Part shown: in pieces, positions 1 through 64,000 of the stretch
Position numbering within the stretch: the stretch's first letter is position 1
How the letters are laid out: every line of letters starts with the position of its first letter
Assembly (NCBI GenBank): GCA_029210175.1
Contig: JARGPL010000027.1
Location: forward strand, 1 to 64,000
Direction: 5' to 3'
From: Minwuia sp.
Lineage (GTDB): Bacteria > Pseudomonadota > Alphaproteobacteria > Minwuiales > Minwuiaceae
DNA length: 64,000 nt
The notes under the pieces: generated by a model
Told to the model about the DNA's origin: nothing
The model's input: only the letters and a program-made list of their open reading frames with translations
The model's database searches: none
Program-made: the position numbers and the translations under genes

Positions 1-245
1 CCAAAGCCAGAACAAAATCAGGCACCATCGAACAACACAAAGGATGCAAAACAGACAGTCACACGTGACCAGCCTCTAAAGACCAAAGCCAACAAACCGC
101 CAGCCTCACATCCCCTTCAATCCAACCATGTCAAACAGCAGGCTGACCAACGGGTGGTCAGCAAATTCCGCGAGACCGAAGTCCTTGGAACCGTTGGGGA
201 CCGAGGCCCCCGGGCACCGCGTCAGGGCGTCGTGCTCTGCAGCGG
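1..245 (-). other. rRNA operon leader (pre-16S), runs off left edge
   Basis: Read leftward, this stretch follows a strong rRNA-type promoter and encodes no convincing protein. On the minus strand it contains TGCTGTTTGACAT (plus 128-140), close to the boxA antitermination element of rRNA leaders, followed by GAAGGGGATGTGAGGC, which resembles the usual alphaproteobacterial pre-16S leader. The 5' end of 16S rRNA is not in the window, so the gene would lie just left of position 1. That it is rRNA is inferred from the promoter and leader, not seen directly. Confidence 0.7.
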
Positions 246-252
246 AGGGCGG

Positions 253-322
253 CTTATAGGCCCCTCCCGGCCAACCTGTCAACAGCGCTGATGACAGATT
301 TTTTGCATTTGCACATTTTTCC
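253..322 (-). promoter_or_regulatory. rRNA-type sigma-70 promoter with UP element
   Basis: On the minus strand there is a perfect -35 TTGACA (plus 277-282), an 18-nt spacer and a -10 TATAAG (plus 253-258). The -10 is followed by a GC-rich GCCGCCCTCC discriminator typical of stringently controlled rrn promoters. An AT-rich tract at plus 291-322 lies just upstream of the -35, where an UP element would sit. Transcription goes left, away from the M23 peptidase gene. A second TTGACA on the plus strand at 361-366 is a weaker candidate promoter for that peptidase. Confidence 0.75.
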
Positions 323-493
323 GCCCGCAACCCCGGTCCACTGCGGTCGAGGGCGTTCTTGACAGTGCCGGGAGAAAACCAGCATCTTCGCGCCGCTGTA
401 CGGCAAGGGCCTGAAAAGCGTATGATTCGGGCGACGGAATGAACGATCCGACCGCATGAACGAGGAGCGCGAAAGCGGCGGGCCCGCCGAACA

Positions 494-535
494 CGACACC
501 AACCCGATGACGACACCAACCCGATGACGACACCC
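494..535. repeat. 17-bp tandem repeat in the M23 5' region
   Basis: The unit CGACACCAACCCGATGA occurs twice without a mismatch (494-510 and 511-527), then as an 8-bp partial copy. It lies 22 bp before the start of the M23 peptidase gene. Nothing else was recognised between 323 and 556 apart from the possible TTGACA at 361 and a TATGAT at 421. Confidence 0.85.
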
Positions 536-556
536 AGAGATGATCAGTGAGCTGCA

Positions 557-2014
557 ATGAGCCTTGAGAGTGCAACGACCCCGGTACGGCGACGCTGGAT
601 CGCCCTCACGATAGCGAGCCTTGCATGTGTCGGTCTTCTTGTAGCGGCAGTGCAGCTTCGCGATGACGACGGTGCGGGCAGCGCGCTCGCCGCAGTCGAC
701 ACGTCCCGCACGACGTTTGGGTCGGAACTTCTGACCACGCGCCGCGACAGCGATCTGGATGCATTCTTCGAATCCCTGAAGCAGCGCCGCGATGAGGCAG
801 CGGGCGCGGATGGCGACACCGACTCCGGGCCGCTGACCGCGCGTCGGGTGGACGCCGTCATCCAGCGCGGCGACACCCTTGCCTCTGCCCTGTCAAAGGC
901 CGGTGCTGACAAGCTCAGCGCCTACAATGCAGCCAAGACCCTGGGCAAGCTGACCGACCTGCGTCGCCTGCGCCCCGGCCAGCAACTGACCATGCTGTTC
1001 GATGGCCGGAACGACCAGCTCGCCGAAGTACGCATCCGGGAAAATGTCGAGCGTACCGTCATTGCCAACCGCGAGATCGCCGGTCTGGACAGTGAGGCCG
1101 CTGCGGCGGCGGACTTCCTGGCCAGCGAAGACGTCCGGGAATTCCAGCAGGAACTGGTGCGGGGCCGTGGCGTCATCGAGGATTCACTCTTCCTCGCCGC
1201 TGATCGGGCCGGGCTGGAGCATGACGTTCTGATCGAACTGATTCGCATCTTCAGTTTCGACGTCGATTTCCAGCGCGAGATCCGCACCGGCGATTCCTTC
1301 GAACTGGTCTACGAGCGCTTTGTCGATGAGGGCGGACTGGTTGCAAAGACCGGTCAGGTCCTCGCCGCGACCCTGACCCTGTCCGGCAAGCCCCTGACCT
1401 ATTACCGCTTCCATCCGAAGGGTGAGCCGCGCGCCGACTATTTCAATGCCAAGGGGCAGAGCGTGCGCAAGACGCTGATGCGCACCCCCATCGACGGCGC
1501 ACGCCTGTCATCCGGCTTCGGCAAGCGTCGCCATCCAGTGCTCGGCTATACCAAGATGCACAAGGGAACCGACTTCGCAGCGCGCCGCGGTACGCCGATC
1601 AAGGCGGCTGGCGATGGCGTCATCGAGGTCATTGGCACCAAGGGCAGCTACGGTCGCTATATCCGCATTCGCCACAACAGTGAGTATTCCACCGCCTACG
1701 CCCACATGAACGGCTATCGCAAGGGCCTGAAACGCAACAGTCGCGTCAGTCAGGGCCAGATCATCGGCTATGTCGGGACCAGTGGACGCTCCACAGGGCC
1801 GCACCTGCACTATGAGGTCCTGAAGAACGGCAAGCAGGTCAATCCGCTGTCAATCAAGCTGCCGACCGGCATCAAGCTGGCCGGGGCGAATCTGAAGGCG
1901 TTCGAAACCCATCGCAGCAAGACCGAGGCGATGGCGGCCAATCTGCCCTGGATTGATGAGATCGCCAGCGCCCGGATCACGCAGAACGAGAGCGTCGCCG
2001 TCAAGCAGCCGTGA
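557..2014 (+). CDS. M23 family metallopeptidase (membrane-anchored murein endopeptidase)
   Basis: The 485-residue protein has an N-terminal membrane anchor at about residues 13-34. A region at about 95-160 contains a LysM/OapA-like stretch (RGDTLASALSKAG). The C-terminal M23 LytM domain carries all zinc ligands: H335 and D339 in HKGTDF, and H416/H418 in GPHLHYE. Such proteins cleave peptidoglycan cross-links in the periplasm or activate amidases during growth and division. The gene stands alone, divergent from the rRNA promoter, with a weak ribosome binding site. The exact role (endopeptidase or activator) is not determined. Confidence 0.93.
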   Translation: MSLESATTPVRRRWIALTIASLACVGLLVAAVQLRDDDGAGSALAAVDTSRTTFGSELLTTRRDSDLDAFFESLKQRRDEAAGADGDTDSGPLTARRVDAVIQRGDTLASALSKAGADKLSAYNAAKTLGKLTDLRRLRPGQQLTMLFDGRNDQLAEVRIRENVERTVIANREIAGLDSEAAAAADFLASEDVREFQQELVRGRGVIEDSLFLAADRAGLEHDVLIELIRIFSFDVDFQREIRTGDSFELVYERFVDEGGLVAKTGQVLAATLTLSGKPLTYYRFHPKGEPRADYFNAKGQSVRKTLMRTPIDGARLSSGFGKRRHPVLGYTKMHKGTDFAARRGTPIKAAGDGVIEVIGTKGSYGRYIRIRHNSEYSTAYAHMNGYRKGLKRNSRVSQGQIIGYVGTSGRSTGPHLHYEVLKNGKQVNPLSIKLPTGIKLAGANLKAFETHRSKTEAMAANLPWIDEIASARITQNESVAVKQP

Positions 2015-2044
2015 CAGGCACATCGGGCCGCCCGGACCGGGACC

Positions 2045-3235
2045 TCAGGCAGGGTTTCGGGCGAGGGTCTGCCGCGCGATGATGATGCGCTGCATCTCGT
2101 TCGTGCCTTCGCCGATGCACATCAACGGCGCGTCGCGGAAATAGCGTTCCACGTGATATTCCTGGCTGTAGCCATAGGCGCCGTGAATACGCATGCACTC
2201 GGTCGCATTCTCCAGTGCGGATTCGGAGGCGAAGAGCTTTGCCATGCCGGCTTCCATGTCGCAGCGCTCCCCCCGGTCATAGGCTCTGGCGGCGTCTTCC
2301 GTCAGCAGGCGGGCTGCCCGGCAGCGCGTCGCCATGTCCCCCAGTTTCAGCTGGATGGCCTGATGTTCGCTGATCGGCTTGCCCATGGTCTCGCGCACCT
2401 GCGCATATTCAACCGCACGATCCAGCGCGGCCTGCGCCACACCAACGCCGCGGGCGGCAATGTTGATGCGGCCGAGTTCCAGCCCGCCAACCGTCTGGCG
2501 AAACCCCTGCCCCGGCACCCCGCCGATCAGATTGTCGGCCGGCAGGCGATAATCCTCGAACATCAGTTCGGCTGAATCGATGCCCTTGTAGCCGAGCTTC
2601 TTCAGCTTCCGACCCGTCGTGAACCCTTCACCCTTTTCAGCGATGAACAGGCTGATCCCCTTGTGGCGGGGTTCGATGTCCCAGTCGGTCTTGACCAGCA
2701 GGGCCACGCAACCGCCCTCGATCCCGTTGGAAATCCACGTCTTGGCACCATTGACGACATAGCTGTCGCCGTCGCGCACCGCCCGGGTGCGGATCGCCTG
2801 CAGATCGGTTCCGCAATGGGGTTCCGTAAGGGCCAGGCCCCCGCGCAGGTCGCCGCTGGCGAAGCGTGGCAGGAAATGTGCCTTCTGTGCGTCGGTCCCG
2901 AACCGCTCCACCGCAGCCGCCATCATCAGGTGTGAATTGAAGATGCCGGTGAGCGACATCCAGACCTCGGATATGCGCGCGACGATCTTCGAATAGGTCT
3001 GGGCGGGCAGGCCAAGCCCACCCCACTCCCGACCGATCGTGGCGCCGAACAGCCCCAGATCGCGCATCTGGGCCACCATCTCGTGTGGGTAGGTATCGGC
3101 GTGTTCCAGATCCAGCACCCGGTCCCGGACGTCGCGTTCCAGCCAGCGGTCAATCGTGTCCATCAGCTGGCGTTCATCGGCTTCCGTGATGCTTTCGCCA
3201 TTGCGTCCGACGATCAGGCGTTCCGGTTCCGTCAT
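2045..3235 (-). CDS. Acyl-CoA dehydrogenase
   Basis: This 396-residue FAD enzyme oxidises acyl-CoA to 2,3-enoyl-CoA. The standard three-domain order is visible: an N-terminal helical domain, a middle beta domain with LTEPHCGTD and the WISNG flavin-binding segments, and a C-terminal helical domain. The C-terminal GEGTNEMQ carries the catalytic-base region. A GGGGAGGGA ribosome binding site precedes the ATG. It lies 33 bp downstream of a MaoC dehydratase gene on the same strand, so the two likely form an operon for consecutive dehydrogenation and hydration. The substrate is unknown; the sequence looks more short/branched-chain or glutaryl-type than long-chain. Confidence 0.93.
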   Translation of the reverse strand: MTEPERLIVGRNGESITEADERQLMDTIDRWLERDVRDRVLDLEHADTYPHEMVAQMRDLGLFGATIGREWGGLGLPAQTYSKIVARISEVWMSLTGIFNSHLMMAAAVERFGTDAQKAHFLPRFASGDLRGGLALTEPHCGTDLQAIRTRAVRDGDSYVVNGAKTWISNGIEGGCVALLVKTDWDIEPRHKGISLFIAEKGEGFTTGRKLKKLGYKGIDSAELMFEDYRLPADNLIGGVPGQGFRQTVGGLELGRINIAARGVGVAQAALDRAVEYAQVRETMGKPISEHQAIQLKLGDMATRCRAARLLTEDAARAYDRGERCDMEAGMAKLFASESALENATECMRIHGAYGYSQEYHVERYFRDAPLMCIGEGTNEMQRIIIARQTLARNPA

Positions 3236-3268
3236 TTCATTCCCTCCCCAGGGATCGTTGGTGATCCA

Positions 3269-3799
3269 TCAATCGATCTCGTGGCCACGCCGTGGCACCA
3301 GAACCGTCCGCCGGTAGGATATCACCAGCGTGCCATCCTGCTTGAAGCCGCGGGTCTCCACCGTGACGATGCCATCGTTGGGGCGGGACGCGGATGCACG
3401 CACGTCCAGCACTTCGGATTCCGCAGTCAGGGTGTCGCCATGAAACACCGGTGCCGGCATCCTGATGTCCGTCCAGCCCAGGTTCGCCACCGCCTTCTGA
3501 CTGACGTCGGACACACTCAGCCCGGTCACGACTGACAGGGTCAGCGCCGAGTTGACGATGGGCCGCCCGAATTCCGACCTTGCCGCGTAGGCATGGTCGA
3601 AATGCAGGGGATGCTGATTCATGGTCAGCAAGGTGAACCAGGTGTTGTCGGCCTCCGAAATCGTCCGGCCAGGCCGGTGTTCGTAGATGTCACCGGGCGC
3701 AAAGTCCTCGTAACAGCGCCCGAAGGATTCCCTCAGACGCCGTCCCGCTGTCCCACCGCTTTCCGCGCCACCACCAACGTCCTGAATGTTCCTGACCAT
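3269..3799 (-). CDS. MaoC family enoyl-CoA hydratase/dehydratase
   Basis: This is a single hot-dog MaoC domain of 176 residues. The hydratase motif appears as NQHPLHFDHAYA, followed by FGRPIVNSALTLSVV; the N/D-H catalytic pair is therefore present in slightly modified form. It probably hydrates an enoyl-CoA made by the acyl-CoA dehydrogenase encoded just downstream. The ATG follows a good GGGGAGGG site. A relative of mesaconyl/beta-methylmalyl-CoA dehydratases is possible, but the substrate cannot be read from the sequence. Confidence 0.9.
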   Translation of the reverse strand: MVRNIQDVGGGAESGGTAGRRLRESFGRCYEDFAPGDIYEHRPGRTISEADNTWFTLLTMNQHPLHFDHAYAARSEFGRPIVNSALTLSVVTGLSVSDVSQKAVANLGWTDIRMPAPVFHGDTLTAESEVLDVRASASRPNDGIVTVETRGFKQDGTLVISYRRTVLVPRRGHEID

Positions 3800-3856
3800 C
3801 TCTCACCCTCCCCGGTGATCCTGTCTGCTGCCCGATCCTAACGCCCAGCCTTGTCC

Positions 3857-4501
3857 TCAGGCGACTGTCTTGTCCTTGAACCTGCAGACGTCGCTCACCC
3901 GGCACCTGGGGCAATCGGGCTTTCGCGCCTTGCAGACATAGCGTCCGTGCAGGATCAGCCAGTGATGCGCATGTAGCATGAAATGTTCCGGAACGCGCTT
4001 CTCGAGCAGCGTCTCCACAGCCAGAGGTGTCTTGCCGGGCGCCAGCCCGGTCCGGTTGCTGACACGGAACAGGTGGGTATCGACGGCAATCGTCGGCTGG
4101 GCGAACCAGTTGTTCAGGACAACGTTCGCTGTCTTGCGCCCGACACCGGCCAGCGCCTCCAGTTCTTCGCGCGTGTCCGGCACCTCCCCACCGTGACGGT
4201 CGAGAAGTTGCTGGCTGAGCTGGATCACGTTCTTGGCCTTGTTGCGGAACAACCCGATGGTCCTGACGTAGTCCCTGACCTTGTCTTCCCCCAGCGCCAG
4301 CATCGCCGCCGGTGTGTCTGCAGCCTTGAAGAGCGGGCCGGTGGCGCGGTTGACGCCCACGTCCGTCGCCTGGGCAGAAAGGACGACAGCCACCAGCAGG
4401 GTGAAGGCACTGTCGTAGACCAGTTCACCCTTCGGTTCCGGCAAGGCGTCCGAGAGGCGCTGGAAGAAAACCTCCACATCCGCCTTCTTCATGCGTGCCA
4501 T
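3857..4501 (-). CDS. nth: Endonuclease III (DNA glycosylase/AP lyase)
   Basis: The protein removes oxidised pyrimidines and cleaves the abasic site in base excision repair. Its 214 residues contain the helix-hairpin-helix LAGVGRKTANV with catalytic K123, the catalytic D141 in VDTHLFRV, and the 4Fe-4S cluster ligands C190, C197, C200 and C206 (Cx6Cx2Cx5C). An upstream TTG at 4537 would add 12 residues. The ATG at 4501 is chosen because AGGGGAG lies immediately in front of it. The gene is divergent from the MscS-like gene. Confidence 0.96.
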   Translation of the reverse strand: MARMKKADVEVFFQRLSDALPEPKGELVYDSAFTLLVAVVLSAQATDVGVNRATGPLFKAADTPAAMLALGEDKVRDYVRTIGLFRNKAKNVIQLSQQLLDRHGGEVPDTREELEALAGVGRKTANVVLNNWFAQPTIAVDTHLFRVSNRTGLAPGKTPLAVETLLEKRVPEHFMLHAHHWLILHGRYVCKARKPDCPRCRVSDVCRFKDKTVA

Positions 4502-4612
4502 TCGCGCTCCCCTCGATGCTTCATTTCCGTCACTCAATGTTCCATTTGCGAACCAAAGTTCAACAAAAAACCGTGACTCAGCGGGATGCTGCTATGCTCC
4601 ACCTGATCGGCC

Positions 4613-4631
4613 CCTGACGCCATCTGTCAGG
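4613..4631 (+). other. Small hairpin in mscS-like 5' leader
   Basis: CCTGAC (4613-4618) and GTCAGG (4626-4631) form a perfect 6-bp stem with a 7-nt loop, about 35 nt before the MscS-like start codon. The 128-bp divergent region also contains a TATGCT that could be a -10 box, but no clear -35. The function is unknown. Confidence 0.4.
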
Positions 4632-4665
4632 CGCGACCAATTCCAATCAAGGGAAATCGCCGAAC

Positions 4666-5499
4666 ATGGAAAAGATGTCCGGACTGTCTGACTCCGTTCT
4701 CGCCACGCTTTCCGACCTGACCGCACAGTTCATAGCGTTCCTGCCGAACCTTGTTGCCGCTCTGATCCTGGCGCTCGTCGGCTGGCTCGTCGCCCGCCTG
4801 ATGAGGACCATCACGCTGCGCCTGTCGGGCGGCATCAGCCGGTTGACGGACCGCATGCCGCTTGGTCTGTCGGAGGTCGCTGGCGGACGCCCGCTGGGCC
4901 GGATTCTGAGCGAGATCGTGTATTGGTCGATCCTGATCCTGTTCCTGGCGACAGCGGGCAGCATGCTGGGTCTGGATGTACTGTCCGCCTGGCTTGAAGA
5001 ACTGATCATCTGGCTGCCAAGCATCCTGTCGGGTCTGCTGATCATCGCTGCGGGCCTGGTGATGGGCAACCTGGCCTACCGCATGTCGGTGAACATGCTG
5101 ACATCCCTGTCCACGACGCAGCGCGAGGTCACGGGCCGCACGCTGCAGGCGGTAACCGTCGGCATGCTGCTGATCGTCGGTGTCGACCAGGTCGGGATCG
5201 ATGTGACCATCGTCATCACCGTGGTGGGGATCGTACTGGCGGCCATTCTGGGCGGAGCAGCGGTCGCATTTGCCCTCGGTGCCCGGACGCTGGTCGCCAA
5301 CCTGATCGGCGCGCGACATCTGGGTCCCGACTATCGGGTCGGCGAGCGCGTGCGCGTGGGTGAGGTTCAGGGCACCATTCTGGCCCTGACCGCAACCGCC
5401 GTGGTCATCGAAACGGAGCGCGGTCGCGCGTCCGTCCCCGCCAAGGCATTCCTGGAACAAACCAGCATGATCATCGGGGAGGACGTGGATGATGCGTGA
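4666..5499 (+). CDS. Small-conductance mechanosensitive channel-like protein
   Basis: The 277-residue inner-membrane protein has four hydrophobic segments and two conserved-TM-helix repeats. A glycine/alanine-rich pore helix (about residues 195-220) precedes a short MscS-type beta domain (YRVGERVRVGEVQG, then VIETERGRASVPAKAF). It lacks the large C-terminal alpha/beta cage of classical MscS, so it is a minimal member of the family. The stop overlaps the next gene by 11 bp. The operon continues with two MgtE-related genes, suggesting a link between osmotic or ion gating and magnesium transport. Confidence 0.85.
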   Translation: MEKMSGLSDSVLATLSDLTAQFIAFLPNLVAALILALVGWLVARLMRTITLRLSGGISRLTDRMPLGLSEVAGGRPLGRILSEIVYWSILILFLATAGSMLGLDVLSAWLEELIIWLPSILSGLLIIAAGLVMGNLAYRMSVNMLTSLSTTQREVTGRTLQAVTVGMLLIVGVDQVGIDVTIVITVVGIVLAAILGGAAVAFALGARTLVANLIGARHLGPDYRVGERVRVGEVQGTILALTATAVVIETERGRASVPAKAFLEQTSMIIGEDVDDA

Positions 5500-6337
5500 T
5501 CCCCTGCTTCACGTGGTGACCCAGTTCATCGTCGAACATCCCAGCGCCGCCGCACGCAGTCTGAACGACTGGGAACCGGCACGTATCGGGGCGGTCATGG
5601 GCCGTCTTGACCGTGAAGGTGCCCGGAAATTGCTGGACCACCTGGACCCGCGCAAGGCCCTTCCGGTTCTGCTGGGCATGGCGGACAACAGTCGTGCCAC
5701 ACTGATACGCGCCACGGCACCGTCCGACATCGCCCGCATGCTGCGGCAGGCGGACGAAAGCGACGCCGCTGCCTTGCTGGAAAGCCTGCCGAAGACGTTG
5801 CGCGCGCGGGTGGCACTGGTGATGAGCCAGCCGAAATCGTCCGTCGGGGCGTTGATGGCAACCGAGATCGTGCGTGCCCGAGGCGCGGAAACGGTCGAGA
5901 CCGTTACCAGCCGTGTCCGGAAAGCCCGGCCTGCACCCGGGGCACCGATATATCTGGTGGATGGCGCCAATCGACCGACCGGCGCCCTGTCGGCACTGGA
6001 TCTGATGCGCGCCACGCCGGATACCCTTATCGCGGATCTGCCCAAGGATGACGTGGCCCCGGTGTCGGCAGCGATGGCCATTCACATGGCCGTATCTGAG
6101 GACGACTGGCTGACGCATGAGGTGAGACCCGCTGTGGACCGCCGGGGACGCCTGGTCGGCTGTATCGGCTACGGTGATCTGCGCCGCGCACTTCAGACCG
6201 GGCATGAGACACAGCGCGAAAGCAAGGGGCATTCCGCCCTGGGCACCATCGTGGCGCTGGAAACCGGTCTGGCAGGAACCATGACAGCACTGCTGGCAGG
6301 GCGAACCACACCCGAAAGTCGGGAGGACCGGGCATGA
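5489..6337 (+). CDS. Soluble MgtE N-domain/CBS protein
   Basis: This 282-residue protein matches the cytosolic half of an MgtE magnesium channel. It has a superhelical MgtE-N domain at about residues 15-120 and a CBS-pair-like region at about 125-230 (GALMATEIV, then RPAVDRRGRLVGCIGYGDL). The transmembrane domain is absent. It overlaps the MscS-like gene upstream by 11 bp and the full-length mgtE downstream by 4 bp (ATGA). In MgtE these domains sense cytosolic Mg2+ and gate the pore. This stand-alone copy may therefore be a regulatory subunit, which is inference. Confidence 0.85.
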   Translation: MMRDPLLHVVTQFIVEHPSAAARSLNDWEPARIGAVMGRLDREGARKLLDHLDPRKALPVLLGMADNSRATLIRATAPSDIARMLRQADESDAAALLESLPKTLRARVALVMSQPKSSVGALMATEIVRARGAETVETVTSRVRKARPAPGAPIYLVDGANRPTGALSALDLMRATPDTLIADLPKDDVAPVSAAMAIHMAVSEDDWLTHEVRPAVDRRGRLVGCIGYGDLRRALQTGHETQRESKGHSALGTIVALETGLAGTMTALLAGRTTPESREDRA

Positions 6338-7659
6338 GTGCGGTTGCAGTGACACCCGAAGCCGATGCCGATCTGCTGCATCTGGTTACCGCCTATGCAG
6401 AAAGCTTTCCGCGGGAAGCGGCGGCTGGCCTGGATGAGTTGGAAGCCGAACAGGTTGTTACCGCCTTGCGGCCCATGGATGCCGACCAGCTGGTGGCCAG
6501 CTGGCGTCATATTTCGTCCGGGCAGGCTGCGGCAGTCGCCCCCCTGCTGGACGACGCGGCCGTGGAAGTATTGATCTCGCGGATCGACAGGGGTGATGCC
6601 GCGCGGCTGCTGACGCCCTTCAACAAGGACCGGCGGGAGAAGATCCTGACCGCGGTTGGCGGCAGCATCCATCGGGAAATCGACGAGATCCTGGCCTTTC
6701 CGCCAGGCACCGCCGGAAACCTGATGCAGACCAGTGTCATCACCTTGCGCAATTCGGCCAGTGTCGAGGCCGCGATCCGGCTGCTGCGCCAGACCCCCGA
6801 CTATCAGCCGGTTTCCATTCTGGTAACGGATGACGAAGGCCGGCTGACCGGACGGGTTCAGTGCAAGACACTGTTGCTGGCCGACCCGGCGCAGCAGTTG
6901 TCCGAACTGACCGTCGGTGTCCCGGCGGCACTGTCGCCCATGGACCCGCAGACGACGATTGCGGAAACATTCGAGAAGCTGCACATCGGCGAACTGCCGG
7001 TGATCGGCCCCGATGGCCGCCCGATCGGACTGGTTGGCAATCAGGCGATGATCGAGGCGGTGCGGGCCGACGCAACAGCCACGGCACAGACCATGGTGGG
7101 CGGCAGCCGGGACGAGAATGCGCTTTCGACCAGCCTGTTCGCGGTACGCAAGCGCCAGCCCTGGCTGCAGATCAACCTGCTGACAGCCTTTCTGGCCGCG
7201 TCGGTCGTCGGCATTTTCGAGGATACGATTGCCCAGGTCACAGCCCTTGCGATCCTGTTGCCCGTCGTCGCCGGTCAGTCCGGCAATGCGGGTGCCCAGG
7301 CCCTGGCCGTGACAATGCGTGGCCTCGCACTGCGGGAAATCCGGGTGGCGGACTGGGTGCGCGTCACACGCAAGGAGGTGCAGGCCGGCCTGCTGAATGG
7401 ACTGGGCATCGCCCTGACCTGCGGCATCGGCGTGCTGATCTGGAGTGGCAATCCGGGGCTGATGCTGGTCATCGTGGTCTCCATGGTCATCTCGATGGTG
7501 GCGGCGGGCACATCGGGTGCGCTGGTGCCGATCATCCTCGCCAGACTGAAGCAGGACCCGGCGGTGGCATCATCCATCATCCTGACGACGGTGACGGACA
7601 TCGTCGGCTTCTTCTCGTTCCTCGGCATCGCGACCCTGTTGTTCTCCATGCTGGTCTGA
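6334..7659 (+). CDS. mgtE: Magnesium transporter MgtE
   Basis: The 441-residue protein has the full MgtE architecture. There is an N-domain at about residues 10-125, a CBS pair at about 130-255, and a C-terminal five-helix membrane domain starting near residue 285. The membrane part contains the pore-lining signature PVVAGQSGNAGAQALAVTMR. It imports Mg2+ down the gradient and closes when the cytosolic domains bind Mg2+. It is translationally coupled (ATGA) to the soluble MgtE-like gene before it. Confidence 0.94.
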   Translation: MSAVAVTPEADADLLHLVTAYAESFPREAAAGLDELEAEQVVTALRPMDADQLVASWRHISSGQAAAVAPLLDDAAVEVLISRIDRGDAARLLTPFNKDRREKILTAVGGSIHREIDEILAFPPGTAGNLMQTSVITLRNSASVEAAIRLLRQTPDYQPVSILVTDDEGRLTGRVQCKTLLLADPAQQLSELTVGVPAALSPMDPQTTIAETFEKLHIGELPVIGPDGRPIGLVGNQAMIEAVRADATATAQTMVGGSRDENALSTSLFAVRKRQPWLQINLLTAFLAASVVGIFEDTIAQVTALAILLPVVAGQSGNAGAQALAVTMRGLALREIRVADWVRVTRKEVQAGLLNGLGIALTCGIGVLIWSGNPGLMLVIVVSMVISMVAAGTSGALVPIILARLKQDPAVASSIILTTVTDIVGFFSFLGIATLLFSMLV

Positions 7660-7772
7660 TGCGCGGCTGAACGCATTGCGGCGGCTGCGTCAATCTGCGA
7701 TGTGCGTGCCCTCAACCATGACCGGCCCCAATTCCGGGGCATGACGGGCAGCGAAGGGGAGGACACATCAGC

Positions 7773-8672
7773 ATGCGCAGGATCTTCGATCTGCCCTATC
7801 TGCTGCTGGTCCTGACACCGCTGTTCTGGGCCGGGAACTTTCTGGTCGGGCGCGGCGTGGCGGAGACGGTGCCGCCGGTCGGCCTGGCGTTCTGGCGCTG
7901 GGCGGTCGGGTTGCTGATCATCCTGCCATTCGCCTGGCCGCAGATCCGCCGGGACTGGCCGGTCTATCGTGCCAACTGGCCCATCATCCTGGTGCTTTCC
8001 ATACTCGGCGTGAGCTGTTTCAACACCATGCTCTATGTGGGCGTGGCGCAGACCGAGGCCTTCAACGGCTCCCTGATCCAGTCCACCATGCCTGTCTGGA
8101 TCGCCGTGCTGTCGTTCCTGTTCTTCCGGGACCGTCCGGGGCGCTGGCAGATCGCCGGGATCATCGTATCCCTTACCGGCGTGGCCACGATCATCATGCG
8201 CGGCGACCCGACCAACATCAGCGATCTGACCTTCAACCCCGGTGATGTCTGGGTGCTGGTGGCCGTCATCTGCTACGGCGGCTATTCCGCCCTGCTGCGC
8301 CGCCGGCCAGCTGTCGGGCCATTGGGTTTTCTGGCCATGACCTTCATTGTTGGCGATATTGTCCTGGCACCGTTCTATGCCTACGAAATGCTGGTGGTGG
8401 AGCGTTTCGTCCCCCTGAACGGCACGGCACTCGCGTCCGTGCTCTACGTCAGCCTTTTCGCATCCGTGCTGGCCTACATGTTCTGGAACCGCGGCATCGA
8501 ACTGATCGGCGCGAACAGGGCGGGGGTGTTCATTCATCTGGTGCCTGCGTTCGTGGCCATTGGTGCCGTCACGATCCTGGACGAACATCCGCAACTGTTC
8601 CATGCGGCGGGCATCGTGCTGATCCTCTGCGGTGTCTTCCTGACCACGCGCAAGGCGCGCGCTGTCGCCTGA
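7773..8672 (+). CDS. DMT superfamily transporter (EamA family)
   Basis: This 299-residue inner-membrane protein has about ten transmembrane segments in two EamA repeats (roughly residues 8-140 and 155-292). The repeats end in the usual FFRDRPGRWQIAG and LDEHPQLFHAAG segments. Members export amino acids, purines or drugs; the substrate is not predictable here. The ATG follows GGGGAGGA. It lies 113 bp after mgtE and is likely its own transcription unit. Confidence 0.92.
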   Translation: MRRIFDLPYLLLVLTPLFWAGNFLVGRGVAETVPPVGLAFWRWAVGLLIILPFAWPQIRRDWPVYRANWPIILVLSILGVSCFNTMLYVGVAQTEAFNGSLIQSTMPVWIAVLSFLFFRDRPGRWQIAGIIVSLTGVATIIMRGDPTNISDLTFNPGDVWVLVAVICYGGYSALLRRRPAVGPLGFLAMTFIVGDIVLAPFYAYEMLVVERFVPLNGTALASVLYVSLFASVLAYMFWNRGIELIGANRAGVFIHLVPAFVAIGAVTILDEHPQLFHAAGIVLILCGVFLTTRKARAVA

Positions 8673-8758
8673 CGGGCACCCTGGATCAGACCAGCCTTGT
8701 CTCCGCGCCGGAACTGACCACTTCTATCAGAGGATCCACCGAAACGCAGGAGAGACTG

Positions 8759-9529
8759 ATGCCCGATACAGCACATGCCCATCGCGTCACCACAGAACCC
8801 TGCGCCAAACGCATCAGGGTGATGTTCAACGGCGAAACGGTCGCCGACACCACGTCGGCCCTGCTGTTGTTCGAACCCCCGATCCCGCCGGTCTATTACA
8901 TTCCCCTGTCGGACATTCCGGAGGCATTTCGCCAGCCGACCGAGCACTCCACACACTGCCCGTTCAAGGGTGACGCCACCTACTGGAACGTGACTGTGGG
9001 CGACCGGGTGGCCGAGAACGCGCTCTGGTCCTATCCGGATCCGATCAACGCCGTGCCGGAACTCAAGGGCCATGCCGCGTTCTACTGGAATCGCATGGAT
9101 CAATGGCTTGAGGAGGATGAGGAGATCTTCGTCCATGCGCGCGACCCCCACGTGCGTCTGGATATCCTGCCATCAAGCCGCCGCGTCGAGGTCAGCCTGG
9201 ACGGCACCACCCTGGCAGATACCAGGCGGGCACTGTTCCTGTTCGAGACCGGTCTGCCCGTGCGGTACTACATCCCGCTTGGCGATGTGGACCAGGAACT
9301 GCTGGCCGCGTCCAGTCTGGAGACTGCCTGCCCCTACAAGGGCGTTGCCGGCTATCATCATGTGGACCTGAACGGTGCACGCCGCGACAATCTGGTCTGG
9401 CACTACGCCAACCCGGTGCGGGAGGCGGCGCCGATCGGTGACTACCTGTGCTTCTACAATGAACAGGTGGACATCCGCGTCGACGGCATCGCCCAGCCCC
9501 GCCCCCGGACCAGGTGGTCACTCAAATAG
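8759..9529 (+). CDS. Tandem DUF427 domain protein
   Basis: The 256-residue protein contains two DUF427 copies, at about residues 18-110 and 125-230. Each carries the YYIPLxD segment, a CPFKG/CPYKG motif and a W(S/H)YxxP segment. DUF427 proteins form a small beta-rich fold without an agreed function. A GGAGAG site precedes the ATG. It lies between an EamA exporter and a TPR protein on the same strand with short gaps, so co-transcription with the TPR gene is possible. Confidence 0.85.
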   Translation: MPDTAHAHRVTTEPCAKRIRVMFNGETVADTTSALLLFEPPIPPVYYIPLSDIPEAFRQPTEHSTHCPFKGDATYWNVTVGDRVAENALWSYPDPINAVPELKGHAAFYWNRMDQWLEEDEEIFVHARDPHVRLDILPSSRRVEVSLDGTTLADTRRALFLFETGLPVRYYIPLGDVDQELLAASSLETACPYKGVAGYHHVDLNGARRDNLVWHYANPVREAAPIGDYLCFYNEQVDIRVDGIAQPRPRTRWSLK

Positions 9530-9596
9530 ATCGATTTGCCTCACCGCCGCTCTGCCTTACCCTGTCGCCAGACACGTTTGGGGAGAGGGCAACGGC

Positions 9597-10991
9597 ATGG
9601 CGCATTATCAGGATCAATGGGGCAACCCGGTCACGGCCAGCGGGGATGACGCGGTCACGGCGCTCGACCGCACGATCATGGCCTATCTCGGGTTTCGGCT
9701 CGATACGGGAAATCACCTGAAGGATGCCCTGAAGGCGGATCCGGAGATGCCGCTGGCGCTGATCTACAGCGGCTTCTTCTTCCTGCTGTTCTGCCATCCA
9801 AAGATGCATGCCAAGGGTCTTGCCGCCCGCGACCATGCCGCGATGGTGGTTGCCGCGACGGACGTCAGCAGCCGGGAACGGCAATGCATGGCGGCACTGG
9901 ATGCCTGGGCCGATGGCGACTGGCACCGGGCCGCTGCTGCGTTCGAGAACATCCTGCTCGACCACCCCCTGGACGCCATGGCGCTGCGCCTGAGCCATTA
10001 CCTGCATTTCTATCTGGATGGGGGCCGGGCCATGCGCCTGTCTTCCGCCCGCGTGTTGCCGTTCTGGACAATGGACCAGCCGGGGGCCGGGTACGTCCAG
10101 GCCATTCATGCCTTCGGGCTGGAGGAAAACGGCGAGTATGCCGCCGCAGAACGCCACGCCCGCGCAGCGATCGAGATCAATCCGTCCGACCTCTGGGGCA
10201 TTCATGCCGGCGCGCATGTCATGGAGATGCAGGGAAGGCACCGTGACGGGATCGGCTGGATCAGTGCGCAAGCCGACAACTGGGCATCAGGCACCAACAA
10301 TTTCAGATTCCACGTCTGGTGGCACAGGGCGCTGTTCCATCTCGAACTGGGCGAGCATGCAACCGTACTCGATCTGTATGACCGGGAGATCCGCGCCGAA
10401 TCGACCGAGGAATATCTGGACATCACCAATGGCACGGCCCTGCTCTGGCGGCTGGAGCAGCATGGCGTGAATGTGGGTGACCGCTGGGTCGAACTGGCCG
10501 ACAGGTCCGCGGAGCGTGTCGGCGACCACCTGCTGTGCTTTGCCGACCTGCACTATGCCATGGCCTTTGGTGCCACAGGGCGGGCCGCTGACAGCCAGGC
10601 CCTGCTGGACGCCATGCGGCGTGGCAACGTGGACGAAACCTGTGCGCAGGGTACCGTTTACCGGCAGGTCGGTATCGCCCTGTCAGAAGCCATGATCGAC
10701 GCGCGGGCGGGCCTGCATGACCGCGTGGTCGATGTGCTGCTGCCCCTGCGCCATCAGTTCGCGCTGGTCGGCGGCAGCCATGCCCAGAGGGACATCTTCG
10801 AGCGGGTGCTGCTGGAAAGCGCGCTCGCTGCCGGGCGCTCCACACTTGCCCGGTCGCTGGCGGCGGAGCGAATCGATCAGAAACCGACCAGCCCCTACAA
10901 TTGGCAGGCACACGCACGGGCGCTGGAACTCGCGGGCGACGCAGATGCAGCAGCCAGCGCCATGCAGCGCGCTACGGTGCTCGCTGCCTAG
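9597..10991 (+). CDS. TTC38-like tetratricopeptide repeat protein
   Basis: This 464-residue all-helical protein contains several degenerate TPR units. One example is the YVQAIHAFGLEENGEYAAAE region followed by ARAAIEINPSDLWGIHAGAH. Length and layout match the TTC38 family of cytosolic proteins, whose biochemical role is unknown. The ATG at 9597 is preceded by GGGGAGAG, whereas the open frame upstream of it overlaps the DUF427 gene and looks non-coding. The TAG stop abuts a large palindromic element. Confidence 0.85.
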   Translation: MAHYQDQWGNPVTASGDDAVTALDRTIMAYLGFRLDTGNHLKDALKADPEMPLALIYSGFFFLLFCHPKMHAKGLAARDHAAMVVAATDVSSRERQCMAALDAWADGDWHRAAAAFENILLDHPLDAMALRLSHYLHFYLDGGRAMRLSSARVLPFWTMDQPGAGYVQAIHAFGLEENGEYAAAERHARAAIEINPSDLWGIHAGAHVMEMQGRHRDGIGWISAQADNWASGTNNFRFHVWWHRALFHLELGEHATVLDLYDREIRAESTEEYLDITNGTALLWRLEQHGVNVGDRWVELADRSAERVGDHLLCFADLHYAMAFGATGRAADSQALLDAMRRGNVDETCAQGTVYRQVGIALSEAMIDARAGLHDRVVDVLLPLRHQFALVGGSHAQRDIFERVLLESALAAGRSTLARSLAAERIDQKPTSPYNWQAHARALELAGDADAAASAMQRATVLAA

Positions 10992-11128
10992 CGGCGGTCC
11001 ACTGTCAGATGACATCACCTGATGGAATCGCACCAGCCCGCTCCCCCACCCGGCCACCCATTCAGGATGATCCAGTGGGTGGCCGGGTGGGGGAGCGGGC
11101 TGGTGATGCAATCTGACAGTGGACCGAA
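10992..11128. repeat. Large palindromic element, copy 1 (MITE- or REP-like)
   Basis: A perfect 15-bp outer inverted repeat (10996-11010 with 11111-11125) encloses a perfect 30-bp inner inverted repeat (11031-11060 with 11076-11105) around a 15-nt loop. The element fills the whole gap between two convergent TAG stop codons, with CTAG at each boundary. Its right flank (11099-11123) is 24/25 identical to 26780-26804. Its 11020-11037 segment is 17/18 identical to 26760-26777. It could be a non-autonomous mobile element or a bidirectional terminator. Confidence 0.85.
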
Positions 11129-11848
11129 CTAGCCCCGCTTCAGCATTCGGCTGACACTGAACAGGTTGCGGGGGCGCTCGGCCGGGTCTCGCGGCATCTC
11201 CCCTGACAGGATGGCAAACATGCCCCGCCGGTAACTGCAATCGACGTGCGCGAAGCCGATCTGGCGCATCCAGTCCAGATGCGTGGACAATGGAGAGAGC
11301 TGATCCGCCTGCATGTCTGCAAGAGCGGCTGCAATCTCCGCCTCCGGAACACCGTTCGCGCGCAGGTCAGCCAGCCAGGCCCAGTGCTGGCGCTGGTGCA
11401 GGGTTTCATCCTCTCCGGCGACACGGGTGGCGTGGACCAGGGTCCCGCCCGGCCTGAGGGTCTGATAGGTGCGGGAATAGAAATCGATCTTCTCGGCATC
11501 AGTGAATGCATGCGTGGCCAGCAGGGACAGGACTGCATCTGCAGGTTTCGGCAGACGCGCACGTCGCAGGTCGCCGGCTCGGAAGGTAAATCGATCAAGC
11601 TCCCCGATGTGCATCCGCCCGGCGTTGACAGCCGTATCCGAAACATCGATCAGGCTTATCCGCGCGCGCGGCAGCCGGGCCGCTGCAAGCGATGTCGTCA
11701 GACCGCCCACATCCCCCAGCACGGTGATATCGGGCTCACTGGCCGCATCAAGGCGCAGATGCTGCACCACCGCAGACAGGAAATCAGCAAGCAACGGAAT
11801 GCGCAGGTGCATCGTGCCACCGTCCGTTTCGTCTGACCGTTCAATCAC
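11129..11848 (-). CDS. Class I SAM-dependent methyltransferase
   Basis: This 239-residue Rossmann methyltransferase has an SAM-binding motif I VLGDVGG near residue 44. It also has an acidic ISLIDVSD strand end (motif II), the ADAVLSLLATHAF segment, and LRPGGTLVHA (motif III region). It resembles small O-methyltransferase-type enzymes; the acceptor is unknown. The frame opens with GTG at 11848. An internal ATG at 11812 (residue 13) is an alternative start, as neither has a strong ribosome binding site. It converges on the TPR gene across the palindromic element. Confidence 0.82.
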   Translation of the reverse strand: MIERSDETDGGTMHLRIPLLADFLSAVVQHLRLDAASEPDITVLGDVGGLTTSLAAARLPRARISLIDVSDTAVNAGRMHIGELDRFTFRAGDLRRARLPKPADAVLSLLATHAFTDAEKIDFYSRTYQTLRPGGTLVHATRVAGEDETLHQRQHWAWLADLRANGVPEAEIAAALADMQADQLSPLSTHLDWMRQIGFAHVDCSYRRGMFAILSGEMPRDPAERPRNLFSVSRMLKRG

Positions 11849-11937
11849 TGCGCAACAATCCCTTCGCCCGATCTGCCGACGCCATTCCCGCAGACCGGTT
11901 GATGGCAGAAACCGGGCATCGGAAGCAAGCAGGCCCC

Positions 11938-11975
11938 AAAAAGAAAAAGGGGCCGCCGGACAAGCCAGCGACCCC
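11938..11975 (-). terminator. Rho-independent terminator of the liv-type operon
   Basis: On the minus strand GGGGTCGC (plus 11968-11975) pairs with GCGGCCCC (plus 11949-11956) with one G-T wobble. A T-rich tract follows (plus 11938-11948, AAAAAGAAAAA). It lies about 30 nt after the stop of the substrate-binding protein gene and before the methyltransferase. Confidence 0.75.
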
Positions 11976-12005
11976 CAATCTTTTCAGCCGAGTTGGCCAG
12001 TCCTG

Positions 12006-13223
12006 TCAGGAACCGGAACCAACCGCGCCATCGATGATGTCACCGAAACGCTCCCAGCCCTCACCCTTCAGGCGCATCAACTGCCACTGCTCGATCGGGT
12101 AGAAGTCCGATGCGCTGGTGTTGATCTTGATACCCGGCAGCAGCATCGGCGCACGATAATTCTTCATGCTCGCAGCCTGAGCCATGATGTTTTCACGGCT
12201 GAGGTCATCACCCGCATTCTCCAGAACATGGATCATGGTCTTGCAGGCTGAATAGCCCAACACCGTGAAGGAGTCAGCCTTGTCACCGTCCGGATAGTAC
12301 TCGTCCATCCAGGCGTTCCAGGCCTTGTACTCGTCATGCGACTTCCATTCCGGATCGGTCGGATCCATCAGGTAGGCAGCGGAAATCATGCCCTGCCCCT
12401 TCTCGAAGCCGGCCTTTGACACCACGGAACCAATCGAATTGGACACGGAGTTCAGCAGATGAAGCGGGGCCCAGTTCAGTTCGAAGTTCTTCGCGATTGC
12501 CTGCGCAGCGAACTTGGGCGTCGAGATGTTGTAGAAAGTGTCAGCACCGGAATTCTTGAGGTTCACGATCGGCGAATCGACAGTCGGGTCCGTGACCTCG
12601 AACGACTCCCGCGCAATGATCATGGAAGCCGCCTTGGCACCCAGACCATTCTCCAAGCCATGCACGTAATCCTTACCATAGTCGTCATTCTGGTAGAGAA
12701 TCCCGATTTTCGCGTCTGGATTATTCTCAAGCAAATAGCGTGCATACGCGATGCCTTCAGACTGATAATTCGGCTGCCAACCCATGGTCCACGGGAAATT
12801 CTTCGGGTCACCCCACTTGGTAGCACCGGTCGCGACGAAAAGTTGCGGAACCTTCTTCTTGTTCATGTAGGTATGAACTGCGGAGTTGGTCGGCGTGCCC
12901 AGACCCTGGAACAGGAACGCAACCTTCTCGCGCTCGACCAGCTTGCGGGTTTGTTCAACGGTGCGCGGCGGGCTGTAGCCATCGTCCACCGAGATGAAAT
13001 TGATCTGGCGACCGTTGACGCCGCCCTCACCATTCTGCATGTCGAAACAGGCGCCAATCGCCTTGGCGATAGCACTATACGCCGCAGCCGGACCGGAATA
13101 CGGGTTGGTGTTGCCGATCTTGATTTCCTTTGCGGTGACGCCAGGTGCGTTGCGCGCTTCGGCGGCACCAATGGCGAGGGTCAGCGCGACCGCAGAAACC
13201 ATGGTTGTCGTGAGCATTTTCAT
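12006..13223 (-). CDS. ABC transporter substrate-binding protein (branched-chain amino acid type)
   Basis: The 405-residue periplasmic protein has a Sec signal peptide (basic start MKM, hydrophobic core, likely cut after AEA near residue 23). It then has a type I periplasmic-binding fold of the Leu/Ile/Val (LivK) family (KIGNTNPYSGP, FLFQGLGTPTN, YQNDDYGKDY). It delivers ligand to the permease encoded next to it. It is the last gene of a leftward five-gene transporter operon. Members bind amino acids, amides, urea or aromatic acids, so the ligand is open. Confidence 0.93.
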   Translation of the reverse strand: MKMLTTTMVSAVALTLAIGAAEARNAPGVTAKEIKIGNTNPYSGPAAAYSAIAKAIGACFDMQNGEGGVNGRQINFISVDDGYSPPRTVEQTRKLVEREKVAFLFQGLGTPTNSAVHTYMNKKKVPQLFVATGATKWGDPKNFPWTMGWQPNYQSEGIAYARYLLENNPDAKIGILYQNDDYGKDYVHGLENGLGAKAASMIIARESFEVTDPTVDSPIVNLKNSGADTFYNISTPKFAAQAIAKNFELNWAPLHLLNSVSNSIGSVVSKAGFEKGQGMISAAYLMDPTDPEWKSHDEYKAWNAWMDEYYPDGDKADSFTVLGYSACKTMIHVLENAGDDLSRENIMAQAASMKNYRAPMLLPGIKINTSASDFYPIEQWQLMRLKGEGWERFGDIIDGAVGSGS

Positions 13224-13310
13224 ATCTGTCTCCTCTGTTGCACGTCGGGCTTGTCTTGTTCCGGCGAACTCGGCCCGTACCAGACCGCCGGTTTATCGAT
13301 TGCGGTGATC

Positions 13311-14405
13311 CTAGCGCTTCGTGCTGATGCGGTGCACCAAAATCTGCACAAGGCCAGCAGCCCCCATCGGCATCACATAGACCGTGAAGATGAGAAACAG
13401 GCCATAGATCAGGCCGGTCAGACCCTGCGGGTTATTGATATAGTCGGCCAGACTGGAGGCCACAAGGTCGGCAATGTTGGGAATTTCCAGAACAAACCAG
13501 CCGCCGAAGATGGCCCCGAACAGGCTGGCGATGCCGCCGACAACGCCACCGACCAGGAACTTGATGGCCTCCGCGAACGTAAAGCTTTCAGGCGCCAGAT
13601 ACTCATCCATGATCGCGAAGAGCGACCCTGCGACGCCGGTGTACATGGCGCTGACACCGAATGCCGACGATTTGAACATCGCGAGATTGATGCCCATGGT
13701 CTTGGCGGAAAGCGGGTTGTCACGGATCGCGATCAGCGCACGACCCGTGCGCGAATGCACCAGGTTCCAGGCGCCAGCGAACATGATCACCGCAACAAAG
13801 GCCGTGAACATGTACTTCCAGCGATCAACCGACAGCTCCTCCCCCGTGATCGACATGACGATGCTATCGATCCAGGCAGGCGGATAGGGCGTGTCGAGTA
13901 CGATACCCTGCACACCACCGGTCAGATGAGCGATGCCGTCATACTTAAGCAACTGCGGTGTCGCGATGGCGAGCGCGAATGTGGCAAGCGCGAGAAAGAG
14001 ACCGTCAAGCCGCAGCGCCGGAAGACCGAACAGGAAGCCCGCCACGAAGCAGACCGCCGCCGCCGGGATGATGGTGGTCCAGTAGGGCATGCCCAGCTGG
14101 TCCATCATGATCGCCGTGGAATAGGCCCCGACGGCAAAGAAGGCGCTGTGACCCAGCGAGAACTGGCCGTTGAAGCCTGTCAGGAGGTTCAGTCCCAGGA
14201 CCGCCAGCATGTACATCAGGATCTTGCCGAACTCGTAGATGTCATAGCCGTCATAGACCATGGGCAGCACGACAACGGCAGCCAGCAGGACAAACAGGCC
14301 GACACGTTCCAGCAGCGGCAGCGGAACACCAAGGACCACGATACGGTCCTTGGGGTTTTCGTTCAGGAACGCAGGCACATTCCCATTCACTTGAGTACTC
14401 GTCAT
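13311..14405 (-). CDS. livM: Branched-chain amino acid type ABC permease LivM
   Basis: This 364-residue polytopic permease has about nine hydrophobic segments and the LivM signature (LTGFNGQFSLGHSAFFAVGAYS). The typical GRALIAIRDNPLSAKTMGIN coupling region follows near residue 225. It pairs with LivH to form the membrane channel. It starts 2 bp after the livH stop, and an 87-bp gap with a ribosome binding site separates it from the binding-protein gene downstream. Confidence 0.93.
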   Translation of the reverse strand: MTSTQVNGNVPAFLNENPKDRIVVLGVPLPLLERVGLFVLLAAVVVLPMVYDGYDIYEFGKILMYMLAVLGLNLLTGFNGQFSLGHSAFFAVGAYSTAIMMDQLGMPYWTTIIPAAAVCFVAGFLFGLPALRLDGLFLALATFALAIATPQLLKYDGIAHLTGGVQGIVLDTPYPPAWIDSIVMSITGEELSVDRWKYMFTAFVAVIMFAGAWNLVHSRTGRALIAIRDNPLSAKTMGINLAMFKSSAFGVSAMYTGVAGSLFAIMDEYLAPESFTFAEAIKFLVGGVVGGIASLFGAIFGGWFVLEIPNIADLVASSLADYINNPQGLTGLIYGLFLIFTVYVMPMGAAGLVQILVHRISTKR

Positions 14406-14407
14406 GA

Positions 14408-15286
14408 TCAGACCCTCTTAACGACCACGCGGCCCAGCAGACCGGCAGGTTTGACCAACAGAACAACGATGATCAGTACCAGTGCGACCGTCAGTTTCAA
14501 CTGACTACCCACGACGAAGGTGCCCATCCAGTTCTCCAGAATACCGACCATAAAGCCCCCGATTACCGCACCAAGCGGGCTGGTGAGCCCGCCGACGACA
14601 GCACCGGCGAAACCGTAGAGCAACGTACCAAGCATCATGTCCGGCGTCAGGAAGGTAATCGGCGCGATCAGCATGCCTGCTACCGCACCGACGGAGGCCG
14701 CAAGGCCCCAGCCCAGGGCCAGCATGAAGCCGACACGCACGCCAACCAGCCGTGCTGATTCGGGAGACGCCGCCGCCGCACGCATGGCCAGCCCAATCGG
14801 CGTAAAACGGAAGAAGGCATAGATCAACCCGAGCAGGATCAACGTCACCGCGATCATCCCTACCCGATGCGAACTGATCACGCCATCAATGAACGGCGTG
14901 TGACCGAAGGGAGTCTCGAAATTCTTCGGCGTGAAGTCAAAGAGGAATCCCGCCAGACTGTTGAACATCGAGAACAAGGCGATGAAAACGATGATATGGC
15001 TCAACACCGGGGCATCGCTGATCGGCGCAAAGACGATACGTTCGATCGCAGCGCCGCCAATGAACGACAGGACGATACAGGCGACGAAGGCAACCCAGAA
15101 TGGCAGCCCCAACCCGGCATCGTCCATCAGGTACCAGGCGATATAGGTTGAAAACATGGCCATCTCGCCCTGGGCGAAATTGAAATGGTCAATGGCCTGG
15201 TAAATCATCACAACGGCGAGCGCGAGACAGGCGTAGATTGCACCAGTCGCAAGCCCGCTGACCGTCTGTTCTATGAAAAGATCCAT
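14408..15286 (-). CDS. livH: Branched-chain amino acid type ABC permease LivH
   Basis: This 292-residue inner-membrane permease has eight or so hydrophobic segments. It carries family landmarks: IDHFNFAQGEMAMFSTY near residue 31, AMRAAAASPESARLVGVRV near residue 165, and SPLGAVIGGFMVGILENW near the C-terminus. It forms the LivH-LivM heterodimer. It lies third in the leftward operon, 15 bp after livF. Confidence 0.93.
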   Translation of the reverse strand: MDLFIEQTVSGLATGAIYACLALAVVMIYQAIDHFNFAQGEMAMFSTYIAWYLMDDAGLGLPFWVAFVACIVLSFIGGAAIERIVFAPISDAPVLSHIIVFIALFSMFNSLAGFLFDFTPKNFETPFGHTPFIDGVISSHRVGMIAVTLILLGLIYAFFRFTPIGLAMRAAAASPESARLVGVRVGFMLALGWGLAASVGAVAGMLIAPITFLTPDMMLGTLLYGFAGAVVGGLTSPLGAVIGGFMVGILENWMGTFVVGSQLKLTVALVLIIVVLLVKPAGLLGRVVVKRV

Positions 15287-15301
15287 GTCTGGGGTGCCCC
15301 G

Positions 15302-16011
15302 TCAGTAACCGAGATAGGATTTGCGAACCTGCTCGTCATTCATGATCTGGTCCGCAGGACCCATCATGGCGACATTGCCGGTTTCGAGCAGGTAGGCGTT
15401 CTTCGAGATGGCCAGTGCCAGATTGGCATTCTGTTCCACCACCAGCATCGCAACACCCTCTTCCTTGTTGATCTGGCCAAGGATATCGAACAGCTCCTCG
15501 GTGATGATCGGTGCAAGGCCGAACGACGGTTCATCCAGCAGCATGATCTTCGGGCGCAGCATCAGGGCGCGACCGACAGCCAGCATCTGCTGCTCACCGC
15601 CGGAAAGCGTGCCCGCCTGCTGACTGCGGCGTTCCTTCAGGCGCGGGAAGTAATGATAGACCCGCTCGTAATCCTTCTCGATCTCACGATCCCGGCGCGT
15701 GAAGGCACCAAGGCGGAGGTTCTCCTCCGTGGAGACACGAACGAAGGTGCCACGACCTTCAGGCACATGCGCGATCTTGTGCTTGGCAACGATGGACTCG
15801 GTCGACATGCCGACGACGTTCTCGCCCTCGACAGTGATCGCGCCGCCAGCCTTCACCATGCCGCAGATTGCGCGCAGCGTGGTTGTCTTGCCGGCACCAT
15901 TGGCACCCAGGACGGCGGTGATTTCGCCTTCTTCGAGTTCGAGATCGAAGCCATGCAATGCCTCGATCTGTCCGTAGTAGGCCTTCAGGCCCTTGATTTC
16001 GAGCAATGCCA

Positions 16012-16012
<1 letters not shown>
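15302..16012 (-). CDS. livF: Branched-chain amino acid type ABC ATPase LivF
   Basis: The 236-residue ATPase has Walker A GANGAGKTT, the signature LSGGEQQML and Walker B IMLLDEPSFGL, followed by the H-loop region. The LivF type is shown by the short length and the LAPIITEELFDILGQI segment. Its ATG overlaps the livG stop by one base (TGATG), so the two ATPase subunits are translationally coupled. Confidence 0.95.
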
Positions 16013-16782
<770 letters not shown>

Positions 16783-16911
16783 CGCCACCCTCCGGTGACG
16801 GTGCACGATCGCGTCGTTTCTCGGCGCAACCGTCTGCCTCCCTAATGTACCAAACCGCCCGGTCTTGATGCCGGCCCCATCCAGACGACCCGCTGCGGTA
16901 TCCGAGGATAC

Positions 16912-16965
16912 TTGACGGTAAGATCTGCTGGAAAGCTTTAATAGCAAGGAAAGATGCTCCGTCAA
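16912..16965. promoter_or_regulatory. Overlapping divergent promoters, livG / alcohol dehydrogenase
   Basis: On the minus strand TTGACG (plus 16960-16965) is followed after 16 nt by TATTAA. On the plus strand TTGACG (16912-16917) is followed after 19 nt by TTTAAT (16937-16942). The two -35 boxes are arms of a TTGACGG...CCGTCAA inverted repeat and share the same TA-rich centre, so the two polymerases would compete. The boxes are weak matches and the plus-strand spacer is long. Confidence 0.4.
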
Positions 16966-17069
16966 GCTTTGTCCCGAGATCGGTCGTGCGGATACAGCAT
17001 GTTGTCCGCTCGAACGGGCGTGCCTATTGTGCCCGCATACGTGATCATCTTTTTTGGGGAGGGAATGAC

Positions 17070-18122
17070 ATGCGCAGCATGCAGTTTGACGAATACGGGG
17101 CGAAGCTGAAGGAGTTCACCTATGACGAGCCGGTGCCGCAGGGTGCCGAGGTTCTGGTGAAGATCGACGCCTGCGGTGTCTGCCACTCCGACATCCACCT
17201 GCACGAGGGCTATTTCGACATGGGCGGCGGCAACAAGGCCGACGCCACCCGTGGCCGGTCCCTGCCCTTCACCCTGGGTCATGAGATCGTCGGTGAGGTC
17301 ATCGCGGTCGGACCGGATGCCAAGGGCGCAGCCGTCGGCGACAAGCGCATTGTCTATCCCTGGATCGGCTGCATGGATTGCCCGACCTGCGATGGCGGCA
17401 ACACGCAACTGTGTTCCAAGCCACGCAATCTGGGCGTTCAGGTCGATGGCGGCTACGCCACCCACGTGATGGTGCCCGATGCCCAGTTCCTGTTCGATTA
17501 TGGCGGCATTCCGACCGGGCTCGCCGCGACCTATGCCTGTTCCGGCATCACGGCCTACGGTGCGCTGATGAAGGTCAAGGACGCGGCTGAAGCGGGCGGG
17601 TTTGTCGGCATCATCGGCGCCGGTGGCGTCGGCATGGCCGGCCTGATGATCGCCATGGCCGCGATCAAGGCCAAGACAATCGTCTTCGATATCGATCAGG
17701 CAAAGCTGGACGCCGCCAAGGCGGCTGGTGCGGACTATGTGTTCAACCCGGCCGATCCGGGCACGCGCAAGGAAGTGGCCAAGCTGACCGGCGGCGGCCT
17801 GCCGGGTGCGGTCGACTTCGTTGGCTCCGACAAGACCGCGACCTTCGGCGTGACATCGCTGGGTGCCAGCGGTGTGCTGGCCATCGTGGGCCTGTTCGGC
17901 GGATCGCTCACAGTCCCCGTGCCACTGTTTGCCTTCAAGAACATCACCGTCCGCGGGTCGATGGTCGGCAGCCCGGCAGAAATGCAGGCGCTGATGGATC
18001 TGGTGAAGCAGGGCAAGGTTCCGCCGCTGCCGGTCGCCAGCCGTCCGCTGGATGCCGCATGGGAGACGCTGGAAGACCTGCGTGCCGGCAAGATCGTGGG
18101 CCGCGTGGTGCTGGAGCCCTGA
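17070..18122 (+). CDS. Zinc-dependent alcohol dehydrogenase (MDR family)
   Basis: The 350-residue enzyme has the catalytic zinc region CGVCHSD near residue 36 and GHEIVGEV. The structural zinc cluster is CMDCPTC...C, and the Rossmann segment is GIIGAGGVGMAGL near residue 185. It oxidises an alcohol, or reduces an aldehyde, with NAD(P). The ATG at 17070 is preceded by GGGGAGGGA; the frame opens further upstream without a ribosome binding site. It heads an operon with a beta-oxidation-type dehydrogenase and hydratase, so it may feed an alcohol into acyl-CoA breakdown. Confidence 0.93.
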   Translation: MRSMQFDEYGAKLKEFTYDEPVPQGAEVLVKIDACGVCHSDIHLHEGYFDMGGGNKADATRGRSLPFTLGHEIVGEVIAVGPDAKGAAVGDKRIVYPWIGCMDCPTCDGGNTQLCSKPRNLGVQVDGGYATHVMVPDAQFLFDYGGIPTGLAATYACSGITAYGALMKVKDAAEAGGFVGIIGAGGVGMAGLMIAMAAIKAKTIVFDIDQAKLDAAKAAGADYVFNPADPGTRKEVAKLTGGGLPGAVDFVGSDKTATFGVTSLGASGVLAIVGLFGGSLTVPVPLFAFKNITVRGSMVGSPAEMQALMDLVKQGKVPPLPVASRPLDAAWETLEDLRAGKIVGRVVLEP

Positions 18123-18186
18123 TCGGCGCGGCACCGGTTCCAACAGACTGACGCAACATTTTTCTGCAATAGGGGAGGACGCCAAC

Positions 18187-19101
18187 ATGGCTAAACTGAT
18201 GGACGGCAAGGTTGCCGTTGTAACGGGCGGTGGCGGTGCCATCGGTGGCGAGATCGCCAAGATGATGGCTGCACATGGCGCATCGGTCGTGGTCAACGAC
18301 CTGGGTGGTGCCGTGTCCGGTGACGGCAACGACGAGAAGCCGGCCCGCGACATCGTTGATCGGATCAATGACGGTGGCGGCAAGGCCGTGCCGCATTTCG
18401 GCTCGGTGGCCGAGCGCCGCGATGCCGAAGACATGATCAAGACCGCAACCGATGCATTCGGCAAGGTCGACGTGGTCGTCAACAATGCCGGCATCCTGCG
18501 CGACGTCATCTTCCACAAGATGAACGAACCGGACTGGGACATGGTCATCGCCGTGCACCTGAAGGGCAGCTTCAATGTTGCGCGTTCCGCGGCGCCGTAT
18601 TTCCGCGAGCAGGGTTCGGGCTCCTATGTCCACTTCACCTCGACCTCCGGACTGATCGGCAACTTCGGTCAGGCCAACTATGCGGCGGCCAAGCTCGGTA
18701 TCGTGGGGCTGTCGAAGTCCATCGCGCTGGACATGAATCGCTTCGGCGTCCGCTCCAACTGCATCTCGCCGTTTGCCTGGTCGCGCATGATCGGCACGAT
18801 TCCTTCAGACACGCCGGAGCAGAAGGCACGCCTGGCAAAGATCCAGCGCATGACCCCGACGCAGCAGGCGCCGCTGGCGGTCTACCTCGGCTCCGATTCC
18901 TCCAGCCACGTCACTGGCCAGATCTTCGGTGTTCGCGGCAACGAGATCTTCCTGTTCAACCAGCCGCGACCGATCCGGTCCACCCACAACAGTGAAGGCT
19001 GGACGCCGGAGACGATTGCGGACCATGGCATGCCGTCGCTGGAGAAATCCTTCTTCGACCTCGATCGGTCGGCAGACATCTTCACCTGGGATCCGGTCTG
19101 A
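18187..19101 (+). CDS. SDR, (3R)-hydroxyacyl-CoA dehydrogenase of the MFE-2 type
   Basis: The 304-residue short-chain dehydrogenase has the NAD(P) motif TGGGGAIGGE, NNAG, and the catalytic residues S (FTSTSG), Y and K (YAAAK). The N-terminal sequence (GKVAVVTGGGGAIGG, then VVVNDLGG) resembles the dehydrogenase part of peroxisomal multifunctional enzyme type 2. The next gene encodes the matching hydratase-2 part, so the two act in sequence on (3R)-hydroxyacyl-CoA. GGGGAGGA precedes the ATG; the longer upstream frame overlaps the preceding gene. Confidence 0.9.
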   Translation: MAKLMDGKVAVVTGGGGAIGGEIAKMMAAHGASVVVNDLGGAVSGDGNDEKPARDIVDRINDGGGKAVPHFGSVAERRDAEDMIKTATDAFGKVDVVVNNAGILRDVIFHKMNEPDWDMVIAVHLKGSFNVARSAAPYFREQGSGSYVHFTSTSGLIGNFGQANYAAAKLGIVGLSKSIALDMNRFGVRSNCISPFAWSRMIGTIPSDTPEQKARLAKIQRMTPTQQAPLAVYLGSDSSSHVTGQIFGVRGNEIFLFNQPRPIRSTHNSEGWTPETIADHGMPSLEKSFFDLDRSADIFTWDPV

Positions 19102-19143
19102 CCGGATCCTGCGGAACTGTCTCAATGGGGAGGAGAGAGATAG

Positions 19144-19998
19144 ATGGCGATCAACTATGACCACCTGATGAACTATCCGATTCCGGATGGGGTTCAGGAC
19201 ATGAACTTCCGGGACGCGATCATCTATGCGCTCGGGATCGGTCTCAGCCAGGATCAGTTGGACAAGCGTCAGCTGCGCTATACCTACGAAGACGATCAGA
19301 AGGTGTTCCCGTCCATGGCCGTGGTGCTTGCCGGCCCCGGTTTCTGGGTCAAGAACGACGATACCGGCGTCGACTGGGTCAAGGTCCTGCATGGTGAGCA
19401 AGGCATGGAGATCCACAAGCCGATCCCGGTGAATGGCAAGCTGACCGGCAAGTCGACCATGACGGAGATCATCGACAAGGGCGCAGGCAAGGGTGCCCTG
19501 ATGTACTCCGAACGGGTTGTCTATGACGAGGCCGGTGACAAGGTCTGCACGCTGACCTCCACGACCTTCGGGCGGGGGGACGGGGGCTTCGGTGGTGAAC
19601 CGAAAGCCGCGCCAAAACCGCATGCCTTGCCGGATCGCGCACCCGACGGGTTCGTGGACATGGCCACCCGGCCGGAGGCAGCACTGATCTACCGCCTGTC
19701 CGGTGACTACAATCCGCTGCATGCGGATCCTGACGTCGCCACGGCGGCAGGCTTCAAGGCGCCGATCCTGCACGGTCTCTGCAGTTTCGGCATTGCCTGT
19801 CATGCCCTGGTCAAGGCGCTCTGCGACTATGACGGCGACCGGCTGAAGAAGATGGGTCTGCGGTTCACCTCCCCGGTTTATCCGGGTGAGACGCTGCGCA
19901 CCGAATACTGGCAGGACGGATCCGATGTCTCGTTCCGCACCACGGTGCTGGAACGCGATGTCGTTGTCCTGAACAACGGGTACGCCACCATCGGCTGA
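19144..19998 (+). CDS. MaoC-type (R)-specific enoyl-CoA hydratase 2
   Basis: The 284-residue protein has a double hot-dog layout: a degenerate N-terminal half, and a C-terminal MaoC half with the hydratase-2 motif GDYNPLHADPDVA followed by FKAPILHGLCSFG. It hydrates trans-2-enoyl-CoA to the (3R)-hydroxy form. Size and sequence fit the hydratase domain of peroxisomal multifunctional enzyme type 2. Together with the SDR before it, this is that enzyme split into two genes. A GGGGAGGAG site precedes the ATG. Confidence 0.92.
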   Translation: MAINYDHLMNYPIPDGVQDMNFRDAIIYALGIGLSQDQLDKRQLRYTYEDDQKVFPSMAVVLAGPGFWVKNDDTGVDWVKVLHGEQGMEIHKPIPVNGKLTGKSTMTEIIDKGAGKGALMYSERVVYDEAGDKVCTLTSTTFGRGDGGFGGEPKAAPKPHALPDRAPDGFVDMATRPEAALIYRLSGDYNPLHADPDVATAAGFKAPILHGLCSFGIACHALVKALCDYDGDRLKKMGLRFTSPVYPGETLRTEYWQDGSDVSFRTTVLERDVVVLNNGYATIG

Positions 19999-20024
19999 TC
20001 GACGGCGATGCGGCTGATCGACAC

Positions 20025-20067
20025 TCAAGGGCGCGTCCTGATTCATAGGGATCGGACGCGCCCTTGA
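20025..20067 (+). terminator. Hairpin terminator of the adh-SDR-hydratase operon
   Basis: A perfect 14-bp inverted repeat (20025-20038 with 20054-20067, arm TCAAGGGCGCGTCC) with a 15-nt loop lies about 25 nt after the hydratase stop. The following sequence is only moderately T-rich. The gap 19999-20328 otherwise holds the sigma-54 promoter of the PilZ gene. Confidence 0.7.
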
Positions 20068-20251
20068 TAGTCTCATTCTGTCAAGACCATCTGAACTTGA
20101 CGACAAATTGCACCGCAGGAATTGCCGGTCGACGCTCTTGCAAGGGCAGGATTTGCCTCTGATCGTGCAACTGCTACTGCGATGAACCCGCTTGTGTTCC
20201 GCCACGAAACACATCGTCCATCCCCGTCCCGGGGCGAGACAGAATCCCTTT

Positions 20252-20267
20252 TGGCACATGATTTGCT
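20252..20267 (+). promoter_or_regulatory. Sigma-54 (RpoN) promoter of the PilZ gene
   Basis: TGGCACATGATTTGCT matches the -24/-12 consensus TGGCACGNNNNTTGCW at every fixed position but one, with the exact 12-bp GG-to-GC spacing. Transcription would start near 20278, about 50 nt before the PilZ start codon. This predicts activation by an enhancer-binding protein; no enhancer site was recognised by eye. Confidence 0.65.
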
Positions 20268-20328
20268 GTTGAGTGGTCACCCGATGAAACAACGTGTTTC
20301 CCGGTGTCCGCAAAGACAGGAAGCCGAT

Positions 20329-20694
20329 ATGAACACAGGCCCCCAGAACCGTCGCAACCACGTTCGGATCAATCTCACCGGACGCACGACTGTGGAAATC
20401 GGAAATCAGGCATTGCGCATTTCCGGTACATTGCTGGATATCAGTCTTGGCGGCGCGCGTCTGAAGGTTGACGACGTCGCTGAATGGTCCGCCCGACAGG
20501 TGGCGGTCATCGTCGACGGACTGAAGACCATTGCCGATGTGGTCTGGAGCCGCGCTGGCGAAATCGGTCTGCGCTTCAGGACATCCGGCAAGGACGCGTC
20601 AACAGCCGTGGACCTGTTCGAACACATCATTCTTGGTGAATACCGCGACCAGGCACCCACAGCGCGCGCATGGCAGGCTGCCTCCGTCGGCTGA
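20329..20694 (+). CDS. PilZ domain protein (c-di-GMP receptor)
   Basis: This 121-residue single-domain protein has both c-di-GMP binding motifs: RxxxR (R9-R13 in RNHVR) and DxSxxG (D37, S39, G42 in DISLGG). The ATG at 20329 follows AGGAAG; the longer upstream frame runs through the sigma-54 promoter and is not coding. It lies beside exopolysaccharide genes, which PilZ proteins often control, although those genes are on both strands. The partner is unknown. Confidence 0.88.
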   Translation: MNTGPQNRRNHVRINLTGRTTVEIGNQALRISGTLLDISLGGARLKVDDVAEWSARQVAVIVDGLKTIADVVWSRAGEIGLRFRTSGKDASTAVDLFEHIILGEYRDQAPTARAWQAASVG

Positions 20695-20823
20695 TGACAC
20701 GCCGACGGACTTGCCCGGCTTGATCAGGTTGCCGGTGATTGCGATCGTAAGCTGGCGAAAGCAGCCGCTTGTCAACGAAACGCTGGGCCGCAGATCACGC
20801 GGCACAGCGCCCCGATGATGGAT

Positions 20824-21147
20824 TCAGAGGTTCGTTGTCTCGGTCACCACATAGCGCCCGATCTCACGTGAAATGAATTCGAGACCGGCAAGCTTTTCCC
20901 GAAACACGATCATGTGCGGGGCCCGGGAATGGGCCTTCAGGGCCGCGTCGCTCTCCCACTCCTCGAACACGCGAAACGCCCCCGCTTCTGTCAGATCGGC
21001 ATAGAAAGCGTAGGAAATGCACCCGGCTTCCTTCCGGGTCTCTGCCGCCACTTCGATCATGGCGGCCTGGGCCGCTTCACGGCTGTCCGCCGCGACGCGG
21101 ATGGGCCCACTGACAACGATCATCGCATCAACCTTCGTCATTCGCAT
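20824..21147 (-). CDS. Antibiotic biosynthesis monooxygenase (ABM) family protein
   Basis: The 107-residue dimeric ferredoxin-like fold protein shows typical ABM segments (AETRKEAGCISYAFYADL, then FRVFEEWESDAALKAH and the conserved H). Small ABM proteins include quinol monooxygenases such as YgiN and heme-degrading enzymes; the substrate here is unknown. It converges on the PilZ gene with a 129-bp gap that holds a weak GCCGC/GCGGC hairpin and nothing else recognised. Confidence 0.85.
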   Translation of the reverse strand: MRMTKVDAMIVVSGPIRVAADSREAAQAAMIEVAAETRKEAGCISYAFYADLTEAGAFRVFEEWESDAALKAHSRAPHMIVFREKLAGLEFISREIGRYVVTETTNL

Positions 21148-21217
21148 TCCACACCCGTCTACCCCGTCAGGAACAGATGTCTGGCGAAACCATCCTCCGT
21201 CCCGCGGGCATCACGGC

Positions 21218-23491
21218 TCAGTTCTTGTAGTAGTTCTTGTACTTGCCATAGTAGTAACTGGCACCGGAATAATAGTACCCGTAGCGCGCCTGCTTGGACA
21301 TGTTCATTTGGGCCAGTACAGCGCCAGTCACCCGGACGCCGTTTTCCTTCAGCCGATCCAGACCGGACTTCACGACTTCACGCGGTGTGTCGTCCCACTT
21401 GATCACATAGATCACTGCATCACTGATCTGACTGATCACCAGGGCGTCGGAAACCGCCAGGGTCGGTGCCGCATCCAGCACGATCGTGTCATAGGTTTCC
21501 TTCAGCGTTTCGACCATCCGGTCGAATGCGCGCGATGACAGCAAATCAATCGCCTGTGCGGCGGTTTCCTTCGCAGGCAACGCATGCACACCGGACGGAT
21601 GATCCTTGTGGATCGCTTCATCCAGTTCATGGCGCCCCGTCAGCACATCGAGGATGCTGATGGAATTGTCCAGCCGCAGCGTGTGATGCAGCGAGGGACG
21701 ACGCAGATCACAATCAATGATGATGGATTTCTTGCCCTGGCTCGCCACGGCCTGAGCCAGCAGGACCGATGTCGTGCTCTTGCCTTCGGACGGCAGGGAC
21801 GATGTCACGAGCACCACCCTTGGCGGCTTGTCGACGTTCGACAGCATCAACGACACACGCATGCTGCGACAGGCTTCTGCCAGACCGGACGTCGGCTTGT
21901 CACTGACGTATTGCAGAACATCAGCACGGTTCTTCCGGAAACCCTTGACCAGTGGTATCGACCCAAGCGTGACGAGCCCCAGCACGCTTTCCAGCTGCTC
22001 CGGCGACCGGAACGCATTGTCCAGTTGCTCCAGCAACAGCACCAGCCCGAAACTGACCGCCAGCCCGAGAATGGTAACAATCAGCATCGACTGTGACCTG
22101 TTGGGACTGGCCGGGCGGCCGGGCCGCTCCGCCTGGGAGATGATGCGGGAGTCGGCCTGCTGGATCTGGCCCTGTTCACTGGTTTCCTTGAAGCGGGACA
22201 GGAAGCTCGTGTAGAGCACACGCGTCGCCTCGGCTTCCCGCTCCAGTTGGCGCAATTCGACGGACGACTGGTCCTGCGAGATGGCCCGCTGTTCCAGCTG
22301 GCTGACACTGCGCTGCAACGCCTGTTCCCGTGCGGAAGCCACGTTCAGTTCGGTTCGCAGGGAGCGTACGACCTTTTCTACTTCCCGGTTGATGGCGGCT
22401 CGCGTATCGGCCAGTTCGGCACGTACGTTCAGGATGCGCGGATGGCGCTCCGCATAGCGGGTCGACAGCTCCGCGTCCTGGCGCTCCAGATCAGCGAGCT
22501 TCTGACGCAACGACTCGACAAGGGGCGACGACAGTGACTCGGCCGCAGTTTCGGTGCCTTCACCAGCGACCTGACGATATCGTGCCTCTGCCTCCGCCCG
22601 TGCAGCGCGGGCCAGCACAAGTTCGGAATTCAGCTGAGTCAGCTGCTGCGACGTCAGTTCGACACCCTGACCTGTACGGTTGGTCTGGCGCGCCTTGAAG
22701 GCTGCGACGGCGCCTTCCTTCTCTTCAACCTGACTCTTCAGGTCTTCCAGACGTTCGTTCAGCCACGATGTTGCCCGGCGTGTCGCCTCGTATTTCGCTT
22801 CGAGCTGATCGATGATGTACTGCTCGGCAATTGTATTGGCAATCAACTGGGCCTTGCCGGGATCGGGCGAAGAATAGCCGACCCGAATGGCCATCGTGCC
22901 CGGCACCACACCGGCCGTCATGTTGCCACGCAACGTGCCAACGATACCACGTTTCACCGCCTGCATCTCAGGCCCGTCCGGATCAAAGGAATCGAAGGGG
23001 GGCGGCTGCACGACCTTGCCGTCCGCGCCGGTCAACATTCGGATGGCCGACTGCGGCAAGACCTTTTCCAACCCGTACAGGGTCGCGTAGGGCACCCTGG
23101 GACGCAGGGCGTAGTTGAACTCGGGATCCCGTTCCAGCCGAAGCTTCTCGACCACACGCTCCAGCAACTGGGTAGAGCGCAGCAACTGGATCTCGCTGCC
23201 AACCGCAGCGTTGTTGGTAGGCAGGCCAGACACGACGCTTTCGATATCGATGACCCGCGTTTCGCGATTGTTCAGCATGATCGTGGCACTGGTCGTGTAG
23301 ATCGGCACGACGCGCGACAACTGATAGAGCCCCGCCAGAACGAAGAGCAGGGTCACCCCTGCGATCAGGAACTTGCGCCGCCAGGCGATCGAGATGATGC
23401 GGCGGACGTCGAACCTGTCTGTCGTTCCAGGCGCGCCAGTCTGCTCCTGAGCCTTGCTGCCAAAAGTCGATTGTATTGCGGTGTTGCTCAT
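21218..23491 (-). CDS. Polysaccharide co-polymerase and tyrosine autokinase (Wzc-like BY-kinase)
   Basis: The 757-residue inner-membrane protein starts with a Wzz domain and a first membrane helix near residue 45. A long periplasmic coiled coil (about 190-420) and a second helix near 470 follow. The cytosolic BY-kinase domain has Walker A SSLPSEGKSTT near residue 565, Walker A' IIIDCDLRRP and Walker B TIVLDAAPT. The last 25 residues are a tyrosine cluster (RYGYYYSGASYYYGKY) for autophosphorylation. It controls export and chain length of a surface polysaccharide. The start is uncertain: the frame continues upstream and the ribosome binding site at 23491 is weak. Confidence 0.92.
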   Translation of the reverse strand: MSNTAIQSTFGSKAQEQTGAPGTTDRFDVRRIISIAWRRKFLIAGVTLLFVLAGLYQLSRVVPIYTTSATIMLNNRETRVIDIESVVSGLPTNNAAVGSEIQLLRSTQLLERVVEKLRLERDPEFNYALRPRVPYATLYGLEKVLPQSAIRMLTGADGKVVQPPPFDSFDPDGPEMQAVKRGIVGTLRGNMTAGVVPGTMAIRVGYSSPDPGKAQLIANTIAEQYIIDQLEAKYEATRRATSWLNERLEDLKSQVEEKEGAVAAFKARQTNRTGQGVELTSQQLTQLNSELVLARAARAEAEARYRQVAGEGTETAAESLSSPLVESLRQKLADLERQDAELSTRYAERHPRILNVRAELADTRAAINREVEKVVRSLRTELNVASAREQALQRSVSQLEQRAISQDQSSVELRQLEREAEATRVLYTSFLSRFKETSEQGQIQQADSRIISQAERPGRPASPNRSQSMLIVTILGLAVSFGLVLLLEQLDNAFRSPEQLESVLGLVTLGSIPLVKGFRKNRADVLQYVSDKPTSGLAEACRSMRVSLMLSNVDKPPRVVLVTSSLPSEGKSTTSVLLAQAVASQGKKSIIIDCDLRRPSLHHTLRLDNSISILDVLTGRHELDEAIHKDHPSGVHALPAKETAAQAIDLLSSRAFDRMVETLKETYDTIVLDAAPTLAVSDALVISQISDAVIYVIKWDDTPREVVKSGLDRLKENGVRVTGAVLAQMNMSKQARYGYYYSGASYYYGKYKNYYKN

Positions 23492-23647
23492 GCTCAACCA
23501 AATGCTAATCAGGTGAAACGGAAAATTGGCGCGGACCATACCCTCGGGTTGGTGTTTTAACAACGCCATGAATTGCGCCGGGACCAACGAAGTGATCGCT
23601 GTCATTCGCCCGTCCGCGGATATTTCTTTCAGAAGGCTGCTGGTACC

Positions 23648-24442
23648 GTGACTGTCTTCCTCTCGAAGGTCCTGCAGGCGATCATCTACCCTGTCGGGAT
23701 TTCTTCTCTTCTTATCCTCGCGGGGATTGTGATGATCCTGTTGCAACGGCGGCGTACCTGGTTGCAGGAGATCGGAATTTCCTTTGTATGCGGTGGACTT
23801 GCCGTCCTTTGGATGTCGTCGGTTTCTCCAACGGCTGTCTGGCTTGCATCCACCCTGGAGCGAGACTATCCCCCACGACCGATTGCCGAGACACCCAGAG
23901 CGGATGTGGGGATCGTTCTCGGCGGCGCCCTGGGCGGCCAGGCACCGCCGCGGATCATGCCCGACATGGGCGGCGCCACTGACCGTATCTGGCTGGCGGC
24001 CAAACTCTGGCATCACGGAACTGTTCCGCGATTGCTGGTGGTCGGCGGCAACCTGCCATGGTCGCCGAAGGCTGCGCCCGAGTCAGAGATGATTCGGGAT
24101 CTGCTGGTGCAGTGGGGCGTGCCTGCCGCCGTGATCGAGATCGAGACCGCAAGCAGGAATACCTGGCAGAACGCGCAGGGTGCGCTGGCCGCCATGCGGC
24201 GGTCGGGTGACAGGTCCGCGCTGCTGATCACATCCGGAACACACATGAAGCGGGCCTTGGCGACATTCCGCAAGGCAGGGCTGGACGTCATGCCGGCCAC
24301 TGCGGAGGTTCAAGTCGCGGGCCGAAGCCGCTTCACGGTCCTGGATCTGGTTCCAAACGCCGGCGCGCTGAATGCCACCACAGTGGCACTCAAGGAACAC
24401 CTCGGCCTGTTGGTCTATCGGCTGCTGGATCGCGCCGAATGA
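23648..24442 (+). CDS. YdcF/ElyC family protein (DUF218)
   Basis: This 264-residue protein has two N-terminal membrane helices (about residues 5-25 and 38-58), then a DUF218 domain. The domain contains VGIVLGGA, RLLVVGGN, ESEMIRDLLVQWGVP and ASRNTWQNAQ, the usual conserved set. Relatives such as ElyC and SanA act in envelope polysaccharide or peptidoglycan metabolism. GTG at 23648 is preferred over the TTG 25 codons upstream. It diverges from the BY-kinase gene. Confidence 0.85.
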   Translation: MTVFLSKVLQAIIYPVGISSLLILAGIVMILLQRRRTWLQEIGISFVCGGLAVLWMSSVSPTAVWLASTLERDYPPRPIAETPRADVGIVLGGALGGQAPPRIMPDMGGATDRIWLAAKLWHHGTVPRLLVVGGNLPWSPKAAPESEMIRDLLVQWGVPAAVIEIETASRNTWQNAQGALAAMRRSGDRSALLITSGTHMKRALATFRKAGLDVMPATAEVQVAGRSRFTVLDLVPNAGALNATTVALKEHLGLLVYRLLDRAE

Positions 24443-24452
24443 CCGGATGCAC

Positions 24453-24514
24453 GCCAGCCGGAAGCGCTGCTTCGTGATCGTTGCATCGCTTGCGTTCGAA
24501 CCGGCTGGCGCATG
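24453..24514. repeat. Inverted repeat after the YdcF gene
   Basis: CGCCAGCCGG is repeated as its exact inverse CCGGCTGGCG about 40 nt further on, just after the YdcF stop codon. It may form a long-loop hairpin that ends transcription. The rest of the 222-bp gap before the SH3 gene shows no clear signal. Confidence 0.5.
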
Positions 24515-24664
24515 CTTGACGCCGGGCGATGTCACCCTTAGACACCGTGCGGCGAGGTATGGCACTGTTGCCGGTATCGGTCGCGCAGCGACTATGATGA
24601 CAGCGCGCGTCAACCGCATGAGAGACCCTTTGGTGTATCAGACGACCTGTATCGGGATGGACAG

Positions 24665-25366
24665 ATGAAGCAGTTGGAATGGTTCGTCACTGGCATCGTG
24701 ATTCTGGCTCTGGCCATTGTTGGACTGCTGTATGCCTTGTCCGGCCCTAGCCCCGAAGCGATCGCCGCCGCCGAACAGCGCAACCGGGTCGCCGAAGGCA
24801 TTCGCCTGACCGTCGAGCAGCGTGCAGGCATCGTCTTCACCAACTTCGTACCGGGCGTCAAGGTCGGCGAAAAGCTGTGGGATTTTCGCGGTGAAGCATC
24901 TGGTACCGGCCGCGTCGAACCTGTCTACGGCATCGCCCGGCTTGTCTGCGAACGTATGCAGCCAATCCCGCGCTGCTGGCAGATCGTCAGGCTGGAACGG
25001 GATGGCCGCACCCTGATTGACGGAGATGATCAAGGTCCCGCAGCTTCGGATACGAACGTGGTCAATGAACCCGTCATTCGCCAAACGCCCGCACCGGTCA
25101 CTTCTGCGCCTTCTGCACCCGCTCCGGCTGCTGCAGCAGCACCGCTGCCTGCTGCAATCGCCGAATGGCAGGTCACAGGGTCCACTGTGAACGGCCGCGC
25201 CGGCCCGGGGACGACATTCCCTGTCGTGGTGCGCCTCACCCCGGAGAACCGGATGCGACTTATCGAGCTTGATGGCCGCTGGGGGCATTACGAAATCGTG
25301 TCCCCTGCTGCAGATGCGGGCCAGCGGATGTGGGTCTGGTCAGACCTGGTGACCGAGATCAAGTGA
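24665..25366 (+). CDS. Membrane-anchored SH3 domain protein
   Basis: The 233-residue protein has an N-terminal membrane helix at about residues 8-27. A periplasmic region with an alanine/proline-rich linker (about 140-165) leads to a C-terminal bacterial SH3 domain (VNGRAGPGTTFPVVVRL, then W(G)HYEI). Such domains commonly bind cell-wall or protein ligands. The stop overlaps the start of the O-antigen ligase-like gene by 4 bp (GTGA), which ties it to polysaccharide assembly. Confidence 0.82.
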   Translation: MKQLEWFVTGIVILALAIVGLLYALSGPSPEAIAAAEQRNRVAEGIRLTVEQRAGIVFTNFVPGVKVGEKLWDFRGEASGTGRVEPVYGIARLVCERMQPIPRCWQIVRLERDGRTLIDGDDQGPAASDTNVVNEPVIRQTPAPVTSAPSAPAPAAAAAPLPAAIAEWQVTGSTVNGRAGPGTTFPVVVRLTPENRMRLIELDGRWGHYEIVSPAADAGQRMWVWSDLVTEIK

Positions 25367-26745
25367 GTGATCTGAGAGTCAGAGATCTCGTTCTGGCCGG
25401 CACGACACTTCTCTTTGTTCTGCTGTCGGTCGTTCCCTTCGCTGGATATCAGCCCTGGGTCTGGATACCGCTTTCGCTTGTTGCAGGTGCGGTCTTCATC
25501 CTGTCCGGTGTCATTGACCTGACAGACCACCGGTCCGCGCGCGCGACCCTTGAACGGCTGAGGGTGCCGGTCCTGCTCTTCTTCGCGGTCATCCTCTGGG
25601 CTCTGATCCAGACGCTGGACGGCCTGCCGCGGATGTTCTGGCACCCGGCTTTCGCGCGGATCGAAGCTCCGGGACGCATGACGCTGGATGCGGAAATCTC
25701 GGGCCAGTACATCCTGCGCCTGCTGTCCTATGGCATGGTCTTCTGGATCGCCTGCCGCCTGGGGCGCCAGCATCAGATCGCGAACACCATCCTGCTCGCC
25801 GTCGGCCTGTTCGGACTGCTCTACTCCATGGGCGCTGTTGTCCAGGTGCTGACCGGCAGCGAAACACTGTTCGGCGTCCAGCGACGTGCAGGTCCTGATA
25901 TCCCGACCGGCACGTTCAACAATGCCAACAGCTTCGCGTTCTATGTCGCCCTGTGCATGGTCAGCAGCATGGTCTGGCTGTTTCGTGCACCGCTGTCTGC
26001 AGATGGCGCGACCGGCACATATCGCCAGCCCATCGAAGTGACTTTCCGCATGCTGCTGCTGCTCTCCCTTCCGGCAGGGATCATGGCAATCGGTCTTTCC
26101 GTTTCCAGGGCGGGCGCAATTGTTGCCATGGTCGGGGTCATCACGGTGCTTGTGCTCGCCTATGCGCCAGCAAGGTGGCGCGCGCTTTCCAGCAGGGCGT
26201 TGCTGATTCTCATTGCCGTGGCGCCCGTGCTGATCACCCTCACGGTCGCATGGGTGGATCGGGATTCGCTGGTGGGCCGGGCCCTGCTTGACCGGGTGCC
26301 GATGTACGGGACAGCCCTGAAGATGGTGATGGCCGGACCACTGGCAGGCACCGGACTTGGCACGTTCGAGATCGCGGCAGAGCCCTGGAAGTTCGAGGAA
26401 CTCTATTTCTACCGCTGGGACGCCGCCCATAATGTTTTTCTGGAACATCTGGTGGAAATGGGACCGATCATGGCGCTGCTGTTCTGGGCGGCGCTGTTGC
26501 TTGTTGCCTGGCAGATTGCCGATGGCTTCGCGGTGCGCCGACGCGACAATCATTATGCCGCGCTGGGACTCGTCGTGCTTGTCATGGCCGCGCTGCACAA
26601 CGCCATCGATTATCCGCTTCACCGCCCGGCGGTCGCCTATCTGTTCGTGTTGCTGATCGGAGTCGCCTGGGCCCAGAGCTGGTCATCGGCACCGAAGCGG
26701 TCGAAACCCCGGCGCAAGGCCCGGTCCACACGGCCCGACAACTAG
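25363..26745 (+). CDS. O-antigen ligase/polymerase family membrane protein
   Basis: The 460-residue polytopic protein has about ten to twelve hydrophobic segments. It carries the Wzy_C/WaaL landmarks GTFNNANSFAFYVAL near residue 185 and, in the large periplasmic loop, GTGLGTFE followed by AHNVFLEHLVEMGP. It would polymerise or ligate a glycan at the outer face of the inner membrane. The GTG start at 25363 overlaps the preceding stop. A neighbouring BY-kinase favours a polymerase role; this is inferred. Confidence 0.88.
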   Translation: MSDLRVRDLVLAGTTLLFVLLSVVPFAGYQPWVWIPLSLVAGAVFILSGVIDLTDHRSARATLERLRVPVLLFFAVILWALIQTLDGLPRMFWHPAFARIEAPGRMTLDAEISGQYILRLLSYGMVFWIACRLGRQHQIANTILLAVGLFGLLYSMGAVVQVLTGSETLFGVQRRAGPDIPTGTFNNANSFAFYVALCMVSSMVWLFRAPLSADGATGTYRQPIEVTFRMLLLLSLPAGIMAIGLSVSRAGAIVAMVGVITVLVLAYAPARWRALSSRALLILIAVAPVLITLTVAWVDRDSLVGRALLDRVPMYGTALKMVMAGPLAGTGLGTFEIAAEPWKFEELYFYRWDAAHNVFLEHLVEMGPIMALLFWAALLLVAWQIADGFAVRRRDNHYAALGLVVLVMAALHNAIDYPLHRPAVAYLFVLLIGVAWAQSWSSAPKRSKPRRKARSTRPDN

Positions 26746-26809
26746 ATCTGTCCATCAAGTGATGGGATCGCACCAGCGCGCTGGTGATGCAATCTGACAG
26801 CGGAGCGAT
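26746..26809. repeat. Palindromic element, copy 2
   Basis: This is a shorter relative of the element at 10992-11128, again exactly filling the gap between two convergent TAG stops. Its centre CACCAGCGCGCTGGTG (26771-26786) is a perfect 16-bp palindrome. The flanks at 26760-26777 and 26780-26804 match copy 1 at 17/18 and 24/25 positions. It lacks the 23-bp arm extension and loop that copy 1 carries at the centre. Confidence 0.82.
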
Positions 26810-28081
26810 CTAACCGCCCTGACGTCGCACGTCCAGCGATGGCCGATTGTTCAAGGCATCCGGCACGAACCCCGCAGTCATCTTGTAGCGGCTGGACGTT
26901 TCCTCCAGCTCCGTCGCGCTGATGACCGTGTGAATGTCACTGAAGCCGTCCGGCGCCCGTTCCTCCACCAGTTGCATTACCTGCTCCGGTCCGTTGCCGC
27001 GATTGGCAAGAACGATCGCCGTTGCCGGCGGACGCCGTTCGGCATCAAAGCGCCGGAACGCATCCACCGGATCCCCAGCGGTCGCAAGATGAAACGCCAG
27101 GACCCGTGCATCGATGATCGACTGGGACGCACCGTTTGACCCGATGGGATACATCGGGTGGGCCGCGTCCCCTGCCAGGATCACCCGACCGAAGCACCAG
27201 GTCGGCACAGGGTCGCGGTCAACCATTGGAAATTCATAGATTGCCGGAGCCTGGCGGATGATGTCGGGCACATTCAGCCAACCGAAATCCCAGTCCTGAA
27301 ACGCGGGCAGGAAGCTCTCGACCTTGCCGGGACGGTTCCAGTCCTCGCGCGGCCAGGGGGTGTCGGTGGGATAGCGTATTTCGGCAATCCAGTTGACCAG
27401 CGACCGCCCCGTGTCATGCAAGGCCCTCGACACCGGATAGCAGACGAATTTCTGGTTCGCATGCCCGGCCATGACCATCGAGCGCCCGGTCAGGAAAGGT
27501 GGCCCCTCTGTCGTTGCCCGCCACAGCACGCAGCCGTTCCAGATCGGATCTCCCTCATCGGGATAGAACTGGCGACGCACTGTGGAATGGATGCCGTCGG
27601 CCGCGACCAGCAGATCACCTTCGACCTGGGTGTCTGCCCCACCACCGGCAGGATGCGTGAAGGTTGCCGTCACACCGGAATCGGTCTGCGTCAGCTGCGT
27701 GAATGCATGGCCGGTGCGGATGGCATCCGGGCCGAGCCGGGCACGTACCGCGTCCAGCAGAATCATCTGCAGATCGCCACGGGCAATGGAATATTGAGGC
27801 CAGTTGTATCCTGCATCCAGACCGCGGGGTTCCTGCCATATCCGCTGGCCATGGCGGTTCGCATAGATCAGTTCCGCGGTCGGGATCGCAACTGCCGCCA
27901 GCGCCTCACCCAGTCCGAGTTCAACCAGTTCGCGCACCGCATGGGGCAGCAGGTTGATACCGACGCCGAGCGCCCGCAGTTCGGGCACGGCCTCATATAC
28001 CGTGCAGGCGATGCCGGCCCTGTGCAGGCTCAACGCCGTGGAAAGGCCGCAGATGCCACCACCGACAATGATCACATGCAT
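26810..28081 (-). CDS. FAD-dependent monooxygenase (PHBH family)
   Basis: This 423-residue flavoprotein hydroxylase has the three group A motifs: GGGICGLSTAL at the N-terminus for FAD, the ADGIHSTVRR segment (DG motif) near residue 165, and GDAAHPMYPIGSNG near residue 290. It uses NAD(P)H and O2 to hydroxylate an aromatic or heterocyclic substrate that is not identified. Sequence flavour is like PhzS-type enzymes. The ATG at 28081 follows AAGGGTGAG; a GTG three codons upstream is an alternative. Confidence 0.9.
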   Translation of the reverse strand: MHVIIVGGGICGLSTALSLHRAGIACTVYEAVPELRALGVGINLLPHAVRELVELGLGEALAAVAIPTAELIYANRHGQRIWQEPRGLDAGYNWPQYSIARGDLQMILLDAVRARLGPDAIRTGHAFTQLTQTDSGVTATFTHPAGGGADTQVEGDLLVAADGIHSTVRRQFYPDEGDPIWNGCVLWRATTEGPPFLTGRSMVMAGHANQKFVCYPVSRALHDTGRSLVNWIAEIRYPTDTPWPREDWNRPGKVESFLPAFQDWDFGWLNVPDIIRQAPAIYEFPMVDRDPVPTWCFGRVILAGDAAHPMYPIGSNGASQSIIDARVLAFHLATAGDPVDAFRRFDAERRPPATAIVLANRGNGPEQVMQLVEERAPDGFSDIHTVISATELEETSSRYKMTAGFVPDALNNRPSLDVRRQGG

Positions 28082-28099
28082 GGCGCTCACCCTTTCCGG

Positions 28100-28600
28100 C
28101 TATTCGGCACCGAACAGACCCGCGACGGGCAACCAGCCCGCCCGCCCGTCAACATTGATACGGCACCATGCATCCTGGCAGGATTCCACCGTCACGATCA
28201 CCCTGCGTTCCAGATACATCACCACCGCACCCGCATCCGCTGCCTGGTCACGCACGGCGATCAGGTCTTCGCGCACCATTGCCGTGCGCCGTCCGGAAAG
28301 CAGGCCGGCATGCAACCAGCCCTCATCGCCCCAGGGGTCGCGGATCTCGCGCCAGTTGTCATGTTCACCAATGATCAACACGGGCAGATGCCTGCGCTGG
28401 TAGACCCAACGCACAGGATATTTCTGGCCCGGCCCTGCACGCAGGTTTGCCGTGCCTGCCTTTACGGAAACAAACCGCGGCAGGGGCAGCCCGGTGACAC
28501 TGCCGCGGGTCGCGGCGGCGTCTTCCACCGCACCAGCCGGTACCGTGGGCGCGGCTGTCGCCAGCAGCAGAAACAGACAAGTAAACAAGCGCAGCAGCAT
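28100..28600 (-). CDS. Secreted SH3 domain protein
   Basis: The 166-residue protein has a clear Sec signal peptide (MLLRLFTCLFLLLATAAP, cut near residue 24). Two bacterial SH3-like units follow (GTANLRAGPGQKYPVRWV near residue 48 and a second around 110-160 with CRINVDGRAGWLP). It is periplasmic, possibly binding the cell wall. It starts 64 bp after nfeD on the same strand, so it may be the tail of the stomatin operon. The upstream in-frame extension overlaps nfeD and was rejected. Confidence 0.82.
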   Translation of the reverse strand: MLLRLFTCLFLLLATAAPTVPAGAVEDAAATRGSVTGLPLPRFVSVKAGTANLRAGPGQKYPVRWVYQRRHLPVLIIGEHDNWREIRDPWGDEGWLHAGLLSGRRTAMVREDLIAVRDQAADAGAVVMYLERRVIVTVESCQDAWCRINVDGRAGWLPVAGLFGAE

Positions 28601-28664
28601 GATCAGACCCGTGACGGCAAAAGCGGTATCGCTGCCCCCGTCATGCCCTGCCCTGTCACAGGGC

Positions 28665-29117
28665 TCAAGCCTTCTCGACGACGAGGCAGGTACCATTGAT
28701 GGCGGTCACGCGCACCGACTCACCTGCGGCAAGGTCCGGGCCTTCGATCTGCCAGGTGGTGCCGCCGGTCTGCAGGCGCGATCCGCCATTCACGATCGCC
28801 TGTTGCAGCACATACTCCCGTCCTACCAGGTTCGTGCCCCGGCGGTTGAGGCCGGTATGGGTTGTCCTGATCGGCCGCCAGCGGAAATAGCGCCGCCCCA
28901 GAATCGTGGAAACCACGGACAGGACGGCAAACACGGCCAGCTGCACCTGCCAGCCGAAATCCGGGATGACCGCGACCAGAAGGCCGGTCACACCAGCGGC
29001 GATGCCGACCCAGAGGAAGAACGCCCCCGGTGCAGCAACTTCCACCACGATCAGGACGAGCCCGATACTGGCCCAGGTCCAGTGGCCATGATCCTGAAGC
29101 AGGTTGATGACGAACAT
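28665..29117 (-). CDS. NfeD family membrane protein
   Basis: The 150-residue protein has three to four N-terminal membrane segments (about residues 5-75) and a C-terminal OB-fold NfeD domain (GTNLVGREYVLQQAI, then WQIEGPDLAAGESVRV). NfeD proteins pair with SPFH/stomatin proteins in membrane quality control or lipid-domain organisation. It starts 3 bp after the stomatin-like gene, the standard arrangement. Confidence 0.92.
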   Translation of the reverse strand: MFVINLLQDHGHWTWASIGLVLIVVEVAAPGAFFLWVGIAAGVTGLLVAVIPDFGWQVQLAVFAVLSVVSTILGRRYFRWRPIRTTHTGLNRRGTNLVGREYVLQQAIVNGGSRLQTGGTTWQIEGPDLAAGESVRVTAINGTCLVVEKA

Positions 29118-29120
29118 CGG

Positions 29121-30107
29121 CTATTCCTGCACGCTGGGGACGCTGCCCGACTTCGTCGCGCGCTTGTCAGCCTGCTGCTGCATGGCCTCGCGCGCCAGTT
29201 CACTGACGCCGCCAATGGCGCCAATGACGCTGGATGCTTCCAGGGGCATGAAGAACATCTTCTGATTGGGAGATGTCGCGATACGCCCCAGGGCATCGAC
29301 GTATTTCTGCGCCACGAAGTAATTGATCGCCTGCACGTCACCTTCGGAAATGGCGACCGACACCATGCGCGTGGCCTCCGCCTCCGCCTGCGCCTCACGC
29401 TCGCGCGCCTCGGCGTCGCGAAACGCGGATTCGCGACGTCCCTCCGCTTCCAGGATCGCGGCCTGCTTGGCGCCGTCGGCACGCAGGATCGCCGCCTGCT
29501 TGTGGCCATCCGCCTGCAGGATGTCGGCACGCTTCTCACGCTCTGCCTTCATCTGCCGCGCCATGGAATCGATCAGATCTCGCGGCGGATTGATGTCCTT
29601 GATCTCGATCCGGGTGATCTTGATGCCCCAGGGATCCGTCGCCTGATCCACGACAGCCAGAAGACGGCTGTTGATCTCGTCCCGCTTCGACAACAGTTCA
29701 TCCAGATCCATGCCACCCATGACGGAGCGGATGTTGGTCATGGTCAGGTTCAGGATCGCGATTTCGAGTTGCCGCACTTCATAGGCTGCCTTTGGCGCAT
29801 CCATCACCTGAAAGAAGACAACACCATCGACCGCGACCATCGCGTTGTCCTTGGTGATGATCTCCTGCACCGGAACATCCATCACCTGTTCCATCATGTT
29901 CAGGCGACTGCCGACACGGTCGATGATCGGCAGGATCAGGTGCAGCCCCGGCGGCAAGGTGTTGGTGAAGCGACCGAACCGCTCCACGGTATATTCATTG
30001 CCCTGCGGCACCACCTTCACCGCAGCCATCACCAGCACGATGGCCAGAATGGCCAGGATGACGACGAAGATCGCGGACGCAGTGACCATGCTGAAAACCT
30101 CGGTCAT
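29121..30107 (-). CDS. SPFH domain/stomatin family protein (QmcA/paraslipin type)
   Basis: The 328-residue protein has one N-terminal membrane helix (about residues 8-28) and an SPFH domain ([20 protein letters not shown], then [15 protein letters not shown]). A long charged coiled coil at about 200-260 contains alanine/arginine/glutamate repeats. It forms large membrane-bound oligomers. It is adjacent to its usual NfeD partner and probably co-transcribed with the small gene upstream. Confidence 0.93.
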
Positions 30108-30125
30108 TAAAAAGAATTCCCGTTT

Positions 30126-30401
30126 CTATTCGCCGTCCTTCACCCGGTTGGCGACGCGGCGGAGCAATCGCCCCGCGATCTCGGCATTCGATGCCTGTTC
30201 CCCGGCATGATGGCGGGCGGCTTCGAGGTCTTCCTGCAACAGCTGGCGCTGGCGCCGGGTTTCTTCCCCGGCCTTGCGGGCCGCGGTCCGCGCCCGCGGC
30301 ATCACTTCCTGCTGCGCCACATCCACTGCACGGGCGCGCAGTTCCGGGTTGCTCGCAATCCTGCGCGCAGCTTCCATCAGGATCGTGCGTACTATGGGCA
30401 T
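30126..30401 (-). CDS. Small helical protein of unknown function
   Basis: The 91-residue protein is highly charged and predicted almost fully helical (EAARRIASNPELRARAVDVA, then RRQRQLLQEDLEAARHH), with no signal peptide or membrane segment. No family was recognised. The ATG at 30401 is chosen because the frame upstream of it looks non-coding. It is 18 bp before the stomatin-like gene on the same strand, so it is likely part of that operon and may interact with the coiled coil. Confidence 0.7.
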   Translation of the reverse strand: MPIVRTILMEAARRIASNPELRARAVDVAQQEVMPRARTAARKAGEETRRQRQLLQEDLEAARHHAGEQASNAEIAGRLLRRVANRVKDGE

Positions 30402-30625
30402 CGTGTTGTCCCCGCCATTCACCAACCACTGAATCATCATATGGTGATCTGTGGACCATAAGGAACATTGCGTGACTGCTATTCGCATGCAAGAGAGTCC
30501 CTGCTGGGCGCTTCGATGCCAAGGGGGTGGTTCAATCTGCCTGGCTCATCGCCATATGCTGCAGATGGCCGGGCCGGGAGAAGCACGAGAATGAACGCCA
30601 CGCAGGCAAGGGGAAGCGTCCGTTG

Positions 30626-31606
30626 ATGATGTATCTGATGGTCGCGGCAGGGCTGGTCCTGCTGTTGGTCGGTGGTGAGGCGCTGGTCCGTGGTGCTGTT
30701 TCCCTGGCGGATCGCCTTGGGGTCTCGAGGCTGATCATCGGCCTGACGGTGGTGGCCTTCGGCACCTCAGCACCAGAACTGCTGGTCTGCATTCAGGCCG
30801 CGCTGGAGGATGCGCCCGGCATCGCCATCGGCAATGTCGTGGGGTCGAACATCGCCAACGTGCTGCTGGTCGTCGGCGCCCCTGCTCTTATCGCACCGTT
30901 CCTGTGCGAGCGCGCGGTCATGCGCCGTGAAGGGCTGGCCATGGTCGGTGCAACGCTGATCGTGATCGTCATTGCCTGGTTCGACGGCATCCGTTTCTGG
31001 CCGGGCCTGCTGTTGCTGGCCCTGTTGATCGGGTTTCTCTTCAACGCCTATCGCAACGCCCGCTCCGGCGGGGACAACAGTGTCGCTGACGAGGTGGCGG
31101 AGCTGGGCAACGGTGTACCGAACAATGGCCTGCTGATCACCGTGATGATGATCCTGGGTGTCGCCGGTCTGGTTGCCGGGTCCCATCTGCTGGTCGAGGG
31201 CGCGCGCGAGATTGCCGTTTCCGCCGGCGTGCCAGATGAAGTGATCGGCGTGACGCTGGTGGCCCTGGGCACATCCCTGCCCGAACTGGCAACATCGGTT
31301 GTCGCGGCATTCCGCAGGCATGGTGACGTGGCCATTGGCAACGTCCTCGGGTCGAACCTGTTCAATATCCTCGGCATCCTGGGCATCACGGCAATGGTCA
31401 GCCACATCCCCGTGCCAGCGCAGATGCTGCACTTTGATTTCTGGGTCATGCTCGGCGCGGCGCTGATCCTGTTCCCCTTCGCCTTTGCCAGGCTGCCGAT
31501 CGGGCGCGTTGCAGGCATCTTCTTCCTCGCCGCCTATGCGGGGTACGTCTACGCACAGTTCAACGGGCTGTCGGGCATGCCGATCGACAAGCTCGCCGGG
31601 CTCTGA
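30626..31606 (+). CDS. Calcium/sodium antiporter (CaCA family, YrbG-like)
   Basis: This 326-residue membrane protein has two inverted five-helix repeats. Each contains an alpha-repeat motif: GTSAPELLV and GSNIANVLLV in the first half, GTSLPELATSV and GSNLFNILGI in the second. These acidic and serine residues bind Na+/Ca2+. ATG at 30626 is preferred because AAGGGGA lies upstream and the protein then starts in the first helix; ATG at 30629 is equally possible. A pteridine-reductase-like gene follows after 2 bp. Confidence 0.93.
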   Translation: MMYLMVAAGLVLLLVGGEALVRGAVSLADRLGVSRLIIGLTVVAFGTSAPELLVCIQAALEDAPGIAIGNVVGSNIANVLLVVGAPALIAPFLCERAVMRREGLAMVGATLIVIVIAWFDGIRFWPGLLLLALLIGFLFNAYRNARSGGDNSVADEVAELGNGVPNNGLLITVMMILGVAGLVAGSHLLVEGAREIAVSAGVPDEVIGVTLVALGTSLPELATSVVAAFRRHGDVAIGNVLGSNLFNILGILGITAMVSHIPVPAQMLHFDFWVMLGAALILFPFAFARLPIGRVAGIFFLAAYAGYVYAQFNGLSGMPIDKLAGL

Positions 31607-31608
31607 CG

Positions 31609-32424
31609 ATGTCGGGCGACGTTTCCCATACCGACCCTGCGGAGGTACCGGCAACCACGGGCGCGTCTGCGGCGCTCATTACCGGTGGCGGCGTCCGTAT
31701 CGGGCGGGCAATCGCACTGCACCTGGCCAGGCAAGGTATCGATCTGGCGATCCACTATCGCAATTCCGCCGACGCGGCCGAACAGACGGCTGCCGATGCG
31801 CGCGCCCTCGGCGTCAGTGCCATCACGATTGCGGCAGACCTGGCAGACATGGATGCCACATCCACCCTGATCCCCAGGGCACAGGCGATTCTCGGCAAGC
31901 CGCTGGATCTGCTGGTCAACAATGCATCCCTGTTCGAGAACGACTCGATCAAGTCCCTGACGCTGCAGAGCCTGGACGCGCATCTTTCAGTCAACCTGAA
32001 GGCACCATTGCTGCTGGCGCAGGCCCTGGCGACGGCATTGCCGGAGGACCGGGGCGGCAACATCATCAACATCATTGACCAGCGCGTCTGGAAGCCGACG
32101 CCCTGGTTCGTGTCCTACACCCTGTCCAAGGCCGGGTTGTTGAGCCTGACGCAGACCTTGGCCATGGCCCTGGCACCGCGCATCAGGGTCAATGGCATCG
32201 GACCAGGACCCGTGCTGCCCAACGAGCGCCAGAGTGCCGAACAGTTTGACCGGCAATGGCAATCCACCCTGTTGCAACGCGGTGCCGAACCGGAGGAAAT
32301 CGCGGCGGCTGTCGGCTTTCTGCTGAACGCCCCGTCGATGACCGGGCAGATGCTGGCACTTGACGGTGGACAGTTCCTGCCCTGGCCACCTTTGACGCAG
32401 GATGTCGCAGACCTGGATGGTTGA
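31609..32424 (+). CDS. SDR oxidoreductase of the pteridine reductase (PTR1/FolM) type
   Basis: This 271-residue short-chain dehydrogenase has ITGGGVRIGRA at the cofactor site, NNASLF, and a catalytic set D-Y-K (NIIDQRVW, then YTLSK). Ordinary SDRs have serine where this has aspartate. The D-Y-K triad is the one described for PTR1-type pteridine reductases, which reduce biopterin or dihydrofolate with NADPH. It is tightly coupled to the antiporter gene. The pteridine substrate is inferred from the motif only. Confidence 0.85.
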   Translation: MSGDVSHTDPAEVPATTGASAALITGGGVRIGRAIALHLARQGIDLAIHYRNSADAAEQTAADARALGVSAITIAADLADMDATSTLIPRAQAILGKPLDLLVNNASLFENDSIKSLTLQSLDAHLSVNLKAPLLLAQALATALPEDRGGNIINIIDQRVWKPTPWFVSYTLSKAGLLSLTQTLAMALAPRIRVNGIGPGPVLPNERQSAEQFDRQWQSTLLQRGAEPEEIAAAVGFLLNAPSMTGQMLALDGGQFLPWPPLTQDVADLDG

Positions 32425-32790
32425 CTATCGGTGAGCCCTTGATTCCGCTGGGCTGGCGAAGTCCGGACCAGAATCGCTCAGACAAGTTGCGGAAATCCGT
32501 GAATACCCAGTTGACTCACCGGAAACGATTTGCACAAGCAGACCATCGCTTGTCGCCAAGCCCCCGAAACGCTTGAGTTTTTTTGTTTCAGTAAAACCGC
32601 ACCCATCTTTCTCGTTTGAAAACAATGGCTTGGCATTTTTTGCCTATTTCTTGATCAGCGTAATGAAAGCGTAATGATTACCGCCCCCTAGGCATCCTGT
32701 CGGAAATGCACCAACAAGGTTATCCACAGGAACTGGGGGCTGAATCAGATGGCGAAACCGCTGTGAACATTGCCTCGCCGACTTGCCGGA
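32425..32790. other. AT-rich convergent intergenic region with repeats and a DnaA box
   Basis: This 366-bp gap is much richer in A and T than its surroundings (especially 32570-32660). It contains a weak stem CAAGC/GCTTG followed by seven T (ending near 32584), probably the SDR terminator. It also has AGCGTAATGA twice at 11-bp spacing (32657-32666 and 32668-32677), GTAAT-N-ATTAC (32671-32681), and a perfect DnaA box TTATCCACA (32720-32728). No coding frame is convincing. Confidence 0.6.
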
Positions 32791-34215
32791 TTACTGAGCG
32801 GAAACCAGGCTCCGGGCTGTGTCTTCGATCAACGTCCACGCTGCCGTCACATGGCGTTCTGCCGTACGGGTCTGGCCAATGGATATCCGGATCGCGTATC
32901 GGCCCCTGACGCGGTTTGGCGTGAAGTAGGCTTCACCGGAATCATTCAGCGCATGCAGCAGGCGCTCATTGATCTCGTCACAGGCATCCGCGTCAGCGCC
33001 TGCCGGGCGAAACCGGAAATTGATCAGCGACAGCACGCGCGGCGCCATCATCTCGAAATCAGGTGCGGCGGAAATCGTCTGTTCCAGATCTTCCGCCATG
33101 GTGATATGCGCCCGCAGGATCTCCTGCAACCGCTCCACCCCGTAACTGCGGATGACGAACCAGAGCTTCAGCGCCCGGAACCGGCGGCCCAGCGGCACGC
33201 CCCAGTCCCGGTAATCGATGACCTGACGTCCTTCCCGGCTCTGCAGGAATGCCGCGTCGATCGCAAACGTCCGGATCAGCGCATCAGGGTCGCGGACGTA
33301 ATGCGCCGCGCAATCGAAGTTGGTCAGCAGCCACTTGTGTGGATTGAAGACCAGGCTGTCGACATGTCCCTGGCCCTCCAGCATCCAGCGGTGTTCCGGC
33401 AGGATCAGCGCGGAACCTGCCCAGGCCGCATCGACATGGAAGAAGATGCCGTGCTCGGCACAGATCTTCCCGATGGGCACCAGAGGGTCGACCGCCCCGA
33501 CCCCGGTGGCACCCAGCGAGGCGACAACGCAGGCTGGTCGGATACCGGCAGCCAGATCGGCGACGATGGCGGCGCGCAGTGCCTCCGGGCGCATGGCGAA
33601 TTGAGCGTCCGTTTCGATCTTGCGCACGAACTGGCGGCCATAGCCGGCGATCTTCGCGCCCTTTTCCGTCGCCGTATGGGTCTGGTCGGAGCAATAGACG
33701 GCCATGGGCGGGCCACCGGCCAGACCGTTCTCATTGGCGTCGCCCCCCGTCACCCGTTCCCGCGCCGTCAGCAGGGCGCACAGGATCGCGCCAGAGGCCG
33801 AATCCTGAATGACACCGTGGAACCCGTCCTCCAGCCCGATCATCTGCCGAACCCAGTCCAGTACCCGCGTCTCCATCTCCGTCGCGGCGGGGGATGTCTG
33901 CCACAGCATGCACTGCGCGCCGATGGTGGCTGTCAGCATTTCCGCCAGAACCGACGGCGGGCTGGAATTCGCCGGAAAGTAGGCAAAGAAGTTCGGATGC
34001 TGCCAGTGGGTGATCCCCGGCATGATGTCGCGATCGAAGTCCGCCATGATCTGGCGGATCGGCTCCCCCGTTTGTGGTGCGGTTCGCGGCAGCGTGGCAT
34101 CCACATCGCCCGGTGCGGTCTGGGCGCGCACGGGCAGGGTCTCCACGCGATCCATGTAGTCGGCCATCCAGTCCACCATCTGGTGGGCGTGGCTGCGAAA
34201 CTCATCAATATCCAT
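32791..34215 (-). CDS. PLP-dependent group II amino acid decarboxylase (DDC family)
   Basis: The 474-residue fold-type I PLP enzyme resembles aromatic-L-amino-acid decarboxylases. The N-terminal region has the EFRSHAHQMVDWMADY helix, a PNFFAYFPANSSPPS substrate loop lies near residue 80, and the PLP-binding lysine sits in FNPHKW near residue 300. It would decarboxylate tryptophan, tyrosine, DOPA or a related amino acid; the exact substrate is open. ATG at 34215 or 34221 is possible. It diverges from trxB. Confidence 0.92.
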   Translation of the reverse strand: MDIDEFRSHAHQMVDWMADYMDRVETLPVRAQTAPGDVDATLPRTAPQTGEPIRQIMADFDRDIMPGITHWQHPNFFAYFPANSSPPSVLAEMLTATIGAQCMLWQTSPAATEMETRVLDWVRQMIGLEDGFHGVIQDSASGAILCALLTARERVTGGDANENGLAGGPPMAVYCSDQTHTATEKGAKIAGYGRQFVRKIETDAQFAMRPEALRAAIVADLAAGIRPACVVASLGATGVGAVDPLVPIGKICAEHGIFFHVDAAWAGSALILPEHRWMLEGQGHVDSLVFNPHKWLLTNFDCAAHYVRDPDALIRTFAIDAAFLQSREGRQVIDYRDWGVPLGRRFRALKLWFVIRSYGVERLQEILRAHITMAEDLEQTISAAPDFEMMAPRVLSLINFRFRPAGADADACDEINERLLHALNDSGEAYFTPNRVRGRYAIRISIGQTRTAERHVTAAWTLIEDTARSLVSAQ

Positions 34216-34272
34216 TATCATCCGTATCCATGTTTCTGGCCGACACCCTGACGTGATCGCTGCAGCCGCAAC

Positions 34273-34301
34273 TTGACATGCGGGCGGGCGATGCGAAATA
34301 G
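34273..34301 (+). promoter_or_regulatory. Candidate sigma-70 promoter of trxB
   Basis: TTGACA (34273-34278) is followed after 17 nt by AAATAG, placing a start near 34308, about 24 nt before the trxB start codon. The -35 is perfect and the -10 is weak. Confidence 0.4.
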
Positions 34302-34331
34302 CTTGGGTCGCCACTTCATGAGGGAACAGCC

Positions 34332-35294
34332 ATGGCCGAGACGATACACACGAAAGTCCTGATCGTCGGGTCAGGCCCCGCCGGTTGCACCGCCGCAGTC
34401 TATGCCGCGCGCGCCGGGCTGGAGCCCGTCATGGTGCATGGCCTGCAGCCTGGCGGGCAGCTGACCATCACCACGGATGTCGAAAACTACCCGGGCTTTG
34501 CCGAGGTCATTCAGGGTCCCTGGCTGATGCAGCAGATGGAACAGCAGGCAGCGCACGTCGGCACCCGGATCATCAATGACATGATTGCGGAGATCGATCT
34601 CACCCGCCGTCCGTTCGTGGCCAGGGGCGACAATGGCGACAGCTACATCGCGGAAACGGTCGTCATCTCCACTGGTGCATCGGCCAAGTGGCTGGGGCTG
34701 GAGAGCGAGCAGAAGTTCCAGGGCTTTGGCGTATCGGCCTGTGCAACCTGCGACGGCTTTTTCTATCGTGGCAAGGAGGTCTGCGTAGTTGGTGGCGGCA
34801 ACACGGCAGCCGAAGAAGCGCTTTTCCTGACCAATTTCGCTTCCACGGTCTGGCTGATTCATCGCCGTGACTCATTGCGCGCCGAGAATATCCTGCAGCA
34901 GCGTGTCCTGAAGCACCCGAAGATAAGATGTGTCTGGGATCATGTTCTCGATGAGGTCCTGGGCGATACCGACCCGCTGGGTGTCACGGCCGTGCGCGTG
35001 CGCCACGTGGGCACGGGCGAGACGCGCGAAATTCCCATGCACGGCGTCTTCATCGCCATCGGGCATGATCCGAATACTGCCCTGTTCCGTGGCCAGGTCA
35101 CGATGGATGACGAAGGCTACATCCTCACCGCGCCCGACTCGACGGCCACGAACATCGCCGGCGTCTATGCCGCCGGGGACGTGCAGGACAAGACCTATCG
35201 CCAGGCCGTCACCGCTGCCGGCACCGGGTGCATGGCTGCACTCGAGGCCGAAAAGTTCATCGCCGAACACGCCCTTGCAGAAGCGGCTGAATAG
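34332..35294 (+). CDS. trxB: Thioredoxin-disulfide reductase
   Basis: The 320-residue flavoenzyme has the N-terminal FAD motif GSGPAGCTAA, the redox-active pair C137-A-T-C140 followed by DGFF, the NADPH motif GGGNTAAEEA and the C-terminal FAD segment GVYAAGDVQD. It transfers electrons from NADPH to thioredoxin in the cytosol. The LysR gene follows on the same strand after 87 bp, an arrangement I recall from other alphaproteobacteria. Confidence 0.97.
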   Translation: MAETIHTKVLIVGSGPAGCTAAVYAARAGLEPVMVHGLQPGGQLTITTDVENYPGFAEVIQGPWLMQQMEQQAAHVGTRIINDMIAEIDLTRRPFVARGDNGDSYIAETVVISTGASAKWLGLESEQKFQGFGVSACATCDGFFYRGKEVCVVGGGNTAAEEALFLTNFASTVWLIHRRDSLRAENILQQRVLKHPKIRCVWDHVLDEVLGDTDPLGVTAVRVRHVGTGETREIPMHGVFIAIGHDPNTALFRGQVTMDDEGYILTAPDSTATNIAGVYAAGDVQDKTYRQAVTAAGTGCMAALEAEKFIAEHALAEAAE

Positions 35295-35381
35295 GCACGC
35301 CAGGCGCGCATCGGGACCGCCAAACACGAAATCTTCCTGATTTCGCTTGTCGATTCCGTGGGGAAGGATATTTTCACCCCC

Positions 35382-36272
35382 ATGGATTGGGACAAATTGC
35401 GCATATTTCACACGGTTGCAGACGCCGGAAGCTTCACCCATGCGGGTGACCTTCTGAACCTCAGCCAGTCTGCAGTCAGCCGCCAGGTCAGTGCCCTGGA
35501 GGAAAGCCTGCGCACGACCCTGTTCCGTCGTCACGCCCGTGGCCTGATTCTGACCGAACAGGGCGAACTGCTCTATCAGACCGCGCGGGACGTCTTCGCA
35601 AAGCTTGCGATGGCAGAAGCCATGCTGACAGACGCCAAGGAAAAGCCTCGGGGCGAACTGAAGGTCTCCACCACCATTGGCCTGGGTTCGACCTGGCTGA
35701 CGCCGCGCATCCGGGAATTCATCGAGGCCTATCCCGACATCAACGTCAACATGGTGCTGACGGATGGGGAGGTCGATCTGACCATGCGGGAGGCGGATAT
35801 CGCCATCCGGCTCTGGCCGCCGACCCAGCCTGACCTGGTACAGCGCAAGCTGATGACGGTGCACTTCCACCTCTACGCGTCGCCCGATTACGTGAAGCGC
35901 CGGGGCATGCCGAAGACGCCGGAAGACCTGGACAAGCATGCGCTGATCGTCTACGGGGACGAGAGTCCCAATCCGGTGCGGGCCAGTGAATGGCTCATGG
36001 AACTGGGTGCGAACCCCGACAAGCCGCGTCGCCCGGTGCTGAAGGTCAACAATATCTACGGTCTGCTGCAGGCGGTGGAAAGCGGACTCGGTATCGGAGC
36101 CCTGCCGGATTACATCATCCAGGGTCACTCCCAGCCGGTGCGTGTACTGGACGATATCGCCGGGCCGAAATTCGATACTTTCTTCGTCTATCCGGAAGAG
36201 TTGCGGAACTCGAAACGGATCACCGTTTTCCGGGATTTCCTGATTCAGAAAGTTTCCGAGACCCGTTTCTGA
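35382..36272 (+). CDS. LysR family transcriptional regulator
   Basis: The 296-residue regulator has an N-terminal winged helix-turn-helix (FHTVADAGSFTHAGDLLNLS, then SAVSRQVSALE). A linker helix and a LysR substrate-binding domain follow, with GLGSTWLTPRIREFIEAYP near residue 100. It lies after trxB. The ATG at 35382 gives the usual MDWDKLRIFHTV start, but the nearest good ribosome binding site is 16 nt away, and a GTG eight codons upstream is an alternative. Targets are unknown; control of redox genes is only suggested by position. Confidence 0.9.
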   Translation: MDWDKLRIFHTVADAGSFTHAGDLLNLSQSAVSRQVSALEESLRTTLFRRHARGLILTEQGELLYQTARDVFAKLAMAEAMLTDAKEKPRGELKVSTTIGLGSTWLTPRIREFIEAYPDINVNMVLTDGEVDLTMREADIAIRLWPPTQPDLVQRKLMTVHFHLYASPDYVKRRGMPKTPEDLDKHALIVYGDESPNPVRASEWLMELGANPDKPRRPVLKVNNIYGLLQAVESGLGIGALPDYIIQGHSQPVRVLDDIAGPKFDTFFVYPEELRNSKRITVFRDFLIQKVSETRF

Positions 36273-36444
36273 ACGGTTTCGAGGCATGGCCGATTTGCAA
36301 CAACCGGCCAGTAACCTTCCGATATCGGTCCCAAGCCAGCATTTCCGGGGGCTTCGAGCCATACCAAGACTGCATGACACGCGTGCAGGGCATGCCCTTT
36401 ATTTCCGCAATCCAAAACCCTAAGTCTCTACCTGTCGATGTTGC
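36273..36444. other. Intergenic region after LysR with short palindromes
   Basis: This stretch holds CCGATATCGG (36319-36328), AGGGCATGCCCT followed by TTATTT (36387-36398), and an AAGCC/GGCTT stem between them. Any of these may end LysR transcription. No coding frame is convincing. It leads into the candidate small RNA. Confidence 0.4.
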
Positions 36445-36559
36445 AGCGCAATATCACCGGGCATTTCTGGCGCCTCCCTGTTCAGCAATGTCCGACGTCT
36501 CCCAGACGTGAAGCCTCCCTGTTTGACTCGGCGGGTCGTTCGCGACCCGCCTTTTTTTT
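36445..36559 (+). ncRNA. Candidate small RNA with repeated CUCCC motifs
   Basis: This stretch ends in a strong terminator but no coding frame reaches it convincingly. GCCTCCCTGTT is present twice (36472-36482 and 36513-36523). A perfect small hairpin ACGTCT-CCC-AGACGT (36495-36509) lies between them, exposing another CTCCC. The CUCCC motifs are complementary to the GGGAGG ribosome binding sites common in this window. The layout recalls anti-Shine-Dalgarno small RNAs of alphaproteobacteria. The 5' end is a guess. Confidence 0.5.
36530..36559 (+). terminator. Strong Rho-independent terminator with UUCG loop
   Basis: GGCGGGTCG (36530-36538), a TTCG tetraloop and CGACCCGCC (36543-36551) form a 9-bp GC-rich stem followed by eight T. 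It is the best intrinsic terminator in the window. It lies 250 nt after the LysR stop, which suggests it serves a separate short transcript. Confidence 0.93.
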
Positions 36560-36654
36560 GCCAGCCAGCATACTGAACGTGCGGTCAGGTCCCGGCGGCG
36601 AAACCGGTGCAATGACCGCAACGGCTGCGTGGCCGAGGCACTTCAGGCACCGTG

Positions 36655-37821
36655 TCAGCGCTTCAGGCCCAGCAGTTTCCGGGCAACCACCCAGCGATGT
36701 ACCTCGGACGGACCATCATAGATCCGCATCAGCCGGATCTGCGCCGCCATCTGATGCAGCGGCAGTTCGCGCGTCATGCCCATGGCACCGAACGTCTGCA
36801 TGGCATTGTCCAGCACCTCCCAGGCCATCTCCGTCGCATAGACCTTGATCATGGACACATCCGTGCGGACGTCCTGTCCCTGATCCAGCTTCCAGGCGGT
36901 TTCATAGGCCATCAGTCGGCTGGCGCGGATCTTTGCTGCAGCGTCGGCAACCCACCACTGGATGGCCTGACGCTCCGAAAGGGGTGCACCGAACGTGGTC
37001 CGTTGCGGCGCGAACTCGCAGATCATTTCCAACGCCCGTTCGGCCATGCCGATGCACCAGGATGCCATCTCCAGCCGCCGGGTCGACAGCCGCACCTGCA
37101 TCGGCGCGAAACCCTGCCCTTCCTTGCCCAGCAGGTTGGCGTGCGGCACGCGGCAATCCTGCAACGCGATCTCATAGGTAAAGGCACCGCCGATCATCGG
37201 AATGCGGCGGGCGATGTTGAAACCCGGCGTGCCGCGATCAACCAGGAACGCGGAAATGCCACCACGGGCCCCCTTTTCCCGATCCGTCACCGCCATCAGG
37301 ATCGTGAAATCCGCTTCTTCCGCCCGGCTGATCCAGATCTTCGAACCATTGATCACCCAGTCATCACCGTCCCGCACGGCCAGGGTTCGCATGCCCGCCG
37401 GGTCCGCCCCAGCACCAGGTTCGGAAATGCCGATGGCGGAAACCGTGCCACCCTTCACGTAAGGCGCCAGATAGCGTTCGCGCTGATCATCATTCACGGT
37501 CGCCATCAGCATCCGCAGATTGGGGGAATCGGGCGGCAGCATGTAGGGGGTGACCGTGCGGCCAAGCTCCATGTTGACGCCAATCATGGCCACTGTCGGC
37601 AGATCGACACCGCCAACATCCTCCGGCGCGTCCAGACCCCAGAGGCCCAGCTCCCGGGAGCGCGCGTCGACCCGCGCCCGCTCCTCGGCGGTCAGCGCAG
37701 CACCTTCTCCGCGCGCCTCCCGCGCCAGAACCTCCGGCTCCAGCGGCATCAGTTCGTCATTGACGAACCGCTGCACCAGATCCTGCAGCATGCGGTGTTC
37801 TTCACTGAGTTCGAAATCCAT
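36655..37821 (-). CDS. Acyl-CoA dehydrogenase
   Basis: The 388-residue FAD enzyme has the middle-domain ISEPGAGADPAGM and ISRAEEADF segments. The C-terminal helical part has FGAPLSERQAIQWWVADAAA, and the protein ends with a short IYDGPSEVHR segment, where many relatives have a GTxExxR motif. The substrate is unknown. The GGGGAGGG ribosome binding site lies inside a 14-bp perfect hairpin. It is downstream of the copper operon on the same strand, separated by that hairpin. Confidence 0.92.
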   Translation of the reverse strand: MDFELSEEHRMLQDLVQRFVNDELMPLEPEVLAREARGEGAALTAEERARVDARSRELGLWGLDAPEDVGGVDLPTVAMIGVNMELGRTVTPYMLPPDSPNLRMLMATVNDDQRERYLAPYVKGGTVSAIGISEPGAGADPAGMRTLAVRDGDDWVINGSKIWISRAEEADFTILMAVTDREKGARGGISAFLVDRGTPGFNIARRIPMIGGAFTYEIALQDCRVPHANLLGKEGQGFAPMQVRLSTRRLEMASWCIGMAERALEMICEFAPQRTTFGAPLSERQAIQWWVADAAAKIRASRLMAYETAWKLDQGQDVRTDVSMIKVYATEMAWEVLDNAMQTFGAMGMTRELPLHQMAAQIRLMRIYDGPSEVHRWVVARKLLGLKR

Positions 37822-37829
37822 TCAACCGA

Positions 37830-37874
37830 CCCTCCCCGATCCAGAATCATGATCCTGATGTGGATCGGGGAGGG
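37830..37874 (-). promoter_or_regulatory. Hairpin sequestering an acyl-CoA dehydrogenase RBS
   Basis: On the minus strand CCCTCCCCGATCCA pairs perfectly with TGGATCGGGGAGGG (plus 37861-37874 with 37830-37843) around a 17-nt loop. The 3' arm contains the GGGGAGGG ribosome binding site of the next gene, 8 nt before its ATG. It lies 38 nt after copB, so it may also end the copper operon, but it has no T-tract. Confidence 0.75.
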
Positions 37875-37911
37875 CGGCAAGTGGCAACAGATCGTCGTCG
37901 TTCACATCACG

Positions 37912-38613
37912 TCAGAACAGCACCCGCGCGCCGACGACGAAGAATGCGGCACCGGCATCCTCGCCCCCTGCACGGATGAAGTCGGCACTGCGCCCGAAGG
38001 AGCGTTCGTAATGCACCCCCACATAGGGTGACAGCAGCCGGTCGATGAGGTCGTAGCTCAGCCGCGCCCCCACTTCCAGCTTCGGGCCGAACGCACCCTG
38101 CCCGAATGCCCGGTCATCGGTGAACGGAATATCCAGTTCGATGCTGGGTACCAGGATGATCCGGTTGGTGATCAAGCCTTCGTACTCGACCTCGAACCGC
38201 GCGGACGGATGGTCGGACACGAACAGGTCGGCATCCACCTCGAACCATTGCCGGGTAAGGCCATGCAGGCCAATGACACCATGCAGCCGATCCGGCCCTT
38301 TCGGAGTATCGACGCGAATTCCCCCCACCAGATCGAAGAAGTCACTGACCGGTGTCGTCAGCCGGAACTGATTCTCCAGGCTCTCGAAGCTTTCCTCCTT
38401 CACGCCATATTCGCCTTCACTGCGGAAGACGAAGCGGAGTTCGTCATTGCCATAGAAGGCGTCGATGTCCCAGGCGGCAACATCGGTGTCCTCGCCCACG
38501 CGGTATTCCACCTGCTCGGCCTGGATACCCCAGACGTTCGGCTCTGCCAGTACCGGCGCAGCCGCGAACAGGACCGGGGCAACAGCCCCGGCCAACAGCA
38601 GTTTCCTGATCAT
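37912..38613 (-). CDS. copB: Copper resistance protein B (outer membrane)
   Basis: The 233-residue protein has a Sec signal peptide (about residues 1-23, ending VLAEP). A CopB beta-barrel follows (WDIDAFYGNDELRFVFRSEG, ending SPYVGVHYERSFG and FFVVGARVLF). It lacks the methionine-rich N-terminal extension of longer CopB proteins. It lies 4 bp after copA, with its ribosome binding site overlapping the copA end. It acts in copper binding or efflux at the outer membrane. Confidence 0.92.
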   Translation of the reverse strand: MIRKLLLAGAVAPVLFAAAPVLAEPNVWGIQAEQVEYRVGEDTDVAAWDIDAFYGNDELRFVFRSEGEYGVKEESFESLENQFRLTTPVSDFFDLVGGIRVDTPKGPDRLHGVIGLHGLTRQWFEVDADLFVSDHPSARFEVEYEGLITNRIILVPSIELDIPFTDDRAFGQGAFGPKLEVGARLSYDLIDRLLSPYVGVHYERSFGRSADFIRAGGEDAGAAFFVVGARVLF

Positions 38614-38617
38614 CGGG

Positions 38618-40474
38618 TCAGCCTCCCCGTGTCGCAGCAGCGCTGGCGGTATCGTCGCCCGGTCCGCCTTCGACAATGACCTTGCGGAACATGCCGGAGT
38701 CCGCGTGATAGGACAGGTGGCAATGGAATGCCCATTCACCCGGCGCATCCACCTCGGTCTCCATGTAAACCGTCGTTGCAGGGGCAACGCTGACCACATG
38801 CTTCACCGGATTCCACTTGCCGTTGCCATTGTCCAGGATCGACCACATGCCATGCAGGTGCATCGGATGTGTCATCATGGTGGTGTTGACGAACTTGAAC
38901 CGCACCCGCTCGCCATACTGCAGACGAATGGGTTCGGCATCGGCGTACTTCACCCCGTTGATCGACCAGATGTAGCGCTCCATGTTACCGGTCAGTTCCA
39001 GCTCGATCTCCCGCGTGGCAGGGCGATGGGCATAGAGCGGCTTCTGGGCCTTCAGGTCCGCATAGGACAGGAACCTGCCACCATCCGCTGCCGTCGGTGT
39101 CAGGCCGCTGCCCGGGGCATAGAAGGGATCGGCATCCCCATTGTCCGCTGGCATGCTGTGCCCCATCGCAGCGTGGTCCATCTTCGACTGGTCCATGCCG
39201 GCCATCGGTTTCTCACCACCCATGGCGGAATGATCCATCTTCGAGCGGTCCATGCCAGCCATCGGCTTCTCACCACCCATGGCGGAATGATCCATCTTCG
39301 AGTGGTCCATGCCAGCCATCGGCATGGTGCCATGACCCATTGCAGCGTGGTCCACTTCGCCTGCGGGCTTCGCGCCATGGCCCATCGCGGAATGGTCCAT
39401 ACCATCCATGCCGCCGTGCCCGGCCATGTCACCCATGGTCAACAGCGGCGCCTTGCGCAGTTCTGGTACGGCCGAAGCCATGCCCATCTGCGTGGCCAGC
39501 GTGCCGCGGGCATAGGCCGTGCGGCCCATGGATTCGCCATAGATCGTATAGGGGCGATCATCCTGCGGCTGAACAATGACATCGTAGGTTTCGGCAACCG
39601 CAATGCGGAACTCATCAACCACGACAGGCTGCACGTTGTTGCCGTCCGCCTGCACCACCGTCATCTTCAGTCCGGGGATGCGGATGTCGAAATAGGTCAT
39701 GGCGGACGAATTGATGAAACGCAGGCGTACCCGCTCGCCCGGCTTGAACAGGCCGGTCCAGTTCTGTCCCGGACCCTTGCCATTGATCAACGGCGTGAAG
39801 CCCTGCAGGTCCTCGATATCCGTCGGCATCATCCGCATGCTGCCCCAGTCGCTGCGGTCATCCAGCGCCGGGCCCACACCCTTCTCGGACGCATCGTCGA
39901 AGAAGTCGAACAGCGTCCGCTGCTTTCGGTTGTAGTAGTCCGGCATCATCTTCAGATTCCGCATGATCCGGTCGCCCGAATGCGGATGGGCGTCAGCCAG
40001 CTGGATGACGTAGTCGCGATCATATCGGTAGGGTTCGCGATCTTCCGGTGCGATCACGATGGCCCCATAGGCCCCGTCCGGTTCCTGAAAGCCGGAATGG
40101 CTGTGAAACCAGTAGGTGCCGCTTTGCGTGATCGGGAAGCGGTAGGTGAAGGTCTCGCCCGGTGCGATACCGGGGTAGCTGATCTTCGGCACGCCATCCT
40201 GCTGATAGGGCAGAATCAGGCCGTGCCAGTGAACGGATGTCATCTCGGAGAGATTGTTGGTCACGTTGATCGTGACATCCTCCCCCTCCTTGAACCGGAG
40301 CACCGGTCCGGGGCTCGCCCCGTTGAAACCGATCCCGCTACGGGTGAATTCACCGGTATCAATCGTGACCTCGTCAACGGTCAGATTGTATTCACCGGCC
40401 TGGGCACCGCCTGCGGCGGCAAGTGCCAGACCGGACCCGAGCACAGCGGCCCGGAGCATCTTGGCTGGATACAT
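38618..40474 (-). CDS. copA: Multicopper oxidase CopA
   Basis: The 618-residue periplasmic oxidase has copper motifs HWHG and WFHSHSG in the N-terminal cupredoxin domain, and HPMHLHG and HCHLSYHADSGM at the C-terminus. A methionine/histidine-rich linker near residues 355-450 contains a 19-residue unit repeated in tandem (MAGMDxSKMDHSAMGGEKP). It oxidises Cu(I) and binds copper. The signal peptide lacks an obvious twin arginine, unlike many CopA proteins. The ATG at 40474 follows AGGA and starts the signal peptide. Confidence 0.95.
   Translation of the reverse strand: MYPAKMLRAAVLGSGLALAAAGGAQAGEYNLTVDEVTIDTGEFTRSGIGFNGASPGPVLRFKEGEDVTINVTNNLSEMTSVHWHGLILPYQQDGVPKISYPGIAPGETFTYRFPITQSGTYWFHSHSGFQEPDGAYGAIVIAPEDREPYRYDRDYVIQLADAHPHSGDRIMRNLKMMPDYYNRKQRTLFDFFDDASEKGVGPALDDRSDWGSMRMMPTDIEDLQGFTPLINGKGPGQNWTGLFKPGERVRLRFINSSAMTYFDIRIPGLKMTVVQADGNNVQPVVVDEFRIAVAETYDVIVQPQDDRPYTIYGESMGRTAYARGTLATQMGMASAVPELRKAPLLTMGDMAGHGGMDGMDHSAMGHGAKPAGEVDHAAMGHGTMPMAGMDHSKMDHSAMGGEKPMAGMDRSKMDHSAMGGEKPMAGMDQSKMDHAAMGHSMPADNGDADPFYAPGSGLTPTAADGGRFLSYADLKAQKPLYAHRPATREIELELTGNMERYIWSINGVKYADAEPIRLQYGERVRFKFVNTTMMTHPMHLHGMWSILDNGNGKWNPVKHVVSVAPATTVYMETEVDAPGEWAFHCHLSYHADSGMFRKVIVEGGPGDDTASAAATRGG
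39201..39314 (-). repeat. 57-bp tandem repeat coding the CopA Met/His-rich linker
   Basis: Two near-identical 57-bp units (39201-39257 and 39258-39314) are flanked on both sides by partial, more divergent copies. The length is a multiple of three, so copy number changes would add or remove whole 19-residue copper-binding units. Confidence 0.85.
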
Positions 40475-40515
40475 GTTGTGTGTCCTGTAATCGAATTTGC
40501 GGAAGGCCGGGGCCA

Positions 40516-41064
40516 TCAGTGACCGAGGTGAATTCCACCCATCATGCCAGACTGGTAATGGCCGGGCACATTGCAGGCGAATTCCAGCGTCGCATGGGCC
40601 GGAAAGGTCCAGATGATCTCGGCCGTCTGCCCGGGTTCCAGCAGCACGCTGTTCGGATCGTCATGCTTCATGCCATGGGATCCGTGGTTCATCTTTTCAT
40701 GATTGATCCGGTCGACCCCCAGGACACCGCTTTCCATCATCGCCATCATCTCTTCCTGATGCGCGGCATGCATGGCGGCGGTACCGATGTTGAATTCGTG
40801 GACGAATTCACCCTTGTTGGTCACCACGAAACGAATGGTTTCGCCTTCCTTCAGTTCGAGCTTCTCAGGCTCGTAGAAGTTGTCGCGCATGGTCACGGCA
40901 ATGGTGCGGGACACCTGGGACGCGGTGCCCGGCTTCCCGATATCGGGTCCTTTGCCGTGGCCGCCCCCATGACTGCCTGCGGCAAGAACCGCGGCAGTTG
41001 AAACTGTTGAAAGAGCAAGGGCGAGGACAAGCGCGCGCACGCGCCGGGCGTTGTTGAAAGACAT
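40516..41064 (-). CDS. Periplasmic cupredoxin (copper-operon plastocyanin-like protein)
   Basis: The 182-residue protein has a signal peptide (about residues 1-29). A cupredoxin fold follows, with N-terminal MRDNFYEPEKLELKEGETI and C-terminal ACNVPGHYQSGMMG supplying the Cys-His-Met type I copper ligands. An inserted Met/His-rich loop (HQEEMMAMMESG, NHEKMNHGSHGMKHD) may bind extra copper. The ATG at 41064 has AGGAGA 7 nt upstream. It sits directly upstream of copA. Confidence 0.9.
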   Translation of the reverse strand: MSFNNARRVRALVLALALSTVSTAAVLAAGSHGGGHGKGPDIGKPGTASQVSRTIAVTMRDNFYEPEKLELKEGETIRFVVTNKGEFVHEFNIGTAAMHAAHQEEMMAMMESGVLGVDRINHEKMNHGSHGMKHDDPNSVLLEPGQTAEIIWTFPAHATLEFACNVPGHYQSGMMGGIHLGH

Positions 41065-41124
41065 GGTCATTCTCCTGATGAAACGAAATTGCGGACCCGA
41101 TCTACGGGTCGCGGACGTGTCGGT

Positions 41125-41529
41125 TCAGGAAAGGAGGCGCGGGGGCGGCAGTTGATAGCCGTCGGCCCACGAGCGCATGGAATGCGTCAGGCTGCGTTCA
41201 TGATCACCAACAGGACGTTCGGCATACCGGTCCGGCGCTGAGACCATGGCAATGGTACACGTTCCGTGATCACAGACCCCGTCGCCGACGCACATGCCGC
41301 AGCTGTTCATGTCCGCCTGACCGGCGGAGGTCTCGGAACCGGCGTCAGTCATGACCATCGAGTCCGGTGCCAGGTCAGCGTGCCCGGTATGCGGTGCATC
41401 GTCATCGGATACGGCCATGGATGCCGCCATCAGTCCGCAGACCGCATGTGCGGGCGCAACCGCGCCCACCAGCATTGCAACAAGTGCAAGCAAGGCCATC
41501 ATCGGACGCATTGACGGGCGGGGTGACAT
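41125..41529 (-). CDS. Cys/Met-rich secreted protein of the copper operon
   Basis: The 134-residue protein has a signal peptide (MRPMMALLALVAMLVGAVAP, cut near AHA). A short mature part carries the cysteine cluster CGMCVGDGVCDHGTC near residue 85 and several Met/His residues. No family was recognised with certainty; it resembles small unknown proteins found in copper-resistance operons. It is the first gene of the leftward copper operon. The start is uncertain because the ribosome binding site is poor. Confidence 0.7.
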   Translation of the reverse strand: MSPRPSMRPMMALLALVAMLVGAVAPAHAVCGLMAASMAVSDDDAPHTGHADLAPDSMVMTDAGSETSAGQADMNSCGMCVGDGVCDHGTCTIAMVSAPDRYAERPVGDHERSLTHSMRSWADGYQLPPPRLLS

Positions 41530-41535
41530 TCCGGG

Positions 41536-41580
41536 AAAATCGGCGCGCGAAGCCCCATTGTCAATACACAGGCCTGTCAA
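41536..41580 (-). promoter_or_regulatory. Candidate copper-operon promoter and operator
   Basis: On the minus strand TTGACA occurs twice (plus 41575-41580 and 41559-41564). The second is 17 nt from GATTTT (plus 41536-41541). The palindrome ACAGGCCTGT (41568-41577) overlaps the first. A start from the second would fall almost at the ATG of the first gene. No known copper-regulator site was recognised with confidence. Confidence 0.35.
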
Positions 41581-41642
41581 CGGCTGGAAAGACACCCCCG
41601 GCGCGCACATGTTTCAAGGGCCATGAGTAGACAGGAAACCCG

Positions 41643-42227
41643 ATGAACGAACAGGATGACCGCCCCATGCAGAGCGTGGTCGACCAGACAATCGAGGCGG
41701 TGGACGGCACGAAGGTCACGGTGGCGGACCTGCTGGAGATCTTCAGCGATCGCGGTTTCGGACCGATACTGATTGCGCTTGGCCTGCTGGCGGTTTCACC
41801 GATCGGTGCCATTCCGACGGTACCCAGCATGCTGGCCGTGGTCATCGTGCTGGTATCGGCTCAGCTGGTGTTTGGCCGCAAACACCCCTGGGTGCCCGAA
41901 AGGCTGCGTCGTCAGGGGTTCAGTACCGACAGGGTCGAACGCCTGCGTGACACCGGACACAAATGGCTGCGGCGGATCGACTGGCTGTTCACCAGCCGTC
42001 TCCAATGGGCCACGAACGAGGTCGCCCGACGGGTCGCTGCGCTGCTCTGTGTCGGGCTGGCGTTCTTGATGATTCCGCTGGAACTGGTGCCGTTCGCTGT
42101 CTACCTGCCCGGTACGGCGATCCTGCTGTTCGGGCTGGCGCTGACCGCACGGGACGGGCTTTTCATGTTGCTCGCCACGGCTCTGGCTGTGGTCACGCTC
42201 GTCCTGGCCATCGACTGGCTCGGATGA
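41643..42227 (+). CDS. exoD: ExoD family membrane protein
   Basis: This 194-residue protein belongs to the ExoD exopolysaccharide-synthesis family. It has a cytosolic N-terminus (VTVADLLEIFSDRGFGPILIALGLLAVSPIGAIPTVP region), then a polytopic C-terminal half with two further hydrophobic hairpins (about residues 130-192). The molecular role of ExoD is not established. AGGAAA precedes the ATG. It is divergent from the copper operon and its stop abuts the next gene on the other strand with no gap. Confidence 0.9.
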   Translation: MNEQDDRPMQSVVDQTIEAVDGTKVTVADLLEIFSDRGFGPILIALGLLAVSPIGAIPTVPSMLAVVIVLVSAQLVFGRKHPWVPERLRRQGFSTDRVERLRDTGHKWLRRIDWLFTSRLQWATNEVARRVAALLCVGLAFLMIPLELVPFAVYLPGTAILLFGLALTARDGLFMLLATALAVVTLVLAIDWLG

Positions 42228-43034
42228 TCAGGCGCGTGGCATCGTCCTGCGCGCGCCCGGTGCCGGGGGCGTTTCGGGGGCACCGGCGAAACACTGGGCC
42301 ATCGACATCCATTCGGTCGCGTTCGGTCCGGTGACCGAAAGCTTCGTGTCGGCGATGTTGCGCACCTGGGTCACCACCTGACAGAAATCCTCCGCCGCGC
42401 CTTCGATCAACTCGGTCTCCGAAGGATCATTCCATGTCCAAATCGCACCGGACGGGGCGGTCAGCCGGACATGCGGTGCCGGGGTCGGGGCCTTGCGATC
42501 ACGGACCATGTAGGTCCAGCCGTGCGTGTTGACCCCCAGCACGGCAATCGACTTGATGCGGTCGGCGTTCTGGCGCACCACGCCCAGCATGTCATAGACC
42601 TCCTGCCCGTGCGCCCAGGTCTCCATCAGCCGTGCGGAAATGGATGACCGGACACTCATCGACGGACCGGCCCAGGGCACGCGTGCGGACGGATCGGCCT
42701 TGGCGAAACGGTCTGCCATGCCCTGATAGTAGTCCCGCCAGGCGGCAACAAGCGCCTGACCGCCAATGCCGTCCCGCCATTCCCGCTCCACGTCACCGAC
42801 ATTCTCGCCCGCTTCCCGGCGGCGCATGATGCCCTGCATGAATTCCTTGAACTGGTCCGCGTCGGTCAGGGACAGGTCGGCGGCCCAGTTCCACATGTGC
42901 AGGTGGCCCAGAACCCGATCGATGGTCCAGTCCTTGAACGCCGTCGGCTCAACGAATGCACTTTCCGGCAGGTCCCTGACCAGCCCGAACAACGCTTCAC
43001 TCTCCGCCCTGAAATCCTCGGCCTGTTCCAGCAT
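42228..43034 (-). CDS. Maleylpyruvate-isomerase-like (DinB fold) metal-binding protein
   Basis: The 268-residue protein has an N-terminal DinB/MDMPI four-helix domain. Its metal-ligand histidines lie in DRVLGHLHMWN (near residue 42) and in ETWAHGQEVYD (near 140). A C-terminal domain of the TIGR03084 type follows. Family members are putative thiol-dependent isomerases or transferases; the function is unknown. The ATG at 43034 has GGGGGGAG upstream, so the GTG twelve codons earlier was rejected. Confidence 0.85.
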   Translation of the reverse strand: MLEQAEDFRAESEALFGLVRDLPESAFVEPTAFKDWTIDRVLGHLHMWNWAADLSLTDADQFKEFMQGIMRRREAGENVGDVEREWRDGIGGQALVAAWRDYYQGMADRFAKADPSARVPWAGPSMSVRSSISARLMETWAHGQEVYDMLGVVRQNADRIKSIAVLGVNTHGWTYMVRDRKAPTPAPHVRLTAPSGAIWTWNDPSETELIEGAAEDFCQVVTQVRNIADTKLSVTGPNATEWMSMAQCFAGAPETPPAPGARRTMPRA

Positions 43035-43104
43035 CTCGCTTCTCCCCCCAACAGCATCTTGCCTTGCCACAGCATGCCTTGATCGAGCCAGATGGCAAGG
43101 TCGA

Positions 43105-43120
43105 TTAACCCCACCTTAAC
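43105..43120 (+). promoter_or_regulatory. CtrA binding site
   Basis: TTAACCCCACCTTAAC is a perfect TTAA-N7-TTAAC CtrA box. It lies in the divergent region, 135 bp before the DivK-like gene and 71 bp before the other gene. It is the only full match noticed in the window. Confidence 0.65.
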
Positions 43121-43254
43121 GCCCCGCATGCAAGGTTCGGTACCGGTTTGCGGATGATCAGATCCTGAGCACCACGGTGCCACTGCCCTTCCAGAATCGA
43201 GATCGAGGAACAAGAAGCGCGTATCTGCAACTGTGCGGGAGAAGGAAATCGGGC

Positions 43255-43638
43255 ATGGCTGATATCCTGCTTGTCGAAGACAACGAGATGAACCGCGACA
43301 TGCTTGGTCGGCGTCTGGAAAGGCGCGGCTACAGCGTTGTCTTCGCCGTCGATGGCGCGGAAGGCGTTGCCATGGCCAAGGACAGGCGTCCTGATCTGAT
43401 CCTGATGGACATCGCGCTGGGCGAGATGGATGGCTGGCATGCGACCCGGCTGATCAAGGCGGATCCAGACACGATGGCGATCCCGGTGATCGCATTGACG
43501 GCCCATGCCCTGTCCAGTGACCGTCAGCGCAGTGTCGAAGTCGGGTGCAGCGATTTCGATACCAAGCCGATCGACATGCCCCGCCTGTTGCGGAAGATCG
43601 AAGCCTGCCTGAAAGGTCGCGCCGCGTCCGCTGCCTGA
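43255..43638 (+). CDS. Single-domain response regulator, DivK-like
   Basis: The 127-residue protein is a stand-alone receiver domain: acidic pocket E8/D9, phosphoacceptor D52 in LILMDIAL, the switch threonine in ALTAHAL and the conserved lysine in DTKPID. There is no output domain. The VEDNExN start and the LILMDIxL...GC...KPI pattern match DivK-type cell-cycle regulators. AGAAGGA precedes the ATG. A CtrA box in its upstream region supports a cell-cycle link. Whether it is the true DivK orthologue is not settled. Confidence 0.88.
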   Translation: MADILLVEDNEMNRDMLGRRLERRGYSVVFAVDGAEGVAMAKDRRPDLILMDIALGEMDGWHATRLIKADPDTMAIPVIALTAHALSSDRQRSVEVGCSDFDTKPIDMPRLLRKIEACLKGRAASAA

Positions 43639-43756
43639 CGGCCGGAACCAAACAGACAGAGACCTGATCCGATACCGACGCCTGTCAGGTCTGGCATTCG
43701 CCGACGGGACGTGATTCCATCGGGCACCCACGCATGTGTCGCTGAATGGAAGCTGA

Positions 43757-44872
43757 ATGCCCGCCCCCACCGCACCGGAAGACCGACAGCACATGCACCA
43801 TGCCCTGCGCCTCGCCCGGCGCGGGCTGGGCCGCACGGCACCGAACCCTGCTGTCGGATGTATTCTTGTCAAAGGCAGACATGTCGTTGGGCGTGGCTGG
43901 ACAGCTCCGGGCGGGCGACCACATGCGGAAACCATGGCACTTGCCCAGGCTGGCGCCGCCGCCACCGGCGCCACCGCCTATGTCAGCCTGGAACCCTGCA
44001 GCCATCATGGAGAGACCCCCCCCTGCGCCGATGCGCTGATCGCGGCAGGCGTGGCACGGGTCGTCGTCGCCATGACCGACCCCGACAGCCGGGTTGACGG
44101 CCAAGGCCTTGCCCGCCTACGCGACGCTGGTATCGGGGTCGATGCGGGCGTTCTGGAAAGCACGGCGCGCGACATCAACGCGGGCTTCATCCTGCACCGC
44201 ACGGCAGACCGCCCGCTTGTCACCCTGAAGGTCGCCAGCAGCATGGATGGCCGCATTGCCACGGCCAGCGGCGAAAGCCAGTGGATCACGGGGTCTGAGG
44301 CAAGGGCATCAGGCCACATGCTGCGTGCCACCCACGACGCCATCCTGATCGGTGCGGGCACGGCGATGGCCGATGACCCCGAACTGACCTGTCGCCTGCC
44401 GGGTCTGGAACCACAATCGCCGACACGGGTCGTGCTGGATCGCCAGCTGCGCCTGTCGCTGACAGGACGTATGGTGCGCAGTGCAGCCACGACGCCGCTG
44501 ATCATCTTTGCAGATCGGGCGTGTGATCCTGCTCGCCGAAACGCGCTGATCGATGCGGGGGCGGATGTTCGTCACGTGACCGCAGATGATGCGGAACGCC
44601 CCGATGTCGGACATGTCCTGCACAGTCTGGCCAGCAGCGGAATCACCCGTCTGCTGGTGGAAGGGGGCGGGCGTGTCGCCGCGTCGTTCCTGGATGCCGG
44701 GCTGGTTGACCGGGTCTGCTGGTACCGCGCCGGACTGGTGCTTGGGGGCGCCGGATTGCCTGCACTTGCGGCGCTGGATGACACCACACTGGCCGACGCG
44801 CCCCGCTTTCAGCGCATGACCACCATCCCGCTGGGTGATGATCTGCTGGAAACATGGCGCAGGCAGGCGTAA
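43757..44872 (+). CDS. ribD: Riboflavin biosynthesis deaminase/reductase RibD
   Basis: The 371-residue bifunctional enzyme carries out the second and third steps of riboflavin synthesis in the cytosol. The N-terminal deaminase zinc site is PHAETMALAQAG with EPCSHHGETPPCADAL. The reductase domain starts with VTLKVASSMDGRIA near residue 155 and has LLVEGGGRVAASF near the C-terminus. It opens the rib operon. No FMN riboswitch was recognised in the 118 nt upstream. Confidence 0.95.
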   Translation: MPAPTAPEDRQHMHHALRLARRGLGRTAPNPAVGCILVKGRHVVGRGWTAPGGRPHAETMALAQAGAAATGATAYVSLEPCSHHGETPPCADALIAAGVARVVVAMTDPDSRVDGQGLARLRDAGIGVDAGVLESTARDINAGFILHRTADRPLVTLKVASSMDGRIATASGESQWITGSEARASGHMLRATHDAILIGAGTAMADDPELTCRLPGLEPQSPTRVVLDRQLRLSLTGRMVRSAATTPLIIFADRACDPARRNALIDAGADVRHVTADDAERPDVGHVLHSLASSGITRLLVEGGGRVAASFLDAGLVDRVCWYRAGLVLGGAGLPALAALDDTTLADAPRFQRMTTIPLGDDLLETWRRQA

Positions 44873-44918
44873 AACCCCTCTCACACCCGACCCTGTTCCC
44901 GTGTTGAGAAGAGACTGC

Positions 44919-45512
44919 ATGTTCACCGGCATCGTCACAGACATCGGCCGCATACGCGCCATCGAACCGCGTGGCGACATGCGCCTGACCATCGAAACCG
45001 CCTTTGACATGGCGACGGTCGACATGGGCGCCTCCATCGCGTGCCACGGCATCTGCCTGACCGTCGTTGCCAAGGGTGACGGATGGTTCGCCGTGGATGT
45101 CAGTCAGGAAACCCTGGACCGCACGGCGCTTGGTGCCCTGGGTGAAGGCGCGCGGATCAATCTGGAACGGTCGCTGCGTGTGGGCGATGAACTGGGCGGC
45201 CACATCGTCACCGGTCACATTGACGGCGTGGCCGTCATCGAAGTGCTGGAGACCGTGGGCGACAGTCGTCGTTTCGTGTTTCGCGCGCCGGACAAGCTGT
45301 CGCGTTTCGTTGCGGAAAAGGGCTCCGTGTCGCTGAATGGCGCGTCCCTGACGGTCAATTCGGTCGATGGCGCAACATTCGGGATCAACATCATTCCCCA
45401 TACCCAGTCCCGCACCACATTCGGTGACGCCAGGGTTGGCGACAGGGTAAACATGGAAATCGACGTGCTGGCGCGGTATGTGGCGCGTCTGCAGGACACG
45501 GCGGGACTCTGA
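44919..45512 (+). CDS. ribE: Riboflavin synthase alpha subunit
   Basis: This 197-residue enzyme dismutates two lumazines to riboflavin. It has two tandem lumazine-binding beta barrels (about 1-90 and 95-190). The conserved N-terminal MFTGIV and the GHIVTGHIDGV segment at the start of the second barrel are present. The ATG at 44919 follows GAGAAGAG; the longer frame overlaps ribD. It is the second gene of the operon. Confidence 0.96.
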   Translation: MFTGIVTDIGRIRAIEPRGDMRLTIETAFDMATVDMGASIACHGICLTVVAKGDGWFAVDVSQETLDRTALGALGEGARINLERSLRVGDELGGHIVTGHIDGVAVIEVLETVGDSRRFVFRAPDKLSRFVAEKGSVSLNGASLTVNSVDGATFGINIIPHTQSRTTFGDARVGDRVNMEIDVLARYVARLQDTAGL

Positions 45513-45549
45513 CCGCCAACCATTCATTCGTTCGTTTCAGGATGTAGAC

Positions 45550-46665
45550 ATGTCATCGGAATATACCCGCTATCTCTCCTCCATCGAGGACGTCGTCGCA
45601 GATGCGCGCAACGGCAAGATGGTCATCCTGGTCGACGATGAAGATCGTGAGAACGAGGGCGATCTCTATATCCCGGCGCAGTTCGCCACGCCAGAGGCGG
45701 TCAATTTCATGGCCAAGTTCGGGCGCGGACTGATCTGCCTGTCCGTGTCGCAGGATCGGGTGGATGAGCTTGGCCTGTCCCTGATGTCCCAGAACAACAA
45801 GGCGCGTCATCAGACCGCCTTCACCGTGTCCATCGAGGCCAAGGATGGAATCTCGACAGGCATATCCGCCCACGACCGGGCGCTGACCATTCAGGTGGCG
45901 ATCGACCCTGACCGTACAGCCAACGACATCGTGACACCGGGTCATGTGTTTCCGCTGGTGGCCAAGGATGGCGGCGTGCTGCGTCGCGCCGGGCATACGG
46001 AGGCGGCGGTCGATATTGCCCGCATGGCCGGACTGAACAAGGCAGGCGTGATCTGCGAGATCATGAACGATGACGGGACGATGGCCCGCATGCCGGACCT
46101 GATCAAGTTCGCCCAGTTCCACAACATGAAGATCGCCACGATTGCCGATCTGATCGCCTATCGCCGCCGCTCCGAAAAACTGGTGGAGCGCAGCTACGAG
46201 ACCACGCTGACCAGCGAGTTCGGCGGGGAGTTCAATCTGGTCGTGTTCAATTCCGATGTTGCCTACGCCGAGCCTCTGGCCCTGGTGAAGGGCGACATCT
46301 CCGGTGGTGAGCCGCCGCTGGTCCGCATGCATGCCTACGATCCGCGCAACGATCTGTTTGGTGAGGTCGGCGGCAAGGCCAAGCAGCTGGAACAGGCCAT
46401 GCGCATCATCGGCGCAGAGGGCCGGGGCGTTGTGGTCTTTCTGCGCGAAACACGCGAACTGCGCATGTCGGAATTCCTGCAGTTGCAGGAGGACGGCAAT
46501 GTCGAACAGCTGCGCGAGTTGCGTGATTACGGCATCGGCGCGCAGATCCTCACCGACCTCGGCATCACCCGCATGGTGCTGTTGACCAATTCAGCGAAGA
46601 ACGTTGTCGGGCTGGAGGGCTATGATCTAGAGATCGCCGGCACCCGCCCCCTGAAGGAAATCTGA
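45550..46665 (+). CDS. ribB: DHBP synthase with degenerate GTP cyclohydrolase II domain (RibBX type)
   Basis: The 371-residue protein makes 3,4-dihydroxy-2-butanone-4-phosphate. Its N-terminal domain (about 1-205) has [11 protein letters not shown], the TPGHVFPL loop and the [10 protein letters not shown] motif. The C-terminal domain is shaped like GTP cyclohydrolase II but lacks the three zinc cysteines (the segment reads [20 protein letters not shown]). It is therefore unlikely to act on GTP. This fits the RibBX hybrid described in other proteobacteria. A true RibA must be encoded elsewhere. Confidence 0.9.
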
Positions 46666-46667
46666 GC

Positions 46668-47120
46668 ATGGCCGGACCGCACCTGCTGATCGTCGAATCC
46701 CCCTATTACGAACACATCGCCAGGGGCCTGGCCGCAGGCGCCATTGCGGCGATCGAAAAGGCTGATGGCACCTATGACCGGCTGGAAGTGCCCGGCGCGC
46801 TGGAAGTGCCCGGCGCGATCACCATGGCAGAGGCTGCCGTCAGCCGGGGCGACCGGGCCTATGACGGCTATGTGGCGCTCGGCTGTGTCATCCGCGGCGA
46901 GACCCTGCATTACGAGATCGTGTCGAACGAATCCGCGCGCGGCCTGATGGATCTGACGATCTATGACGGGGTCGCCGTCGGCAACGGCATCATCACGGTG
47001 GAGAACGAGGCCCAGGCCCTCGCCCGGTCCGACCCAGCCCAGAAGGACAAGGGTGGTGACGCGGCGCGCGCCGCGCTGCGCATGGTTGAAATCCGCCGCG
47101 AGCTTGAAACCGACTCATGA
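46668..47120 (+). CDS. ribH: 6,7-dimethyl-8-ribityllumazine synthase
   Basis: The 150-residue enzyme joins the RibB and RibD products into lumazine. It has the [11 protein letters not shown] segment, [14 protein letters not shown] (with the catalytic region) and the C-terminal [15 protein letters not shown] helix. AAGGAAA precedes the ATG. It follows ribBX after 2 bp and overlaps nusB by 4 bp (ATGA). An 18-bp tandem repeat in the DNA encodes LEVPGA twice. Confidence 0.95.
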
Positions 47121-47617
47121 GCAACCCCCGTGCCGGCCGATCAAGTGCCGAAGACCGGCGGAAGCGCAGCACCGCACGCATGCACGCTGTGCAGGCTGTC
47201 TATCAGCTTGAAATCAACGAAGGCCGGGTGGCTGACGTCGTCGCCGAGTATCAGGATCACCGCCTGGGCCACGACATCGATGGGGAGGCCGTGCTGGTCG
47301 CCGACCGGAATTTCTTCCAGGATCTGGTCGTAGGTACGGTCGACCGGCGGCTGGAACTCGACCGGATCGTCGAACGCTCCCTCAGCCTTGATTATACCAT
47401 GGACCGGCTGGAAACCCTGCTGCGCGCACTGCTGCGGGTCGCAGCCTACGAGATGCTGGCGCGCGTGGATGTACCGGCCAAGGTCGTGATCAACGAATAT
47501 GTCGACCTGGGCATGGCGTTCTTTGCGGGCGGGGAGACCGGTCTCGTGAACGGTGTCCTCGACCGCATGGCACGGGAAATCCGCCCCGGCGAGATCGACG
47601 ACAGCAGACGCCGGTGA
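47117..47617 (+). CDS. nusB: Transcription antitermination factor NusB
   Basis: The 166-residue all-helical RNA-binding protein has a basic N-terminus with the conserved [18 protein letters not shown]. The C-terminal [20 protein letters not shown] and FVNGVLD-like ([12 protein letters not shown]) motif follows. With NusE it binds boxA of rRNA leaders. It overlaps ribH, the standard alphaproteobacterial arrangement. A boxA-like site is present in the leader at the left edge of this window. Confidence 0.95.
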
Positions 47618-47662
47618 GCCGGGCGACAGGGAAGGACTGGTAGCGGAGATGAGGGCACGGCG

Positions 47663-48637
47663 GTGACCATCGACGGTGGTGAGTTTGGCGTGATTTCGGA
47701 CCTGCTGGCCCCCCTGGCCGCAGACGGCGCCTTCGCGCTGACCGACGATGCCGCCCTGTTGCCGGAACTGCCCCCGGGTCAGGGCTGGGTCGTCACCAAG
47801 GACGCGATGGTGGCCGGTGTCCATTTCCTGCCCTCCGACCCGCCCGACATGATTGCCCGCAAGCTGCTGCGGGTGAACCTGTCCGATCTGGCCGCAATGG
47901 GTGCTGTGCCGCGCGGCTATCTGCTGGCCACGGCATGGACTGCCGAAACCGACCGCGACTGGATCAGCCGGTTCGTGGACGGTCTGGCCCGTGACCAGGC
48001 GCGCTTTTCCGTTGGCCTGTTCGGTGGCGATACCGTTTCCACCCCCGGACCCCTGACCTTTTCGCTGACCGCACTTGGCACGGCAGCGCGCGACGGCCTG
48101 TTGCGCCGCAATGGCGCGCTTGCAGGCGATGACATCTACGTTTCCGGCACACTGGGGGATTCAGCCCTGGGGCTGCGGGTCCTGCGCGATGACCTGGAGG
48201 TCGAGCCCGAACACGCGACATTTCTTTCCCAACGCTATCATCTGCCCCAACCGCGAACGACCCTTGGTCCCGCCCTTGTCGGACTGGCCAGCGCCGCACA
48301 GGACGTCTCTGACGGGCTGCTCGCCGACCTCGGCCATGTCGCCCGCCAGTCGGGCGTTGGCGCGGAAGTGCATCTGGAACTGCTGCCTCTGTCGGTCGCT
48401 GCCCGCGAAGTCCTGATCGACCATCCCGATCTGGCCCTGTTGCCGCTGCATGGCGGCGATGACTATGAACTGGTCTTCACAGCCAGCCCCGGCAGACGCG
48501 ACAGCATTCGCGCCGCAGCAGACGCCAGCCAGACACCCGTGACCCGTATCGGGCGCATGACGGGCGGCGCAGGTGTTCAGGCCCTTGCCGCAGGCCGACC
48601 GCTGACTTTGAAGGACAACGGCTGGAAGCATTTCTGA
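47663..48637 (+). CDS. thiL: Thiamine-monophosphate kinase
   Basis: The 324-residue enzyme phosphorylates TMP to the cofactor thiamine diphosphate. Typical segments are TDDAALL near the N-terminus, the KDAMVAGVHF metal/ATP region, RVNLSDLAAMGA, GLFGGDTVS and the C-terminal HGGDDYELVFT. The start is GTG, with GAGGG about 11 nt upstream. It ends the rib-nus-thi operon. No thiamine riboswitch was recognised. Confidence 0.95.
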   Translation: MTIDGGEFGVISDLLAPLAADGAFALTDDAALLPELPPGQGWVVTKDAMVAGVHFLPSDPPDMIARKLLRVNLSDLAAMGAVPRGYLLATAWTAETDRDWISRFVDGLARDQARFSVGLFGGDTVSTPGPLTFSLTALGTAARDGLLRRNGALAGDDIYVSGTLGDSALGLRVLRDDLEVEPEHATFLSQRYHLPQPRTTLGPALVGLASAAQDVSDGLLADLGHVARQSGVGAEVHLELLPLSVAAREVLIDHPDLALLPLHGGDDYELVFTASPGRRDSIRAAADASQTPVTRIGRMTGGAGVQALAAGRPLTLKDNGWKHF

Positions 48638-48728
48638 CATTCCATCCACGCCTTAAGCGTTTGGTCAGCTTTCGTCCCTAGGATCATGGATCGAGTTTCC
48701 AGTTCAGGCAAAAGGGCGTGCGAGTTCC

Positions 48729-49175
48729 ATGAAAAAGCTGATCATCATTGGTGGTCTGGTCGTGCTTCTGGGCGGCGGCGGTGCTGCTGCATTCATGATG
48801 CTGGGCAGCAAGGACGACCAGGCGCATGTGGAAGCGGCGATTCCCGAACTCACCATGGACGCCGACCCGGTATACCTCCGGCTGGACGGCCTGACCGCGC
48901 CGATCATGAAGGGCACGCATGTCCGTCACTACATCTTCCTGAATGTCAGCATCGTTATGGTGGATGATTCGGCGCGTGACGATGCCAGTCCCCTGAAACC
49001 CCGTCTGCACGACGCGTTCCTGCGCGAGTTCTACAGCAAGACAATCGCCAAGGGCGACGGCACCATCGACTTCGCCTCCGTGTCGAAACGACTGACCAGA
49101 CAGGCCAAGAAGGTGCTGGGGGAAGATCAGGTGGTGGAAGTGCTGATCACACGAGCCATGCGCGGCGCAGGCTGA
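48729..49175 (+). CDS. FliL-like membrane protein
   Basis: The 148-residue protein has one N-terminal membrane helix (residues 4-25, glycine-rich). A periplasmic domain of FliL type follows (YLRLDGLTAPIMKGTHVRHYIFLNVSI, ending LTRQAKKVLGEDQVVEVLITRAM). FliL supports flagellar stators, but no flagellar genes are nearby, so it may be a paralogue with another role. A weak AAGGG site precedes the ATG. Confidence 0.7.
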   Translation: MKKLIIIGGLVVLLGGGGAAAFMMLGSKDDQAHVEAAIPELTMDADPVYLRLDGLTAPIMKGTHVRHYIFLNVSIVMVDDSARDDASPLKPRLHDAFLREFYSKTIAKGDGTIDFASVSKRLTRQAKKVLGEDQVVEVLITRAMRGAG

Positions 49176-49202
49176 TGCGGTTCCATCTGTCGATCAGCTG
49201 AT

Positions 49203-50531
49203 TCAATAGACTTCCAGATATCGCGCGCACTGGTCTTCAGGTGACAGGCCATCCAGCACGGCCAGTTCGCCACGCTTGTGGGCCTGATAGACGGCGACCA
49301 CTTCCTCACCGAACCAGCTCGTGATCGCGGCCTCCCCCGCCATCAGCTTCAGGGCTTCGTCGAGGCTGGTGGGCAGCCGGGCAATCCCCATGGCCGCCAG
49401 TTCCTCGGCACTCAGCACACTCAGGTCGGCTTCTGTGACCTTCGGCGCGGCAAGTTCGCGGGCGATGCCTTCGGTTCCGGCATGAATGATGGCCGCGAGC
49501 TGCAGGTACGGACTGGCCGCGGCGTCACAGGCCCGGATTTCCAGGTTGAACTGGCGGGCGATGGCAAGCGGGTCCAGCGCGGTCACCGGACAGATCCTCA
49601 CCGATGCTTCCCGGTCACGCAGGCCGAGATTGTTGTAGGCCGCGCTCCAGCGGTGCGGTGTCAGCCGCAGGTAGGAAATCGCGCTCGGCGCCAGCAGAGC
49701 CAGGATTGACGGCAGGAAGGTCGTCAGTCCCGCAGCAAACGATGCTGCGGCTTCCGACAGGCCGGTTTCCGTGTCCGGATCATAGGTCACCGGCTTGCCA
49801 TCGCGGTCATTCAGGCTGACATGCACATGCACCCCATTGCCGACACCGGCAGGGGTCCTGATCGGGGTGAAGGTCGCACGACGCCGACCCTCCGCCGCAG
49901 CGACCCGGACCATTTCACGCAGCATGGTCGCCTGGTCAGCCGCCCCCAGACCATCGGACGGTTTCATCGTCACTTCGAACTGGTCGGCCCCGAATTCCTT
50001 CATGAAGGTGTCGGGGCGCAGGTTGTTGCGTGCCATCAACTGGAAAATCCGCCGCCCCATGGTCGCGCCGCTGCGGGCACCGCCCAGCGAATAGGCGGTT
50101 CCGCTGTCGCCCGATGCGCCCTCTGCGCTGTCGAGAAGCTGGAATTCATGCTCGAAGGCGGCGGTGACATTCAGACCCGCAACCTCATCCAGCCGACGCA
50201 GCGCCTGCTTCAGGATCGACCGGGTGCAGCAGTTCCATGGGTCGCCTTCCAGCGTGACGATGTCGCCCAGCATCACCTGTTCCACAGGCTCACCACCGGC
50301 ATCCCGGATGATGTAGCCGGCATTCGGATCGGGGATCAGCGCCAGATCACCCAGCGCGCCGAAGGGGCTGTCGGCAATGACATCAAAACAGTTGATCATG
50401 ACGTTGGTCGGGGTCCAGCCGATACCGCGCTTCAGACGCGTCGGCAGGTCGCTCTCAGGGAACCCCTTGCCCCTGACCTGTCCGGCAATATCGGAACAGC
50501 AGGCCATGATGATCTGATCGCTGGTACCCAT
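49203..50531 (-). CDS. Glutamine synthetase family protein (gamma-glutamyl ligase-like)
   Basis: The 442-residue protein has GS landmarks in modified form: FEHEFQLLD (metal site), NGVHVHVSL (ATP/metal), and ISYLRLTPHRWSAAYNNLGL with RDREASVRICP for the glutamate/phosphate site. Departures from GlnA suggest a GlnT/PuuA-type enzyme that ligates glutamate to an amine. The ATG at 50531 follows TGGAG; the upstream extension runs into the divergent promoter region. It is divergent from the cyclic-amide cluster, with 133 bp between start codons, and may act on its product. Confidence 0.85.
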   Translation of the reverse strand: MGTSDQIIMACCSDIAGQVRGKGFPESDLPTRLKRGIGWTPTNVMINCFDVIADSPFGALGDLALIPDPNAGYIIRDAGGEPVEQVMLGDIVTLEGDPWNCCTRSILKQALRRLDEVAGLNVTAAFEHEFQLLDSAEGASGDSGTAYSLGGARSGATMGRRIFQLMARNNLRPDTFMKEFGADQFEVTMKPSDGLGAADQATMLREMVRVAAAEGRRRATFTPIRTPAGVGNGVHVHVSLNDRDGKPVTYDPDTETGLSEAAASFAAGLTTFLPSILALLAPSAISYLRLTPHRWSAAYNNLGLRDREASVRICPVTALDPLAIARQFNLEIRACDAAASPYLQLAAIIHAGTEGIARELAAPKVTEADLSVLSAEELAAMGIARLPTSLDEALKLMAGEAAITSWFGEEVVAVYQAHKRGELAVLDGLSPEDQCARYLEVY

Positions 50532-50630
50532 GACATACGCTCCAGAAAGAAGACACGCGTGCGGCTGATACCGCAGCAGTTGCAGGGAATCATCCCGCCG
50601 TCGCATAGTCCAGTCAAACTGGAGTAACCC

Positions 50631-50680
50631 ATGCTGACTGCCGCACCATGCTGACCGCCGCACCTTGCTGACCGCCGCAG
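50631..50680 (+). repeat. Triplicated 17-bp start region
   Basis: Three tandem copies of a 17-bp unit (50631-50647, 50648-50664, 50665-50681) each begin with a start-like codon followed by CTGAC(T/C)GCCGCA. Copies one and two start with ATG and copy three with TTG. Since 17 is not a multiple of three, only the third copy is in frame with the gene. The first two read into TGA after seven codons. GGAG lies 6 nt before the first ATG only. Confidence 0.9.
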
Positions 50681-51420
50681 ATGCCGATCCCGTCCTGTTT
50701 CACCGCGCCGGACCTGATGGACCGCAAGGCGGCCGGGTCCTGCTGACATGCGAACATGGTGGCAGGGCGATCCCTGTCGGCATGGGTGATCTGGGTATTC
50801 CAGCCGCAGAAATGGACCGCCACATCGCCTGGGACATCGGCGCCATGGCGCTTTCCCTGGCGCTGATGAAACGTGTTTCAGGGCGGCTTGTGGCACAACA
50901 CTACAGTCGGCTGGTGATCGACTGCAATCGCGGCCCCCAGTCCCCTGATCTGGTGCCGAGCATCAGCGACGGCACCCATATTCCGGCCAACACCGCCCTT
51001 TCAGCGCCGGATATAGACGCGCGGATGGCCGCCATCCACGCGCCGTTTCATGCCCGGATTGCCGGGGAAATTCAGCAACTTCGGCCTGCATTGCTGGTCT
51101 CTATCCACAGTTTCACGCCGGTCATGACCGGGGTCGCCAGACCCATGCACGCCGGGTTCCTGTCCAACCGCATGCCTGCCGTATCGGATTGTTTCATGGC
51201 ATCGTTCGGCCGCCATGCACCGGATCTGGTCGTGGCGCAGAACGCCCCCTACGAAGTCGACGATATCAGCGATTTCACCGTGCCCGTGCATGGCGAAGCC
51301 AATGGCCTGCCTCATGTGCTGGTAGAGGTCCGGAACGACCAGTTGCAGGATGAACAGGGCATTGAACGCTGGGCCGACCTGCTCGCCCGCGCCATCGACG
51401 ATGTGGAGACCAGCCCGTGA
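50665..51420 (+). CDS. N-formylglutamate amidohydrolase family protein
   Basis: The 251-residue zinc hydrolase is of the HutG/FGase type: LLTCEHGGRAIP near residue 28 (zinc His), DWDxGA-like IAWDIGAMAL, HYSRLVIDCNR and LLVSIHSFTPVM. It cleaves an N-acyl amide such as N-formylglutamate. The only in-frame start in the conserved position is TTG at 50665, in the third copy of a 17-bp repeat. Translation may therefore be low or depend on coupling with the short frames before it. It overlaps the isochorismatase-like gene by 4 bp. Confidence 0.85.
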   Translation: MLTAADADPVLFHRAGPDGPQGGRVLLTCEHGGRAIPVGMGDLGIPAAEMDRHIAWDIGAMALSLALMKRVSGRLVAQHYSRLVIDCNRGPQSPDLVPSISDGTHIPANTALSAPDIDARMAAIHAPFHARIAGEIQQLRPALLVSIHSFTPVMTGVARPMHAGFLSNRMPAVSDCFMASFGRHAPDLVVAQNAPYEVDDISDFTVPVHGEANGLPHVLVEVRNDQLQDEQGIERWADLLARAIDDVETSP

Positions 51421-52076
51421 CCCGGAACCACCCCACCACCCGCGACCTGCCGCTCGACCCGGATGTGTCCGCCCTGCTGTTCATCGACGTCCAGAACTTC
51501 AGCGCCGACCGAAAGGGGTCGGAATACGATGGCATGGACGCGGCCTGGTTCGAGGCGCATTACGGCGCGTTCTTCCGCAACTTCGAGCGCACCGTGCTGC
51601 CCAACATGCAGCGCCTGCAGTCCGGTTGCCGCAAGGCGGGCATCGAGGTCATGTACACGGTGATCGAGAGCCTGACCCTGGACGGGCGCGACCGCAGCCT
51701 CGATTACAAGATCACCGGCTTCAACGTGCCGAAGGGATCGCGCGATGCGCAGGTCATCGACGGGCTTGCCCCGGCGGGGGACGAGATCGTGATTCCGAAG
51801 ACGTCGTCCAGCGTCTTCATCTCCACCAACATCGACTATGTCCTGCGCAATCTCGGGGTTCGGCAACTGGTGATCAGCGGTCTGCTGACAGACCAGTGTG
51901 TCGATTCTGCCGTCCGCGATGCCTGCGACATGGGGTATCTGGTGACCGTCGTGACGGATGCCTGCGGCACCCGCACCACGGAACGGCATGAGGCATCCCT
52001 GCGCCTCAATCGTGGCTATTGCCGACAGGTCACGACAGACGCCTTGCTGGCAGAGTTGGACAGAAGCGCACTTTGA
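51417..52076 (+). CDS. Isochorismatase-fold cysteine hydrolase
   Basis: The 219-residue hydrolase has the family triad: D in LLFIDVQNF near residue 24, K in IVIPKTSSSVF near residue 124, and the nucleophile C in LLTDQCVDS near residue 161. Relatives hydrolyse carbamoyl or amide bonds (N-carbamoylsarcosine, ureidoacrylate, biuret). It starts at GTG overlapping the preceding stop and is followed after 103 bp by hyuB. This suggests it removes the carbamoyl or amide group after ring opening. Confidence 0.9.
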   Translation: MTRNHPTTRDLPLDPDVSALLFIDVQNFSADRKGSEYDGMDAAWFEAHYGAFFRNFERTVLPNMQRLQSGCRKAGIEVMYTVIESLTLDGRDRSLDYKITGFNVPKGSRDAQVIDGLAPAGDEIVIPKTSSSVFISTNIDYVLRNLGVRQLVISGLLTDQCVDSAVRDACDMGYLVTVVTDACGTRTTERHEASLRLNRGYCRQVTTDALLAELDRSAL

Positions 52077-52092
52077 CGGGACGGCAAGTCGA

Positions 52093-52117
52093 CCCCGGGC
52101 ATTCATCATTGCCGGGG
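52093..52117 (+). other. Hairpin between isochorismatase-like and hyuB genes
   Basis: CCCCGGGCA pairs with TGCCGGGG, with one bulged base, around an 8-nt loop, 16 nt after the isochorismatase stop. It has no T-tract. It may set different levels for the two parts of the operon or mark its boundary. No clear promoter was seen in the 60 nt before hyuB. Confidence 0.45.
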
Positions 52118-52179
52118 CGAACACGCCTGCTATCGTTCTGACAGGTCTTGTATTTCGCTGTTCTGGAGGACGCCCGGCC

Positions 52180-53937
52180 ATGTCAGCCGTTGATCCGATT
52201 ACCCTTTCCGTCGTGCGCGGTGTTCTGGAAACCACTCAGCGGGAGATGACGCTGGCGCTGGAGAAGACGGCGCGGTCGAGCGTGTTCAATCTGGCGCATG
52301 ACTATTCCAACGCCCTGTTCAACCATGTGCCCGAGATGATCATGCAGGGGCAGGACATTCCGATTCACCTGGGCAGCCTGATCCCGGCAATGAAATGTGT
52401 CGCCGGGTATTTCGGCGACGACATTCATCCCGGTGACGTGATCCTGCACAATGATCCCGCCTACATGGGCAGCCACATGATCGACACCTGCATGTACAAG
52501 CCGGTGTTCTACAAGGGCGAACTGGTGTTCTGGACGGTCTGCAAGGGCCATCTGACCGACATCGGCGGCCCGGTCCCCGCCGGCTACAACCCCGATGCGA
52601 CGGAGATCTATGCGGAGGGTCTGCGAATCCCGCCGGTGAAGATCTACGACAAGGGCGTGCGCCGCTATGACGTGGTCAACCTGCTGCTGACCAACCTGCG
52701 CGCCCGGCGCGACCAGGAAGGTGACCTGAACGCCCAGCTCGGTGCTGTTCAGGTGGGTGAGCGGAACCTGATCGCGCTGCTGGACAAGTATGGTCTGAAG
52801 CAGGTCCAGGACTGCATCGCTGAACTGATGGACATGGCCGACCTCCAGATGCGCAGCCTGATCGCGACGGTGCCGGACGGCACCTACGTCGGCAAGTCCT
52901 CGGTCGAAGATGCCGGCCACGGCTTTGGTGAGCTGGAGATCACGGCGACGGTGACGGTCACCGGCGACAGCTGTCACGTGGCGATCGACAGTCCACCCCA
53001 GATTCCCTACTTCATCAATTCCTACGAGGGCAATTCCTTCTCCGGCGTCTATCTGGGCATCATGATGTTCGCGCAGGTGCCACCGCCCTACAACGAAGGG
53101 CTCTATCGCTGCGTGTCGGTCGACATGGGCGCGAAGGGCACGCTGTGCAACGCGGAAGAACCCGCGCCACACATGAACTGCACCACGACACCGATGGAAA
53201 CACTGACAGACGCAGTCCGCCTGGCATTCGAGGCCGCGGCCCCCGACAAGGTCTCGGCGGGCTGGGGCCATGCCAACGGCTGCAACATTGCCGGCTGGGA
53301 CACCCGCCATGATGAGGAATACGTGTCGATGATCCTGGCGTCGATCATCTCCGGTGCCGGGGCGACGCCGACGCAGGATGGCTGGCACGCATGCGGCCCG
53401 GAATGCTGTTTTGGTGCACTTACATCGGGCGATATCGAGCTGCTGGAATATTCCTATCCGATCGTCATCCACCAATACAGCCTGATGACCGACAGCGGCG
53501 GTGCGGGCAAGTTCCGTGGCGGTTCCGGCACCTGCTGGGAAGTGGAGCCGCTGGACAAGCCCATGGACTTCATCACCTTTGGTGAAGGCCGCCACAACCC
53601 GGCATCGGGTGCGGCAGGCGCATTCTCCCGCATGGTGGAACCCAAGGTCGGACGGATCGAGATCAGCCGTGGCGGCAAGGTCGAGACCATCAAGAACAAC
53701 GTCATCGAAGTGATCAACCCCGGTGAGCGGGCAGCCAACAAGAACCCTGGCGGCGGCGGTTACGGCAATGCCTATGAACGCGACGTCGACGCCGTGATCT
53801 GGGACGTTCGCAACGGCCTGGTATCCATCGAGGGGGCGGCACGCGACTATGGCGTCATCTTCTCCGACCCGGCGAAGCTGGCCGTCGACATGGATGCGAC
53901 GGCCGCCACACGGGGTGCGACCATCGCCGCCGAATAG
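52180..53937 (+). CDS. hyuB: Hydantoinase B/oxoprolinase family subunit (HyuB)
   Basis: The 585-residue subunit has the HyuB/acetone-carboxylase-alpha core: ITLSVVRGVLE at the start, HPGDVILHNDPAYMGSHM near residue 85 and the glycine-rich NKNPGGGGYGN near the end. With HyuA it performs ATP-dependent opening or carboxylation of a cyclic or ketone substrate. TGGAGGA precedes the ATG; the longer frame overlaps the isochorismatase-like gene. The hyuA gene follows after 50 bp. Confidence 0.93.
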   Translation: MSAVDPITLSVVRGVLETTQREMTLALEKTARSSVFNLAHDYSNALFNHVPEMIMQGQDIPIHLGSLIPAMKCVAGYFGDDIHPGDVILHNDPAYMGSHMIDTCMYKPVFYKGELVFWTVCKGHLTDIGGPVPAGYNPDATEIYAEGLRIPPVKIYDKGVRRYDVVNLLLTNLRARRDQEGDLNAQLGAVQVGERNLIALLDKYGLKQVQDCIAELMDMADLQMRSLIATVPDGTYVGKSSVEDAGHGFGELEITATVTVTGDSCHVAIDSPPQIPYFINSYEGNSFSGVYLGIMMFAQVPPPYNEGLYRCVSVDMGAKGTLCNAEEPAPHMNCTTTPMETLTDAVRLAFEAAAPDKVSAGWGHANGCNIAGWDTRHDEEYVSMILASIISGAGATPTQDGWHACGPECCFGALTSGDIELLEYSYPIVIHQYSLMTDSGGAGKFRGGSGTCWEVEPLDKPMDFITFGEGRHNPASGAAGAFSRMVEPKVGRIEISRGGKVETIKNNVIEVINPGERAANKNPGGGGYGNAYERDVDAVIWDVRNGLVSIEGAARDYGVIFSDPAKLAVDMDATAATRGATIAAE

Positions 53938-53987
53938 GCGCAAGGACAAGACCGACAGCGACTGATCACGCCCCGCGTGGAGGAAAC

Positions 53988-56066
53988 ATGCGCACCAAAT
54001 ATCGTCTCGGCGTTGATGCCGGAGGCACGTTCACCGATTTCGTTCTGGCTGACAGGGATGGCACGGTCCACCTGTTCAAGGCGCTGTCGACACCGCATGA
54101 CCCGACCAAAGCGATCTCGAACGGTCTGAAACTGATCTCGGAAGCGGTGGGCCAGACCGCGGAGGAGATCATCTCCCAGTGTGACCTGTGCATCAACGGC
54201 ACGACGGTCGGCCTGAACGCGCTGATCCAGCACAAGGGCGCAAAGGTCGGTCTGATCTGCACCAGGGGGCATGAGGATTCGATCGAGATCCGGCTGGGGC
54301 ACAAGGAAGACGGCTATCGCTACGACGCCACCTATCCGCCAGCAAAGATGCTGGTGCCGCGTTACCTGCGGCGCGGCGTGTCGGAGCGGGTGGTATCCGA
54401 CGGGTCCGTGATGACACCGCTGAACGAACAGGACGTGCGCGGCGCCTGCGAAATGTTCAGGGCGGAAGGCGTGGAGACGGTCGCGATCTCGTTCGTCTGG
54501 TCCGTGCTGCATCAGGATCACGAGCGCCGGGCAGCCGAGATCGTGCGCGAGATGCTGCCCGATGTCTTCCTGACGGTCGGGTCGGAACTGTACCCGCAGA
54601 TCCGCGAATACACCCGCACGTCCACAGCGATCACCAACGCCTACCTTGGTCCGACCCTGAAGAAGTACGTCGGCGGCATCGATGACTATTTCCGCAATCT
54701 CGGGGCGAAGTACCCGGTGCGGTACTTCCAGTCCAATGGCGGTCTGGCCATCGGGCAGGCCATGTCCGACCGGTCAGTCTATGCCATCAACTCCGGCCCG
54801 GCATCCGCACCGCAGGCCGGTCTCTATGTGTGCAGCCCCTTCGGTCATGACGATGTGATCACCGTCGACATGGGCGGCACGTCATTCGACATCACGCTGA
54901 CCAGCGGCGGCAACACGAACATCAACAAGGACATCGATTTCCTGCGCTATCGCATCGGCGTGCCGATGATCCAGGTGGAGACCCTGGGTGCCGGTGGCGG
55001 CTCCATCGGTCTGATCGACGATCTCGGCCTGCTGCAGGTCGGACCGCAGAGCGCCGGTTCAGATCCGGGGCCAGCCTGTTACGGCAACGGCGGCGATCAG
55101 CCGACCGTGACCGACGCCAATCTGGTCCTCGGCTACGTCAATCCCGATGCCCTGCTTGGCGGTCGGATGAAGCTGGATCGGGAGAAATCCTACACGGCGG
55201 TGAAGGAAAAGATCGCCGATCCGCTGGGGATCAGTGTCGAGCGCGCAGCGCACGGCATGTTCACCATCGTCAACAACAACATGGTCAACGGCATCCGCCG
55301 CGTGTCGGTGGAACGGGGCTACGACCCGCGTGACTTCGTGCTGGTGGCCGCAGGTGGCGCAGGTTCTGCGCACATCACGGCTCTGGCGAAGGAAATGGGG
55401 ATCAGCACGGTGCTGGTGCCGAAGCTGGCATCCGGCCTCTGCGCCTTCGGCCAGATCATTTCCGACGTGAAGTACAACTACATGGCCACCTGCCCATTGC
55501 GACTGGAAGGCGATGCGGCCTACGCCCAGATCAATGACACCTATGCGGATATCGAGGAGACCGGGGTCAAGCATCTGCTGGCTGACGGTTTCGAGAATGA
55601 TCGCATCATGATCCGCCGTCGGATCGACATGCGCTATGTCGGTCAGGTGCACGAATGCTCGGTGGATATCGAGAATTTCACCATCGACGCCGAATCCGTC
55701 GACCAGTTGCGCAATGCGTTCCATGCCAAGCATGAACAGCTCTACACCTACTCCGAGAAGAACACCCCGATCGAGGTGGTGAACCTGGAAAGCACCCTGT
55801 ATGGCCGTGTTGACCGCCCTGACATGCCGAAACTGGCAGCGGGGGCCGATGTCGCGGATGCCATCAAGTCGCACCGCCCGATGATCTTCACCGCCGACGG
55901 TGCTGCCATCGATGGCCCGGTCTACGACGGGTCCAGACTTGGTGCAGGTGCGGTCATTGCCGGCCCGGCCGTCATCGAGGAAACCACGACCACCATCGTC
56001 ATTGAACCGGATTGGCAGACCTCGCTTCATGAGAGCGGCAGCTATATCCTGACACGTACCGACTGA
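53988..56066 (+). CDS. hyuA: Hydantoinase A/oxoprolinase family subunit (HyuA)
   Basis: The 692-residue ATP-binding subunit has the N-terminal phosphate loop LGVDAGGTFTDFVLAD. The actin-like core has TVDMGGTSFDITL near residue 300, VAAGGAGSAHITALAKEMG near residue 455, and a C-terminal beta domain ending before residue 692. It phosphorylates the substrate carbonyl for HyuB. Known pairs open N-methylhydantoin, 5-oxoproline or caprolactam, or carboxylate acetone; the sequence does not decide. AGGAAA precedes the ATG. Confidence 0.93.
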   Translation: MRTKYRLGVDAGGTFTDFVLADRDGTVHLFKALSTPHDPTKAISNGLKLISEAVGQTAEEIISQCDLCINGTTVGLNALIQHKGAKVGLICTRGHEDSIEIRLGHKEDGYRYDATYPPAKMLVPRYLRRGVSERVVSDGSVMTPLNEQDVRGACEMFRAEGVETVAISFVWSVLHQDHERRAAEIVREMLPDVFLTVGSELYPQIREYTRTSTAITNAYLGPTLKKYVGGIDDYFRNLGAKYPVRYFQSNGGLAIGQAMSDRSVYAINSGPASAPQAGLYVCSPFGHDDVITVDMGGTSFDITLTSGGNTNINKDIDFLRYRIGVPMIQVETLGAGGGSIGLIDDLGLLQVGPQSAGSDPGPACYGNGGDQPTVTDANLVLGYVNPDALLGGRMKLDREKSYTAVKEKIADPLGISVERAAHGMFTIVNNNMVNGIRRVSVERGYDPRDFVLVAAGGAGSAHITALAKEMGISTVLVPKLASGLCAFGQIISDVKYNYMATCPLRLEGDAAYAQINDTYADIEETGVKHLLADGFENDRIMIRRRIDMRYVGQVHECSVDIENFTIDAESVDQLRNAFHAKHEQLYTYSEKNTPIEVVNLESTLYGRVDRPDMPKLAAGADVADAIKSHRPMIFTADGAAIDGPVYDGSRLGAGAVIAGPAVIEETTTTIVIEPDWQTSLHESGSYILTRTD

Positions 56067-56089
56067 GGACGCAGGCAAGGAGGCAGATC

Positions 56090-56827
56090 ATGGCCGTCGA
56101 GATCAATTGCGACATGGGCGAGAGCTTCGGGCTCTACAAGATGGGTGATGATGAGGGGCTGATGCCGTTCATCACGGTGGCCAACGTCGCCTGTGGCTTC
56201 CACGGATCCGACTTCAATCACATGCGTACCACGGTGCAACTGGCCAAGCGCCATGGCGTGCGTGTCGGCGCGCATCCGTCACTGCCCGACCTGCAGGGCT
56301 TTGGCCGTCGCGAGATGAAGATGGATCGTGAGGAAATGGCCAACTGCCTGATCTATCAGATCGGTGCGCTGAAGGGATTCCTGGAAGCGGAAGGCATGAC
56401 GCTGAACCATATCAAGCCGCACGGATCGCTTTATGGCATGGCGGCGAACCAGGAACACATTGCCCACGCCGTGGCCGATGCGGCAGACGTGTTCAAGGTG
56501 CCGATATTCGGCATGATCGGCACCCTGCACGAGGAAATCTATCCCGCGCGCGGGCATGAACTTGTCGCGGAGTATTACGCCGACCTGTTCTATGGCGATG
56601 CAGGCAACCTGATCGTCACCCGCGTGCATGATCCGGTGGACCCGGCAGACTCCGCCGCCCGCGCCGTCCGCGCGGTGAAGGAGGGCAAGACCCTGTCCAC
56701 CGGGGGCGTCGACGTGGCCGTCCGGGCCGACAGCATCTGCGTCCACTCGGATACGCCGAATGCGCAGGCGGTGGCAGAGGCCGTCTACGCCGCCATCACG
56801 CCCTACATGGCCCAGGCCGCCGAATAA
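56090..56827 (+). CDS. pxpA: LamB/YcsF family protein, divergent 5-oxoprolinase subunit A
   Basis: The 245-residue protein has the family's INCDMGESFG start, HPSLPDLQGFGRREM and the KPHGSLY motif. The usual ACGFHAGDP loop is altered to A34-C-G-F-H-G-S-D-F, and KPHGALYN to KPHGSLYG. With PxpB and PxpC this family makes an ATP-dependent 5-oxoprolinase. The altered loops suggest a different lactam or amide. AAGGAGG precedes the ATG. It sits between HyuA and a biotin carrier. Confidence 0.88.
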   Translation: MAVEINCDMGESFGLYKMGDDEGLMPFITVANVACGFHGSDFNHMRTTVQLAKRHGVRVGAHPSLPDLQGFGRREMKMDREEMANCLIYQIGALKGFLEAEGMTLNHIKPHGSLYGMAANQEHIAHAVADAADVFKVPIFGMIGTLHEEIYPARGHELVAEYYADLFYGDAGNLIVTRVHDPVDPADSAARAVRAVKEGKTLSTGGVDVAVRADSICVHSDTPNAQAVAEAVYAAITPYMAQAAE

Positions 56828-56868
56828 GCCAGAGACCCGCAGGACCCCCCAATCCAGAGGAAAATGAC

Positions 56869-57105
56869 ATGGCCGAACAGATTGTTTCACCGCTTCCCGG
56901 CACCTTCTACCGCAAGCCGTCCCCGGATGAGCCCAACTTCAAGGATGAAGGCGATGCCGTCGCCGTGGGCGACGTGATCGGGCTGGTGGAAGTGATGAAG
57001 ACCTTCAATGAAGTGAAGGCCGACAAGGCCGGCACCATTGCCAGCTTCCTGGCTGACAATGAAGAGGCCGTCATGGCCGGTCAGCCGCTGCTCGACCTCA
57101 GCTGA
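56869..57105 (+). CDS. Stand-alone biotin carrier protein (AccB-like)
   Basis: This 78-residue protein is a single biotinyl domain resembling the C-terminal part of AccB. It has SPLPGTFYRKPSPDEPNF, a thumb-like loop, and the biotin lysine K44 in EVMKTF (the usual motif is AMKM). Biotin would carry CO2 between the biotin carboxylase encoded next and a carboxyltransferase. The AccB N-terminal region is absent. The context ties it to the PxpB/PxpC-type proteins, not to fatty acid synthesis. Confidence 0.92.
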   Translation: MAEQIVSPLPGTFYRKPSPDEPNFKDEGDAVAVGDVIGLVEVMKTFNEVKADKAGTIASFLADNEEAVMAGQPLLDLS

Positions 57106-57114
57106 GCCGCCGTC

Positions 57115-58476
57115 ATGGCCATCAAGAAACTGCTCGTCGCCAACCGTGGCGAGATCGCTGTCCGCATCATCCGGGCCGCGCAGGCCCTGAATATCAGGAC
57201 CGTTCAGGCGCACAGCATGGCGGATGCGGATTCGCTGGCTGTGCAGATGGCGGATGAGGCCGTGAATATCGGCCCGCCACATGCCGCCAAGTCGTATCTG
57301 AAGGTGGACGCCGTACTGCAGGCCGCAAGGGACAGCGGCGCGAACGCGATTCATCCCGGTTATGGTTTCCTGTCAGAGAACGCAGCATTCGCACAGGCCG
57401 TCGAAGATGCCGGGCTGATCTTTGTCGGCCCGACACCGGACACCATCTCCCGCCTGGGAGACAAGGCCGCTGCACGTGCGGCAGCCGAGGACGCGGGCGT
57501 GCCGACCGTACCTGGCAGCGTCGGCGTTCTGGAAACCATTGACGACGCCCGCGAAGCCGCCGAGCGCATCGGCTATCCGGTGATGATAAAGGCGTCTGCC
57601 GGCGGTGGCGGGCGCGGCATCAAGATCGCCGACACTGCGGACGAACTGGCGAAACTGGTATCCCAGGCCCGGTCGGAAGCGCAGTCGGCGTTCGGCGACG
57701 GCAGCCTGTACATGGAAAAGCTGGTGCGCAACGCCCGGCATATAGAGGTTCAGGTGCTGGGCGATGGTACTGACGCGGTGCATTGCTTCGAGCGTGAATG
57801 CTCCATGCAGCGTCGCCGCCAGAAGGTCTGGGAGGAGGCACCGTCTGCAGCGCTGGATGACGCCAAGCGACAGGCCATCTGCAAATCCGCCGTGGACCTG
57901 GCCCGATCCGTCGGTTATCGCGGCGCGGGCACGCTGGAATACCTGTTCGACGACGCCAGCGGGAAGTTCTATTTCATCGAGATGAACACCCGCATCCAGG
58001 TGGAACATCCGGTGTCGGAGATGATTACCGGCATTGATCTGGTGCAGGAAATGATCCGCATCGCCGGGGGCGAGAAACTGCGCATGAAGCAGGACGAGAT
58101 CGCCATCAACGGCCATGCGATCGAGTGCCGGATCAACGCGGAAGACCCATCGAACAACTTCATGCCCGGACCCGGTACCATCGAACGGCTGGTCGTGCCG
58201 ACGGCAGACCACGTGCGTTTCGACACGCTGCTCTACGAAGGCTACACGATCCCGCCATTCTATGACTCACTGCTGGGCAAGCTGATCGTGCACGGTCCCG
58301 ACCGGGCCACCGCGATCAAGCGCATGGCCGAAGCCCTGGATGGGCTGAAGATCGACGGGCTGAAGACGACGATCCCGCTGCATCAGGCTCTGGCGCAGTC
58401 GTCCGATGTCATGAAGAATGCCATTCACACGCAATATCTCGAGCCTTGGCTCGAAGCCAATCCGATCCCGTCCTGA
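57115..58476 (+). CDS. Biotin carboxylase (AccC-like)
   Basis: The 453-residue ATP-grasp enzyme has LLVANRGEIAVRIIRAA at the start, the ATP-binding glycine loop KASAGGGGRGIKIA, ERECSMQRRRQKVWEEAPS and FIEMNTRIQVEHPVSEMITG. It carboxylates biotin on the carrier protein with ATP and bicarbonate. It starts 9 bp after the carrier gene and is followed by pxpB-like and pxpC-like genes. Together they match the domain set of urea carboxylase spread over four genes. Confidence 0.94.
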   Translation: MAIKKLLVANRGEIAVRIIRAAQALNIRTVQAHSMADADSLAVQMADEAVNIGPPHAAKSYLKVDAVLQAARDSGANAIHPGYGFLSENAAFAQAVEDAGLIFVGPTPDTISRLGDKAAARAAAEDAGVPTVPGSVGVLETIDDAREAAERIGYPVMIKASAGGGGRGIKIADTADELAKLVSQARSEAQSAFGDGSLYMEKLVRNARHIEVQVLGDGTDAVHCFERECSMQRRRQKVWEEAPSAALDDAKRQAICKSAVDLARSVGYRGAGTLEYLFDDASGKFYFIEMNTRIQVEHPVSEMITGIDLVQEMIRIAGGEKLRMKQDEIAINGHAIECRINAEDPSNNFMPGPGTIERLVVPTADHVRFDTLLYEGYTIPPFYDSLLGKLIVHGPDRATAIKRMAEALDGLKIDGLKTTIPLHQALAQSSDVMKNAIHTQYLEPWLEANPIPS

Positions 58477-58502
58477 CGCGATCCAGAGGAGGTTTTCTCT
58501 CA

Positions 58503-59372
58503 ATGGAATCCAGATACACCTTCGGTGGTGACGAGCACGTATTCTGCGAAGTCGACACCGAAATGTCGTTGGAGGCTTTCTTCAAGAGCCTCTCCATGAC
58601 CAACGCGATCCGCGAGAGCCAGATTCGCGGCGTGACCGAGATCTGCCCGGCCAATGCTTCCTTCCAGGTGAAGTTCGACCCCGACATCATCAAGCCCGAT
58701 GACATGCTGGCAGAAATCCAGAAGCTGGAAGTGCAGGCAGAGAATGCGGATGCCACCATGGACACCCGCATTGTCGAGGTGCCCGTGCTGTACAACGACC
58801 CCTGGACGCACGAGACGCTGATGCGGTTCCGTGAACGCCATCAGGATCCCAGCGGCACGGATCTGGATTATTCGGCGCGCATCAATGGCTATGAAACCGT
58901 CGATGACTTCATCGCCGCCCATTCCGGGTCGCCCTGGTTCGTGTCCATGGTCGGCTTTGTTGCCGGTCTGCCGTTCCTGTATCAGACCGTGGAGCGCCAG
59001 AGGCAGATCGAGGTGCCGAAGTACCTGCGCCCGCGCACCGACACCCCGAAACTGACGGTCGGTTACGGCGGCTGCTTCAGCTGCATCTATTCGGTGCGTG
59101 GTGCCGGCGGCTATCAGATGTTCGGCGTCACGCCGATGCCGATCTTCGACCCGCAGCAGCAGATCAATTATCTGCGTGATTTCATGGTCTTCTTCAAACC
59201 GGGGGACCTGGTGAAATTCTCGCCCATCGACCGCGACACCTATGACGCAGCCGTGGAGCAGGTCGACGCGAATACCTACGAGCCGAAGATCCGCGACGTG
59301 CGGTTCTCCCTCGACGAATTCAATGCCGACGCAGATGCCTGCAACACCAAGCTGGAGGGAGCACTGAAATGA
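58503..59372 (+). CDS. pxpB: Divergent PxpB/KipI family protein (AHS1 domain)
   Basis: The 289-residue protein has the AHS1 (allophanate hydrolase subunit 1) layout, longer than usual PxpB. The signature GFxPGFxYL appears as GFVAGLPFLY, and the later region reads VGYGGCFSCIYSVRGAGGYQMFGVTPMP where others have VGIAGxQTGIY. The fold is clear but active-site loops differ. AHS1 plus AHS2 form the carboxyltransferase of urea carboxylase and part of 5-oxoprolinase. GAGGAGG precedes the ATG at 58503. It overlaps pxpC by 4 bp. Confidence 0.87.
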   Translation: MESRYTFGGDEHVFCEVDTEMSLEAFFKSLSMTNAIRESQIRGVTEICPANASFQVKFDPDIIKPDDMLAEIQKLEVQAENADATMDTRIVEVPVLYNDPWTHETLMRFRERHQDPSGTDLDYSARINGYETVDDFIAAHSGSPWFVSMVGFVAGLPFLYQTVERQRQIEVPKYLRPRTDTPKLTVGYGGCFSCIYSVRGAGGYQMFGVTPMPIFDPQQQINYLRDFMVFFKPGDLVKFSPIDRDTYDAAVEQVDANTYEPKIRDVRFSLDEFNADADACNTKLEGALK

Positions 59373-60334
59373 TCAAGGTTCTCAATCCCGGCCTCGCCAC
59401 CAGCGTCCAGGACATGGGGCGTCACGGCTATTACCACCTGGGCATCCCGCAGTCCGGCGGCATGGATCAGCTGGCCCTGCAGGCGGCAAACCTGCTGGTT
59501 GGCAACCCGTCCGACGCGGCCGTGCTGGAAGCCACCTTCATGGGCCCGGAGCTGGAATTCACCGCCGACACGGTTGTTGCGGTCACCGGCGCAGCCATGA
59601 CACCGAAAGTGGACGGCGAAGCACAGGACAACTGGCACTCCTTCCCCGTGAAGGCAGGCCAGGTGCTCAGCTTCGACTACCTGAAAGGTGGCGCACGTGC
59701 CTACATCGCGGTTGCTGGCGGCATCGACGTGCCCGTCGTGCTGGGCAGCCGTTCCACCTACACCCTGGGTGCACTCGGCGGCTTCCAGGGTCGCACCATT
59801 GCCGTCGGTGACGAGATTCCGGTGGGCAAGGCCAAGGGCACGGCAGGCAAGACCCTTGATGCGTCCCTGCGTCGTGGGCCGGATTCACCGGCAGAGATCA
59901 GGGTTCTGCCCGGTATCTACTGGCATTGGGTGACCGATGAATCCGGTGCCCAGTTCTATGCCGACACCTGGAAGGTTGCGCCGGAAGCTGACCGTATCGG
60001 CTATCGCTTCCGCGGCGGTGAGCCGATCCAGTTCACTGAGCGCGAACGGCCCTTCGGTGCCGGGTCCGATCCGTCGAACATCGTGGATGGCTGCTATCCC
60101 TATGGCTCCATCCAGGTGCCGGGCGGGACGGAACCGATCATCCTGCACCGCGATGCGGTGTCCGGTGGTGGCTACTTCATGCTGGGAACCGTCATCTCCG
60201 CCGACATGGACCTGATTGGCCAGATGCAGCCGCACACGCCGACACGGTTCGTGAAGGTGACGATGGATCAGGCCCTGCAGGCCCGCGCCGATCGGGCGGC
60301 CCTGATCGAGAAGATCAAGCAAGCACTCGGTTGA
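59369..60334 (+). CDS. pxpC: PxpC/KipA family protein (AHS2 domain)
   Basis: The 321-residue AHS2 domain protein has IKVLNPGLATSVQDMGRHGY at the start and GIPQSGGMDQLALQAANLLVGN. AVTGAAM lies near residue 73, and VLGSRSTYTLGALGGFQGR lies near residue 126. It pairs with the AHS1 protein encoded just before it (ATGA overlap). With the biotin carboxylase and carrier in the same operon, a carboxyltransferase role is plausible. It is the last gene of the cluster. Confidence 0.91.
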   Translation: MIKVLNPGLATSVQDMGRHGYYHLGIPQSGGMDQLALQAANLLVGNPSDAAVLEATFMGPELEFTADTVVAVTGAAMTPKVDGEAQDNWHSFPVKAGQVLSFDYLKGGARAYIAVAGGIDVPVVLGSRSTYTLGALGGFQGRTIAVGDEIPVGKAKGTAGKTLDASLRRGPDSPAEIRVLPGIYWHWVTDESGAQFYADTWKVAPEADRIGYRFRGGEPIQFTERERPFGAGSDPSNIVDGCYPYGSIQVPGGTEPIILHRDAVSGGGYFMLGTVISADMDLIGQMQPHTPTRFVKVTMDQALQARADRAALIEKIKQALG

Positions 60335-60356
60335 ACCGAGACGCATTCCGGACCGG

Positions 60357-60382
60357 GACGGGCGTCGCACGCGGCGCCCGTC
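60357..60382 (+). terminator. Hairpin at the end of the hyu-pxp operon
   Basis: GACGGGCG and CGCCCGTC form a perfect 8-bp GC stem with a 10-nt loop, 22 nt after the pxpC stop. There is no T-tract. A second perfect stem, CTCGGTT-G-AACCGAG (60326-60340), spans the stop codon itself. Confidence 0.5.
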
Positions 60383-60470
60383 ACCACTTGGTCACAAAGC
60401 GACCTTGTATTCGCCCTGCCCGGCTGCCGATAATGCAGGCAGTCAATTCACGCGTTGCGGTGAGGTTGTG

Positions 60471-60995
60471 ATGAGAACACTCGGCAGGATCCTGATGCTC
60501 GGGGCGGCAGCCACTGTGCTGCTGGCGGGGCCAGCCATGGCCCAGCAGACGGCAACCGGGAACGCGGAAGTCATCAAGGTCTATGAGCAGGGGACGCTGA
60601 CCCCCGCAGACATCCGTGCCTGCATGCGACAGGACCAGCGGCTGGTGGACCAGGAAAAGCGCCTGGTGGCCTATCAGCAGAGCATGACGACCTACCGTGA
60701 ACGGATCCGCGCGCTGGAAGCCGACCTCGACAAGCGGCGGAAACAGATCGACGGCACCGATCCGGCGGCGGTCACCGAATACAACACCCGCGTCGAACGC
60801 CACCGCACGATGATCGACACCTTCAACGATGAAATGCTGCCGACCCTCGACCAGCGCCGCGACCAGCTGAACAAGCTGGTCAGTGACTACAACGCCCGCT
60901 GCGCCGACAAGAGCTATTTCGAGGAAGACTGGCAGGCCGCCCTGGCCGAACTGGGCATTGCCGACCCCCGCCCGACCAAGAGCGGCGGGAAGTAG
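60471..60995 (+). CDS. Periplasmic coiled-coil protein of unknown function
   Basis: The 174-residue protein has a Sec signal peptide (about residues 1-25, ending AMAQ). A long charged coiled coil (about 55-145) carries one cysteine at each end (ADIRACMRQD and YNARCADKS), which could form a disulfide. The family was not recognised. The ATG at 60471 follows TGAGG. It lies after the pxp terminator, so it is probably separate from that operon. Confidence 0.8.
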   Translation: MRTLGRILMLGAAATVLLAGPAMAQQTATGNAEVIKVYEQGTLTPADIRACMRQDQRLVDQEKRLVAYQQSMTTYRERIRALEADLDKRRKQIDGTDPAAVTEYNTRVERHRTMIDTFNDEMLPTLDQRRDQLNKLVSDYNARCADKSYFEEDWQAALAELGIADPRPTKSGGK

Positions 60996-61027
60996 CACCC
61001 GTCACGCACCTCGCAGGTCCGCCGCCC

Positions 61028-61966
61028 TCACGCCGCGTGGGGTAGCGGGATCGCGCAGAGTTCCGGCTGCACCAGATCAATGAACTTGCGGGTCTGATCC
61101 ATCAGGTCCTCATCGCTGCCGCCAATGGGCCGCAGGATGAACTTGGATGCGCCCGCGTCGACGTATTCGCGGATCCGCCGCAGGATCAGGTCAGCATCGC
61201 CGACCACGAAGTACCCGGTCGGGTCCTTGCGCAGCCGCTTCTCGAAGCGGCCCGCCTCCGCGGCCACGACCTCTTCATCCATGCTGCCGAAGCGGAACGG
61301 GAAAGCCGCACCGAAGTGGTCTTCGTCCACGGGGCGTCCCTGGGCGATGGCCGTTTCACGGATGGCACGCACCACGGGGGCCAGCTGGGCGGGGCTTTCG
61401 AAGGCCGCCTGCCAGCCAGTGCCGTACTTCGCCGTGCGTTCAACTGCCGCCTTGGTGGCGCCGCCGATCCACATCGGGATGCGGGGGTTGATCGGCGTCG
61501 GTGATATCCGCGCACCCTTCAGTTGGAAGAACTGACCGTCGAAATCGACCGTTTCCCCCTTCCAGAGCCGGATGATGATCTCCAGCGCCTCATCGGCCCG
61601 CGCCCCGCGCCCGGCGGTCGGTGTCCCCGTCGCGGCCCAGTCCGGTGCCAGCTTGGCCCCGATGCCGAACGCAGGCAGCAAGCGGCCACCGCTGAGATAG
61701 TCGATCGTGGCGCACTGCTTGGCCAGCAGCACCGGCTCCCGAAGTGCGAGGGAGGCGACGTTCATGCCGAACTTCAGCTTCCGCGTACGCCCGGCAATCG
61801 CGCCCAGCACGGCCATCGGCTCCAGGTGTGGGCGGGCGGAGGCCAGCCGATCGGACTGCCAGTAGCTGTTGACGCCACCGTCTTCCAGCATGTCGATCCA
61901 GTCCCAGAACGGCGATGCCCCAGAAAACGGCAATTCACCGAAACCCATTCCTACCCTGACAGGCAT
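61028..61966 (-). CDS. LLM class flavin-dependent oxidoreductase
   Basis: The 312-residue luciferase-like TIM-barrel protein has a characteristic N-terminal strand (VRVGMGFGELPF). It also has YLSGGRLLPAFGIG near residue 95, the RGARADEALEIIIRLWKGE segment and RIPMWIGGAT near residue 168. Members use FMN or F420 to oxidise diverse substrates. AGGAGGA precedes the ATG. It sits downstream of the thiolase gene on the same strand and may be in one operon with it. Confidence 0.88.
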   Translation of the reverse strand: MPVRVGMGFGELPFSGASPFWDWIDMLEDGGVNSYWQSDRLASARPHLEPMAVLGAIAGRTRKLKFGMNVASLALREPVLLAKQCATIDYLSGGRLLPAFGIGAKLAPDWAATGTPTAGRGARADEALEIIIRLWKGETVDFDGQFFQLKGARISPTPINPRIPMWIGGATKAAVERTAKYGTGWQAAFESPAQLAPVVRAIRETAIAQGRPVDEDHFGAAFPFRFGSMDEEVVAAEAGRFEKRLRKDPTGYFVVGDADLILRRIREYVDAGASKFILRPIGGSDEDLMDQTRKFIDLVQPELCAIPLPHAA

Positions 61967-62025
61967 GTCGATCCTCCTCCGCTCGATGCACTGTGGATGC
62001 GACGCCTGATCGGCCCTGGCATCCG

Positions 62026-63285
62026 TCAGTCGCGGGCACGTTCCAGAATGGTGACCGAGCAGGCGGCTTCCTCGAAACCCATGACACCACCGCCGTTCTC
62101 CGCCAGCGCGATGCGGGCATCGGGCACCTGACGGTCACCGGCCTCGCCGCGCAACTGCGTCGCCAGTTCATAGATCATCGACAGGCCGGTCGCGCCCACG
62201 GGATGGCCTTTCGAGACCAGTCCGCCGGAGGTATTCACCGGCACCTTGCCGCCCGGCCCGGTCTCCCCCGCCTCGACGAAACGACCGCCCTCGCCGATAT
62301 CGCAGAAGCCCATCATTTCCACCTGCAGCACTTCGCAGAAGCTGGTGGCGTCATGCACCTCCGCGACCTGGACGTCGTCCGGGGTCAGACCGGCCTGCGC
62401 ATAGGCCTTCCTGGCGGCAGTCATGGACAGCGACGGCTCATCCAGGCGCTTGTACTTGCCGCCTGACAGAGTGTTCGCCCTGATCCTGACAGCGCGGTCC
62501 TTCACGGCCTGGGGCAGGCCCTTGTAGTAATCTTCCGACACCACCACCGCTGCGGCGGCCCCGTCGCCAATGGGCGAACACATGGATCGGGTGAGCGGGA
62601 AACTGACCGGGCGATCTTCCATCACCTGATCGACCGTCATCTCGAACTGGTACTGCGCGTTCGGATTCATGGCGCCGTAGTTGTGGTTCTTGGCTGCCCC
62701 TGCCGCGATCTGGCGCTGGGTCGTGCCATGCTTCTTCATGTGATAGCAGGCCTGCATGGCATAGGTGTCCATGAACACCGTTCGGTCCGGCCCGGTCTCG
62801 AACGGCTTGCCCGCTTCCTCACCGGCGTCTCGGTAATACTGCTGCCATTCCTCAGGATCGAAGTTGTCGATACCGGCGTAGAAACTGCGCTGGATCTTCT
62901 CCGGCTCGTCGGGGAACCAGATCTTCTCGACCCCCAGCGCCAGGCTGACATCGGTCTGGCCGGAAAGGATGTCCTTCCAGGCGCCATGCAGGGCCATGGA
63001 TGCGGTGGCGCACGCGCCTTCCACATTCACCATCGGCACGCGGGCGGGAAACAGGCCTTCGTTCACCAGCGGGGTGAAACAGACCTGGCCACGGATCGAT
63101 CCCTGGTCATTGTGCAGCCACATGCCGCAATTGCCGAACCAGCCGAACTCTATGTCGTCACCATTCTCCATGCCCGCATCTGCCAGCGCGCCCATATAGG
63201 CCTCTCGCGTCAGGTCCTTGAAGGACTTGTCCGGCCATTTCTGGAACCGGGTGGAAAAGGATCCGATGATGTATGCGTCCGTCAT
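62026..63285 (-). CDS. Thiolase family protein (SCP-x type acetyl-CoA acyltransferase)
   Basis: The 419-residue thiolase has the nucleophile cysteine in VEGACATAS near residue 92, a VHDAT motif in place of NEAF near residue 310, and SKGHPVGATGLS near residue 360. The VHDAT form is typical of sterol-carrier-protein-x-like thiolases, often acting on branched or steroid acyl-CoA. The ATG at 63285 follows GGGGAGG, and the upstream extension was rejected. It is divergent from the bactofilin gene. Confidence 0.9.
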   Translation of the reverse strand: MTDAYIIGSFSTRFQKWPDKSFKDLTREAYMGALADAGMENGDDIEFGWFGNCGMWLHNDQGSIRGQVCFTPLVNEGLFPARVPMVNVEGACATASMALHGAWKDILSGQTDVSLALGVEKIWFPDEPEKIQRSFYAGIDNFDPEEWQQYYRDAGEEAGKPFETGPDRTVFMDTYAMQACYHMKKHGTTQRQIAAGAAKNHNYGAMNPNAQYQFEMTVDQVMEDRPVSFPLTRSMCSPIGDGAAAAVVVSEDYYKGLPQAVKDRAVRIRANTLSGGKYKRLDEPSLSMTAARKAYAQAGLTPDDVQVAEVHDATSFCEVLQVEMMGFCDIGEGGRFVEAGETGPGGKVPVNTSGGLVSKGHPVGATGLSMIYELATQLRGEAGDRQVPDARIALAENGGGVMGFEEAACSVTILERARD

Positions 63286-63454
63286 GTGCGCCTCCCCAAG
63301 CTGCTGCGAAGGGACAGCATGCCACCCCACGCGTCCGTGTCAAAACGGTGACCGGCAAAAAACCTGTCCTTCGCCCAATTGTCGCCGCGATCGAAGATGA
63401 TTATGGATAGCGTCAATTGAGAGTTCAGACCAGCCAGGAAGGCGGCCACCGACC

Positions 63455-64000
63455 ATGTTCACCCGCAAACCGAACGGACAGGACGGCGACGGCGCTAGCG
63501 AAAGCCCGCGCCCGGCACCGAAAACCAGCACACCCATGGCGACGGAAGATCTGATCGCGCGACGTCCGCGCCCTGACATTCCGCGCCCCAGACAGGATGC
63601 CCCGATGCGCGAACGCCGCAGCACGACCCAGGACGAGGAATCGCGGTTGCTTGTCGGCAGCGGCATTTCCCTGAAGGGCGAAGTCAGCAATTGCGCCGAA
63701 CTGGTGATCGAGGGCTCCGTCGATGCCCGCGTGGAGGCCACGGGTTTCCGTGTCAGCCCCGGCGGCAGCTATTCCGGAGAGTGTCATGTGGAAACCGCTG
63801 ACATTGCTGGCGAATTCGAAGGCACCCTGAACTGCCGGGATCGTCTGATTGTCCGCTCCACAGGCAAGCTCAAGGGCGTACTGCGCTACGGCGAAGTGGA
63901 GATCGAGGCCGGCGGTCGCATTGCAGGCGAAATTCAGGTCTTTGGCGAGGAGGCGGAGAAACCCGAGAAGCCGACAGAAGTCACCGCGCCCCGCAAGGTC
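63455..64000 (+). CDS. Bactofilin family protein (partial, runs off right edge)
   Basis: The visible 182 residues contain a proline/arginine-rich N-terminal tail (about 1-60) and the bactofilin beta-helix core. The core starts at LLVGSGISLKGEVSNCAELV, with the usual repeats (LVIEGSVDARV, SGECHVETADIAGEFEG, LKGVLRYGEVEIEAGGRIAGEI). A C-terminal tail follows, with no stop before the window ends. Bactofilins polymerise into cytoskeletal filaments that shape the cell or localise envelope enzymes. Confidence 0.92.
   Translation, partial: MFTRKPNGQDGDGASESPRPAPKTSTPMATEDLIARRPRPDIPRPRQDAPMRERRSTTQDEESRLLVGSGISLKGEVSNCAELVIEGSVDARVEATGFRVSPGGSYSGECHVETADIAGEFEGTLNCRDRLIVRSTGKLKGVLRYGEVEIEAGGRIAGEIQVFGEEAEKPEKPTEVTAPRKV

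Follow-up and report, generated by a model that had tools for sequence, protein, structure and literature searches.

A lineage-specific 17-bp tandem array at the start codon of an amidohydrolase gene in Minwuia sp. probably acts as a down-mutation

The start region of one amidohydrolase gene of Minwuia sp. is present in three tandem copies, and this raises the question of what such an array does to the gene that it begins, in particular whether its copy number could turn expression on and off. We analyzed the locus within a window of 64,000 nucleotides, the whole stretch of DNA studied here, in which the three head-to-tail 17-bp copies (TRF score 88, 94% matches) are directly followed at their 3′ end by the body of the gene. 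The genes and repeat copies concerned are the following.

49203 to 50534, reverse strand: divergent glutamine-synthetase-like gene, start approximate
50629 to 50645, forward strand: repeat copy 1, ancestral-looking, with ACT as in all relatives
50646 to 50662, forward strand: repeat copy 2, from TRF and direct reading
50663 to 50679, forward strand: repeat copy 3, with TTG in place of ATG, in frame with the amidohydrolase gene
50665 to 51420, forward strand: N-formylglutamate amidohydrolase family gene (PF05013), 251 aa, start TTG 50665
51417 to 52076, forward strand: isochorismatase-family hydrolase, whose GTG start overlaps the amidohydrolase stop by 4 nt, with its own GGAG site

The amidohydrolase matches PF05013 at 128.3 bits, above the Pfam gathering cut-off of 28.9, and lies below the HutG equivalog cut-off (25.3 bits vs 278.75). 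In the divergent intergenic region, a promoter scan returned one minus-strand match only and was not informative. Further downstream, a HyuB/HyuA-like pair (window 52183-56066; 1108 and 1249 bits vs NCBIfam cut-offs of 1000 for caprolactamase beta/alpha) adjoins PxpA and AccC homologs, and the pathway is possibly one for a lactam, not for a hydantoin or oxoproline.

The units of the array read, in order, CCATGCTGACTGCCGCA / CCATGCTGACCGCCGCA / CCTTGCTGACCGCCGCA, and they bear out the three copies at the gene start described in a sequence-only reading of this DNA, which had given a range (50625-50681) 2-4 bp too wide. Two differences separate them, ACT in copy 1 for ACC in copies 2 and 3, and TTG for ATG in copy 3, with a mean pairwise divergence of 0.078 per site. 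The motif CCWTGCTGACYGCCGCA occurs 3 times in the 4.09-Mb genome, each time within 50629-50679, and its reversed control 0 times; a genome-wide family of the repeat is thus ruled out, with zero copies elsewhere. Chance similarity of the three copies was excluded by TRF and by block-shuffled sequence of the same genome (3 x 424 kb), which held no comparable 3x17 array. As background we used 424 kb of the genome itself (the 64-kb window and 18 sampled pieces of 20 kb), where TRF found 40 arrays at a score of at least 50, of which nine have a non-triplet period; three non-triplet arrays reach three copies at 90% self-match, the start-codon array included. We conclude that the array is genuine and uncommon, but minisatellites of this size are normal in this genome. 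In period, copy number and divergence it resembles other arrays there, ordinary minisatellites or short tandem duplications, and it differs from them in covering a start codon. The genome is a draft in 43 contigs, which leaves some room for an assembly or sequencing artefact, but we regard this as extremely improbable, given that 51 bp are short enough for one short read, that differences distinguish the copies and that the array is embedded in unique sequence.

The repeated start codons open the following frames, preceded by one Shine-Dalgarno-like site.

50620 to 50625, forward strand: Shine-Dalgarno-like site TGGAGT, with its core GGAG at 50621-50624 and a 6-nt spacing to the ATG of copy 1, duplex energy -5.9 kcal/mol
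50631 to 50654, forward strand: mini-ORF 1, MLTAAPC*, from ATG 50631 to TGA 50652-54, direct reading
50648 to 50671, forward strand: mini-ORF 2, ATG CTG ACC GCC GCA CCT TGC TGA, ending at TGA 50669-71, direct reading

Direct reading confirms what had been stated of these frames, namely that copies one and two end at TGA after seven codons and that copy three alone, with TTG, is in frame with the gene. The frame is open from TTG 50665 to 51420 and closed upstream by TGA 50635-37, and this TTG is its only ATG, GTG or TTG before the conserved TCEHGG motif. The claim that the sole good ribosome binding site (GGAG) lies before copy one also holds, the anti-Shine-Dalgarno duplex energy being -5.9 kcal/mol for copy 1 vs +0.7 for copies 2 and 3. 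Mini-ORF 2 overlaps mini-ORF 1 by 7 nt (ATGCTGA), and the TTG start of the gene overlaps mini-ORF 2 by the same length (TTGCTGA), such that stop and next start overlap at both steps, the geometry of termination-reinitiation coupled ORFs. Coupled re-initiation from the two mini-frames, which had been suggested as an alternative to a switch, is thus allowed by the geometry, each start overlapping the previous stop. A +1 frameshift from copy 1 into the gene at TGC TGA C was rejected by reasoning only, because UGC to GCU re-pairing in the P site is implausible and no stimulatory Shine-Dalgarno-like site is present. The predicted RNA fold around the three starts was not informative (mean unpaired probabilities of 0.44, 0.38 and 0.55, vs 0.45 in the closest relative, G005).

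Orthologs of the amidohydrolase were found in four other species among the nine genomes compared, which cover the family and order, include that of the window and represent each species once: G005/L034 (86%), G002/L035 (70%), G003/L036 (68%) and G001/L008 (67%). The isochorismatase-family gene adjoins the ortholog in all four. In every one of them the start occurs once, as an in-frame ATG-CTG-ACT-GCC preceded by a Shine-Dalgarno site of equal duplex energy, and the closest, G005/L034, has the identical GGAG-6 nt-ATG spacing. Its start region reads CTGGAGTGCCCGATGCTGACTGCCGCCGATGCCGATCCC, where the window has CTGGAGTAACC, overlapping into three units, and then GATGCCGATCCC; at the start codon, between collinear flanks, the window thus carries exactly 34 bp more, equal to two additional units. 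Adjacent direct copies that are missing from the orthologous site of relatives are what a short tandem duplication leaves. It had been predicted that one copy would put an ATG directly behind the Shine-Dalgarno site, and this arrangement exists naturally in the four orthologs, with the window's own spacing kept in the one-copy leader of G005/L034. Copy number is therefore one in the four orthologs and three in this one genome, with no sharing of the array, and since a single copy occurs in all four genus orthologs it is most simply ancestral and the three-copy state derived. The sister-genus homolog L009 has no array either, which together with the orthologs rules out a conserved array; among viral contigs, no relatives were found.

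Two other members of the genus Minwuia, G004 and G006, have neither an amidohydrolase ortholog nor the adjacent isochorismatase-family gene, and G008, of the sister genus, has the two genes side by side; they seem to come and go as a unit. The amidohydrolase leaders of G002, G003 and G001 (L006, L007 and L008, at about 1390-1480) contain an imperfect palindrome of ~90 bp, GTTCC..TCCCTCTCCCC ... GGGGAGAGGGA..GGAAC, which separates the start codon from the conserved upstream region. This repeat is dispersed, with 67-76 matches in each of these three genomes, 26 in the window genome, 5 in G005 and 16 in the sister genus (G008), counts in which one place may be scored on both strands, the element being palindromic. 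It looks like a MITE or REP-type element.

Based on these comparisons, we propose that the array is probably a lineage-specific tandem expansion, from one copy to three, that lowers translation of the amidohydrolase, in other words a down-mutation (hypomorph) and not an evolved switch. Ordinary slippage, or a short tandem duplication, affecting the gene's first 17 bp would have added the 34 bp. The extra units separate the real gene from its Shine-Dalgarno site and deprive it of the in-frame ATG that this site served, and the in-frame copy 3 has undergone a further change from ATG to TTG. As copy 1 retains the Shine-Dalgarno site at an unchanged distance, ribosomes should still load at ATG 50631, where they would make a 7-residue peptide; the gene would then be reached via two successive termination-reinitiation steps over the 7-nt overlaps, without a Shine-Dalgarno site, or alternatively by weak direct initiation at TTG 50665. 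Coupling is best at spacings of -4 to +3 nt and falls as the overlap grows (2025 review, PMC12548453), and when the Shine-Dalgarno site was removed in five E. coli pairs, re-initiation dropped by 60-90% in three of them and was lost altogether in one (Huber et al. 2019, PMC6728339). From these distances and losses, we infer that amidohydrolase output would be substantially lowered. The isochorismatase-family gene keeps its own Shine-Dalgarno site and, with its GGAG and the 4-nt overlap, may be less affected. Initiation at TTG independent of a Shine-Dalgarno site may be efficient in this organism, which would count against a down-mutation.

The arrangement is like known termination-reinitiation coupling (PMC6728339, PMC12548453) in that starts overlap the preceding stop and the upstream frame has a Shine-Dalgarno site. 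It differs in the overlap, 7 nt here and usually 1 or 4 nt, in the re-start without a Shine-Dalgarno site, and in the origin of the mini-ORFs, which duplicate the start of the gene itself. One could read the two mini-ORFs as a fixed, selected attenuator that sets or regulates the level of the gene via chained termination-reinitiation, and both the exact stop-start overlaps and the Shine-Dalgarno site kept before copy 1 at unchanged spacing would agree with this. However, such overlaps arise automatically, because the non-triplet 17-bp unit contains ATGCTGA, and the array is conserved in no second genome, which makes selection for attenuation unlikely.

The sequence-only reading had proposed a phase-variable switch, in which slippage-driven change of copy number turns the gene on and off. 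One copy would indeed restore an ATG with a Shine-Dalgarno site, and the array shares with non-triplet contingency loci (PMC4235727) a non-triplet unit at a gene start whose loss would restore a good start. The frame logic argues otherwise: the ATG of copy 1 is open into the gene at n=1, and at n=2, 3, 4 and 5 it always stops after MLTAAPC, at the TGA of the second copy, so a change from three copies to two or four cannot switch the gene on. The last copy is in frame with the gene at every copy number, and the on/off alternation by single units that characterizes a contingency locus is absent. Repeat number is a main determinant of mutability in repeat-mediated phase variation (review, PMC4235727); three imperfect copies are few for a contingency locus, and the substitutions between them may make frequent expansion and contraction less likely. 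The array further differs from such loci in belonging to a metabolic gene and in having no known variation, with one genome per species and no relative that shares it. With three diverged copies in a single genome, and only collapse to n=1 restoring the start, the switch is not supported and we consider it extremely unlikely. Very unlikely too is a start-codon ladder, in which repeat number would act as a translation dial, with output falling as r^(n-1), and full expression would return upon a rare collapse; if true, ribosomes loaded at the Shine-Dalgarno site would face one more termination-reinitiation step before the gene with each extra 17-bp copy.

Other tandem repeats were noticed in this genome. 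A second 17-bp array (window 493-534) has 2.5 identical copies of ACGACACCAACCCGATG a short distance upstream of position 557, where an M23-type peptidase ORF starts, and every ATGACGACACC copy opens a short frame; it was dropped as a parallel case, since it lies upstream of the ORF start and the leaders of G001-G003 have no counterpart. A 57-bp repeat occupies window 39177-39323 (2.6 copies, 94% matches). Four copies of the 20-bp unit CAGGTAGGGAGACAGGCTGG, 98% alike, lie between two ORFs at L126 12254-12333 (G000 contig C3), and are a better candidate for copy-number variation than the start-codon array.

We also considered effective silencing of the gene by the array, in which case TTG would support no productive initiation and the gene, despite its intact sequence, would be a recent pseudogene. 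A TTG without a Shine-Dalgarno site, the ATG to TTG change in the sole in-frame copy, a paralogue of 37% identity at G000:C24:129905 and the lack of an ortholog in two congeners (G004, G006) would all fit, and silencing is a real, if minor, possibility. Against it, the frame runs for 251 codons without stop or frameshift, although the duplication may be too young for visible decay, and polarised changes on the window branch number 21 synonymous and 4 non-synonymous. The dN/dS of the amidohydrolase vs G005 is 0.10, like that of neighbouring genes, at a synonymous divergence of 0.89. All relatives have ATG as start and ACT as codon 3, and the expansion can be dated very roughly to the last tenth of the branch, from two substitutions and with a wide interval. 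Most of the dN/dS record thus predates the array; it shows that the gene was needed and is not proof of continued good expression.

Taken together, these results on the array give no evidence of a new regulatory system. The literature searched held no description of a start-codon tandem duplication of this type, which is weak evidence of absence. The locus is a clear natural example of a gene uncoupled from its ribosome-binding site by a short non-triplet tandem duplication, which automatically creates overlapping mini-ORFs, and close relatives still show the ancestral state. A plain TTG start is what gene callers would annotate here, masking the duplication, and the array could serve to test how well bacteria re-initiate across a series of 7-nt overlaps that lack a Shine-Dalgarno site.
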